From a virus, in the IMG/VR virus record IMGVR_UViG_3300042559_001123, positions 1 to 36,479 of that record: a DNA stretch of 36,479 nucleotides; one strand, given 5' to 3'. Below the pieces are notes generated by a model. The model ran no database searches and was not told where the DNA came from. It saw only the letters and a program-made list of their open reading frames with translations. Shown here in pieces: positions 1 through 36,479 of the stretch. Position 1 is the stretch's first letter; each line of letters opens with the position of its first letter. A program made the position numbers and the translations under genes.

Positions 1-28
1 CATGCCATGACGCGCCGGTGCTGGGCAT
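1..28 (-). CDS. int: Integrase N-terminal codons, continuing from the right end of the window
   Basis: If base 36479 is joined to base 1, the integrase reading frame that runs off the right end stays open through these bases to an ATG at 28-26. The added N-terminus is MPSTGASWHVKTAAKYR, followed by the VLSPKFDPSKDRW stretch encoded at the right end. The total becomes 1038 nt, exactly 346 codons. An AAAGGA-like ribosome site lies about 11 nt upstream of the ATG. The reading is direct from sequence; the circular join itself is inferred. Without the join the gene would have to start at an internal GTG (36456). Confidence 0.8.
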
Positions 29-94
29 TTGCTTGCCGATCCTTTGCTGGAGATGGTTTGCGGTCTGGTGTGCATACAGAGGGGAAACCCTAAA

Positions 95-190
95 AAAGAG
101 CGGAGGGGGTGGGATTCGAACCCACTTTTTCTATCTGTAAAGTGTCACCAAAATGACCCTCGGTGACAAACCCACAAATCGACCCACACC
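95..190 (-). other. Putative attP: tRNA-Ser-like 3' end plus flanking repeats
   Basis: Read on the minus strand, 125-101 is a T-arm (stem GTGGG, loop TTCGAAT, stem CCCAC) followed by the acceptor strand CCCCTCC and a G discriminator. This is the 3' end of a tRNA gene whose 5' strand would be GGAGGGG, which best fits tRNA-Ser. No anticodon or D arm follows, so it is a fragment. Next to it, 133-156 holds an inverted repeat GTCACC-N12-GGTGAC. The hexamer ACCCAC (GTGGGT on minus) occurs three times between 120 and 190. The position about 75 bp upstream of the integrase start fits an attP with the crossover in the tRNA part and arm sites beside it. Arm-site roles are inferred. Confidence 0.75.
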
Positions 191-192
191 CC

Positions 193-732
193 CTATGAGG
201 TCAGAATGTATGGGAAGGTCGAGACCTTGTGCCGCTTCATCTCGCCGTCGAGGAGGGCATAGAACGAACCCCATTGGGTTGGAGGAATTGTCTGGCAACC
301 CTCCGAGGAGGTAGTGCTGTTCCCTCCCCTGTGCAGGTTAATGGCGATGCCGTCAGATATCTCGGTCTCTCCGTCACGCCGCACCGGCAACGCTTCGCCT
401 CGGGTCGCCGGTCGAAAAGCGGGATACGGGTTGCCTCGGGAAATGCCGTGCATCCCGCGCCGGTATGGGTAGACCCCTTCGATGAGTGAAGCGATCCCTT
501 TGCGAGTCACCGATGGGTCGGTGTTGCCGTTGAATGCCGCACAGACCGGCGAGAGTGACCAAACAAAAATCGCATCATCATAGATGCCTCGGTCGTTTTT
601 GGCAGGGTCTCCCATGCTCTGGCAGTAATACCCGCGAATGCCGACAACCACCACAGGATCGATGACATTGTGTCGGCGGATGATTTTCTCGACCTCGGAT
701 GAAGCGAGGCGAGGTCTATTTGGAGGAAGCAT
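193..732 (-). CDS. Putative endolysin, L,D-transpeptidase/peptidase-like
   Basis: A 179-residue protein without a signal peptide or membrane segment, last gene of the lysis cassette. The segment INLHRGGNSTTSSEGCQT near residues 132-149 contains a His-Gly-like and Ser-x-Gly-Cys arrangement. This resembles the HG...SxGC signature of YkuD-type L,D-transpeptidases, in which the cysteine is catalytic. Together with its place behind a holin-like and a spanin-like gene, this suggests a peptidoglycan-cleaving endolysin. It starts inside the end of the holin-like gene (17-nt overlap), so the two are probably translationally coupled. The enzyme class is tentative; the lysis role rests partly on context. 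Confidence 0.55.
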   Translation of the reverse strand: MLPPNRPRLASSEVEKIIRRHNVIDPVVVVGIRGYYCQSMGDPAKNDRGIYDDAIFVWSLSPVCAAFNGNTDPSVTRKGIASLIEGVYPYRRGMHGISRGNPYPAFRPATRGEALPVRRDGETEISDGIAINLHRGGNSTTSSEGCQTIPPTQWGSFYALLDGEMKRHKVSTFPYILTS

Positions 733-886
733 CCCGAGCGACTATCAAGCCCCAACCGGCGGTGAGCGATGTCACCAGAACCCCGAGATCGGGAAGAGTG
801 CCGGTGGCGAGATATTCCTTCGCGCCGGTGGCGATTGCCACAACAAGAGTGAGGATTCCGAGGATCGTTGTTTTTGGGTCTTTCAT
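716..886 (-). CDS. Small holin-like membrane protein
   Basis: A 56-residue ORF beginning MKDPKTTILGILTLVVAIA. It has two hydrophobic stretches, at about residues 7-22 and 31-50, and a charged tail ending ARDASSK. The size and topology are those of a small two-segment holin. A good ribosome site (AAAGGA, 7-8 nt before the ATG) supports this start. The start overlaps the stop of the upstream lipoprotein gene as ATGA, and the 3' end overlaps the endolysin by 17 nt. It would make the membrane lesion that releases or activates the endolysin. I have not matched it to a named holin family beyond general resemblance. Confidence 0.65.
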   Translation of the reverse strand: MKDPKTTILGILTLVVAIATGAKEYLATGTLPDLGVLVTSLTAGWGLIVARDASSK

Positions 887-1050
887 TTTTTCAGTCCTTT
901 CAGTTCGGGGAGTTCGTACGAGAACCGCCCGTAGTCGGTTTCAAGCGTGAAGCGAGGTGTACCCACACCCGCGCAAGAAGAAAGAAGCAGAGTGCCGATG
1001 GCGGCGAAAAGAATTGTGAGGATTAGTGCGGCAGTCTTTCTCGGTTTCAT
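883..1050 (-). CDS. Rz1-like outer-membrane spanin lipoprotein
   Basis: A 55-residue ORF starting MKPRKTAALILTILFAAIG. It has a positively charged N-terminus, a hydrophobic core and a lipobox LSSC at residues 23-26, so it is a very likely lipoprotein with a mature part of only about 30 residues. It starts in a TCAT/ATGA overlap with the upstream membrane/coiled-coil gene and ends in an ATGA overlap with the holin-like gene. A short lipoprotein directly after a one-TM coiled-coil protein is the o-spanin arrangement, implying a Gram-negative host. The mature part is less proline-rich than classical Rz1. A near-copy of the AGGTGT-N4-ACACCT palindrome lies inside the gene (955-970). Confidence 0.65.
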   Translation of the reverse strand: MKPRKTAALILTILFAAIGTLLLSSCAGVGTPRFTLETDYGRFSYELPELKGLKK

Positions 1051-1331
1051 TGGAGTTTGCGTTCTACCCGTTCCATGACCACCGAGTTTCGCGAAATGGT
1101 TTCATGGGCGGTTTTGACCAACTCGGTGATCTCCTTGTTTGCAGTCTTTAAATGCTGAATGAACTCATCGTTCTGCTCACGCATTTCACCTCGGATGCTT
1201 TTGACCTCGGCGGCAAAATATCTAAACAGGAAGGTGGAGAAAATAACGCCGATGAACAGCAAGGCGACAAACATCCACCGATCAGATTGCTGTGCCGCAT
1301 ATGAGATGGTTTCAAGGGCTTTTCCGTTCAT
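1047..1331 (-). CDS. Membrane-anchored coiled-coil protein, Rz/i-spanin-like
   Basis: A 94-residue protein, MNGKALETISYAAQQSDRWM at the start, with one strong membrane segment at about residues 20-40 (FVALLFIGVIFSTFLFRYF). It continues in a long charged helix with heptad-like spacing to the C-terminus. One N-terminal TM plus an external coiled coil is the layout of inner-membrane spanins, and the following gene encodes a small lipoprotein. An upstream TTG (1376) in the same frame is possible, but that would overlap the preceding gene by about 40 nt. Alternatively it could be the holin or a holin regulator. Confidence 0.55.
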   Translation of the reverse strand: MNGKALETISYAAQQSDRWMFVALLFIGVIFSTFLFRYFAAEVKSIRGEMREQNDEFIQHLKTANKEITELVKTAHETISRNSVVMERVERKLQ

Positions 1332-1335
1332 TGGT

Positions 1336-1842
1336 TTAATCGATAAATCTCCAAGAAAACCATGTGTTAAAATCAAAAGAATTTGTGACGCTTTGGATAA
1401 GAGGGGCGGCAGTTGACCAGTTCCCGTAGTGGCGCATATTTAAAACATCGCCAGCAAGCAGTCGGTAGGTGGTGGACAAGCACAAAGAGTAAGATTGAGC
1501 AGATGCACAAACCGCAGATTGGCTAATGAGTGCTTGCTCTGCTGTGGGGGCGCGCAAAATATCAATCGAAATTACTTTGTTATTCGCCGCATTCCATGAT
1601 CCGCCATTTGGCGCAACGGAAACATGGAGTTCCAATTGGTAAAGACCTGCTTGGACAACATTAAAATCCGTCGATCCTGCCACTTGGGTAATGTATCCAT
1701 TCGGATTGCTCCCTGTGGCGACTTGGTCAAATGGAATATCTGTGTTGCCATTTACCGATGTAAGATCGGTGATCCTGTAATAAGTTGCATGAAAGACAGC
1801 AGGGATGCCGCCGCCGCCGCCAAGTGGAGTGAAGATTCCCAT
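1336..1842 (-). CDS. C1q/TNF-like tail fibre or receptor-binding tip protein
   Basis: A 168-residue, beta-rich protein starting MGIFTPLGGGGGIPAVFHAT. From about residue 18 the pattern (ATYYRITDLTSVNGNTDIPF, a central GLYQLELHVSV strand, and a C-terminal FDFNTWFSWRFID) looks like a single C1q/TNF-type jelly-roll head. Such domains form trimers at the tips of phage fibres and bind surface receptors. It ends four bases before the start of the spanin-like gene and begins four bases after the stop of the upstream gene, so it belongs to the fibre operon. Fold assignment is by pattern only. Confidence 0.5.
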   Translation of the reverse strand: MGIFTPLGGGGGIPAVFHATYYRITDLTSVNGNTDIPFDQVATGSNPNGYITQVAGSTDFNVVQAGLYQLELHVSVAPNGGSWNAANNKVISIDILRAPTAEQALISQSAVCASAQSYSLCLSTTYRLLAGDVLNMRHYGNWSTAAPLIQSVTNSFDFNTWFSWRFID

Positions 1843-1846
1843 AAGA

Positions 1847-2143
1847 TTATCCTTGGAGAGCGTAAAAAGTTTTGCCCCCCGCCGAGCAAATAATGTTTAC
1901 CACACCACTTGGTATAAAACCTTCCTCGGCTACATACCCGCCGCCACCGGCAAGAAGGCGAATGCCTGTGCCTACGCTCGGGGTAACCCCCACACCGAGC
2001 CACATATCGGTGTCCGATGTGTTTTGAACAAGAAGGTAGCTTCGTTTTGTATTTGCAAAGACCTGTTGCGAAGTTGCCGCCGTGGTAATTGTTAAAGTTG
2101 ATGCCGGTGTAACCGGCGCAGAGTTTTCAGCAAAAATTGGCAT
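1847..2143 (-). CDS. Small beta-rich phage structural protein
   Basis: A 98-residue protein with no membrane segment or signal. It is rich in Thr, Ser and Val, with alternating patterns such as LTITTAATSQQVF and SYLLVQNTSDTDMWLGVGV, and has a glycine run LLAGGGGYVAEEG. Similar small all-beta proteins are common among phage fibre and head-decoration genes, but I cannot assign a family. The start is well supported: GGAGG lies 9 nt upstream of the ATG. The upstream small gene stops two bases before this ATG. Confidence 0.55.
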   Translation of the reverse strand: MPIFAENSAPVTPASTLTITTAATSQQVFANTKRSYLLVQNTSDTDMWLGVGVTPSVGTGIRLLAGGGGYVAEEGFIPSGVVNIICSAGGKTFYALQG

Positions 2144-2145
2144 AA

Positions 2146-2292
2146 TTATTTGCCTCCTTCGGGTTCGGGTTCGGGTTCGGGTTCGGGTTCAGATTGAGGA
2201 GCAATTTGAGTTGTGTCATCAAATTCGCCATTTTGATCGAGCGTAGAAAGCGATGTTGTTTTCTCGCCTTGAAAGAAAGTAGAAATCATCAT
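2146..2292 (-). CDS. Small protein with a Glu-Pro repeat tail
   Basis: A 47-48 residue ORF; two adjacent in-frame ATGs (2292 and 2289) are possible. The N-terminal part reads MISTFFQGEKTTSLSTLD. The C-terminus is a run of alternating Glu-Pro (EPEPEPEPEPE) before GGK. The run is encoded by five perfect GGGTTC hexamers at 2161-2190. No function is known to me. Its neighbour on the upstream side also ends in an acidic proline repeat, suggesting both are flexible fibre or spacer proteins. It lies in the fibre operon with good spacing and supplies the ribosome site for the next gene. Confidence 0.5.
   Translation of the reverse strand: MMISTFFQGEKTTSLSTLDQNGEFDDTTQIAPQSEPEPEPEPEPEGGK
2161..2190. 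repeat. GGGTTC hexanucleotide tandem repeat (5 copies)
   Basis: Five perfect copies of GGGTTC encode the alternating Pro-Glu tail of the small 2146-2292 gene. A multiple-of-three unit lets the array change length without a frameshift. Confidence 0.9.
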
Positions 2293-2313
2293 AGGGTTAT
2301 AGTGTTTATTGGT

Positions 2314-2589
2314 TTATATTGCTGGCTCGGGCGCAGGGTCTGGCTCGGGCGCAGGGTCTGGCTCGGGCGCAGGGTCTGGCTCGGGCGCAGGGTCTGGCTC
2401 GGGCGCAGGGTCTGGCGTTGGGATGTATGGTAGCGTTGGGTTGCTTTGCGCCCAAAGGTCATACACATTGCGCCAACCTCCCGAAATGTCTTCGCCTATC
2501 AATTCAATGTAAACATCCCCATCTTCAAGAGTGGAAGCTACAACTGCATTGTTTTCTTCAGAAGTATAAATAGCAGAAATAATTGTCAT
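2314..2589 (-). CDS. Fibre-operon protein with PDPAPE repeat tail
   Basis: A 91-residue protein. Residues 1-55 form a compact acidic domain (MTIISAIYTSEENNAVVAST, then VYIELIGEDISGG). The stretch LWAQSNPTLPYIP leads into five tandem PDPAPE units that end the protein. The repeat should be an extended, acidic polyproline-like rod. It starts in an ATGA overlap with the stop of the long tail-fibre gene, so the two are translationally coupled. It may be a fibre chaperone or spacer; I do not recognise a named family. Confidence 0.55.
   Translation of the reverse strand: MTIISAIYTSEENNAVVASTLEDGDVYIELIGEDISGGWRNVYDLWAQSNPTLPYIPTPDPAPEPDPAPEPDPAPEPDPAPEPDPAPEPAI
2324..2413. repeat. 18-bp tandem repeat (5 perfect copies)
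   Basis: Five head-to-tail perfect copies of GGCTCGGGCGCAGGGTCT (plus-strand reading) encode the PDPAPE units of the 2314-2589 protein. The perfection of the copies at DNA level suggests recent expansion. Confidence 0.95.
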
Positions 2590-4433
2590 TTGATTTCAGT
2601 AATACTAATTGATGACTTCAAAGTGTTCCCAAATTCATTGGATGTGTAACCATTCAATCGCAAATAATTTGCCGTAATTGCTTCATTGAGCTTGTAAATT
2701 CTTATCGTGTAAGCAACCGCAGTCATTGCAGTTGTCGTGTACCAAAATTCCAAAGGAACAACTACTTGCGCCGCCGCCACAGGGGCATAAGCCCGCACCG
2801 AGCAAAGAAGTGTTGTTCCAGCAAATAACGCACAACCGAAATGCATTACGGGGGCGGCGGAAAAGTTTCCTTGAAACCTTATTAACAATTTTGAGGAAGA
2901 TATCTTTTTGGTAAAAGACAAACTGACAATCTGTAGTCCAGTAGTGGCAAGTGGCGCAACGGAATACCCGTTTGCCGCCGAAACAAGTTGCAAATTCGTC
3001 GCAACTCGTCCCGAAATTAAGGAAGTTTGGAGTTGAATTGGAGTTCCTGTTGCAAGTTCGCGAAAAGTAATTGCGGAATCAGCAATCTTTGCGCCAGTAA
3101 CCGCATTATCAGCAATCTTGGCGGTCGTGACATTCGCATCAGCAATCTTGGCAGTCGTGACATTCGCATCAGCAATCTTGGCAGTCGTGACATTCGCATC
3201 AGCAATCTTTGCGCCAGTAACCGCATTATCAGCAATCTTGGCGGTCGTGACATTCGCATCAGCAATCTTGGCAGTCGTGACATTCGCATCAGCAATCTTG
3301 GCGGTTGTGACATTCGCATCAGCAATCTTTGCGCCAGTAACCGCATTATCAGCAATCTTGGCGGTCGTGACATTCGCATCAGCAATCTTGGCGGTCGTGA
3401 CATTCGCATCAGCAATCTTGGCGGTCGTGACATTCGCATCAGCAATCTTGGCAGTCGTGACATTCGCATCAGCAATCTTTGCGGTTGTGACATTCGCATC
3501 AGCAATCTTGGTGGTTGTGACTGCATCGGTTGCAAGTTTTGCAGTCGTGACAGCACCATCTTGAAGAGTAGTTGTTGATGGCAGTTGCCAAGAAACAATG
3601 CCAGCAGATGAGCCAAGTATGTATTGATCCGTTGCAGGGTTGCCGCCGATTTTTGCTGGGGTGACATTCGCATCAGCAATCTTGGCGGTTGTGACATTCG
3701 CATCAGCAATCTTTGCGCCAGTAACCGCATTATCAGCAATCTTGGCGGTTGTGACATTCGCATCAGCAATCTTGGTGGTTGTGACATTCGCATCAGCAAT
3801 CTTGGCAGTCGTGACATTCGCATCAGCAATCTTGGTGGTTGTGACTGCCCCTGTTCCAATGCGTGTATCGGTAATTGTTGGCAAAGGAACAAATTGAGGA
3901 GTCCCTCCTGCCGTGTTTGCCACCAGAAAATATGGGGACGCGCCGGTCGCGGATGCGCTTGAAGTAAACTTTATTTCGTTTGCGCTATTTGTTGTCAAAA
4001 CCGAGGAGGCAATCGGTAACAAGGGAGGTTGGTTTGCTCCTACATCTGCCATCCGTAGGGATTTCGTGACTCCTCGCATTACTTCCTGCACCAACATGGT
4101 GAGTCTGTCCAAGGCGCGTTCCATAATTGAAGCGGGGAACCTGTCTCCAGTTGTGAAAGAAACCAATTGGGTTTCGGGAAGATTGCGAGTGATGGAGATT
4201 TTTGTTGTTGTAGGAACAGGTAAAAAAATCGTCACGCTCCCTCCAATTGCGCTATTTGCTCCCGAGACAGAGTAATTGGTTCCAAGCACCAAAGTGGTCA
4301 GAACATTGGTGGACGAAAGAGTCTCAACTACCAAATCCGAATTGGTAAAAAACACATAAGGAAATGGACAAACTTGATTAGCGACATTTGTGCCAGAATA
4401 CAACGCTTGCGAACCTGTAGTTGAAATAGCCAT
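2586..4433 (-). CDS. Tail fibre protein with T7-type N-terminus and TTAKIADANV repeats
   Basis: A 615-residue protein starting MAISTTGSQALYSG. Residues 1-125 resemble the virion-attachment domain of T7-like tail fibres, including FTTGDRFPASIMERALDRLT. Two blocks of decapeptide repeats (TTAKIADANV and the variant TGAKIADNAV) follow at about residues 197-260 and 295-455, separated by a short non-repetitive piece. The remaining 150 residues form a beta-rich, receptor-side tip. Repeats of this kind form fibrous trimeric shafts. The start at 4433 is preferred because the upstream ATG at 4448 lies inside a palindrome. The palindrome ends two bases before this ATG and could act as an operator. Confidence 0.85.
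   Translation of the reverse strand: MAISTTGSQALYSGTNVANQVCPFPYVFFTNSDLVVETLSSTNVLTTLVLGTNYSVSGANSAIGGSVTIFLPVPTTTKISITRNLPETQLVSFTTGDRFPASIMERALDRLTMLVQEVMRGVTKSLRMADVGANQPPLLPIASSVLTTNSANEIKFTSSASATGASPYFLVANTAGGTPQFVPLPTITDTRIGTGAVTTTKIADANVTTAKIADANVTTTKIADANVTTAKIADNAVTGAKIADANVTTAKIADANVTPAKIGGNPATDQYILGSSAGIVSWQLPSTTTLQDGAVTTAKLATDAVTTTKIADANVTTAKIADANVTTAKIADANVTTAKIADANVTTAKIADANVTTAKIADNAVTGAKIADANVTTAKIADANVTTAKIADANVTTAKIADNAVTGAKIADANVTTAKIADANVTTAKIADANVTTAKIADNAVTGAKIADSAITFRELATGTPIQLQTSLISGRVATNLQLVSAANGYSVAPLATTGLQIVSLSFTKKISSSKLLIRFQGNFSAAPVMHFGCALFAGTTLLCSVRAYAPVAAAQVVVPLEFWYTTTAMTAVAYTIRIYKLNEAITANYLRLNGYTSNEFGNTLKSSISITEIK
3078..3835. repeat. 30-bp tandem repeat arrays in the tail fibre gene
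   Basis: The word TCAGCAATCTT recurs 21 times at 30-bp spacing, 15 times from 3078 and 6 times from about 3672. Most units read GCAGTCGTGACATTCGCA before it, while the variant GCGCCAGTAACCGCATTA recurs every 120 bp near 3091, 3211 and 3331. The array therefore has a second-order period of four units. Near-identity of the units points to recent duplication or conversion. Confidence 0.95.
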
Positions 4434-4434
4434 T

Positions 4435-4450
4435 GGGTGTACGCACACCT
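4435..4450. promoter_or_regulatory. Palindrome GGGTGT-ACGC-ACACCT at the fibre gene start
   Basis: This near-perfect palindrome lies two bases upstream of the tail fibre ATG. It differs by one base from the palindrome in the capsid leader, read on the opposite strand. It would overlap the ribosome-binding region, so a bound protein or a hairpin could block initiation. The role is inferred from position and recurrence. Confidence 0.55.
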
Positions 4451-4476
4451 ACCACACAGGGCATGGAGTGCAAGGG

Positions 4477-7400
4477 TTAATTTTCAAGGTTTTCTTTGGC
4501 GTTTTTGCCGAGGGTAAAAGCGTCTATTGCGATGTTGGAAAGCGATGTTGTCGCGGCAAGGTTTTGGTTGAAAAGACCCATGACTGATAGAATCGCTTGA
4601 AGGTCTTTCATCATGTCCTCAATGTCCCGTTCCCCGCTTAATGCGTCTGGCAGTTTCATCATGGCGCGGATCGCACGGGTCGGTGACAAGATCGATCCTG
4701 TCATGTTGTATTCACCGGCGGCGACATATGCTCCCTCCTCGATTGCCGCGCCGATAAAAGGGAGTCCGTAGAATGGTTCTGTTGCGGCGGCAAGCAACAT
4801 CCGCTTGACTGACCAATTGCGGTCATCGAACCACTCTTCATCCTCTTCATCTCGGGCGTCCCGCCATGCGTTGCGGATCAGAGAACTGAAAATAATGTTG
4901 AGCAAAAGCAGACCGGCAATCGTCCTCGTCGCTTCTCCTGCTGGTTTGTTGGCGGTGGCGTATGCCGCGAGAGCAAGGTTTTTCCTCGCCTCCGAGGCGA
5001 ATGCCCATCCTACCTTGGCGTAAGCGTTGGTTTGAGTTAGTTCAAAGATCGACCTCGCGCCCATGCGAGTTGGTTGCGCGAGGCGGTCGGTGGCGCGTTC
5101 CGCGACATTCCGCGCATACGCCCGAGCGTCTGGCTCGGTAAAACCCATCTTCTTGGCTTGCGTGAAGTGGTAGTCGAAAACAATTGCAAATGTACCGGCG
5201 GTCATCAGTCCATCGGTTCCCGATATGAGTCGCCCGATCCGAGCGACCTCGTATTTGAGCCGGTTGGGTTGTGTCGCGGCGAGACCCTCCAATGCTTGCT
5301 GGACAACCGGCGGCATCTCGCGGATGCGCCGTTGCACATATGGTGAGTTGAGTGCCTCCCCCCACCCGAGGTTGCCGGTGAGAAGTTTTGAAAGCCGCAC
5401 CACATAAGACCCTGTGGGCATCTCGGCGATTGCCGCCCCGAGTTGGGTGCTTTGAATAAGGAGAGTGCCGAGGCGACCAACAAGTGCCATTTGCGCCCCA
5501 CGCCCCGCCATGCCGGTGATCTGTTGGGAAAGGTCTAGTTGATTGCTGGCATCCCTGTTGCCTCCTTGTGCGAAGAGGTCAAGCCAGAGGTTCAGCACTT
5601 TCTTTGCTTCGATGCCGCCCTTTTCTTCGATGGCATTTTGCACCTCGCGATTTCGCAGGATGCCGTTCACCTCGGACAACATTGGCGCGTATGCCATCCA
5701 ATGTTCCATTTGCTTTGTGTGTGCGATGAATGTCTGGATTGCATCGCGGAACTGCGGCTCGGCGGTTGCAGTCCCACGGGTTCGCAATGATGACGGGTTG
5801 ATCGATGCCGCCGAAACTGGAACCCCTGTGACAGGGTCGTTAGTCATGCCCATTGGCGCGTTTTGTGGCGCGACAATGAGAGGAGAGTAGTTTTTGATTT
5901 GCGGAAGGTTGATCCCGTTAAGTTGCCGGTAAACGGAATTGATGCGTTGGTATTCTCGGTCGTAATTGTCGAGCAAGAATTGGCGAACCTCTTTTGCCTC
6001 GGGCGACAACGCGCCTTCGATCTTGTCGATGAATGCTTGGGTGTATCCCCATGCCGAAATGCGATTGCCGTTCTCGTCAAAGCGTCCTTCCATGTGACGC
6101 TTTCCATCGGATTGCATCCACATCATGGTCGCAGTCAGTCCTTCCAATTCGGAAAGTTTTAGACCATCGACCACCATGCTCATCTGCGACATATCCCATC
6201 GTAGGGATTCGCCATCGAGACGATTGCCACCGGCAAGGCGCGTGAACAGGGATTCGATTGCCTCGGTCTTGATCTGGATCGCATCCTCTTTCTGGTTGTC
6301 GGCGCGGCGTTGCAAATCTGAAACTCGGTTGGCGACCGCCGAGTTGTTTCCAAACAGCAAGCCGGTGAATTGATCCCATGACACAAGGTTGAAGAGTGCG
6401 TTTCGGAACTTTGCGCCGAGACCGGCGTCCGCCAGTTGCTTGTCTTTTCGCTTTGTCATGTCGCCGGTCTTGCCGGTCGATTGGATTGCCATGCGTTGCT
6501 CGGTTTCTCGTTGTTGACGCTTCGCAATTTCTTTTGCCCGATACTCGGCAAATCCTCGCGCCCATGTCTCTCGGAGTGCATCCACGGCGGTTGCGCGGCG
6601 GTTAGAATCCGCCCCGTTGTCTACTTTTGCGTAGCCGATCTTGCCGGTTGTTGGGTCGGTGTAGCCTTGGTATTTTGGTTTCCAGTTTCCAACCAGAGTG
6701 ACGAGTGCCGCCTCCTGCTTGAGTGCCGCTTCTTCCTCGGCGGATAGTTCGCCGGTCGCGAGTTTGTCATCGATTCCAGCAAGGTGTGCAGACACCTCCC
6801 TTGCGTTAAAGTCCCGCGCCTCTTTCAAGATTGCAAAGAGGTTCTGGATTTCCGCGCCGATGCCTTTTGGCTTTTCACCGGCCTTTGCCTTTTTGGGTTT
6901 GGCGCGTTCAAAAATGCGGTCAAGTTCGGTGTCGTATTCCTCGTTGAGGTATCGTTCCAGTTGCGCGTCTACCATCTCCACTCGTTTAACGAAGAAATCG
7001 GCAAGTGCCTTCTCACCGCCGCCAATCTTGGTGAGGGAGGAAAACCCTCCCACCTTTCCAATGACTTCCCTCGGAAGCACCTTGAGTAACCCGTCGAGTT
7101 CGGCGACTGCTTGGGCAAGTTTCTCGTATTTGACCTTCTCCCTGTAGACCGCATTGGATGCGACTCTCCGCGACTCAGAGACCTCGGAGACCTTGCGTTT
7201 CTCGGCGGCGACCTCCTGCTCTACTTGCTTCTTCCGTTCGGTGTACTTTTCGCGGATTCCCTTTTCAAGAATCTTTGCCCGATCCTTGGCATCGGCGTTG
7301 AGTTGTGCCTTGTCCTCGGAATCGATGGCATCCTCTATGCGGGAGGCGAATTGGACGGCATTGTCTTGGAGTGCGCTTTGCACCTCGGCGATCTCCTCGG

Positions 7401-10400
7401 TCTCGATATCTGCAATGCGACCGGCGCGATCTTCCTCCAGTTTCTCAATTGCCGGTGCGGGGTCAGAAACCGCCGCCGCCTTGATTGCATCGAGTGCCGC
7501 CTTGTTGTCCTGCATCAGTTGCAGGAATTTCAGTTTCGCCCTCTGGTAAACGGCAAGGCGACCCTCGGGGCCGCGATTGACCGCATCCACGGCGGATGCG
7601 ACTCGGTCGATCTCCCCTTGTTCGCGGATGCTGTAGAACGGGGTCGAGAGGTCGGGTGCAAGTTGATCTCGGAGGGTAAGCCGGTTGTTGTACAACTCCA
7701 TTGCCCCTTCTTCGATTTGTGCATCCGTTATGTTTGGGATGAGGTTCATTGGCCCTTCTGACGCAACAACCCCTCGGATGTGTTCGGCAAGCGTCTGGTC
7801 TTGGTTGTCCACTCGTCCTGTCAAATAGTCCTCAACGGATTCAAGCATCATGCCGGTTGGGTCGTAATCCCGATCCATGTAATCGACCGCCTCCTCCACC
7901 TCAAAAGACTCATCCTCCATCTCCTGTTGTTGAGATTCGATTTTTTGGAAAAGGGATTCCAATTCGCTTTCGTAGGTTCCAATCCTTCGATTGGTTCCTC
8001 CCGCCTCGTACATAGCGTCCAGTTCTTGAGATAGAAAATTGATGCGATCCACATCGTTGTTTTCTCGGATGCTGTAGGAGAGATCGGAAATCTTCCCATC
8101 CCCGTATTGTGGGTCAGTTACGAAAACTACATTGCCTATCTGGTATGCTTTTGATGCTCCCGTGATTTGCTGACCTGTAGATCGGTCGTAGTAGTAGCTA
8201 TGCCGGTCGGGATTGTATCCAACTTGAGTCCAATTTTCCAAACCCAATGGCATTGATTGGTCTTCTGCCCAATCCCCTTTGATAACAATGTGTGGCCCTT
8301 TTGCCCCTCCGAGTGCTATTGCCAGAGATTTTTTTTCGTTCAGCACAAACCTTGGATTGTCGATGGCGGCGGCGGCGGAATAGGCTTTCCCTTCTGGCGT
8401 GTCTATCACAACAACGCCAACCCCGTAGTCTGTCCATGCAGGAACATCTTGTCGGATGTTGACAGGTTGCCGTTCTGGTATTTCTGAAACAGAAATTCGT
8501 TTGTTCGGTTTTGATGCGGTTGCATTGTCCACCTCTTCCTGTGTGGGAAGGTCTTTTTCAGATTGTGGAACAGGCGCGAGTTGCGCGGGGAAATGCTCGT
8601 TGATTGCTTCCTCGATAACTTCCCGAGGAATGTCTTCTCCGTTTGACCGGCGTTGCAACAAATCCCGCACGATTGGAGAAAATGCGCGACCTTCTTTGGT
8701 TACTTCGACGCTCTTCCACCCTTCGTATTGTTGAAGAATTGGAGATGCTTCGCGAACCGAGTAGTTCTGCATCGCATAGTAGAGACCCTCATGGGTGGTC
8801 TGGATGTCCTTGGCGGCGTCCCAAATCCAATGGTGGATGATGTGAGGTGCGACCTCTTTCGGAATCTTTTTCCCGCCCTTTGCTTTGTCCCGTAGCCCGA
8901 GGATTGCTGTTCGGATGCGCTCGAAAAGGTCTCGGCGTGTTGCCGCTTGACCAGATGCCTTTTTGGCAATCGCGGCGATCATCTTCTGATCCTCGGTTGC
9001 ACGGGTCGTGTCTCCCACGCCAGCAAGCCACATATTGAGTTCCACGGCATCGATGGTTGACCAACCGCCAAACCCGAGGAAATGCGATACAAACCCCTTC
9101 TTGCCTTCGCCAATACCTACTGCACTCATCACCGCCTTTTCCAATTTCTCGGGGTCACCCTTTGCGGCGTTTATGCGGTCGGTGAGTTCCTTGAGATTGG
9201 TGAGGTTTGCCTTCTTACCCTTGGGCAATCCAACTGACCCCGATGTCTGAATCCGTTTGCCCTCGGTCATTCCCTCTGGCAACTCGACCGGCGTGTCTTT
9301 GTTGTCTATGGAGAAACTCCACTTGCCATTTTCATTGACCTCAACTTGCACCGCCTTGCCTTCCACAATGATCGTCTGGTCGGTATTTTTCTCACCTGTG
9401 CCGGTGACCCTCCACCTTTCGCGAAGGTCGTTTCTTCCGAATGCATCTCGTAACAGCAAGCCGGTCTCCCAATCCTCGGCGTTGAACACGCCCTTTTCGA
9501 CATTGTCCAAGGCGCGTTGACCCTCTGGCGTCCCGAGCCAGTATGCCGCCAATTCCTCGGGTCGCATCTGCAACTGACCCCTTGTGCCGGTGGTCGTGAA
9601 CATGGGGTCGGGGTTGAAGGATATGCCTTCCGCCTGTGCTTTGTTCCCGATGGTCGCGACATCGATGGCATCCGCGCCAATGCTGGCAATGGTCATCCAG
9701 TAGGCTTTTGCCACATCCCGAGGCGAGACCTTGCCGTCCACCAAATCCTGTCTCTTGTCCATCATGTAGGAGACAATCGGTTCAAGGTATTCGGGGAATT
9801 CCCCAAGCATGGCGACCATGCGCGGAGTCGGGGTCAGTTTCGAGGATTCCAGTTTTGTGCGGATATCATTTGCGGACATCGCCCCCACAATCTTGGCAAT
9901 CTGGTCGGCGGACTTCTTGGTCTCCTTGACCGAGTAGGAGATGAGATCGTCCATTTTCCATCGCTCGTTGTCCTGCGACATCATTTCCTTGGCAATGGAT
10001 GGTTTCACCTCCGCAAGAGTGCGGAACTTCATCATTCTGGCGACCGGCTTGCCTTTAAGAATGAATCCGTAGGATTTGTGTTCTGGCACTCCAAGTTGCT
10101 TTGCCGTCATCGCGGGGTCGGTTCCCTCTGGAACCTTCTCAATTTTGATGATGCCAACAATAGTCTGTGCCGGTAGCCCCGCAAACGAGGGTTCCTCGAC
10201 ATCTTTCACCATATTCACGGCATCGGGAAACCCCGCCTTGGTGTTGGTTTTTGTAAGCAACTCTTGGTAGTCCGCTTGATTCTTGGTCTTGTTGAAAGTC
10301 TTTTTGAAATAGGCACTCCCTCTTTTGCCTTGAGGCATACCAACAATTGCCTTTTCCGCTTCAGCAAGTGATTTCCAAGGAGTGGAATGTCCTGTGAATT

Positions 10401-13400
10401 TCTTGTCCGTTTTTACCCATGCTGGATTCCCTTTTCTGGTAAAAAGCAAATTCCCCTCTGCATCGGTGGCTTGAATCTTTTCTTTTTCAAAAACAGGAGA
10501 CCCCTCCTTGTTGAATTTCAGTTTCCCGTTTTTGTCCTTTTTCTGAATATCTGTATCCCTCGTAGCGTCTACTTTTTTGGTCACATACTTCTCACGCACT
10601 CGGTTAAGTTCGGCGAGTGCTTTGGCGTTTGTGAGTTTCCCTGCGGCGATGTTTTGCCGCAACTGCTCAAACCACATCATTGCAAATGATTTGTTACCAA
10701 TAACATTACCCTCGACCATTATGGACAAGGCAAGGTATCCACCACTATCCATTGCTCGGTTGTACAATGCCCGAGCAGTTGACCTTGAATTGAATGCCCA
10801 TCCCACACCGGCCTTGAGGTTCTCTACGATGGACGGGAACCCCATTCCTCCCTGCAAAGGAATTCCGAGGTAGTCTCCTCCCGCCTTCATGCGGTCGATG
10901 AAAACGGAACGGATGATCCCGCCCGATTCCTTTTTGATCTTGGCAAAGAGTTTGGCATCCATCGGGACAAACGAGGTTGGCAAGACTCGGACGCTATAGT
11001 TCCAATCATCTGACCAAGGGATTTCCTTCCACTCCTTGCCGGTTTGCTTGTCGGGATCGATCTCGTCAATTTTGACATCTGGAGCAGGGTCTCCCGATTC
11101 GGTTGCAGGATCGGATGCTCGTTCATCGGGATCGCCCGAGGTGTCCCTCACCGAAAGGTTCGGATCGATGGATGCGGCGGTCTGGTCGCTGATGCGGTCG
11201 AGACGAACCTGTGGATCGATGCCGAGGGATTGCTCAAGGGCGGTCTGGAAGTCGGCGTCAATTGCGCCGGTCTTGAATGCCTCGTCCATCTTGAGGAATC
11301 GTGCGAGTGCCTCTTTGAAAACGGCGGCGATGCGCTTGATGTAGTCAACGAAGGATTGCGGCATCGAGGTCTCATCGATGCGACCCATGACAAAGTCCTC
11401 GGTCACCTGTGCGAGGGATTCGATCACCTCCATCTCGGTGGCGCGTTTGAGTTCGCGACCCGTTGCCGCCTCGGTCTGTTCAAGCCAGTTCTGATAGGTA
11501 TCGAGCGTGTAGGTTCCGTTGGCGAGGGCGACCTTGAAGAACCCGTGGTTGATCTCTTCCAGAGCATCGCGGGGAGAGGCATTCTCCTTCAGTTTGATGA
11601 CCGCCCGATAGACCCCGTCTTTTACTTGCTCAATGGTGGTCTCGCCGAGGATGTAAAGTTTGTTCGGGTCTTTCCCTTGGAGGTCTCCAAATTTGAGACG
11701 CGCCATGAGGTTGTCTATGCCCTTCTGATCGCCGATGCCTTCCATTTCCACCATTCGTTGCGCGACCGAAACCGGCTTTTCATCGGTAGAGATGTCGGGA
11801 TTTTCCAAGACCTTCGATGCCCAATTGAGCAGTTCGGCGGTGGTGGATTTCTCGTTGGTGAGGTTTGCAGAGGTGTTCTGTGAGATGACCTCCATTGCCG
11901 CATCGATGTCTCCAAACCTTCCCACCTCTTCTCCCTTGTAGTCGGAGACGATCCATTCCGCCGTGCCGTCCTCTTTGCGTTCCACGGCGAGGTTGTGGTC
12001 GGTGTCGGTCTGCTTGATCTGCTGGAGTTGTTGGTTGAGGTATTGTAACCCCCGTGCCTTGTCCTCCTCGGTGCGGGACTGCCATGCTTCTTGGATGCGT
12101 TCATCCATGTCGGCTCGGGTCTCGGAGGCGAGGATGGTTTCGATTTTCTCTTCGGAGATTCCTAATCCCCGCAAGCGTTCGCGGGTGACTTCGGTGTTCA
12201 CATTCTTGAGGTTGCCGGTCGAGGCAAACCCACCTCCAATGAGGGCGAGAGGTAAGGTGGCAAAGAAAACCTCGGGTCGGGTTTCCCACCAGTTCCCGAG
12301 TTCCTGCATAAAATCCTTGTCGGGCATATCCTCGCGAAGCGAAGCGACGATGGTTTCGACCACCGGCGCGATCATGTCTTGCGCCCCTTCTTGCAGGAAT
12401 TGCTCGGTCTGGATCACTCCAACCCGCTTGAGGTAATTGGCAACCCCGCCCTTCTGCATTCCCTTGAGAACCCCGCCAAAGACCTTTGATTTGCCAGCGA
12501 GTGAGGCAATTTGGAATCGGTCGATCACCGCATTCATTCCACCTTCCACAAGTGCGAGGGTCGATGCCGCGCCCAAATCCATTTCCTCGTTTTCAAGAAG
12601 GATTCGGTCGAGTTCGTTTTGCTGGTATGCCAACACGCCGAAGAATGGATTCACGGCAACCGCACCCATGAGAGGGATGCTACCGGCAAGACCATACGCG
12701 CCTCGCTCAACCGCCCCGAGGAGACCTCCCTGCGCGAGCGGCTTGATGGGATCGACGCCGGTCTTTGCAAGATTCCGTAGTTTGCGAACCATCTTCATCG
12801 ACTTCATGCCTTCCTCGGCATTTTGTCGGATCAAATCCTTTTCCTCGGGCGTTGCCTTCCTCCAATTGTTTTGGAGTGGTTCCTCGTAGCCGGTCTCGTC
12901 GGGTTGTCCCATCGATGCCATCTGGAGGTATTTTGGCAGTTCCCGCGCCGTGCGGGGGTTCTGGTATTCACCGGCGGGGAGGGATTCCGAATCTACGGGA
13001 ACCCACACATCATCCTTCTCGACTGCTTTCAGTCGGTTTAAAGCCTCGGCTTGACCCGTAAAAATGTCGTTGGCGGGAATCCAATCAAATCCACGGGAGA
13101 GGGATTCCCCGAGGTTTTTCGCCAATTGCGACCACGCGCCTCGGTCGATCTGTTGCGCCTCGGCGGCGAGGGAGACATATTGCGAGACCTTGGTAAATTG
13201 CTCTGGAGTGAGGTCGCGGAGATTGCGCCCGAGGTCATCCAATTGGTCTTGGGTCGCCTTGCCTTGTGTAAAATCGACAAGGGTCTTGAAAGTGGGTGCG
13301 GCGAATTGCCGCACATCCTTGAGGTCATCGAGCGTGTTGCGATACATCTCACCGGCATTCCGAGCCAAAAGCCATTGCCGGTCGGGAGTGGCGAGTTCTG

Positions 13401-14097
13401 GGTATTTTGCCATCCACTCGGAAAGTGTCCGCCCTTGGTCGCGAACCATCGGGAATTCTTGCCCGTAGTTGGTCGCATTGAGGGCATCCATGACCGCCAT
13501 CATGTTGAGGTCATCGAGTGCCTTTTCGGTCGTTTGCCGGTTATTGAAGTGATCCGCCAGCATTTGCCGGTATTCCCCCTCGGACTTCGGCGCGTTCTTC
13601 CCGAGCTTCGCGGCGACCAGTTTTTTGTAGAGGGTGTAGTCGGAATCCTTGAGTTGCTCCACCGGCGTATCCAGCATGAAGGCGGTCGCCCTCCAGTTGG
13701 TTGCCATGTCCTTGAAGGCTTGCGGGTCGTAGGATTCCGAGGCGAGGTCAACCACATCGGGCGCGACTCCTCCAAGGTTGTCGCGATCCGAAAGCATTGC
13801 CGTGATGTCCTTCCCCTCTTGCCGGTAGCTTTTCGCGGAACTCCATTGGTCTCCGAAAGGGGTGCTGTTGCCGGTCACGCTTTCGTTGAACGACATTCCC
13901 CTGCGACCGGCGAAGACCTCGTCAAGTGGTCTGTCCTCTGGCATTACTGGATCGGGAGTTGGCGCGGGGAGTGGTGTAGGAACCGGCGGCGGCAAGGCAC
14001 TTGGGGTTGCGGCGTTTTCGTCTTCATCTGGAGTCCTCGCCGGTATTGGGGTGGGCATCGGGTCGGGAAGAACGGAGGTATTGAATGGGTCTGCCAT
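4477..14097 (-). CDS. Giant polyvalent virion protein (3206 aa)
   Basis: A single uninterrupted ORF covering a quarter of the genome. The first 60 residues are a Pro/Thr/Ala-rich linker. A hydrophobic glycine-rich region follows at about 455-500 (GAYGLAGSIPLMGAVAVNPF). At about 846-853 the segment EEINHGFF looks like a zincin helix that has lost its first His. A domain at about 1020-1120 (IPWSDDWNYSVRVLPTSFVP) and one at about 1875-2020 (containing YYYDRSTGQQ) resemble segments of large phage polyvalent proteins of the DarB-like type. Long coiled coils lie at about 2150-2350. The C-terminal 650 residues resemble LPD38-type tails, with a membrane-like stretch near 3055. It follows a RlpA-like internal virion protein and precedes the fibres, so it is probably packaged and ejected with the DNA, acting on host defence or the envelope. 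Domain names are by resemblance only. Confidence 0.7.
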   Translation of the reverse strand: MADPFNTSVLPDPMPTPIPARTPDEDENAATPSALPPPVPTPLPAPTPDPVMPEDRPLDEVFAGRRGMSFNESVTGNSTPFGDQWSSAKSYRQEGKDITAMLSDRDNLGGVAPDVVDLASESYDPQAFKDMATNWRATAFMLDTPVEQLKDSDYTLYKKLVAAKLGKNAPKSEGEYRQMLADHFNNRQTTEKALDDLNMMAVMDALNATNYGQEFPMVRDQGRTLSEWMAKYPELATPDRQWLLARNAGEMYRNTLDDLKDVRQFAAPTFKTLVDFTQGKATQDQLDDLGRNLRDLTPEQFTKVSQYVSLAAEAQQIDRGAWSQLAKNLGESLSRGFDWIPANDIFTGQAEALNRLKAVEKDDVWVPVDSESLPAGEYQNPRTARELPKYLQMASMGQPDETGYEEPLQNNWRKATPEEKDLIRQNAEEGMKSMKMVRKLRNLAKTGVDPIKPLAQGGLLGAVERGAYGLAGSIPLMGAVAVNPFFGVLAYQQNELDRILLENEEMDLGAASTLALVEGGMNAVIDRFQIASLAGKSKVFGGVLKGMQKGGVANYLKRVGVIQTEQFLQEGAQDMIAPVVETIVASLREDMPDKDFMQELGNWWETRPEVFFATLPLALIGGGFASTGNLKNVNTEVTRERLRGLGISEEKIETILASETRADMDERIQEAWQSRTEEDKARGLQYLNQQLQQIKQTDTDHNLAVERKEDGTAEWIVSDYKGEEVGRFGDIDAAMEVISQNTSANLTNEKSTTAELLNWASKVLENPDISTDEKPVSVAQRMVEMEGIGDQKGIDNLMARLKFGDLQGKDPNKLYILGETTIEQVKDGVYRAVIKLKENASPRDALEEINHGFFKVALANGTYTLDTYQNWLEQTEAATGRELKRATEMEVIESLAQVTEDFVMGRIDETSMPQSFVDYIKRIAAVFKEALARFLKMDEAFKTGAIDADFQTALEQSLGIDPQVRLDRISDQTAASIDPNLSVRDTSGDPDERASDPATESGDPAPDVKIDEIDPDKQTGKEWKEIPWSDDWNYSVRVLPTSFVPMDAKLFAKIKKESGGIIRSVFIDRMKAGGDYLGIPLQGGMGFPSIVENLKAGVGWAFNSRSTARALYNRAMDSGGYLALSIMVEGNVIGNKSFAMMWFEQLRQNIAAGKLTNAKALAELNRVREKYVTKKVDATRDTDIQKKDKNGKLKFNKEGSPVFEKEKIQATDAEGNLLFTRKGNPAWVKTDKKFTGHSTPWKSLAEAEKAIVGMPQGKRGSAYFKKTFNKTKNQADYQELLTKTNTKAGFPDAVNMVKDVEEPSFAGLPAQTIVGIIKIEKVPEGTDPAMTAKQLGVPEHKSYGFILKGKPVARMMKFRTLAEVKPSIAKEMMSQDNERWKMDDLISYSVKETKKSADQIAKIVGAMSANDIRTKLESSKLTPTPRMVAMLGEFPEYLEPIVSYMMDKRQDLVDGKVSPRDVAKAYWMTIASIGADAIDVATIGNKAQAEGISFNPDPMFTTTGTRGQLQMRPEELAAYWLGTPEGQRALDNVEKGVFNAEDWETGLLLRDAFGRNDLRERWRVTGTGEKNTDQTIIVEGKAVQVEVNENGKWSFSIDNKDTPVELPEGMTEGKRIQTSGSVGLPKGKKANLTNLKELTDRINAAKGDPEKLEKAVMSAVGIGEGKKGFVSHFLGFGGWSTIDAVELNMWLAGVGDTTRATEDQKMIAAIAKKASGQAATRRDLFERIRTAILGLRDKAKGGKKIPKEVAPHIIHHWIWDAAKDIQTTHEGLYYAMQNYSVREASPILQQYEGWKSVEVTKEGRAFSPIVRDLLQRRSNGEDIPREVIEEAINEHFPAQLAPVPQSEKDLPTQEEVDNATASKPNKRISVSEIPERQPVNIRQDVPAWTDYGVGVVVIDTPEGKAYSAAAAIDNPRFVLNEKKSLAIALGGAKGPHIVIKGDWAEDQSMPLGLENWTQVGYNPDRHSYYYDRSTGQQITGASKAYQIGNVVFVTDPQYGDGKISDLSYSIRENNDVDRINFLSQELDAMYEAGGTNRRIGTYESELESLFQKIESQQQEMEDESFEVEEAVDYMDRDYDPTGMMLESVEDYLTGRVDNQDQTLAEHIRGVVASEGPMNLIPNITDAQIEEGAMELYNNRLTLRDQLAPDLSTPFYSIREQGEIDRVASAVDAVNRGPEGRLAVYQRAKLKFLQLMQDNKAALDAIKAAAVSDPAPAIEKLEEDRAGRIADIETEEIAEVQSALQDNAVQFASRIEDAIDSEDKAQLNADAKDRAKILEKGIREKYTERKKQVEQEVAAEKRKVSEVSESRRVASNAVYREKVKYEKLAQAVAELDGLLKVLPREVIGKVGGFSSLTKIGGGEKALADFFVKRVEMVDAQLERYLNEEYDTELDRIFERAKPKKAKAGEKPKGIGAEIQNLFAILKEARDFNAREVSAHLAGIDDKLATGELSAEEEAALKQEAALVTLVGNWKPKYQGYTDPTTGKIGYAKVDNGADSNRRATAVDALRETWARGFAEYRAKEIAKRQQRETEQRMAIQSTGKTGDMTKRKDKQLADAGLGAKFRNALFNLVSWDQFTGLLFGNNSAVANRVSDLQRRADNQKEDAIQIKTEAIESLFTRLAGGNRLDGESLRWDMSQMSMVVDGLKLSELEGLTATMMWMQSDGKRHMEGRFDENGNRISAWGYTQAFIDKIEGALSPEAKEVRQFLLDNYDREYQRINSVYRQLNGINLPQIKNYSPLIVAPQNAPMGMTNDPVTGVPVSAASINPSSLRTRGTATAEPQFRDAIQTFIAHTKQMEHWMAYAPMLSEVNGILRNREVQNAIEEKGGIEAKKVLNLWLDLFAQGGNRDASNQLDLSQQITGMAGRGAQMALVGRLGTLLIQSTQLGAAIAEMPTGSYVVRLSKLLTGNLGWGEALNSPYVQRRIREMPPVVQQALEGLAATQPNRLKYEVARIGRLISGTDGLMTAGTFAIVFDYHFTQAKKMGFTEPDARAYARNVAERATDRLAQPTRMGARSIFELTQTNAYAKVGWAFASEARKNLALAAYATANKPAGEATRTIAGLLLLNIIFSSLIRNAWRDARDEEDEEWFDDRNWSVKRMLLAAATEPFYGLPFIGAAIEEGAYVAAGEYNMTGSILSPTRAIRAMMKLPDALSGERDIEDMMKDLQAILSVMGLFNQNLAATTSLSNIAIDAFTLGKNAKENLEN
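6782..6797. promoter_or_regulatory. Exact AGGTGT-GCAG-ACACCT palindrome inside the giant gene
   Basis: One of four exact copies of the 6-4-6 palindrome. It lies deep inside a coding region, where it encodes part of EVSAHL, far from any gene start. A roadblock, packaging or DNA-organising role would fit an internal site better than promoter control. Function unknown. Confidence 0.5.
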
Positions 14098-14098
14098 G

Positions 14099-16024
14099 TT
14101 AAGATTCTGCTGTATACCGAGGGACTACTTTGTAGGTGATTTGGTCTTTGCCTTTTGTTCCGAGTGATCGGTGGACTGCGCCGGTAAGGTCAATGGTGCG
14201 TCCGTTGCGCTTTTCAACCGCCACAGATGGGCCGAGGTCAGCAATTGGCACTCGGACTTCCTTGTCGCCTTTCCGCACGATGACATCGTAGTCACCGGCC
14301 TTGCCAATAGGGATTCCATGTTCGGCAAGTGCGGCTTTAGAAAGTGATGCGCCCATGTACTCGGGGTCGCCTGTTTTTGCACCGGCATATTTGCCGAGTT
14401 GGTTGTCTTCCTCATCGCGAGACCCGTCCACATTGGTTCCGAAAGATGTGGCAATTGCTGGTTTGAAATCTCCCGTCATTGAGGTCTTGGGAGAAGGAAC
14501 CGGCGCGGGGGTTGCGGTTGGTTTTGCGGGGGCCGGTGTTTCGGTAGGAAACATTGATCTCCACGCCTTTTTGAAAAGTCCAGATTCTGCATTGAGTGCC
14601 GCCTTGGCTTGCGCCGGTAGAAGCATCTGGTTTAAAAACTCGTCGGCATCCCGTTGGTTGGTAATTCCTGCTTTGCGGAATTTTTCCAACGCATCCATTT
14701 TGGCGGTTTCAATCACCAGTTCCTGTTGCACATATTCGGGAGATTGCTTTTCCCCGCTTGCTTTTTGGGGGACTGCTCCAAAAAGCCCCATGCTTGCTTG
14801 CAGATTGAGTTTGTTGGCAACATACTTCTCAAGGTCGGTGTTAGGTTTCAGCACCCCTCCGTTCTGCGACATCTCGGTGACCTTCTTCATCATTCCCTGC
14901 GTGATAGGTTCAAGGTGAGGATCGGGAATGTTCTCGGTTGCCCATGTGAGCATTTCGAGCATCTCTCGGGCGGGGTTTTCGGTAGTCGGAAAAGCGGCAA
15001 GTTTATTAACCCCTTGCTTGATGAGTGCCTCGGATTCAACGGAACCGGCGTTACTATTGGTCAGTCTTCGTTCAAGGGCGGTTTTGTTTTTTTCGTCGAG
15101 ACTTTTGTATATCGGGTTTTCGCGCAATGCAGAAATAGTTGGGACAGATCGGGTATCGATCAAAGAAGTAATCGTTGTGAGTTTTTCCGTAGTCTGGATC
15201 GTGTGTGCCATTTCAGCGGCTTTTGCATAGCGGGGATAGGTTTCAATCGAGATGTTCTTGATGTCTGGGATTGGTGTTCCGCTTACGAATGCTTTTTCCA
15301 ATTTCTGCGCCATCATCACAGGATCGGCGTTGATAGCTTGCATGAGAGTGAGATTGTCCTTCGCGCCATCAATTGATGCTTTGGTGCTTGCGAATTGGCT
15401 CGGGGAAATCCGCCGTGCCGTGAGCAAAGATTCGTTCATGCTTGCGGCATCATCGAATTGCCCCGAGGTGATCATGGTCTGCAATGAAGCGAGTTTGCGT
15501 CCTTCGTCCTGTTCAAGACTCGCGATGTGTGCGGCGAGGGAGTATTCCGCCATGTCCTTGGATGCCGCCCGAATGGCATCTCCTTCGACATAGCGTCTTC
15601 CGAAAGGAGAGATGCCGTTAAACAAAGCAGGGTTCAACTGCCCGTCTTTGGTGTGGTAAGCATTTTTGACAATGACGGGATACATTGACGGGTTAGCACC
15701 CGCCAATTCCTGCTTCATCTGACCTTGGAGATCGGTGAGGTTGTTGAGGAATTGTGCGGTGGACTCCGCATTGACCATACGGGTGTAATACCCTGTGGCA
15801 TCGGCGAGGTTATTGCTGGTCTGAACGATGTCTGCGCCGACATTTTGCATGGCATTGCCCATCGCCGATTCCGCTCGGGCATCGACCATCATCCCTCGGT
15901 ATCCCTCGCGAATTTGCGAGATTGCCTGTCCTCCTACCTCGTCCCTCGGGAATTGCGGGTTGGCAAGGGCAGGTTTGCCACCCATCGGAGCATTCGGAAT
16001 TTCAGCAAGTGGGATTCGTGCCAT
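14099..16024 (-). CDS. Internal virion protein with C-terminal RlpA-like domain
   Basis: A 641-residue protein starting MARIPLAEIPNAPMGGKPAL. Residues 1-480 are largely helical, without obvious membrane segments, as in podovirus internal core or ejection proteins. A Pro/Ala-rich linker (TPAPAKPTATPAPVPSPKT) at about 493-512 leads to a final domain of about 125 residues. There GKAGDYDVIVRKGDKEVRVP followed by IADLGPSV and GRTIDLTGAVHRSLG matches the double-psi beta-barrel pattern of RlpA (DRGP...R.IDLS.AA). Such a domain would bind or cleave peptidoglycan, so I infer a role in opening the wall during DNA ejection. The gene stops one base before the giant protein ATG. Confidence 0.7.
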   Translation of the reverse strand: MARIPLAEIPNAPMGGKPALANPQFPRDEVGGQAISQIREGYRGMMVDARAESAMGNAMQNVGADIVQTSNNLADATGYYTRMVNAESTAQFLNNLTDLQGQMKQELAGANPSMYPVIVKNAYHTKDGQLNPALFNGISPFGRRYVEGDAIRAASKDMAEYSLAAHIASLEQDEGRKLASLQTMITSGQFDDAASMNESLLTARRISPSQFASTKASIDGAKDNLTLMQAINADPVMMAQKLEKAFVSGTPIPDIKNISIETYPRYAKAAEMAHTIQTTEKLTTITSLIDTRSVPTISALRENPIYKSLDEKNKTALERRLTNSNAGSVESEALIKQGVNKLAAFPTTENPAREMLEMLTWATENIPDPHLEPITQGMMKKVTEMSQNGGVLKPNTDLEKYVANKLNLQASMGLFGAVPQKASGEKQSPEYVQQELVIETAKMDALEKFRKAGITNQRDADEFLNQMLLPAQAKAALNAESGLFKKAWRSMFPTETPAPAKPTATPAPVPSPKTSMTGDFKPAIATSFGTNVDGSRDEEDNQLGKYAGAKTGDPEYMGASLSKAALAEHGIPIGKAGDYDVIVRKGDKEVRVPIADLGPSVAVEKRNGRTIDLTGAVHRSLGTKGKDQITYKVVPRYTAES

Positions 16025-16030
16025 AGTAAG

Positions 16031-16786
16031 TTATTGTCGGGCAGTCGGCGTTGAGGTTGTCGAAGCGACATTGTTGTTCGCCGTCGGGGCGCGAAGGTTT
16101 GAGTAAAGTTGAACGGAATTAGCGAGACCCGAGGAAAAATTGCTAACCGCATTGCCGTAGCCAGAAATCAAAGATGCGGTTGCCATAGAATTGCTTGCCA
16201 TTTGCGTAGCGTTTGCCGCGATAACTCCTGTCTTTTCTGTCCAATCAGCCATTTGTTGGGCATAGAGATATTGTTTGGAGGTTTCCTTAGTGAGTTCTGC
16301 TTGGTAGGTCTGCATCTTTGCTTCCCAATCGATTGCCTGCACATCGAGGTTGGTTTTGTAAGCGGCATCCATTCGGTTGAGTTGTGCCATACCGGCGTTG
16401 TATGCCTCGACCACCAACGGAGACCCTGTGTCGCTTTGCACTCCCGATGCCCCGTAAGAAGCGGAAGTCGCCGATTTGTCTTGATCACTTTGCATGACGA
16501 GACGCTTGATTGCTTCAAACCCCTGTGCCTCGGTGGATCGTGCTTGGTCGCGAAGCACAACAGCATTGTTGTTAAAAACCTGCACTTGAGCCATTGCGGT
16601 TTTGTAATTGAGTTGTGCTTGAAACCTTTGCACAGCGGCGGTCGCCTTTGCTTGCATTTTTTGGATGCGAGCATTTTCCTTCGCCGCCTTTGTTTGTGCC
16701 TTTTCCGATTTGTTTGCACCATAAATTGACACTCCCGTTCCTACTGCTGACAATAGAAGAGTCCCCCCTGATATCCAGTAACTCAT
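16031..16786 (-). CDS. Internal virion protein, T7 gp14-like
   Basis: A 251-residue protein, MSYWISGGTLLLSAVGTG at the start, with an N-terminal hydrophobic, glycine-rich segment (residues 5-25). A long alanine- and glutamine-rich helical body follows (KSEKAQTKAAKENARIQKMQ) with low-complexity Ser/Asn/Thr at the end. This is the usual look of T7 gp14-type ejection proteins that insert into the outer membrane. The start is supported by AAGGA about 10 nt upstream and by an ATGA overlap with the cupin-like gene. It sits between tail tube B and the larger internal protein, the expected place. Confidence 0.7.
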   Translation of the reverse strand: MSYWISGGTLLLSAVGTGVSIYGANKSEKAQTKAAKENARIQKMQAKATAAVQRFQAQLNYKTAMAQVQVFNNNAVVLRDQARSTEAQGFEAIKRLVMQSDQDKSATSASYGASGVQSDTGSPLVVEAYNAGMAQLNRMDAAYKTNLDVQAIDWEAKMQTYQAELTKETSKQYLYAQQMADWTEKTGVIAANATQMASNSMATASLISGYGNAVSNFSSGLANSVQLYSNLRAPTANNNVASTTSTPTARQ

Positions 16787-17241
16787 GCGGTTAGTTCCTT
16801 TCTGTGAAGCAATCCTTGTGGTTGGTAGCCAAATGGGAGTCGTTTGTTTTCCACGATGGTGTTTTCCTGCGCCCACTCATCGGGATCGGTGTGGTTGGTG
16901 CGGTGAAATGTTGTCCAAATAATGTCTTCCAGAACGAACAGGACTCGCCGTGTGCCTTTTTCTGTGATGCCGGTGAAGGGAGCAATGTATCGGGTCACAT
17001 CCCCAAATTCATTAACCACATCGACCACTCCTTTGGAGATGACAAATGGATGTCTGGTGAGATGGGTGATGCCGGTGATGACGCTCCCTGCTTTTGCGAA
17101 AAACTCGCGGATATAAATCCCGTCCACAAAAGTGTGATGGGTTGTCGCCACGGCGGGACAAACCTTGCCAAGTTCAATAAGAGCGCATTCAAGTGCGTCG
17201 ATTTTTTTGGCAAATTTTTTGCGTTGTGCCGGTGTTTTCAA
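16783..17241 (-). CDS. Cupin-like phage protein with TTG start
   Basis: A 152-residue protein. The recommended start is TTG at 17241: GGAGGG lies 6 nt upstream, and TTGA overlaps the stop of tail tube B. The central part (TTHHTFVDGIYIREFFAKAG, then SVITGITHLTRHPFVISKG) has the His-rich strand pattern of a cupin/RmlC fold. It continues with VVDVVNEFGDVTRYIAPFTG and a strand RRVLFVLEDIIWTTFH. Such proteins sit among the internal virion genes of several podoviruses; their role is unclear. Metal binding is possible through the His residues. The fold is inferred from pattern. Confidence 0.6.
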   Translation of the reverse strand: MKTPAQRKKFAKKIDALECALIELGKVCPAVATTHHTFVDGIYIREFFAKAGSVITGITHLTRHPFVISKGVVDVVNEFGDVTRYIAPFTGITEKGTRRVLFVLEDIIWTTFHRTNHTDPDEWAQENTIVENKRLPFGYQPQGLLHRKELTA

Positions 17242-19670
17242 TTTTGTCCCTCCGATGCTTCCCACACGGGAACAAGTGCGGCAATGGTGAGCGGAACCGG
17301 CAATTGCTGGCGGATAAAAATGTCCACTCCATCTTGCCAGTTGCTGGACAAGTACATCCTTGTCCATCCGTTTTGCACCGGCGGTGAATCATCCATATTG
17401 TCGTCAGTTCTTCTCGCGACCATCGGGAACCAATTTTTTTGGTCGGAAGAATACTCTCCAGCAAAGGATTGGTAGATTTTTATGTTAAGACGGGGTATTC
17501 GCATCTTGCGCGACTGCGATGTCCCGTCTGCCAATTGTTGATCTACTCGCATCGGGCAAAGGCGGGAAGTGTATGGCAACCCAATAACCCACGCACAAAC
17601 AGATTCTTGCAAAGTGATTTGCCCGTTGTTTACTGCGCTCGGTTGGTTAGTAACAGGATCGACTACCGGCGAAACGATTCCATAGGTTATCTTGCCAGAA
17701 TTGGCGTTGTATACTCCCGCCCAAACAGCAACCTGCTTGTCTTCAAGATGGGTAAGACCTGTGATAACTGATGTGCTGACAGGCACTCCCCCCGAGTAAG
17801 TTGGCTCGGCTTTTTTGCCAGAATCAACAAAGAACCATTTCGCTTTATCGCCAGTATCGAGGTAATTTCTCATGTTGATTTGAAATCGTTCGATATAGCG
17901 CACAAATGCGTTGTTGATTTTTCGTTTTACCGAAACCCACACCTCGTCTTCACCATTGATTCCGTTAATGGTTGCAATGGATTCAAACTCTCCATCTGTA
18001 ATGTGTCTGGCAAATCCCACTACTTGTTGCTCGCGTTCATAAGTCATCGAAACGAGTTGCCCGTCTCCGCGAACAAACCAGTAGACCGCATCGGGGACTC
18101 GTTGGTATGCGATTTCGCGAATCTCTGTTCTTGTGGTGTGTTCGGCGAGTGCGGTGATGTCGTTGGAAATCCACGATTCGCTTGACCAAGTGTAAATAAG
18201 TTCGCGAACTTTTCTCGACATCCGTTGCACATAAAGGATTGTGTCGTTGACAATAAGTGCAGGCAGGGCGGATGAGCCGTATTGAGATTGGGCTTGAGCT
18301 TGCACATTGGTTGCCGTTAGTGGGCGGCTTGACTCGGAAGCAGAGAGAGACCACTCGTCAAGAGATGTTCCTATGAGTAATGCGGTTTTGCTCACCAACC
18401 AGTTGATCCTTCCGCCGGTTGTCGAGGCGAGGGTGAATACCCATGAGTCAGCGTCGAATGCCCCTTTGCGAAAATTTTGAAAGTCATTGGAGACTGACCC
18501 CCACAGGGTGTTTGGTGATTTTTCTGTTCCTGCAAAAATTAGTCGTGATTCATGCAGTCCAACGCAATTGGGATACCCTTGTTGTGCGGAAAACGCGCCC
18601 TCATTCCACATCGAAGTTGCCGATGTCGATCCAAGTGCTTTGACTACTGAAGCAGATGCCGTTGTGTATAATCCGTTAGTGGGAGTGCCGGTCACGGCGG
18701 TGATACGAACCAACCCGCGAGATACCGGCTCAATTTCGGTCATCTGAATTCGCGGAGGAGTTGCGGAAGTTGTGGTAACCCACCCCGAAATAACAAAACG
18801 GAAAAGCGTTTCTTGAATTTCCTCGCCGTTGCTTATGATGTTGTTGTCGGCTTGCGAAATATAGGTTCGGCGAGTCTCCCATGTCGCCCCGTTGTCAGAA
18901 GATGCTTGAAGTTGGATTTCGGCTTTCCACGATCCAAAGGATTGTATTTGCCATTTTCCAAGCACCGAAAATGTTGCCGATGTCTGATTGGCATTGATCG
19001 AAACATTAAGGACTCCTTTTTCTACGGAGTGATCAAGTTGCCAGAAACCATTGACATGGTTTGTTGAAAATAAAGGGGTGGATGCGGTGAGGGTGATATT
19101 GCCGGTTTTTGCGCTCGGAGCGATTGTTGTGTTGGTTGTATTCTGGTCGAGCGTAGCCGCCCATGACCAAGGAACTTCTCCAATTGTCCAGTTTGTGTCG
19201 GAATATCTGGAAAGCCTTTGGGGTGGGTGACTCTTGTGGGCAAAGTAAACCACATTGTTGACCTGTAAAACCGCCACATCTCGGAGTTGCTCTTCGGTGT
19301 AGGGATGCTTTGCCGCCGGTGCAGGGGAGATGACATTCCCTTGCCAGTTGACAGCAACCGCCTCAACCGGCGATCCGCCGCTTGTAATGAGAGCACCATC
19401 TTTCCAAAATCTCATGTAACCAACCCCCATTTCAAGGATGTATCGGTCGTTTGCTGTTAGATTAAGCCCGATCAGTCGGCATCGAGTACCGGCAATTTTT
19501 GCCGCTCCCCGATACTCTAATCCTGCTCGGCGGTTGGCGGGGCCGTAAGGGGTCAGCAGGAAGTTTTCAAGGGTTTGACAACCATTTTTGTACTTGTCGA
19601 GATTTGTCCTTGCTTCAAGGTAAGGGCTTAATTCCCCTGCATTAAAACTGGAAATCAGTTGATTGATCAT
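17238..19670 (-). CDS. Tail tubular protein B (nozzle), T7 gp12-like
   Basis: An 810-residue protein starting MINQLISSFNAGELSPYLEA. The opening motif FNAGELSP...R.NLDKYKNGCQTLENF and NRRAGLEY is characteristic of the tail tube B / nozzle family of short-tailed phages. The rest is beta-rich with few cysteines, consistent with a hexameric beta-propeller nozzle. It overlaps the tail tube A gene upstream by ATGA and the cupin-like gene downstream by TTGA, so the three are likely translated together. Length is typical of the family. Confidence 0.88.
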   Translation of the reverse strand: MINQLISSFNAGELSPYLEARTNLDKYKNGCQTLENFLLTPYGPANRRAGLEYRGAAKIAGTRCRLIGLNLTANDRYILEMGVGYMRFWKDGALITSGGSPVEAVAVNWQGNVISPAPAAKHPYTEEQLRDVAVLQVNNVVYFAHKSHPPQRLSRYSDTNWTIGEVPWSWAATLDQNTTNTTIAPSAKTGNITLTASTPLFSTNHVNGFWQLDHSVEKGVLNVSINANQTSATFSVLGKWQIQSFGSWKAEIQLQASSDNGATWETRRTYISQADNNIISNGEEIQETLFRFVISGWVTTTSATPPRIQMTEIEPVSRGLVRITAVTGTPTNGLYTTASASVVKALGSTSATSMWNEGAFSAQQGYPNCVGLHESRLIFAGTEKSPNTLWGSVSNDFQNFRKGAFDADSWVFTLASTTGGRINWLVSKTALLIGTSLDEWSLSASESSRPLTATNVQAQAQSQYGSSALPALIVNDTILYVQRMSRKVRELIYTWSSESWISNDITALAEHTTRTEIREIAYQRVPDAVYWFVRGDGQLVSMTYEREQQVVGFARHITDGEFESIATINGINGEDEVWVSVKRKINNAFVRYIERFQINMRNYLDTGDKAKWFFVDSGKKAEPTYSGGVPVSTSVITGLTHLEDKQVAVWAGVYNANSGKITYGIVSPVVDPVTNQPSAVNNGQITLQESVCAWVIGLPYTSRLCPMRVDQQLADGTSQSRKMRIPRLNIKIYQSFAGEYSSDQKNWFPMVARRTDDNMDDSPPVQNGWTRMYLSSNWQDGVDIFIRQQLPVPLTIAALVPVWEASEGQN

Positions 19671-20257
19671 ACAACGCCGGTGTAGCGGGAACGGACAAGG
19701 TCAGAATCGATCCATTGCATTTTGCGGCGTGGTATTCCTTCACCGGCGTCAATTCGCCGCGCCTCGGCAAGTGCTTTTTCAAAGTAAGAATTGTTTATTT
19801 TTTCAATGTCGAGCGATCCAGCAAGAGGTCGTGCCAGCTTGGATGCGAGTCGGTAGACCAACGCATCAACAAAGAGCGGGTCGAACCGATTTTCGTCGGT
19901 GATATTTTGGATGTAGGAAATCACCGCCTCGGATTCATCGGTGTAAATTTGATTGCCTACAATCTGGTAGGGCAACATGGGTGTTGCCGGTGAAAAAGAA
20001 TTGAAAATTAGCATTCTCCCGAAATCGACAGGCAGGGCGAATGCGTATAGCCAATCGTAAAGAGGATCGGGAGAAATTGCGGAGAGTCTGGAGTGAGAGG
20101 TTGCCCAATTCCAGTTATGGAGTCGGAGCAATTCGTTTTTGGTGGGGATGTAAAATAAATTAGAGAAACGCGCCTCGGGAGTCGGATCGTCCAGAGACAT
20201 GATCGACAAGTCGCCGATTTTGGCGAGGGCGAGGTTGCATATAGTTGTCGAATCCAT
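19667..20257 (-). CDS. Tail tubular protein A (head-tail adaptor), T7 gp11-like
   Basis: A 196-residue protein starting MDSTTICNLALAKIGDLSIM. Opening with an N-terminal helix of the type CNLALAKIG, and RLHNWNWATSHSRL at about residues 43-57, is the pattern of the gp11-like adaptor family, which forms the ring between portal and nozzle. The C-terminal part contains the helix LVYRLASKLARPLAGS. Position between capsid and nozzle genes agrees. It overlaps the nozzle gene by ATGA and is separated from the capsid gene by a 54-nt gap holding a hairpin. Confidence 0.88.
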   Translation of the reverse strand: MDSTTICNLALAKIGDLSIMSLDDPTPEARFSNLFYIPTKNELLRLHNWNWATSHSRLSAISPDPLYDWLYAFALPVDFGRMLIFNSFSPATPMLPYQIVGNQIYTDESEAVISYIQNITDENRFDPLFVDALVYRLASKLARPLAGSLDIEKINNSYFEKALAEARRIDAGEGIPRRKMQWIDSDLVRSRYTGVV

Positions 20258-20275
20258 GTGTGAATAAGAAAGTGA

Positions 20276-20299
20276 GGGTGACCCCTTGCGAGGTCACCC
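20276..20299 (-). terminator. Hairpin between capsid and tail tube A genes
   Basis: GGGTGACC and GGTCACCC form a perfect 8-bp stem with an 8-nt loop, 12 nt after the capsid stop codon. On the minus strand it is followed only by a short pyrimidine stretch (CTCACTTTCTTATT). A partial terminator or mRNA-stabilising end is likely, which would give more capsid than tail mRNA. Confidence 0.55.
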
Positions 20300-20311
20300 C
20301 CACCTTTGAGT

Positions 20312-21241
20312 TTACTTGGTGGTATCTGCGAGAATCTCGACCACACCCTTCTCAAGGAGACGGGTTGCACCCACAACCGCCGTTGAGCGGATTTGGAGTG
20401 AGTGGCGAACTTCGGGCAAGATGTCCATGTATGTCTTGCGACCGCCATCGACCATGACCGCCGAATTCTTCTGGTAAGCGATGCAGGAACGGATGTTCGA
20501 CGCAACAGGCAAGAGTTCGGTGCGGACGATTTTGAACCCAAGGAAGGAATCAACTTCGCCATCCACAAGGGCGCGAACGCTATTGTAGAGTTGGTTGGTC
20601 ACTTCTTGAGTGCCGAGGAGGTCGGCGATCTCTTTTGAGGAAACCACAAGAATGCGGTCTTCCATCGGAGCTTCGTTGGAATCGAGAACACGCTTTGCCT
20701 CGCGAATTTTCGCGATGGTCAAGCCGGTGTTGGTGGGTGTTCCGCCGCCGCCGACATAGTTGACCGCCACTTTTTGGGTGTTGGGCAGGGCAATCGTGGT
20801 GGTGGTGTTGTTAAGACCAAAACCCGCCGAGGTGTTGGCGACATTGGTGATCGTTGCGTTGCCGAGCAAAGCAGAGATCAAAACGGAATCGCAAGTGCGT
20901 CCGTATGCCGCCGCTTGAGCTTGCATGGTCTCCGAGGTCGGGAGGACAACATTCCCGAGGAAAGTGTTGTCGAACTCGTCGAACCAATTGCTGACATCGT
21001 AGGGGAGCGGGTATGCCCACCGAGCGGGTAGCGTGATGTCTTTATTGTTGGTCGCTTGATTGCGAGCCGTGACTTGATCCATGCTGGTCTGATCCATCTG
21101 GTTGAAACGAATAGCCGCGCCGTTCGCTTGAACCATCTTGGTGCGCTCTTTCAGACGGGAGTCCATCTGCTGGAGAAGCATTTGCCAGTTGGTTTCATAC
21201 TGGATCACATAGTGATCGGGAATTTGAGTGAGATTTGCCAT
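20312..21241 (-). CDS. Major capsid protein
   Basis: A 309-residue protein starting MANLTQIPDHYVIQYETNWQ. It has no signal or membrane segment. The order N-arm, long helix (QMLLQQMDSRLKERTKMVQA), beta-rich core and a C-terminal GATRLLEKGVVEILAD is that of HK97-fold capsid proteins of T7/BPP-1-like podoviruses. Position directly after scaffold and before tail tube A supports this. The start at 21241 is chosen because the upstream in-frame ATG (21328) lies in the leader and gives a non-conserved-looking extension. The ribosome site is weak, while the 170-nt leader carries an exact palindrome, suggesting separate control. Confidence 0.85.
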   Translation of the reverse strand: MANLTQIPDHYVIQYETNWQMLLQQMDSRLKERTKMVQANGAAIRFNQMDQTSMDQVTARNQATNNKDITLPARWAYPLPYDVSNWFDEFDNTFLGNVVLPTSETMQAQAAAYGRTCDSVLISALLGNATITNVANTSAGFGLNNTTTTIALPNTQKVAVNYVGGGGTPTNTGLTIAKIREAKRVLDSNEAPMEDRILVVSSKEIADLLGTQEVTNQLYNSVRALVDGEVDSFLGFKIVRTELLPVASNIRSCIAYQKNSAVMVDGGRKTYMDILPEVRHSLQIRSTAVVGATRLLEKGVVEILADTTK

Positions 21242-21410
21242 AATAGGTAAGAGTTGAGTTGAGTTTAGTTGAACTGCTTGTTCCGCTCGCCCGAGTTGTC
21301 CCGAATGGGATTCGTTATCGCGGGTCAACCCCCCCTACATGGGCCGAAAGATTGGTTGTCCTTCGGAGAAGTTAAGGTGTGCGTACACCTAAATACAAAG
21401 AGAGTCAAAT
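21242..21410 (-). promoter_or_regulatory. Capsid gene leader region
   Basis: A non-coding stretch between the scaffold terminator and the capsid start. It holds a TTGACT hexamer (21408-21403) directly after the terminator T-run and the palindrome at 21375-21390 beneath where a -10 would lie. Pyrimidine/A repeats (CAACT units) precede the ATG. A capsid promoter is likely because a strong terminator lies just upstream, but I see no good -10 hexamer. Confidence 0.5.
21375..21390. promoter_or_regulatory. Exact AGGTGT-GCGT-ACACCT palindrome in capsid leader
   Basis: An exact copy of the 6-4-6 palindrome, about 20 bp downstream of a TTGACT hexamer and 134 bp upstream of the capsid ATG. Read on the opposite strand it is 15/16 identical to the site before the tail fibre gene. 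An operator controlling late structural genes is the simplest reading. Confidence 0.6.
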
Positions 21411-21445
21411 AAAAAAAGACCCCGCCTTCCTATGAGGGCGGGGTC
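21411..21445 (-). terminator. Rho-independent terminator after the scaffold gene
   Basis: On the minus strand GACCCCGCC and GGCGGGGTC pair as a perfect 9-bp GC-rich stem around a 10-nt loop and are followed by seven T. It lies 26 nt after the scaffold stop codon. It is the clearest intrinsic terminator in the window and separates the early/packaging transcript from the capsid transcript. Confidence 0.9.
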
Positions 21446-21471
21446 TCTTGCTGATGCCAGAGCAAACCCAA

Positions 21472-22386
21472 TTATTTCAGCAAGTCTGTGACCAAGGCGG
21501 CGATCTCCTTGTCCCCCGAGGTGTATCGCTTGTGAAGCGGGTTGTCGGGATTTTTCATAATGTCAAATGCGCGGGTCTTTCCCACCATCATTGTGGCGGC
21601 GGAATCGGAAGAAACGAGTTTGTCATCGCTCAATGTGTCGGCAATCCGCGCCAGCATTTTGACCATACCAGCGGAACGAAGCGCAGGGTCATCGAGGTCT
21701 CCTCCACCAAGTTGTACGAGACGCTTTGCCTTACTGATGTTGATGTCGAATTTGTCACCCCATTCCTCGGCGAGTGCTTTGCGATTGTTTTCAATTTCCT
21801 GTTCCGATGCTTGCCGTTCCAATTCTTCTCCTTTTTCTCCATAAGCATTCATTTGATCGATGATTTTTTGCCATTGCTGTGGGGTGACTCCCGCTTTATG
21901 TGCAATGTCACCAAATGCCTTGGAGGTTTCATTAGTCCATTCGGAATTGTCCGACAAGTTTGCAGGCTTGATGGCGTGGTAAGGATCAGAGGTTTCTGGA
22001 ATCCCTATCCTTTTGTTAAATTCTTTCCATTCTTCGGGCGAGGATTTCTCGTTGGGCAAGATGACTGCATCGGCTTTTTTCCCGAGCAAGCGTTGTTGCG
22101 AAACCAGAGTTTTGAAGACCCCGTCAATGTCTTTGAATTGCCCAAGGATTTGCTTGGAATCTTCAAATCCCTTGAGGCGGTCAAGCCACCCCTCGGTGAA
22201 CTTGCCTTCGTTGTCGAGGTAGCCGGTGCTATTTGATGTTGCGCTTGATCCACCCTCTTGAAGGAGACCATTCGTCCCATTGCTGGTCGCGATCTGGTTC
22301 CCGCTCGATGCGGAGTTTTCCTGTGCCGCCATCGCGGCGTTGCCGTCTACTACGGCACTTTGTGCGTTTGCTTCGTTTGTGAACAT
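21472..22386 (-). CDS. Capsid assembly scaffolding protein
   Basis: A 304-residue acidic, helical protein. Residues 1-60 are Ser/Asn/Ala/Gly-rich and probably disordered. The central SSPEEWKEFNKRIGIPETSD with the following PYHAIKPANLSD is typical of scaffold proteins of podoviruses with a T7-like portal. A long charged helix (EKGEELERQASEQEIENNRK) follows, and a basic C-terminal helical region would bind the capsid. It lies between the portal-proximal genes and the capsid gene, the standard location, and is followed by a strong terminator. Confidence 0.82.
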   Translation of the reverse strand: MFTNEANAQSAVVDGNAAMAAQENSASSGNQIATSNGTNGLLQEGGSSATSNSTGYLDNEGKFTEGWLDRLKGFEDSKQILGQFKDIDGVFKTLVSQQRLLGKKADAVILPNEKSSPEEWKEFNKRIGIPETSDPYHAIKPANLSDNSEWTNETSKAFGDIAHKAGVTPQQWQKIIDQMNAYGEKGEELERQASEQEIENNRKALAEEWGDKFDINISKAKRLVQLGGGDLDDPALRSAGMVKMLARIADTLSDDKLVSSDSAATMMVGKTRAFDIMKNPDNPLHKRYTSGDKEIAALVTDLLK

Positions 22387-22401
22387 AAGTCTTGCCCATT
22401 C

Positions 22402-22605
22402 CTACACTCGCGTGATGCCGAATTGTTCGGCGTATTCATGTGGGATTCGGTCGAAATAGCGTTGCCGGTGTTGTTCCTCGGAATGGTATTCAGAGTGCCA
22501 GATAATAAATTCTGGCGTGAGGTCTCCGAGGCGAATGTCCTGCTCGGGAGCAATGGGAATTTCAGTCTTTGCGGGACTTGATTTTTGTCGTGGTGTTTTG
22601 CTCAT
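22402..22605 (-). CDS. Small conserved-type protein between Bbp19-like and scaffold genes
   Basis: A 67-residue basic protein starting MSKTPRQKSSPAKTEIPIAP. The second half (FIIWHSEYHSEEQHRQRYFD) is a helix rich in His, Glu and Arg. No domain is recognised. The first 44 nt overlap the end of the Bbp19-like gene in another frame, a longer overlap than elsewhere in this genome. Small proteins at this point in podovirus head operons are common, and its function is unknown. Confidence 0.6.
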   Translation of the reverse strand: MSKTPRQKSSPAKTEIPIAPEQDIRLGDLTPEFIIWHSEYHSEEQHRQRYFDRIPHEYAEQFGITRV

Positions 22606-22834
22606 GCGATTTTGCCGCCATTGCGCGGATGTGCAGGATTACCTGTCTTTGCCCGTCTCGGACTGCGGCTCGGATAGGATCGAATGCCCCGTCCGCATTA
22701 GGAGTAAAAGCGGGTTGATTGACTCCAAAGGTCTTTTCGAGGTCTGCTATAATGAGTTCGCCATCGGGGATGTTGAACCACCCGAATGCGAGAATGGTCT
22801 TTGCAGTTCGGACTTTTTTTTCAAGGTCACTCAT
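22562..22834 (-). CDS. Bbp19-like head operon protein
   Basis: A 90-residue protein starting MSDLEKKVRTAKTILAFGWF. The pattern F..PDGELIIADLEKTFGVNQPAF followed by an aromatic/acidic stretch and RDGQRQVILHIRAM resembles the Bbp19 family (named after Bordetella phage BPP-1), found beside the portal gene in T7-portal-type phages. It begins in an ATGA overlap with the portal stop codon. The molecular role of the family is not known to me; a head assembly function is assumed from position. Confidence 0.65.
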   Translation of the reverse strand: MSDLEKKVRTAKTILAFGWFNIPDGELIIADLEKTFGVNQPAFTPNADGAFDPIRAAVRDGQRQVILHIRAMAAKSHEQNTTTKIKSRKD

Positions 22835-24564
22835 TCCATGTCCATGTCCGAGTCATCTCTCATTATATCCTGCCCGAGGACAGAATCTGGTTTCACGGCG
22901 GATGCCTTGTTTGCCATGTCTGCCATTGCCATTGCCTGTTGCTGTTGCATCGCCATTTCTTGTGCTTGGGCGCGACCGGCACGGATGTCCATGATTTCGC
23001 TTTGTGAACGCAAGTGGTCAGAGTCCACGCCTTCGGAAATCGCTCCCTCCCGCACGATGCGGTCGAGGTTGAAGTTGTCCATGACTGACATATCGCCGGT
23101 TGATTGAGCAAGCATGGCGGCGCGAGACAGGGATCGTTCCGATGCGGCAATTTCGATGGCGCGAACGGCAAGAGCGATGCGGGAATTGAATACCACCTTG
23201 GGTTCGGGAACAAATAGTTCCCCTTTTGCATCCTGCTGGATGAGTGCCTCGGGAGGAGGCGGGAATTGTCCGCTTCTCGCCAGAATGCCGTAGACTCGTT
23301 GAAGAAGAGGGATGAGCAGTTCGGTGGTGAGACGAGCAAAGGTCGGTGAGAAGTTCGCCAGACGCTCGGCATTGCGAGCGTTAACTTCGGTGGCGGTCAT
23401 TCTGTTCGGCGTGTTAGATTCTGAAGAAGTGAACATCTGGAAAAGCGGCACAGAGAAAGCCTCATTGATGTGCTGTTGCTTTTCGCGAACCCTCTCCAGT
23501 CCTACATCGTAGCGACCTTGGGTTGCCCATTCCGATGGTTTTGACGAGGGATCGCTCGCGTTAAAATAAGTAATCCCACCGGCGCGAAGATCAACCTGCC
23601 CCTCCATGCCGTCTGGAATAAGAATTCTCGGGAATGCGGCGAGTTCCGCAAGTGCATCCATCTGCTTTTGCAGAAAATTGAGTTGGCGGATGTCGGGAAG
23701 GGCGACCCATGAGGGTGACCATCCGTACACTCCCTGTTGCCATTTGAGATACCGAGTCGCCATGAAAGGTTTCTCGTCGTATCCACTTTCGCGAAGCACT
23801 TGTTTGCTTTTGCACTCTATGTAAACCGAGGCAAAAGGTTTGTTTTTCCCATCAAGTTTTTTTGGATCGCGATCCTTATCGCTTCGCGGGTAAACGCCGT
23901 GAAGAACCTCAAACTTCTGGTCGATATTTTTTTGGTCATCGATCACTTTGCGAATCTGGTCTGACACATTTTCGATGCCGAATTCGGAGACCATTTGCCG
24001 TGCGGTCATCTCAAACTTGCGGAAGCAAGTATCGACTAACCCCTCATGGTTTTCGGAAAGAACAAACGAACCCACATCAATGTTTCGGAAAATGATTGGC
24101 GTTGTTTCTCCTCCTTCGACATACAGAACCGCCGTGCCGAAGCATCCTCGATCAAGGTAAACCTCATGGATTGCCGTGTGAAAGTTGCTTCGCGCCAAAG
24201 TTTCCAGCACCACCTCGGTGACCTCGGCAAAATACTCTTGCACACCTTCTCCATCCTCGATCCCTTCTGGTGCTTCAAAACTACACCAACGGGAGTCGGA
24301 GGGTGTGATGTAGGACATACACCCCGCCGCAAGCACCATGTTGGCGCGAACGGCGGTTGAATCAAACAGGCGTGTTTCTTTATCGGTGGAAGGCGTGATC
24401 TGCTGGTTCAGAATGTAGCTTTTGCGAGGCATTACCAGATCGGAAATGCTTTGCCACATTGACATCCAATATGCGCGATCTTGCTCCAATCGCGAGTAGC
24501 GGGACAGGATGGATTTCGCCAGTTCCTGTCTGCTCTCGTTGGGTGCTTGCTTGATGTCGATCAT
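22831..24564 (-). CDS. Portal protein (T7-type head-tail connector)
   Basis: A 577-residue protein. The opening LAKSILSRYSRLEQDRAYWM with DLVMPRKSYI and VRANMVLAAGCMSYITPSDS is typical of the T7 gp8/Bbp21 portal family. Middle segments RYLKWQQGVYGWSPSWVALP and RMTATEVNARNAERL match the conserved stem and wing regions. The C-terminus is Met/Gln-rich (AQEMAMQQQQAMAMADMA). It would form the dodecameric DNA gate at one capsid vertex. Position after the terminase and before scaffold fits, with an ATGA overlap to the Bbp19-like gene. Confidence 0.92.
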   Translation of the reverse strand: MIDIKQAPNESRQELAKSILSRYSRLEQDRAYWMSMWQSISDLVMPRKSYILNQQITPSTDKETRLFDSTAVRANMVLAAGCMSYITPSDSRWCSFEAPEGIEDGEGVQEYFAEVTEVVLETLARSNFHTAIHEVYLDRGCFGTAVLYVEGGETTPIIFRNIDVGSFVLSENHEGLVDTCFRKFEMTARQMVSEFGIENVSDQIRKVIDDQKNIDQKFEVLHGVYPRSDKDRDPKKLDGKNKPFASVYIECKSKQVLRESGYDEKPFMATRYLKWQQGVYGWSPSWVALPDIRQLNFLQKQMDALAELAAFPRILIPDGMEGQVDLRAGGITYFNASDPSSKPSEWATQGRYDVGLERVREKQQHINEAFSVPLFQMFTSSESNTPNRMTATEVNARNAERLANFSPTFARLTTELLIPLLQRVYGILARSGQFPPPPEALIQQDAKGELFVPEPKVVFNSRIALAVRAIEIAASERSLSRAAMLAQSTGDMSVMDNFNLDRIVREGAISEGVDSDHLRSQSEIMDIRAGRAQAQEMAMQQQQAMAMADMANKASAVKPDSVLGQDIMRDDSDMDME

Positions 24565-24571
24565 TTGCCCG

Positions 24572-25033
24572 TTAGCTACCGAGCAAAGACCCCGTGCCGG
24601 TTGCCGAATTAGCCGATGCGTTGCTGTTCAACAAAGTCGCCTTGTAGCCAAATCCCTTTGCTCTGTTTTTGTATGCCTGTTGCTGTTCCATAGAAACATC
24701 AACAGCAGAGGGAGATTGTGGCGGCGGTGGCGGTGGCGGTGGCGGCGGTGGCGGTGGCGGAGCGATTGTTACTGGTGGAGGTGCGGGGGGTGCGGCTTTT
24801 TCGGGTGGCGGTGGTTTGGGGTTGTCTTTTTTCTTTTCGCCGCCAGTAAAGAAATTTGTAACTGCTTTGACTGTTTTTTTCCACCAATTGAAAACTGCCA
24901 GTTCGGGCTTTTCGTCTTCTTTCTGCTCGGGCGGCATCCACCCATCGACCAGAGCAAAGTCAAGACCATCATTGTTTCCGAAAAGGTGTTTGCACACCTC
25001 TTCGACAAATTGTGAAATAGAATTATATGGCAT
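24572..25033 (-). CDS. Proline-rich protein between terminase and portal
   Basis: A protein of 153 residues from ATG 25033, or 164 from an in-frame GTG at 25066. Neither start has a clear ribosome site. Residues 1-55 (MPYNSISQFVEEVCKHLFGN) are a small acidic domain. A basic amphipathic segment FNWWKKTVKAVTNFFTG follows. Then comes a run of 14 consecutive prolines within a Pro-rich region, and a Ser/Asn/Ala-rich tail. The amphipathic Trp/Lys/Phe helix could touch membranes. The Pro codons form a GGN microsatellite on the plus strand (about 24720-24765). Function unknown. An exact AGGTGT-type palindrome lies in the first 50 nt of the gene. Confidence 0.6.
   Translation of the reverse strand: MPYNSISQFVEEVCKHLFGNNDGLDFALVDGWMPPEQKEDEKPELAVFNWWKKTVKAVTNFFTGGEKKKDNPKPPPPEKAAPPAPPPVTIAPPPPPPPPPPPPPPQSPSAVDVSMEQQQAYKNRAKGFGYKATLLNSNASANSATGTGSLLGS
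24984..24999. promoter_or_regulatory. Exact AGGTGT-TTGC-ACACCT palindrome near the start of the proline-rich gene
   Basis: An exact copy, 35-50 nt inside the 24572-25033 gene. Twenty-one bases here are identical to the site at 29188 although the reading frame differs (VEEVCKHL here, CKRCANTF there). That argues for selection on DNA or RNA rather than protein. Confidence 0.6.
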
Positions 25034-25077
25034 GGAGGGGCAGTAGCATTTCACAGGTAACGGCACAAGAGATTTTT

Positions 25078-26637
25078 TTATGCCTGTATCACAACTGACC
25101 GGCGTTGCTTTTGTGGATCATCCCCGCGAAATCCCATGATGACCTGTTGACCGGCTCGGCGAATAGCTTGCCGCGCCGACATGGCATCGCGATTGCCGCC
25201 TTCGACCATGCCGTGCATGACCGCCTCTGCCATCATGCGAAGCGCATCGGATGCGTGACTTGACCAATCGTGGATCGGTTCATCCATGCTCACCGCCCCT
25301 TGGTTAACGGGTCTGGTGCGGTAGTTTTCCAATGCCTCAACTCCCTTTTCGCAAGCCGGTGTGCGGAAGGTGAGGCGCGGAAACATCTGCAAGAGTCGGT
25401 TGATGCCCACCCAAATGTTTTGCGTCCTCGGGATGATTCGCGTGTTTGCGAGACCGGCATCGCGGAGTTCGGCTTGAAATGACCGGCCCGAGGTCTTGGT
25501 CGCGGCGGCATCGTGCGGGAGGTAGTGAGTGCCGAGCGGGTAGCCTTTGCTTTGCATATGCGAGATGCGTTGCACCAAGTCGCCGTCGAACCCGTAGTCG
25601 ATATCAATGAGTCTGATCTCGTCGGCGACCAGTTGAGCATACCACACAATCGTGTTCTCGGGTGATCCCAAGTCCCAAAATGTGTGAACGAGTGCGGAGT
25701 GATCCACCTCGCTCGGCTTGATGCGTCCTCGGTCGCGGAGTGCGGTGATCGCATCCCCGTAGATCGCGCCCTCGACCGGCGCGGACATTGCCTCCTCCAG
25801 AGTGCTTGGATATTCCCGCTTGATAAAAATGCCCTGCTCCAATCGCCGTGCGGCATACCAGAGTTTCTGCTCGCGGGAGAATGTCCTGCCCACCCTATCC
25901 CCAAGATCGCGGAAATACCCTTCTATGTCGGAGTTGAGTTCGCCGGTCAGTCGGATGCAAGCGGGATCGGAATGCCACGGGAAGAAGAACACACGCCCCT
26001 CGGCATTCGGATCATGCTCCAAGATCGGGCGGATCAGTTCCCAAAGGTCTCCCCCTTTGCCACCATACCAAGTGGTTTCCACGATCCGCCGCCCTTGCCG
26101 AGCCGATGGCAATGCGCCCGTGCGAATCTCGCGGGATCGCGAGAAGTCGGTTGCGGCTATTGGCCCCCATTCCGATATCCACAGCATATTCGCCGTTCCT
26201 CCTCGGGCATTCATACCGGCATACAGAGTCGAGATGCTGGTCTCCTCCTGCCCCTTCGTGAGGATGGTCATCTCGCCATCGTTGCGTTTCGGGAACTCCA
26301 TCGTGTCGAGGATTGCCGGTGGCAGAGACGAGATGCCGAATCGCATGATGTCTGCCATCTTTCGGTGGGCATCGGCTTGCGTCTGGTCAATGAGTGATCC
26401 TTTGAATCCCGAGTTGAATGCGGCGTGATCCGCCATGAACAACCCGATGGTTGTGGACATCCCGAGGCGGCGGGATTTGATGATGTAAAGCGGCTCGGTC
26501 GGTCGGTCGAGGAGATGCGAGATGACCTCCTCCTGCTCTGGTCGCGGAGAAAAACGAAACCGCTTGCCGGTGTCCTCCTGTTTAATGCTGTAGAGGTTCG
26601 ACAACCGCCACCGAGCGTCTTTGATCTCTTCCTTCAA
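25078..26637 (-). CDS. terL: Terminase large subunit
   Basis: A 519-residue DNA-packaging ATPase and nuclease. Walker A is seen as IIKSRRLGMST at about residues 52-62, and Walker B with the catalytic acid as MLWISEWG at about 151-158. The C-terminal RNase H-like nuclease shows acidic centres in TFWDLGSPENT (about 319-329), HYLPHDAAA and DWSSHASDALR. The start TTG at 26637 is chosen because GGGGAGG lies 10 nt upstream and TTGA overlaps the SSB-like stop; a TTG at 26667 is the alternative. It cuts and pumps concatemeric DNA into the portal. Confidence 0.93.
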   Translation of the reverse strand: MKEEIKDARWRLSNLYSIKQEDTGKRFRFSPRPEQEEVISHLLDRPTEPLYIIKSRRLGMSTTIGLFMADHAAFNSGFKGSLIDQTQADAHRKMADIMRFGISSLPPAILDTMEFPKRNDGEMTILTKGQEETSISTLYAGMNARGGTANMLWISEWGPIAATDFSRSREIRTGALPSARQGRRIVETTWYGGKGGDLWELIRPILEHDPNAEGRVFFFPWHSDPACIRLTGELNSDIEGYFRDLGDRVGRTFSREQKLWYAARRLEQGIFIKREYPSTLEEAMSAPVEGAIYGDAITALRDRGRIKPSEVDHSALVHTFWDLGSPENTIVWYAQLVADEIRLIDIDYGFDGDLVQRISHMQSKGYPLGTHYLPHDAAATKTSGRSFQAELRDAGLANTRIIPRTQNIWVGINRLLQMFPRLTFRTPACEKGVEALENYRTRPVNQGAVSMDEPIHDWSSHASDALRMMAEAVMHGMVEGGNRDAMSARQAIRRAGQQVIMGFRGDDPQKQRRSVVIQA

Positions 26638-26957
26638 AACGGGATGTCCTCCCCTTGTTCGGGCCAATCTTGCGCCAATGTCAGTTTCTTGGAAGGTTGG
26701 TTGACCGCCTCACGCACTTGCCTCATTCCGTCCTTCACAGGAACAATCGACTTGGCGTTGCCGAGGATCGGCATTTCCACTTTGGCGGCGCGTTCCTCTT
26801 TGGTGACCGATTGTTTGACGATGAAGTCCCCGTAGTCGCTTTGCGGGGTTTCGATAAGGACAAGGTCGCAGAAGATTGCTTTGTCCCCGTTCTTTCGAGT
26901 GATGTGCTTGAAGCGTTCCTTTTCGAGTTTGGTGACATCGATTGATAGTATGATCAT
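26634..26957 (-). CDS. Single-strand DNA-binding-like protein
   Basis: A 107-residue protein starting MIILSIDVTKLEKERFKHIT. Alternating beta strands (ILSIDVTKL, AIFCDLVLIE, DFIVKQSV) suggest an OB-fold. The C-terminus is acidic and ends EQGEDIPF, closely matching the DDDIPF tip by which bacterial SSB recruits partners. It would bind single strands during RecT recombination or replication. It starts in an ATGA overlap with the small gene upstream and ends overlapping the terminase start. Its place next to the terminase rather than recT is unusual. No clear ribosome site. Confidence 0.6.
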   Translation of the reverse strand: MIILSIDVTKLEKERFKHITRKNGDKAIFCDLVLIETPQSDYGDFIVKQSVTKEERAAKVEMPILGNAKSIVPVKDGMRQVREAVNQPSKKLTLAQDWPEQGEDIPF

Positions 26958-27130
26958 AGTGTTTTTTCGTAGTTGTAATTGAGGTTGAGCCAAGAGATTG
27001 CCTTGCCGGTTTCACCCACCTCGGCGGCGGTGACACAATTGTCGGAAACAATCCCGTGTTCTTGGAGGAGATTCATTGCTTTAACCTCATCGGTTCCTGT
27101 CAGTTTGAGGTAGATTTCAAGTTGGTTCAT
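26954..27130 (-). CDS. Small UBA/helical-like protein of unknown function
   Basis: A 58-residue acidic protein, MNQLEIYLKLTGTDEVKAMN at the start. The sequence LLQEHGIVSDNCVTAAEVG with the end WLNLNYNYEKTL suggests two or three short helices. It is joined by ATGA overlaps on both sides, which supports that it is translated. No family recognised. Confidence 0.6.
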   Translation of the reverse strand: MNQLEIYLKLTGTDEVKAMNLLQEHGIVSDNCVTAAEVGETGKAISWLNLNYNYEKTL

Positions 27131-27408
27131 CGTCGGCAAAGTCGTTGCTCTCTGGCGGCATCGAAGGCGAGGTCGGCAAGGTGGTCGCACTTGTCGCATG
27201 GCCCGAGGTTGCCGTGCGGACACGCCACGGCGACCGGCACACAATCCGCCAGCACCGGCTCGGGCATTGGCTCGGGATCGGGTTGCAATTCGATGCGGTG
27301 TTTGCACACCCTGCACAAGCAAGCCCCATCGTCCAGCACTTGCATTTCCTCGTCGCAACACTCGGGAACCTCTGGTTCCTCGGGCGGATCGTTCCAGTAG
27401 TCGATCAT
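27127..27408 (-). CDS. Cysteine-rich, probably zinc-binding phage protein
   Basis: A 93-residue acidic protein starting MIDYWNDPPEEPEVPECCDE. Two sets of metal-ligand-like residues are visible: CCDEEM...CLCRVCKHR (about residues 17-39) and CPHGNLGPCDKCDHL (about 63-77). A Pro/Glu linker (PDPEPMPEPV) joins them. This looks like two small zinc ribbons. Similar short proteins occur in early regions of podoviruses, but I know no function. ATGA overlaps on both sides place it in the same translational chain. A palindrome copy lies inside. Confidence 0.6.
   Translation of the reverse strand: MIDYWNDPPEEPEVPECCDEEMQVLDDGACLCRVCKHRIELQPDPEPMPEPVLADCVPVAVACPHGNLGPCDKCDHLADLAFDAAREQRLCRR
27296..27311. 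promoter_or_regulatory. CGGTGT-TTGC-ACACCC palindrome copy
   Basis: It keeps GGTGT-TTGC-ACACC exactly, with the outer pair changed compensatorily (C and C instead of A and T on the ends, so the outermost bases no longer pair). It lies inside the zinc-protein gene, where Cys-x-x-Cys codons may partly explain the sequence. Confidence 0.4.
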
Positions 27409-27671
27409 AGTTTCTCGTCCAGCAGTTTGAGGACTCCGAGCCAATTTTGCTTGGTCTTGAAATAAATCTCCATCGTGGTTGATCCGCCAGACCCTCCACT
27501 ACTTTCGACCAAATATATGTCTATTCCATACAAACTCGTATCGTCCTTGTAAGCGTAATAACCTTTGAAATCGATCTGGTTGAAGCAGAACATCACAAAC
27601 CCATCGACATAGATTTTGATGCGACCATTAAAGATTTTGAGATTGTAGGAATGTTTCGGTGCGGCGGTCAT
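27405..27671 (-). CDS. Small beta-rich protein of unknown function
   Basis: An 88-residue protein starting MTAAPKHSYNLKIFNGRIKI. Aromatic-rich strands (YVDGFVMFCFNQIDFKGYYA) and a glycine/serine loop (ESSGGSGGSTT) suggest a small beta-sandwich, followed by a C-terminal helix. Local composition is more AT-rich than its neighbours. It is held by ATGA overlaps to the small-terminase candidate upstream and the zinc protein downstream. No family recognised. Confidence 0.55.
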   Translation of the reverse strand: MTAAPKHSYNLKIFNGRIKIYVDGFVMFCFNQIDFKGYYAYKDDTSLYGIDIYLVESSGGSGGSTTMEIYFKTKQNWLGVLKLLDEKL

Positions 27672-28093
27672 AGGTCAGTCCTTCCGTCCCGAATCTCGCG
27701 CATGAGTTTGGCAATCGGGTCTTCCACCGAATGGGTGACTTCGACCTGTTGCTTTTCCAACCCGTGTATTTTGGCAAGTTGCGCTTCGATAGTCGCGGCG
27801 GTTCGGTAGTCAAATCGGGCGAGGCACTCCTGTTGCATTCGCAGGAGTCTCTCGACCGCCTTGGAAACCTCGGCCTTGCGGTTCATGTCGAATTCCGAAG
27901 CAATCTTGGTATTTGCCTCGGCGATGTAGCGGTTTGCCGTGGAAGCAGAGCAATGGAACTCTATCCCACAAATTCCCACGATTTGCCGGTTGGTCATGCC
28001 GTTGAGCAGTAGCTCGGCAACACGCTCGATACGCATTACCAAGTCCGCCTCGGCGGTTCGTTTTCCTCGGGTTTTTGGTTTAGTTGTTTTCAT
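27668..28093 (-). CDS. Small terminase subunit candidate
   Basis: A 141-residue basic-then-acidic protein. An N-terminal Lys/Arg tail is followed by a helix-turn-helix at about residues 20-62 (LLLNGMTNRQIVGICG, then STANRYIAEAN). After it come a helical oligomerisation-like region and a C-terminal part ending QVEVTHSVEDPIAKL. HTH plus coiled middle plus a tail of this type is the usual small-terminase plan, used to recognise the packaging site. It is separated from terL by four small genes rather than adjacent, which is the main doubt. A general HTH regulator is the alternative. Confidence 0.6.
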   Translation of the reverse strand: MKTTKPKTRGKRTAEADLVMRIERVAELLLNGMTNRQIVGICGIEFHCSASTANRYIAEANTKIASEFDMNRKAEVSKAVERLLRMQQECLARFDYRTAATIEAQLAKIHGLEKQQVEVTHSVEDPIAKLMREIRDGRTDL

Positions 28094-28541
28094 AATGTAG
28101 CGGGAAGAAATGCTTGATTGGGATGTTGATCATTGGTTCGTTGTCTTTTTTGGATCGCGCCGTTTTTTTCCGTTCCATCCAAGTCACTCTCTTGTGTTCA
28201 ATATCTCCTATTCTTGTCCAAAATATCCCGTCATTGAATTTAACAAATAAAAGGGTTGGAAGAACTAATGCATACCGCATCGCGGAAATGTATTTTTGCA
28301 AAGACCAATCGAATGTAGGGAAATGCTTGAGGGCATTCTTGCGAACACGCGCCTCGGCAAATGCCACCACATCGCGCCTGTTTTTGGTCAAGACCGCATC
28401 GATGGGATAGGCGACCGGCGTGTAGATCGGAATCAAACCAAGAAGTTTCGCGGCATGGTTAATGATCCGCGCCTCGTTTTCGCGATCCTGTTCGGTTTCA
28501 TGGAGGGGAATTTTCTCCTCATGCTCGGGGTAGTCTGTCAT
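28080..28541 (-). CDS. PD-(D/E)XK-like nuclease
   Basis: A 153-residue protein. The N-terminal helix RENEARIINHAAKLLG (Glu 23), the strand YPIDAVL (Asp 48) and the next strand VVAFAEARVRKN (Glu 63 with Arg 65 where Lys is usual) fit the core of PD-(D/E)XK nucleases. The helix FDWSLQKYISAMRYA and strand TLLFVKFNDGIFWTRI complete the fold. It could resolve or trim recombination or replication intermediates. The start overlaps the dnaC-like stop by ATGA, and the end overlaps the small-terminase start by 14 nt. AT content is higher than in flanking genes. Confidence 0.6.
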   Translation of the reverse strand: MTDYPEHEEKIPLHETEQDRENEARIINHAAKLLGLIPIYTPVAYPIDAVLTKNRRDVVAFAEARVRKNALKHFPTFDWSLQKYISAMRYALVLPTLLFVKFNDGIFWTRIGDIEHKRVTWMERKKTARSKKDNEPMINIPIKHFFPLHYENN

Positions 28542-29242
28542 ATTCTCACAATGTTGTGGAACTCACTCCCCATGCGGCGAATGAGTGCGTCTGCTCGGTC
28601 TGGCGACATCATGGCATGGAGGGCTTTCGCGTTGCTGTTGGATGTCCAGATGGTCGGGCGAAGGTTGCCGGTGCGGGTCTCGAAAAGGTCGTAGAGCATA
28701 GACTCGGATCGGTCTGTGAACTTACCCTTGCCGAGGTCATCCAGCACCAGCACCTCGGCAATCATCGACCGGCGGATTTTTTCATTCGACCGGCTTTTGA
28801 CCTCGGGATCGTCTGAAAACAAATTCGCGGCGGCGGCGGCGAGGTCGGTTGCGGCGATCCAATAGACCTTGCGCCCCTCGGCTACCATCCGCATGGCGAC
28901 CAAGAAAGCGGCTCGGGTTTTCCCTTCGCCACTCTTCCCCATGAATCCAATACCCTTTGGCCCGTATCGGTATGCCGCCGCCGTTTGCGCGAGGTTGGCG
29001 TGTATGCGCTCGGGGTCGGTGTTATGGTATACCGGCGGCACAGACTCTAAAAAAGAGGCTACACGAGCGTTTTGGCGCGATTCGCGATCCTGCTGGTCAC
29101 GCTCCTTCGTTAGGATTGTAACGCACTCGTCGCACCATTGCGGGGTGAAGAGTTCTTTGCCGTTGTAATGCACGGGGGGATATTCAAAGGTGTTTGCACA
29201 CCTCTTGCAAATAGCAATGTGATGTTCAGAAGTGATCTGCAT
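28538..29242 (-). CDS. DnaC-like helicase loader ATPase
   Basis: A 234-residue AAA+ protein. N-terminal cysteines 12, 15, 37 and 40 (CKRC...CDEC) form a likely zinc finger. Walker A is GKSGEGKT at 102-109 and Walker B VLVLDDLGK at about 164-172. A sensor-like TIWTSNSN and an arginine-rich helix ALIRRMGSEF follow. This is the layout of phage DnaC-type loaders that place the host DnaB helicase on the phage origin. It overlaps the DUF1376 gene by 17 nt, the usual partner. It tells that the phage uses host replication machinery. Confidence 0.88.
   Translation of the reverse strand: MQITSEHHIAICKRCANTFEYPPVHYNGKELFTPQWCDECVTILTKERDQQDRESRQNARVASFLESVPPVYHNTDPERIHANLAQTAAAYRYGPKGIGFMGKSGEGKTRAAFLVAMRMVAEGRKVYWIAATDLAAAAANLFSDDPEVKSRSNEKIRRSMIAEVLVLDDLGKGKFTDRSESMLYDLFETRTGNLRPTIWTSNSNAKALHAMMSPDRADALIRRMGSEFHNIVRI
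29188..29203. promoter_or_regulatory. Exact AGGTGT-TTGC-ACACCT palindrome in the dnaC-like gene
   Basis: It lies 40-55 nt inside the helicase-loader gene and shares a 21-bp identical block with the site at 24984, in another reading frame. Here it encodes the first cysteines of the zinc finger. Confidence 0.6.
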
Positions 29243-29867
29243 ACTTGGATTGATCTGGAGATTTGGTTTTGGTCGCCGGTCTGGCGGTTCTTGCGTTTCG
29301 GTAAATCCACGCCTTGAGGTCTGATCGCCAATCGGTGATCTTCACGCCCGAGGTTTTCTCCCAATTTTGGGAAGACCTGTGGGAATGCCATTCGGGAATG
29401 GCATCGGTTGGGAGACCCTGTCCTCTGGAGAATTCTTCCGCCTCTTTTATAGATATAGATATTGGGTATTGGGTAATGGGTAGCATACCAGATGCATTGC
29501 TTGTGGATTGCACCTGCAATGCACCTGCATCTGGAGCAGGTATCTGCTTTGCTTTGACCTTGTTCCATCGGATTTTCGCGGCGTTTTTCTTCGCCTCGAT
29601 GTGGTCTTTGTGCCTTTCCAACTCGCGAATGACCCTGTTGTTAACCCATCCCTCGGGGGTCTCGACCCAGAACTCCGAAAGGATGCATTGCACCTGCATT
29701 GCATCTGCAATGCGGATGCGTCTGGCGATGCTGGTGGCATCACCGGCAACCGGCCCTTCGGCGTCGAAGGCGAGGTCTATCAACCGCCGGTAGACCAAAT
29801 CCTCCTCGTTGGAGAGGTGGGCGGTCGCCGCCGTGTAATCTTTCATGTGAAAGGTGTAGTAATGCAT
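29226..29867 (-). CDS. DUF1376/YdaU-type replication protein
   Basis: A 213-residue protein. The N-terminal MHYYTFHMKDYTAATAHLS with EEDLVYRRLIDLAF is the hallmark of the DUF1376 family, a winged-helix-like domain of phage replication initiators that work with DnaC. The middle (about residues 112-155) is a linker encoded by repeat-rich DNA. The C-terminal 60 residues (NWEKTSGVKITDWRSDLKAW) look like the helical end domain of such proteins. Start ATG overlaps the VRR-NUC stop by one base (TGATG). Inferred role: origin recognition and delivery of the loader. Confidence 0.85.
   Translation of the reverse strand: MHYYTFHMKDYTAATAHLSNEEDLVYRRLIDLAFDAEGPVAGDATSIARRIRIADAMQVQCILSEFWVETPEGWVNNRVIRELERHKDHIEAKKNAAKIRWNKVKAKQIPAPDAGALQVQSTSNASGMLPITQYPISISIKEAEEFSRGQGLPTDAIPEWHSHRSSQNWEKTSGVKITDWRSDLKAWIYRNARTARPATKTKSPDQSKYADHF
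29455..29716. other. Candidate replication origin: 11-bp motifs and AT-rich stretch
   Basis: Inside the DUF1376 gene, plus-strand 29684-29715 reads as tandem GCATTGCACCT, GCATTGCATCT, GCAATGCGGAT. A second cluster at 29507-29535 reads GATTGCACCT, GCAATGCACCT, GCATCTGGAGC. Next to the second cluster, 29455-29486 is AT-rich with direct repeats ATTGGGT, ATTGGGT, AATGGGT. Iterons plus an AT-rich segment within the initiator gene recall the lambda O arrangement. Direct observation for the repeats, inference for the origin. Confidence 0.5.
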
Positions 29868-30292
29868 CAGATGGTCGGTTTTGGTTCCACAATGCTGTCA
29901 ATCTCGCGAAGGTGGTTCTTCGCATCCTCAAGACCTCGGATGACGGCAAACTGCCCCCCGTGCTTCTCGATCATCTCGCGAGTGCGTTGCTGGTCGGCAT
30001 CAAGGGGTCTCCCTCTGACTTTCGCCTCCCATGCGACAAATCGTCCCCGATACGGGAACGAGAAGTCGGGATATCCCACGGCAATGCTGGACTTCTTATC
30101 CATCCGCGCATGGGCAAACGGAACCCCAAGGACATTGAGATACCGCACAATGTCCCTGTGGAGGTCTCTTTCACTTTGTTCCTCCACCTCGCGAAAAATT
30201 TCCAAGGTGGTGCGACCGGCCTTGCCGAGCTTGGCTCGGTCGGCGGGAGACATGAGGTCGATGAGCCGTTGTGGTAAAACAGGAGGATTCAT
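29867..30292 (-). CDS. VRR-NUC domain nuclease
   Basis: A 141-residue protein starting MNPPVLPQRLIDLMSPADRA. The C-terminal 90 residues carry the VRR-NUC (PD-(D/E)XK) signature: GYPDFSF with Asp 76, VAWEAKVRG with Glu 89 and Lys 91, and DADQQRTREM. A strand-helix (GQFAVIRGLEDAKNHL) follows, as in stand-alone phage VRR-NUC proteins, which probably act on branched or flap DNA. Start is supported by GGAGG four bases upstream and an ATGA overlap with the previous gene. A longer upstream reading frame exists but gives no conserved sequence. Confidence 0.82.
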   Translation of the reverse strand: MNPPVLPQRLIDLMSPADRAKLGKAGRTTLEIFREVEEQSERDLHRDIVRYLNVLGVPFAHARMDKKSSIAVGYPDFSFPYRGRFVAWEAKVRGRPLDADQQRTREMIEKHGGQFAVIRGLEDAKNHLREIDSIVEPKPTI

Positions 30293-30504
30293 GCCGCCTC
30301 CGCGAGTTTGCGGAAGAGGCGTTGGAGAGATTCCAATGCCTCCTTGCGGTTGAAAGAAAGGCACTCGGTGCAAACCTCATGCCACGCCTCATCGATTTTC
30401 AGATGGTAGTTGTATCGGCGGCAATCATCGTCTCCGCCTCGGGTCTCGGCGAGGGGTAGCCCGAGGAATTTGCCGCAAATAAAGTTATCGAGCCAATCGG
30501 TCAT
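30289..30504 (-). CDS. Small protein with His/Cys residues, unknown function
   Basis: A 71-residue protein starting MTDWLDNFICGKFLGLPLAE. Residues 28-50 (CRRYNYHLKIDEAWHEVCTE) contain Cys and His residues that could bind a metal. The C-terminal part is a basic amphipathic helix (RKEALESLQRLFRKLAEA). ATGA overlaps on both sides and a GGGAG before the ATG support translation. No family recognised. Confidence 0.6.
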   Translation of the reverse strand: MTDWLDNFICGKFLGLPLAETRGGDDDCRRYNYHLKIDEAWHEVCTECLSFNRKEALESLQRLFRKLAEAA

Positions 30505-30845
30505 AGACTCCCCCTGTAGACTCGTAGCACCCTTGCGTGTGCCTCTGGTCGAGTTGCATTGCGGTAGCCGGTGCGGACAATGATCCGCGCCTTTGTGGCG
30601 GCAAGGAACCTCGCGCCAATGGCATTCTGGCGCGGCGGGTTGCCGCACCACATTCTCACCTCTTCGGCGGTGAATTCCTCGCCACTCCTTGCCAACTGGC
30701 GAATGATCGTGTCGCACAGGGCAACCCACTCCTCGGGAGAGTTGCCGGTTACTTTGCTTGCGCCCTCGTCCCGTAACTCCTCGCCGGTCTTCGCAGGGGA
30801 GGGACTTGGCAATCCCTCCCACAAATCGTTCTGGATTGAGATCAT
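30501..30845 (-). CDS. Winged-helix-like phage protein of the replication module
   Basis: A 114-residue protein. After a variable N-terminus, residues 37-110 form a compact domain: EFTAEEVRMWCGNPPRQNAI, then GARFLAATKARIIVRTGYRN and ATRPEAHARVLRVYRG. This block is recognisable from small proteins beside phage replication genes and looks like a winged helix. Function is unknown; DNA binding is a reasonable guess. It is linked by ATGA overlaps to both neighbours. Confidence 0.6.
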   Translation of the reverse strand: MISIQNDLWEGLPSPSPAKTGEELRDEGASKVTGNSPEEWVALCDTIIRQLARSGEEFTAEEVRMWCGNPPRQNAIGARFLAATKARIIVRTGYRNATRPEAHARVLRVYRGSL

Positions 30846-31135
30846 TTTGCCCCTCCTTTAGATTGTGATCCCGTAAGGTATGCAAAGAGGCGCGACTCCA
30901 CCTTCTTCTTGGTGTAGCCAAGTCTCAACAATCCCCGTGCCGTGTTCCTCGGTTTTGTTTCGACAAACGGAGGGCGAAGGTACGGGTCAAAAATCGGATT
31001 CCGATCCGCCACCAAAACATCGGAGAATAAATCCCACCAGACCACCCGCGCCACATCCCCCTGCCAAGATTTTGGCAGGGTTTTGATTAACTCGACCCAC
31101 TCCAAAGCGGATCGCTTTCTCAAAGGGTTTCTCAT
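30842..31135 (-). CDS. Small basic protein of unknown function
   Basis: A 97-residue basic protein starting MRNPLRKRSALEWVELIKTL. It contains Trp/Asp motifs (WWDLFSDVLV) in the middle and a Lys/Arg-rich C-terminal helix (LLRLGYTKKKVESRLFAYLT). I see no known domain. It lies between the exonuclease and the winged-helix-like gene with ATGA overlaps at both ends, so a role in DNA metabolism is plausible. Confidence 0.55.
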   Translation of the reverse strand: MRNPLRKRSALEWVELIKTLPKSWQGDVARVVWWDLFSDVLVADRNPIFDPYLRPPFVETKPRNTARGLLRLGYTKKKVESRLFAYLTGSQSKGGAK

Positions 31136-32211
31136 TTGGCGGCGACCTCCCGAGTTAGCGATGACGCATTTTGCTTGGTAGTGATGACCGGCGCGAGTTC
31201 GGCCTCAAAAGCCTCCTTCGCGGACTTGCCCTTCAAGCCGGTTGCTTTTGCGTAGGCTTTCTCCAGACTCGTCACCGAGACCGAGCAAGCCCCCGCGAAA
31301 TCCTCGGGAGACATTTTGTCGGCAAGGATGTTGTAGGCGGCGGTCGGGTCTTCGATGGCGCGTTTCTTCGCCCCATCCTTCATATACCACCCGCGAACCG
31401 GCACTCCGTTAGTAAGCCGGTTCTTCGCCTCGGAGCGGATTGCGGTGATGTAATCCTCCACATACTCACAAACCACCAGCAACTCGGAGAGTCTTTCCGA
31501 GGTGAGCGTGGTGGGAGCAGGGGAGTCGGGCAACGAAAGTGCCTTCTCGGCAACCTCTGGGCATACCGATTTGGCTGGGCAATACTTGCAAGCACTCGGG
31601 GCCGGTGTCCTTGGGGCGTGTTCCTTGGATATCTCGGCGATGAGTTCCAAGACCTCGTCCTTGGCGGCGGCAAGACCCTCCTCGTCGTATTCGGCAAGGG
31701 TCACTCCCCCCGCCATTGGCGCGATGATCGCGACATACACCTTCTTCAATTTTGGGAACCGGCGTTTGGTCAAAACCGCCAACCCGCGCAACTGCATATT
31801 GGTCTCGGCGGGATCAACCTCGCCGCGCCCAGTTTTCCAATCGACCACAAGAGCGTAGTCGTTCCACAGGTCGATTCGGTCGGATTGACCAGACCACTCG
31901 CCCCCCCACCAGAGCCGTTGCTCCAGTAGGGTCTTTTCGATTTCGCGACCATCAAGGAGGTCTGCTTTCAGTTTCTCATAGTGCCACAGGCACAGGTTGT
32001 AGATGGTCTCGCCTTCCTCGGTGAGGGATGCGCCTTTTTCACCGGCAAGGGCGGCATGGACATCGATTCCCAACTTTGCCGCCACCCCGCCCTCGTCCCG
32101 AGGAACAAGGAGACCGATCTGGAAGCTACCCGCGCATTGCGAGTAGCGACCAAAAGCCGAGCAGGATGGGCGGTCGCCGCGATCCTGCACTTGGATTTGG
32201 GTTTCGTTCAC
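31132..32211 (-). CDS. RecB/Cas4-like exonuclease with [4Fe-4S] cysteines (DUF2800-like)
   Basis: A 359-residue protein starting MNETQIQVQDRGDRPSCSAF. The PD-(D/E)XK core shows His 52, Asp 111 (SDRIDLW), Asp 124 and Lys 126 (VVDWKTG). Cys 26 together with Cys 208, 211 and 217 (CKYCPAKSVC) form the iron-sulfur clasp typical of Cas4/AddB-type nucleases. Next to recT this is the resecting 5'-3' nuclease of a two-component single-strand annealing system. It starts in an ATGA overlap with recT. A copy of TGGTTACTAAAACCT lies 71 nt upstream of its start, inside recT. Confidence 0.85.
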   Translation of the reverse strand: MNETQIQVQDRGDRPSCSAFGRYSQCAGSFQIGLLVPRDEGGVAAKLGIDVHAALAGEKGASLTEEGETIYNLCLWHYEKLKADLLDGREIEKTLLEQRLWWGGEWSGQSDRIDLWNDYALVVDWKTGRGEVDPAETNMQLRGLAVLTKRRFPKLKKVYVAIIAPMAGGVTLAEYDEEGLAAAKDEVLELIAEISKEHAPRTPAPSACKYCPAKSVCPEVAEKALSLPDSPAPTTLTSERLSELLVVCEYVEDYITAIRSEAKNRLTNGVPVRGWYMKDGAKKRAIEDPTAAYNILADKMSPEDFAGACSVSVTSLEKAYAKATGLKGKSAKEAFEAELAPVITTKQNASSLTREVAAK

Positions 32212-32924
32212 TTGGATGCCTCCTCCAGTTCAAATTCGACCGCTTCTGCAACTGATTCTGCCGCATCAGAAACCTCGGGATTGGTTACTAAAACCTCGGG
32301 CGCAGAAATGCTCTCGGTTTTCTTCTTGCGGAAGATCGGTTTGACCGCGACCGGCGCGACCGGCTCGGCAACAATGGCATTCCGCGCAATGTCCCGCGCC
32401 TCATCCTCGTCAGTCACTCCCGAGATACCGAATGCAACACGCACCGCCTCCTTGATTGCCTTGTGGCGAAGCATACGCCTCGGGAACTGCTTCCAAGGTT
32501 CAGTCGAACGGAAGCACTCGGAGAGGTATTCGGTCACCTTGGTGGCGTGACTGCGATCCTTGCGGTGGATCACGGCGGTCACCGAGTAGGGGTTCCCATC
32601 CGAGTCATCGGTGTAGTGGAACTCGATGCCGTCGAGTTGAGGTTGATTGTTGAGGAGATGCAACCACCCGTCCACAGACACTACCGGCGTGATTCCTCCC
32701 CGCGAAGGGAAGGCATAGATTTGACGGGTGAGAGGGTCGAGACCATAGCGGTTCGACACGGCGACGAGGGCGAGCAGTTCCTCGTTGGTCGCGCCCTTGA
32801 AGCAGGTCGCTTTGAGCGTATCGAGGAGTTTGGTTGGATCGACCGAAAGGCGGGTAGCCAAGACGGCGAGAGCGGATGCTTTTTGTTGCGGCTTGACCGC
32901 AAGGGTTGTTTCTGTAGTTTGCAT
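32208..32924 (-). CDS. recT: RecT-family single-strand annealing protein
   Basis: A 238-residue protein starting MQTTETTLAVKPQQKASALA. The core TLKATCFKGATNEELLALVA, with LDPLTRQIYAFPSRGGITPV and VSVDGWLHLLN, is the RecT/Redbeta-type signature of phage annealases (the RecT branch). It is followed by RKDRSHATKVTEYLSECFR and KAIKEAVRVAFGISG. An acidic C-terminal tail follows. It anneals the single strands made by the adjoining nuclease, aiding circularisation and repair. The ribosome site is weak; a perfect hairpin lies 20 nt upstream of the start. Confidence 0.92.
   Translation of the reverse strand: MQTTETTLAVKPQQKASALAVLATRLSVDPTKLLDTLKATCFKGATNEELLALVAVSNRYGLDPLTRQIYAFPSRGGITPVVSVDGWLHLLNNQPQLDGIEFHYTDDSDGNPYSVTAVIHRKDRSHATKVTEYLSECFRSTEPWKQFPRRMLRHKAIKEAVRVAFGISGVTDEDEARDIARNAIVAEPVAPVAVKPIFRKKKTESISAPEVLVTNPEVSDAAESVAEAVEFELEEASK
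32282..32296. promoter_or_regulatory. TGGTTACTAAAACCT copy inside recT
   Basis: An exact copy of the 15-bp word that also precedes two RHH genes. It lies in the 3' part of recT, 71 nt before the exonuclease start. Here the minus strand encodes VLVT, the same four residues it encodes at 33491. Confidence 0.5.
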
Positions 32925-32944
32925 TTTTCTATTGTGCTTTGATT

Positions 32945-32970
32945 GAGGGGCAGGGTCAGTCCTGCCCCTC
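32945..32970. terminator. Perfect 10-bp hairpin before recT
   Basis: GAGGGGCAGG and CCTGCCCCTC pair perfectly around a 6-nt loop that overlaps the stop codon of the small membrane-protein gene. The minus strand has no T-run after it, so on that strand it may be a processing or attenuation element rather than a full terminator. On the plus strand it is followed by GTTGTTTTC. Confidence 0.55.
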
Positions 32971-33102
32971 GTTGTTTTCATCATCGGTCTGGTCGAATAC
33001 CCATGTGGATAGACGCCCGAGGACGAAAGAGACGGCGCAAGCGCACAGGCACAGACCTGTGATGATTAGCTTGGCAACGAAAGGGTTTGTGAAGGGGTTC
33101 AT
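32956..33102 (-). CDS. Small single-span membrane protein
   Basis: A 48-residue protein starting MNPFTNPFVAKLIITGLCLC. One hydrophobic segment covers about residues 9-30, followed by a charged, acidic end (DQTDDENNEGQD). The ATG is in an ATGA overlap with the small gene upstream. Early phage membrane proteins of this size can act in superinfection exclusion, but nothing here proves it. Confidence 0.6.
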   Translation of the reverse strand: MNPFTNPFVAKLIITGLCLCACAVSFVLGRLSTWVFDQTDDENNEGQD

Positions 33103-33197
33103 AGTCTTTTGAGGATGGAGGTGTATTTGTGTGTCGGCTCGGATTTGAACCGCCCCACCCCGAGCCAGAGGGCGATGGCGACGATAATTTTCTTCAT
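33099..33197 (-). CDS. Very small protein with hydrophobic N-terminus
   Basis: A 32-residue ORF, MKKIIVAIALWLGVGRFKSE followed by a basic tail. Lys-Lys plus a hydrophobic core looks like a signal peptide or short membrane anchor. It is supported by exact ATGA overlaps with genes on both sides, matching the surrounding chain. No family can be assigned to so short a protein. Confidence 0.5.
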   Translation of the reverse strand: MKKIIVAIALWLGVGRFKSEPTHKYTSILKRL

Positions 33198-33361
33198 TGG
33201 TGGGATTCAATTAGCCGGTCGAGGTCGGCAATCTTGACAAGGCGGACTCGACCGATCTTTGCTGGCTTGAGCTTCCCGCACTCGATCCACCGATAGAGTG
33301 TGCGAAGTCCGATGGAGGCGTATGCCGCCGCATCCTCTGGGCGAAGGTAGGCGGGTTTCAT
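33194..33361 (-). CDS. Excisionase-like HTH (HTH_17/MerR-type) protein
   Basis: A 55-residue protein starting MKPAYLRPEDAAAYASIGLR. The pattern LRPEDAAAYASIGLRTLYRW, then CGKLKPAKIGRVRLVKIADL, is that of single-domain winged HTH proteins such as excisionases. With an integrase in the genome it is the best candidate for the recombination directionality factor. It could also be a transcription regulator. It directly follows the RHH run and starts in an ATGA overlap. Confidence 0.75.
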   Translation of the reverse strand: MKPAYLRPEDAAAYASIGLRTLYRWIECGKLKPAKIGRVRLVKIADLDRLIESHQ

Positions 33362-33486
33362 TGGCGCAGGACTGCTCGTCGAATGAACTCGGAGAGGGAG
33401 AGTCCCGTCCGCTTTGCTTCCCGCTTTGCCCAAATCGCGAGTTGCTTTTCGAGGCGGATGGATAGTGGGGTTCGGCATGGTTTCAT
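33358..33486 (-). CDS. Ribbon-helix-helix mini-protein 5
   Basis: A 42-residue ORF, MKPCRTPLSIRLEKQLAIWA at the start. It has the minimal RHH plan: a strand PLSIRL, a first helix EKQLAIWAKREAKRTG, and a second helix LSLSEFIRRAVLRQ. Length is the lower limit for an Arc/CopG dimer. ATGA overlaps at both ends tie it to the neighbouring RHH gene and the excisionase-like gene. The word TGGTTACTAAAACCT lies five bases upstream of its ATG and would cover the ribosome site. Confidence 0.7.
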   Translation of the reverse strand: MKPCRTPLSIRLEKQLAIWAKREAKRTGLSLSEFIRRAVLRQ

Positions 33487-33674
33487 TTTGTGGTTACTAA
33501 AACCTTTTCCAAAAAAAATTCGACTTGTCTGCTGGTCGGTCGTTTCCCAAGTCGAGCTTCACTTCTTATTTTTTCGACCAGTTCTCTTGGTAGCCGAATG
33601 GCGAATAGAGTCTTTGGTTGCTTGCGCGATTTGGAGGTAGTCTTCTGGTGTGAGGATGGTTTTTCTTGTTGCAT
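33483..33674 (-). CDS. Ribbon-helix-helix mini-protein 4
   Basis: A 63-residue basic protein. The first 24 residues (MQQEKPSSHQKTTSKSRKQP) are a charged tail. The RHH part is the strand TLFAIRLP, the helix RELVEKIRSEARLGKR and the helix TSRQVEFFLEKVLV. Its first 115 nt overlap the 3' part of the preceding RHH gene in another frame, an overprinting not seen elsewhere in the cluster. The stop codon overlaps the next RHH start by ATGA. No ribosome site is obvious. Confidence 0.65.
   Translation of the reverse strand: MQQEKPSSHQKTTSKSRKQPKTLFAIRLPRELVEKIRSEARLGKRPTSRQVEFFLEKVLVTTK
33491..33505. promoter_or_regulatory. TGGTTACTAAAACCT copy before RHH gene 5
   Basis: An exact copy, ending five bases upstream of the ATG of the 42-residue RHH gene and inside the end of RHH gene 4. 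GGTT and AACC form a short inverted repeat around ACTAA, suitable for a dimeric RHH protein. Confidence 0.55.
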
Positions 33675-33807
33675 GGGTGAGTGTCTCTTCAACAAATGCG
33701 GTGATGGTTAAGCCACGGGTTTTAGCCGCACGGCGAACACGCATGGCAAGAGTTCTCGGGATGTAAAACCCAATGACTTCTTTGTCTGGTGAGTGTTGGT
33801 TTGGCAT
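33559..33807 (-). CDS. Ribbon-helix-helix protein 3
   Basis: An 82-residue protein starting MPNQHSPDKEVIGFYIPRTL. The strand VIGFYIP, the helix RTLAMRVRRAAKTRG and the helix LTITAFVEETLTHAT form an RHH domain. A basic C-terminal extension (THATRKTILTPEDYLQIAQA, then RTGRKNKK) follows. The N-terminus MPNQ and the codons behind it repeat those of the next upstream RHH gene, suggesting duplication. Its 3' half is overprinted by RHH gene 4. A copy of TGGTTACTAAAACCT lies 20 nt upstream of the start. Confidence 0.7.
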   Translation of the reverse strand: MPNQHSPDKEVIGFYIPRTLAMRVRRAAKTRGLTITAFVEETLTHATRKTILTPEDYLQIAQATKDSIRHSATKRTGRKNKK

Positions 33808-33826
33808 GGAGTGAATTCCTAATTGA

Positions 33827-33865
33827 TGGTTACTAAAACCTGCAACAGATTTTTTTTGCAGGTTT
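33827..33865. promoter_or_regulatory. TGGTTACTAAAACCT copy fused to a 10-bp hairpin
   Basis: The 15-bp word (33827-33841) overlaps a perfect stem AAACCTGCAA / TTGCAGGTTT (33836-33845 and 33856-33865) with a 10-nt loop. On the plus strand a T-rich tract (CTATTTTTTGTTGTTTTT) follows, as in a terminator. On the minus strand the stem precedes RHH gene 3. The 114-nt gap in which it lies is the largest break in the early gene chain, so it may hold a promoter/operator. Confidence 0.6.
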
Positions 33866-33921
33866 CTATTTTTTGTTGTTTTTCCGCTTGACTCCCGCAT
33901 GGGGACTGGATTTGCGGACGA

Positions 33922-34080
33922 TTATTTTTTTTTTGAATCTCGGTGTTCGGTCAATTTTTGCCGAATGATCTCGGTCATGTTTGTGCCTTGTTTTTTGGCA
34001 AGGGCGGCAAGCATCTTGCGCTCCTCGGGAAGTAGCCAGATGGCGATCCTCGTCTTCTTGGGGTCTCTTTGGTTTGGCAT
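33922..34080 (-). CDS. Ribbon-helix-helix mini-protein 2
   Basis: A 52-residue protein, MPNQRDPKKTRIAIWLLPEE at the start. The strand KTRIAIWLLP, the helix EERKMLAALAKKQG and the helix TNMTEIIRQKLTEHR are a clean RHH fold of Arc/CopG size. AAGGA lies 9 nt upstream, inside the end of the preceding gene. The last codons lie in a run of ten A, where polymerase slippage could change the C-terminus. Its MPNQ start matches RHH protein 3. Confidence 0.75.
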   Translation of the reverse strand: MPNQRDPKKTRIAIWLLPEERKMLAALAKKQGTNMTEIIRQKLTEHRDSKKK

Positions 34081-34083
34081 AAT

Positions 34084-34260
34084 TCAAATCCTTTCGGCGA
34101 TGTATTCGCCACGGGTCTTGTCCCCTCGCCGGTGGTCGAGCCGATCCCATTCCTTCTGGGTCATTGTGACCGATTTGAGGATGCGGGTGCGCCCTTTGCC
34201 GGTTCCCGCCTTGCGCCCCGCGCCTTTGCGCTTTCCGCCGTGTGTTGGTTTTTTTTTCAT
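34084..34260 (-). CDS. Ribbon-helix-helix-like mini-protein 1
   Basis: A 58-residue very basic protein, MKKKPTHGGKRKGAGRKAGT at the start. The GGKRKGAGRK N-terminal tail is common in phage RHH-like proteins. It is followed by a strand RILKSVTMT, a helix QKEWDRLDHRRG and a second helix TRGEYIAERI. The domain is short but ordered as RHH. It starts in an ATGA overlap with the gene upstream and ends three bases before RHH gene 2. Confidence 0.6.
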   Translation of the reverse strand: MKKKPTHGGKRKGAGRKAGTGKGRTRILKSVTMTQKEWDRLDHRRGDKTRGEYIAERI

Positions 34261-34484
34261 AGTTTCCACACTCGTATGTCTCCGAATGTCTCCGCAATCG
34301 TCCAACCCATCAAAACCGAATCGTCCCGAGTAGAAGTGACCCGAGGAGGTTTTGCCGTGCGTGTAGCGCAATACCAATTGTCATCGGTGGTCACAATTTT
34401 TCGCGACCATGTGCAGGGTTGATACCATTCGACCTCTGCGATGTCCCAACCAAGGTGGGTCGCGATTGCTTCTTTGATGCTCAT
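34257..34484 (-). CDS. Small early protein, unknown function
   Basis: A 75-residue protein starting MSIKEAIATHLGWDIAEVEW. A first helix is followed by aromatic strands (YQPCTWSRKIVTTDDNWYCA) and an end VLMGWTIAETFGDIRVWKL. It has a strong ribosome site (GGGGAGG four bases before the ATG) and ATGA overlaps with both neighbours. No domain recognised. Confidence 0.65.
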   Translation of the reverse strand: MSIKEAIATHLGWDIAEVEWYQPCTWSRKIVTTDDNWYCATRTAKPPRVTSTRDDSVLMGWTIAETFGDIRVWKL

Positions 34485-34675
34485 AGAACCTCCCCGTTGC
34501 TCAATTGGAGTCCATGATGGGTGACATCGCGGAACTTCGCGAGGCATTCCTCGTAGGTTCCGTTGAGCCAAATTACATTGCCTTGCGCGAGCGTCCAGAC
34601 CCTCTCCCCGTGGGGGAGAGGGCGGTTGATGAGGCGCACGGCGCGTCCTGCTGGTGTTTTGCCGGTGAGTTCCAT
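34481..34675 (-). CDS. Small early protein containing a palindromic insert
   Basis: A 64-residue protein starting MELTGKTPAGRAVRLINRPL. Residues 19-25 (PLPHGER) are encoded by a perfect 23-base palindrome, and the peptide PLPHGER is familiar from REP-like palindromes that lie in coding DNA. The rest (VWTLAQGNVIWLNGTYEECL, then AKFRDVTHHGLQLSNG) looks like a small folded domain. The stop overlaps the next start (ATGA). Function unknown. Confidence 0.6.
   Translation of the reverse strand: MELTGKTPAGRAVRLINRPLPHGERVWTLAQGNVIWLNGTYEECLAKFRDVTHHGLQLSNGEVL
34600..34622. repeat. Perfect palindrome CCCTCTCCCC-GTG-GGGGAGAGGG
   Basis: A 10-bp perfect stem with a 3-base loop inside a small gene. It looks like a REP-type palindromic unit of bacterial chromosomes. 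It would form a very stable hairpin in the early mRNA and could pause polymerase or ribosomes. Confidence 0.85.
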
Positions 34676-34676
34676 G

Positions 34677-34868
34677 TCAGTTGAGGTTGAAGGCGGAACG
34701 GAAGTGTTCGTAGGAGTAGCACACATCACCGGCAAATGAGTAAACGCCAAGGTCGATGCGACCGGCTGGATACTTGCACCAGCAAAACTGCCACTTGGTT
34801 CCGCGCATCGTGAAGATTTCTTCGCCGGTTGCGGGTTTAAGGTATTCAACAAAGAGAGGTGAGGTCAT
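34677..34868 (-). CDS. Small early protein, aromatic-rich
   Basis: A 63-residue protein starting MTSPLFVEYLKPATGEEIFT. It is rich in Tyr, Phe, Trp and Cys (KWQFCWCKYPAGRIDLGVYS), suggesting a compact beta-rich domain, and ends YEHFRSAFNLN. It starts just downstream of the tRNA-like fragment at 34878-34905 and stops one base before the next gene. No ribosome site of note, no family recognised. Confidence 0.55.
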   Translation of the reverse strand: MTSPLFVEYLKPATGEEIFTMRGTKWQFCWCKYPAGRIDLGVYSFAGDVCYSYEHFRSAFNLN

Positions 34869-34877
34869 GGTCGTGAT

Positions 34878-34905
34878 TGGTTGGTGGCGCGGGGATCGAA
34901 CCCGC
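34878..34905 (-). other. tRNA 3'-end fragment with encoded CCA
   Basis: On the minus strand: T-stem GCGGG, loop TTCGATC, T-stem CCCGC, acceptor strand GCCACCA, discriminator A and CCA. The matching 5' acceptor strand (TGGTGGC) and a D arm are absent in the 75 bases upstream, which encode the end of the neighbouring protein. It is therefore a fragment, not a working tRNA. Such fragments mark attachment sites or past recombination with a tRNA gene. Confidence 0.65.
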
Positions 34906-34917
34906 GCCGAGGTGAAA

Positions 34918-35298
34918 TTAGAAGTTGTAGTCGTAGTGGTGGTAGTGACCCGCTCCCAAGACGCATCCAGTAGATCGGGTCGGATGACCAACCTCTTTCC
35001 AAGTGAACTTCCCGTCTCCAAGATCACGGCGGGTGCATTTGGTGATGTAGCCGAGTTTCTCATCGGGAGTGATTTCCCATCTTTGATCTCCCGAGGTGTG
35101 ACCACAGAACCCACCGGCGGAAAATTGCAAAGCATCGGGTTCTCCAGAATTGACCCCATTGAGAAGTTTCGCTTTGCCCCTTTGGAAAAGGACGCTTTTG
35201 CCGCTTTTGCTGACCCATGTGATGTATCCCGCATGGCAGTCGGAGTAGGTGCAGAATGTTGCGTGATCTCCAACTTTGAATGTTTCGGGTTTTGTCAT
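34918..35298 (-). CDS. First early gene: conserved phage protein with SH3/KOW-like start
   Basis: A 126-residue protein starting MTKPETFKVGDHATFCTYSD. The segment VGDHATFCTYSDCHAGYITW followed by SKSGKSVLFQRGKAKLLNG is recognisable from small proteins common in phages and mobile elements. There, GD.AT...SD.H...I..VSKSGK.V..QRD.A is a conserved block, probably a small beta-barrel. The C-terminus is His/Tyr-rich (GAGHYHHYDYNF). It is the first gene after the early promoter; the start at 35298 leaves a leader of about 50 nt. Function unknown. Confidence 0.7.
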   Translation of the reverse strand: MTKPETFKVGDHATFCTYSDCHAGYITWVSKSGKSVLFQRGKAKLLNGVNSGEPDALQFSAGGFCGHTSGDQRWEITPDEKLGYITKCTRRDLGDGKFTWKEVGHPTRSTGCVLGAGHYHHYDYNF

Positions 35299-35354
35299 TT
35301 TTTGTATTGGTTTTTGCTTTTTTGCCGGTGGCGTTGTGCCTCCGATCTGCAACC

Positions 35355-35382
35355 AATCTACACCATCTTGAATTCGCGTCAA
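35355..35382 (-). promoter_or_regulatory. Sigma70-like early promoter
   Basis: On the minus strand TTGACG (-35, 35382-35377) and TAGATT (-10, 35360-35355) are spaced by 16 bp. The expected start is about 50 nt before the first early ATG. The region upstream (35383-35469) is AT-rich and non-coding. It is the best promoter-like sequence in the window and could drive the whole overlapping chain of early genes. Confidence 0.65.
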
Positions 35383-35469
35383 TACACTTTTTCAAATTAT
35401 TTTTATGCCTCGCGGAACCGCATGGATGCTGACTCTGCGGTCGAGTAGGATTTTTTTCTGAAAAATATT

Positions 35470-36479
35470 TCACAAGTTCCACCACTTTTCCGCATCACGC
35501 CGAGAGACTAAATTGGCATAGGTTTTGTAGAGCAATTTCGGTGACTCATGCCCCATCTCAAACGAGGTCTTCGCGGCATCGCGGAAATGCGCGAGGTGAT
35601 ATGACGCGAACGAGTGGCGAAGCGAGTTCTTCGGCCATGCATCGAGCTTGAGAACCTCGCAAGCTATAGCAAATTGCTTTTTCATTTTTTTTTCAGAATG
35701 ACCGCCAAGCAAGTTCCCATGCAGGTCTCTGGGCATATGCCTCTCAAAAGCAGGGAGGATTTGAATGCTCCGAGGTTTTGCCGCCTCGCCTTGCTTGGAA
35801 TCAGATTTGCGAACGAGAATTTCGTTGTATTCCCAATCAATCGACCCGTGATCCATTCTTGTCATTTCCACGGATCGCAACCCCGCGAATCCGCCACACA
35901 CCAAGAATGTTTTGAACCATTGAGGAAACTCGGTTGCCAGCAATGAACTCATCTGGTCGGGCGTGAGAATCGCAACTCTGTATCCCTCGTCCTCCCGTGC
36001 AGGGGCGGAATAGAACGGATTGTCGCGGCAAATCGTGCGAACCCCGTGCGAGCGATACAAAGATTTGCAGACGGCAAAAACATTGAATTTCCCACGGGTC
36101 GTGAGGTCGAGTGTCTCGATCCATTTTTTGACTACCGGCTCGGTCAGTTCGACCGGCGCAATTCCGCCAAACCTCTCGACCAGCATCCCCACGCCCCACG
36201 CGAGTTGTCTGTAGGTGTCTGTTTTCACTTCCCTCTTTTTTTCCGCAAGGAACTCGGCGGCGAGATCGCGAAGCGCATCCCCTCGTTTTTTGCCGGTTGC
36301 ATTTGACCCCATCGAATGGGCAATGGCGATCTCCCCCGCTTCGCGGACTGCTTCCGCTTCGGTTCGGAAAAATTTTCGCGCCCTTTTCCCGTGGAGGGAT
36401 CGAGGGACATCCACCACCCACCTGTCTTTGGATGGATCGAATTTGGGGGAGAGCACTCGGTATTTCGCGGCGGTTTTCA
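35470..36479 (-). CDS. int: Tyrosine integrase (5' end continues at window start)
   Basis: A tyrosine recombinase of 345 residues when joined with bases 28-1. An N-terminal arm/core-binding part (FDPSKDRWVVDVPRSLHGKR) is followed by a SAM-like core-binding domain. The catalytic domain then shows Arg in GLRSVEM, Lys in the beta-hairpin (RKSDSKQGEAAK), NSLRHSFASY with Asn where the first His of HxxRH is usual, MGHESP, and the nucleophile Tyr in LLYKTYANLV. The catalytic C-terminal style resembles integrases of Verrucomicrobia. It integrates the phage at the tRNA-like attP upstream. It is the last gene in the transcription order, after lysis. Confidence 0.92.
   Translation of the reverse strand, partial: KTAAKYRVLSPKFDPSKDRWVVDVPRSLHGKRARKFFRTEAEAVREAGEIAIAHSMGSNATGKKRGDALRDLAAEFLAEKKREVKTDTYRQLAWGVGMLVERFGGIAPVELTEPVVKKWIETLDLTTRGKFNVFAVCKSLYRSHGVRTICRDNPFYSAPAREDEGYRVAILTPDQMSSLLATEFPQWFKTFLVCGGFAGLRSVEMTRMDHGSIDWEYNEILVRKSDSKQGEAAKPRSIQILPAFERHMPRDLHGNLLGGHSEKKMKKQFAIACEVLKLDAWPKNSLRHSFASYHLAHFRDAAKTSFEMGHESPKLLYKTYANLVSRRDAEKWWNL

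Follow-up and report, generated by a model that had tools for sequence, protein, structure and literature searches.

Dispersed 16-bp palindromes as putative stoperator-like sites in a lineage of apparently temperate, podovirus-like phages

The stretch of DNA analysed here (36,479 nucleotides, hereafter the window) is the IMG/VR virus record IMGVR_UViG_3300042559_001123, in which nearly all genes lie on the minus strand. The minus-strand genes encode an integrase, an excisionase-like protein, RecT, a PD-(D/E)XK nuclease, a DnaC-like loader, terminase, portal, capsid and tail proteins, and a virion-type protein of 3206 aa. The capsid protein is ~33% identical to those of HTVC010P-type pelagiphages. 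Matches to the integrase are found in Akkermansia phages only (28% identity), and the integrase alone points to Verrucomicrobiota as the host group. A tRNA-3′-end-like sequence at 100–125, between g1 and int, is likely the attP core; this candidate, the integrase and the excisionase-like gene fit a temperate phage. Scans of genome contigs with the capsid and the terminase found no prophage. Near-full-length relatives are represented by G001 (38.1 kb) and G005 (37.1 kb), each of which is a circular permutation relative to the window.

Two exact copies of a 21-mer, AAGAGGTGTGCAAACACCTTT, occur on the minus strand at 24982–25002 and 29186–29206. The first is read as EEVCKHL in a gene between terL and the portal gene (24572–25033), the second as KRCANTF in the DnaC-like gene (28538–29242). 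The initial annotation had described this block as identical in two genes but read in different frames, which is exact at both loci; in 100 shuffles the 21-mer was never obtained, even with 3 mismatches allowed. That description is incomplete: the 21-mer is only the visible portion of a larger feature, the common unit of which is a palindrome of 14–16 bp, RGGTGT-N4-ACACCY. In relatives, the other bases of the 21-mer, which flank the palindrome, show no conservation from one locus to the other.

Exact copies of the core, GGTGTNNNNACACC (GGTGTN4ACACC), are present at seven positions of the 36.5-kb window, without strand assignment. Site 1 (955–970, core 956–969) lies inside a gene for a 55-aa lipoprotein (883–1050, minus strand), where it is read as GVGTP; this slot is shared with G001 and G005. 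Site 2 (4435–4450, core 4436–4449) is placed 2–5 nt 5′ of the fibre ATG, directly past the stop codon of the 3206-aa gene, and the slot is shared with G001, G005 and L058. Site 3 (6782–6797, core 6783–6796) is located far inside the 3206-aa gene in the frame EVSAHL, with codons invariant in five phages. Site 4 (21375–21390, core 21376–21389) is intergenic, over the predicted −10 position of the capsid-gene promoter, which is the only recognisable promoter at the seven sites. Site 5 (24984–24999, core 24985–24998; frame EVCKHL), near the start of its gene, and site 7 (29188–29203, core 29189–29202; frame KRCANT), 40 nt past the ATG of the DnaC-like gene, are the palindromes within copies 1 and 2 of the 21-mer. 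Between them, site 6 (27296–27311, core 27297–27310) falls between terS and terL, where it is read as VCKH in a Cys-rich zinc-ribbon-like gene. It is the third window copy with a GCAA spacer and was absent from the initial annotation. Five of the seven sites are within coding sequence, and all three reading frames are used.

The mononucleotide expectation for this core in the window is 0.036, against seven copies observed. In none of 200 Markov shuffles did GGTGT-N4-ACACC have more than 1 copy, or the best palindrome class of any sequence more than 3. When palindromes with 5-base arms and spacers of 0–12 were scanned, GGTGT-N4-ACACC was the single clear outlier and the only enriched class of 5-N4-5 geometry; one-mismatch copies and matches to a reversed-pattern control were both absent from the window. 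Given seven exact sites against such an expectation and such shuffles, the palindrome is a dispersed family of sites rather than a coincidence of two copies. A restriction or methylation site was considered and rejected: such sites are typically far shorter than ten fixed bases and tend toward avoidance, while the palindrome is enriched. A literature search for the motif found no mention of it.

The palindrome is carried by all 12 related contigs, which are all the contigs of the clade that were found, and G001 and G005 each contain seven copies, as does the window. In the dnaC slot it sits at codon 14, always 40 nt past the ATG, in five of five genomes. The slot between terS and terL holds a site in four of five genomes (it is missing in G001), and the slot upstream of the capsid gene in all contigs covering the region. 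Further syntenic slots are found in the gene between terL and portal, at the start of the fibre gene, in the small lipoprotein gene and, at residue ~2433, in the large (9.6-kb) virion gene; an extra copy occurs at or near the portal start in G001, G003 and G004. No GGTGT-N4-ACACC site was detected in phages with 34–59% terminase identity, in HTVC010P or in an Akkermansia phage. When the outgroups and HTVC010P were scanned for palindromes, no clear equivalent class emerged, the classes in G018 stemming from clustered repeats; in the Akkermansia phage a stretch of N dominated the scan. The other 16-mer matches in IMG/VR each stand alone in an unrelated contig, a pattern compatible with chance.

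Chance, or a recent duplication between two coding regions, could in principle account for the 21-bp block, as short two-copy repeats are often fortuitous. This explanation has a negligible probability in view of seven sites that are syntenic in relatives, never arise in shuffles and have unrelated flanks at the two loci. The recent copying event offered initially as one option finds no support and is rejected: relatives keep the arms, whereas spacer and flanks vary separately at each of the two loci.

Across 42 compared sites, which include some from near-identical contigs and were gathered by exact arm match, the ten arm bases are invariant, a purine before and a pyrimidine after the arms are kept in most, and the four spacer bases vary, even where the amino acids change. 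Because of that sampling the invariance of the arms is meaningful mainly in that near-miss copies are almost absent at syntenic slots. In the dnaC block the variation is confined to the spacer codon (GCA, GCC or ACA, including a change from Ala to Thr). In the large virion gene five phages share GAG GTG TCT GCA CAC without change and nearby synonymous sites vary, and in the terL–portal gene the arm codons are fixed, with spacer swaps of Cys/Tyr and Lys/Gln/Ala. The synonymous-site comparison suggested at the outset gave the predicted direction: all four informative codons are invariant in dnaC (11 of 112 comparable windows are as conserved), as are all five in the virion gene (4 of 181), a test that is modest alone since it covers five genomes only.

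Conservation of a slot across unrelated genes is stronger evidence than this synonymous-window test. The terS–terL site lies ~520–640 bp upstream of terL in a gene that differs between phages. In the window and G005 this is the Cys-rich zinc-ribbon-like gene, with the site in the frame VCKH, and in G002 and G004 it is a gene of the PTPS/QueD family (E 5.7e-32 to Pfam PF01242), with the site in the frame WCANT; BLASTP revealed no similarity between the two slot proteins. The site is not due to chance, is syntenic, has invariant arms around a free spacer, and is independent both of the reading frame and of the gene that fills its slot. A role at the DNA level, which had been proposed from the identity in different frames, is very probable in the light of seven syntenic sites, the use of three frames and a slot filled by unrelated genes.

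The role at the RNA level offered as the other option fares worse. The sites do fold as hairpins, and the loop is GCAA at three sites of the window; in the mRNA, a stem of 5–6 bp with its tetraloop could act in translation, mRNA decay or termination. Such a hairpin is highly improbable as the function of the palindrome, since the arms are identical in 42 of 42 sites with no compensatory or G–U change of the kind by which a structured RNA would be recognised, the loops are unconserved and occur in both orientations, no T-run follows the sites, and Rfam gives no match.

The region upstream of the capsid gene is organised in a constant order: an intrinsic terminator hairpin (21418–21445, minus strand) with its T-run, the −35 element TTGAC (21404–21408, minus strand), exactly 14 nt, the palindrome GGTGTAYGCACACC, and a conserved leader. 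The leader contains a hairpin of the capsid mRNA (21344–21366, minus strand) in which G001 differs by a paired change (CCGAAG/CTTTCGG versus CTGAAG/CTTCAG). The palindrome, at its fixed spacing, overlaps the −10 position of a capsid promoter of the sigma70 type; given standard sigma70 geometry, it covers the extended −10 (TGTAYGCA). The capsid slot is the only one whose spacer is confined to AYGC, a limit that a −10 would impose. A search of 2.9 million viral contigs for TTGAC-N14-GGTGTAYGCACACC returned 12 matches, 11 of which belong to the clade and one of which is a coding coincidence; L107, with a capsid 80% identical, was added to the clade in this way. The TTGAC-N14 geometry recurs in a promoter downstream of int, which carries TGTAGATT and lacks the palindrome.

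The poor match of the capsid −10 (TAYGCA) to sigma70, despite the fixed TTGAC-N14 spacing, and the position of several sites at or just 5′ of gene starts (fibre; portal in G003 and G004) could indicate positive control, with an activator or an alternative RNA polymerase reading the palindrome at late promoters. Such control is quite unlikely, because a palindrome centred near −9 occupies the usual position of a repressor and not of an activator, and the site at 6783 is deep in a gene, without promoter-like context.

An invariant symmetric site at the −10 and dispersed copies in downstream, mostly late genes lead to the reading of the palindromes as operators and roadblocks. According to this reading, to which a probability of roughly 0.55 is assigned, they would be dispersed, stoperator-like 16-bp sites for a putative repressor in a lineage of temperate podovirus-like phages. 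Selection would keep RGGTGT-N4-ACACCY at fixed map positions, where a symmetric DNA-binding protein, dimeric or tetrameric, could occupy the palindromes. Bound over the −10, the protein would repress the capsid promoter; at the remaining sites, which lie within or immediately ahead of other genes, most of them late, it could block elongating polymerase or cryptic promoters. Late genes would thereby stay silent in the prophage or in early infection, as with the L5 stoperators and the SP-beta SPBRE.

The same dispersed, mostly intragenic, palindromic and orientation-free arrangement could be expected of a partition or genome-organising element (a dispersed centromere, DNA looping or packaging), and N15-type plasmid prophages, which carry dispersed SopB sites, provide a precedent. 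Very little probability is given to such an element in place of transcriptional operators. Among the proteins searched, neither ParA nor ParB, which parS/SopC-like sites would call for, was recognised. The integrase, the excisionase-like gene and the tRNA-like attP candidate of the phage also speak against it, and one site is fitted exactly to a promoter in every clade contig covering it.

A binder for the proposed operators could be sought in the early operon. Five small genes of the ribbon-helix-helix (RHH) type or RHH-like stand there in a row (33358–34260, minus strand): RhhA (34084–34260), RhhB (33922–34080), RhhC (33559–33807), RhhD (33483–33674) and RhhE (33358–33486), followed by the excisionase-like HTH_17 gene (33194–33361, minus strand) as an alternative candidate. 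RhhE scores above the Pfam RHH_1 cut-off and the other RHH candidates are weaker: RhhC has a weak Arc/CopG/MatP-like match only, and the predicted fold of RhhD is of low confidence and uninformative. Neither RhhD nor RhhE matched a sequence in the PDB. Among the proteins searched no CI-type or L5-type repressor was recognised; the candidates are the five RHH proteins and the HTH_17 protein. The RHH run is present in three near-full-length genomes and absent from the outgroups, but its co-occurrence with the sites is a weak argument, because other clade-specific genes would share the pattern and the region is covered by three genomes only. The promoter of the early (RHH) operon lacks the palindrome, which counts against an autoregulated lysogeny repressor, for which a site would be expected there; the lack of sites in the early fifth of the genome as a whole is insignificant (~0.8^7 = 0.2). 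That one of the five RHH proteins is the binder is a separate and doubtful guess.

The site-free early operon and the want of an obvious phage repressor would also suit a nucleoid protein or a regulator of the host (LexA-, MatP- or ParB-like), whose binding the phage exploits or which organises prophage DNA, with no dedicated phage protein involved. MatP, with its RHH domain, uses dispersed palindromes, and the 5-N4-5 geometry is typical of LexA-type operators too. A host regulator is nonetheless unlikely: the site is limited to one phage clade and is absent from the outgroups and an Akkermansia phage. The integrase resembles those of Akkermansia phages only, but a LexA box was rejected, as the verrucomicrobial LexA motif, TGTTC-N4-GAACA, differs from the palindrome.

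The same 14 bases read in three frames, even in unrelated genes at one map slot, would represent a DNA-binding site that dictates protein sequence, and sequence alone would have revealed the regulatory sites of a temperate phage lineage that is uncultivated. If an RHH protein is the binder, the phage would have a minimal means of silencing its prophage genome-wide in the absence of a classical repressor. The complete picture, in which symmetric intragenic stoperators, perfect palindromes at fixed map positions that outlast exchange of the surrounding gene and dictate its codons, are run by tiny RHH proteins and late genes are silenced by roadblock in a lineage devoid of a classical repressor, is improbable as a whole. 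The RHH model is open to direct testing with short duplexes (site AGGTGTGCAAACACCT) and proteins of 42–82 residues.

The stoperators of L5 and other cluster A phages are scattered repressor sites, located both at promoters and elsewhere, which are proposed to halt both initiation and elongation (PMC9283540). The palindromes resemble them in the many copies of a short site dispersed in a temperate phage genome (seven each in the window and two relatives), at least one of which is at a promoter (capsid, TTGAC-N14-site, 11 contigs). In L5 the sites measure 13 bp, lack symmetry, follow the direction of transcription and occupy short intergenic gaps; a monomer binds them, and a genome has more than 20. 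The sites described here are symmetric, number seven per genome and are mostly within coding sequence, and no L5-type repressor was recognised. The palindromes are not filed as L5-type members because two features marking that type are lacking: they have no oriented asymmetry (the site is palindromic, with spacers in both orientations) and, with five of seven window sites in coding sequence, no mainly intergenic location. A repeated element scattered over the phage genome is likewise known from SP-beta, in which the 15-bp SPBRE was found in silico across the prophage long before its master repressor MrpR (PMC10516654). SPBRE differs in sequence and location, being placed in promoter and intergenic regions, and in its binder, which has a tyrosine-recombinase fold. 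MatP and matS offer an RHH-domain protein with dispersed palindromic sites. The matS site is chromosomal, 13 bp long and unrelated in sequence to the palindrome, and no MatP homologue was recognised in the phage. The operators of P22 Arc and Mnt are confined to a single control region instead of being spread through late genes, and they differ in sequence. They are palindromes of about the same size to which small RHH repressors of phage bind, and the candidate binders considered here would be of the same fold class: the features of RHH (Arc/CopG) operators found in this phage are a palindrome of two half-sites, RGGTGT-N4-ACACCY, and an RHH gene in the same genome.

Five tiny ribbon-helix-helix-like genes (42–82 aa), several of which overlap, stand in a row on the minus strand (window 33358–34260) and also occur in the near-full-length relatives G001 and G005; an excisionase-like HTH gene comes after this run. 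Such a density of miniature DNA-binding proteins is unusual.

Downstream of the integrase gene, int, a TTGAC-N14-TGTAGATT promoter (window ~35370–35390, minus) is kept in three genomes (also at L049:6317-6347 and L051:16390-16420). Its geometry is common to the capsid promoter, but the palindrome GGTGTN4ACACC is lacking. The true start of the capsid gene is the ATG at 21241 rather than the TTG at 21328, and is preceded by a conserved leader of ~130 nt (window 21241–21370, minus) containing a hairpin, with a paired change in G001.

A tRNA-3′-end-like attP candidate lies in window 100–170, matched in G001 and G005 by the intergenic region between int and its neighbour g1. TGTCACC/GGTGACA inverted repeats adjoin it, being kept in three genomes, and more GTGTCACC copies are located close to int in G001 and G005; these repeats and int-side copies are candidate integrase or excisionase arm sites.

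The fibre gene carries ~20 copies of a 30-bp repeat (window 3027–3900, minus), giving decapeptides of the TAKIADANVT type.

Between terS and terL, a Cys-rich gene in the window takes the place of the PTPS/QueD-family gene found in some relatives (L056:8080-8463, minus, and the matching slot in G004), which could possibly be linked to 7-deazaguanine DNA modification.
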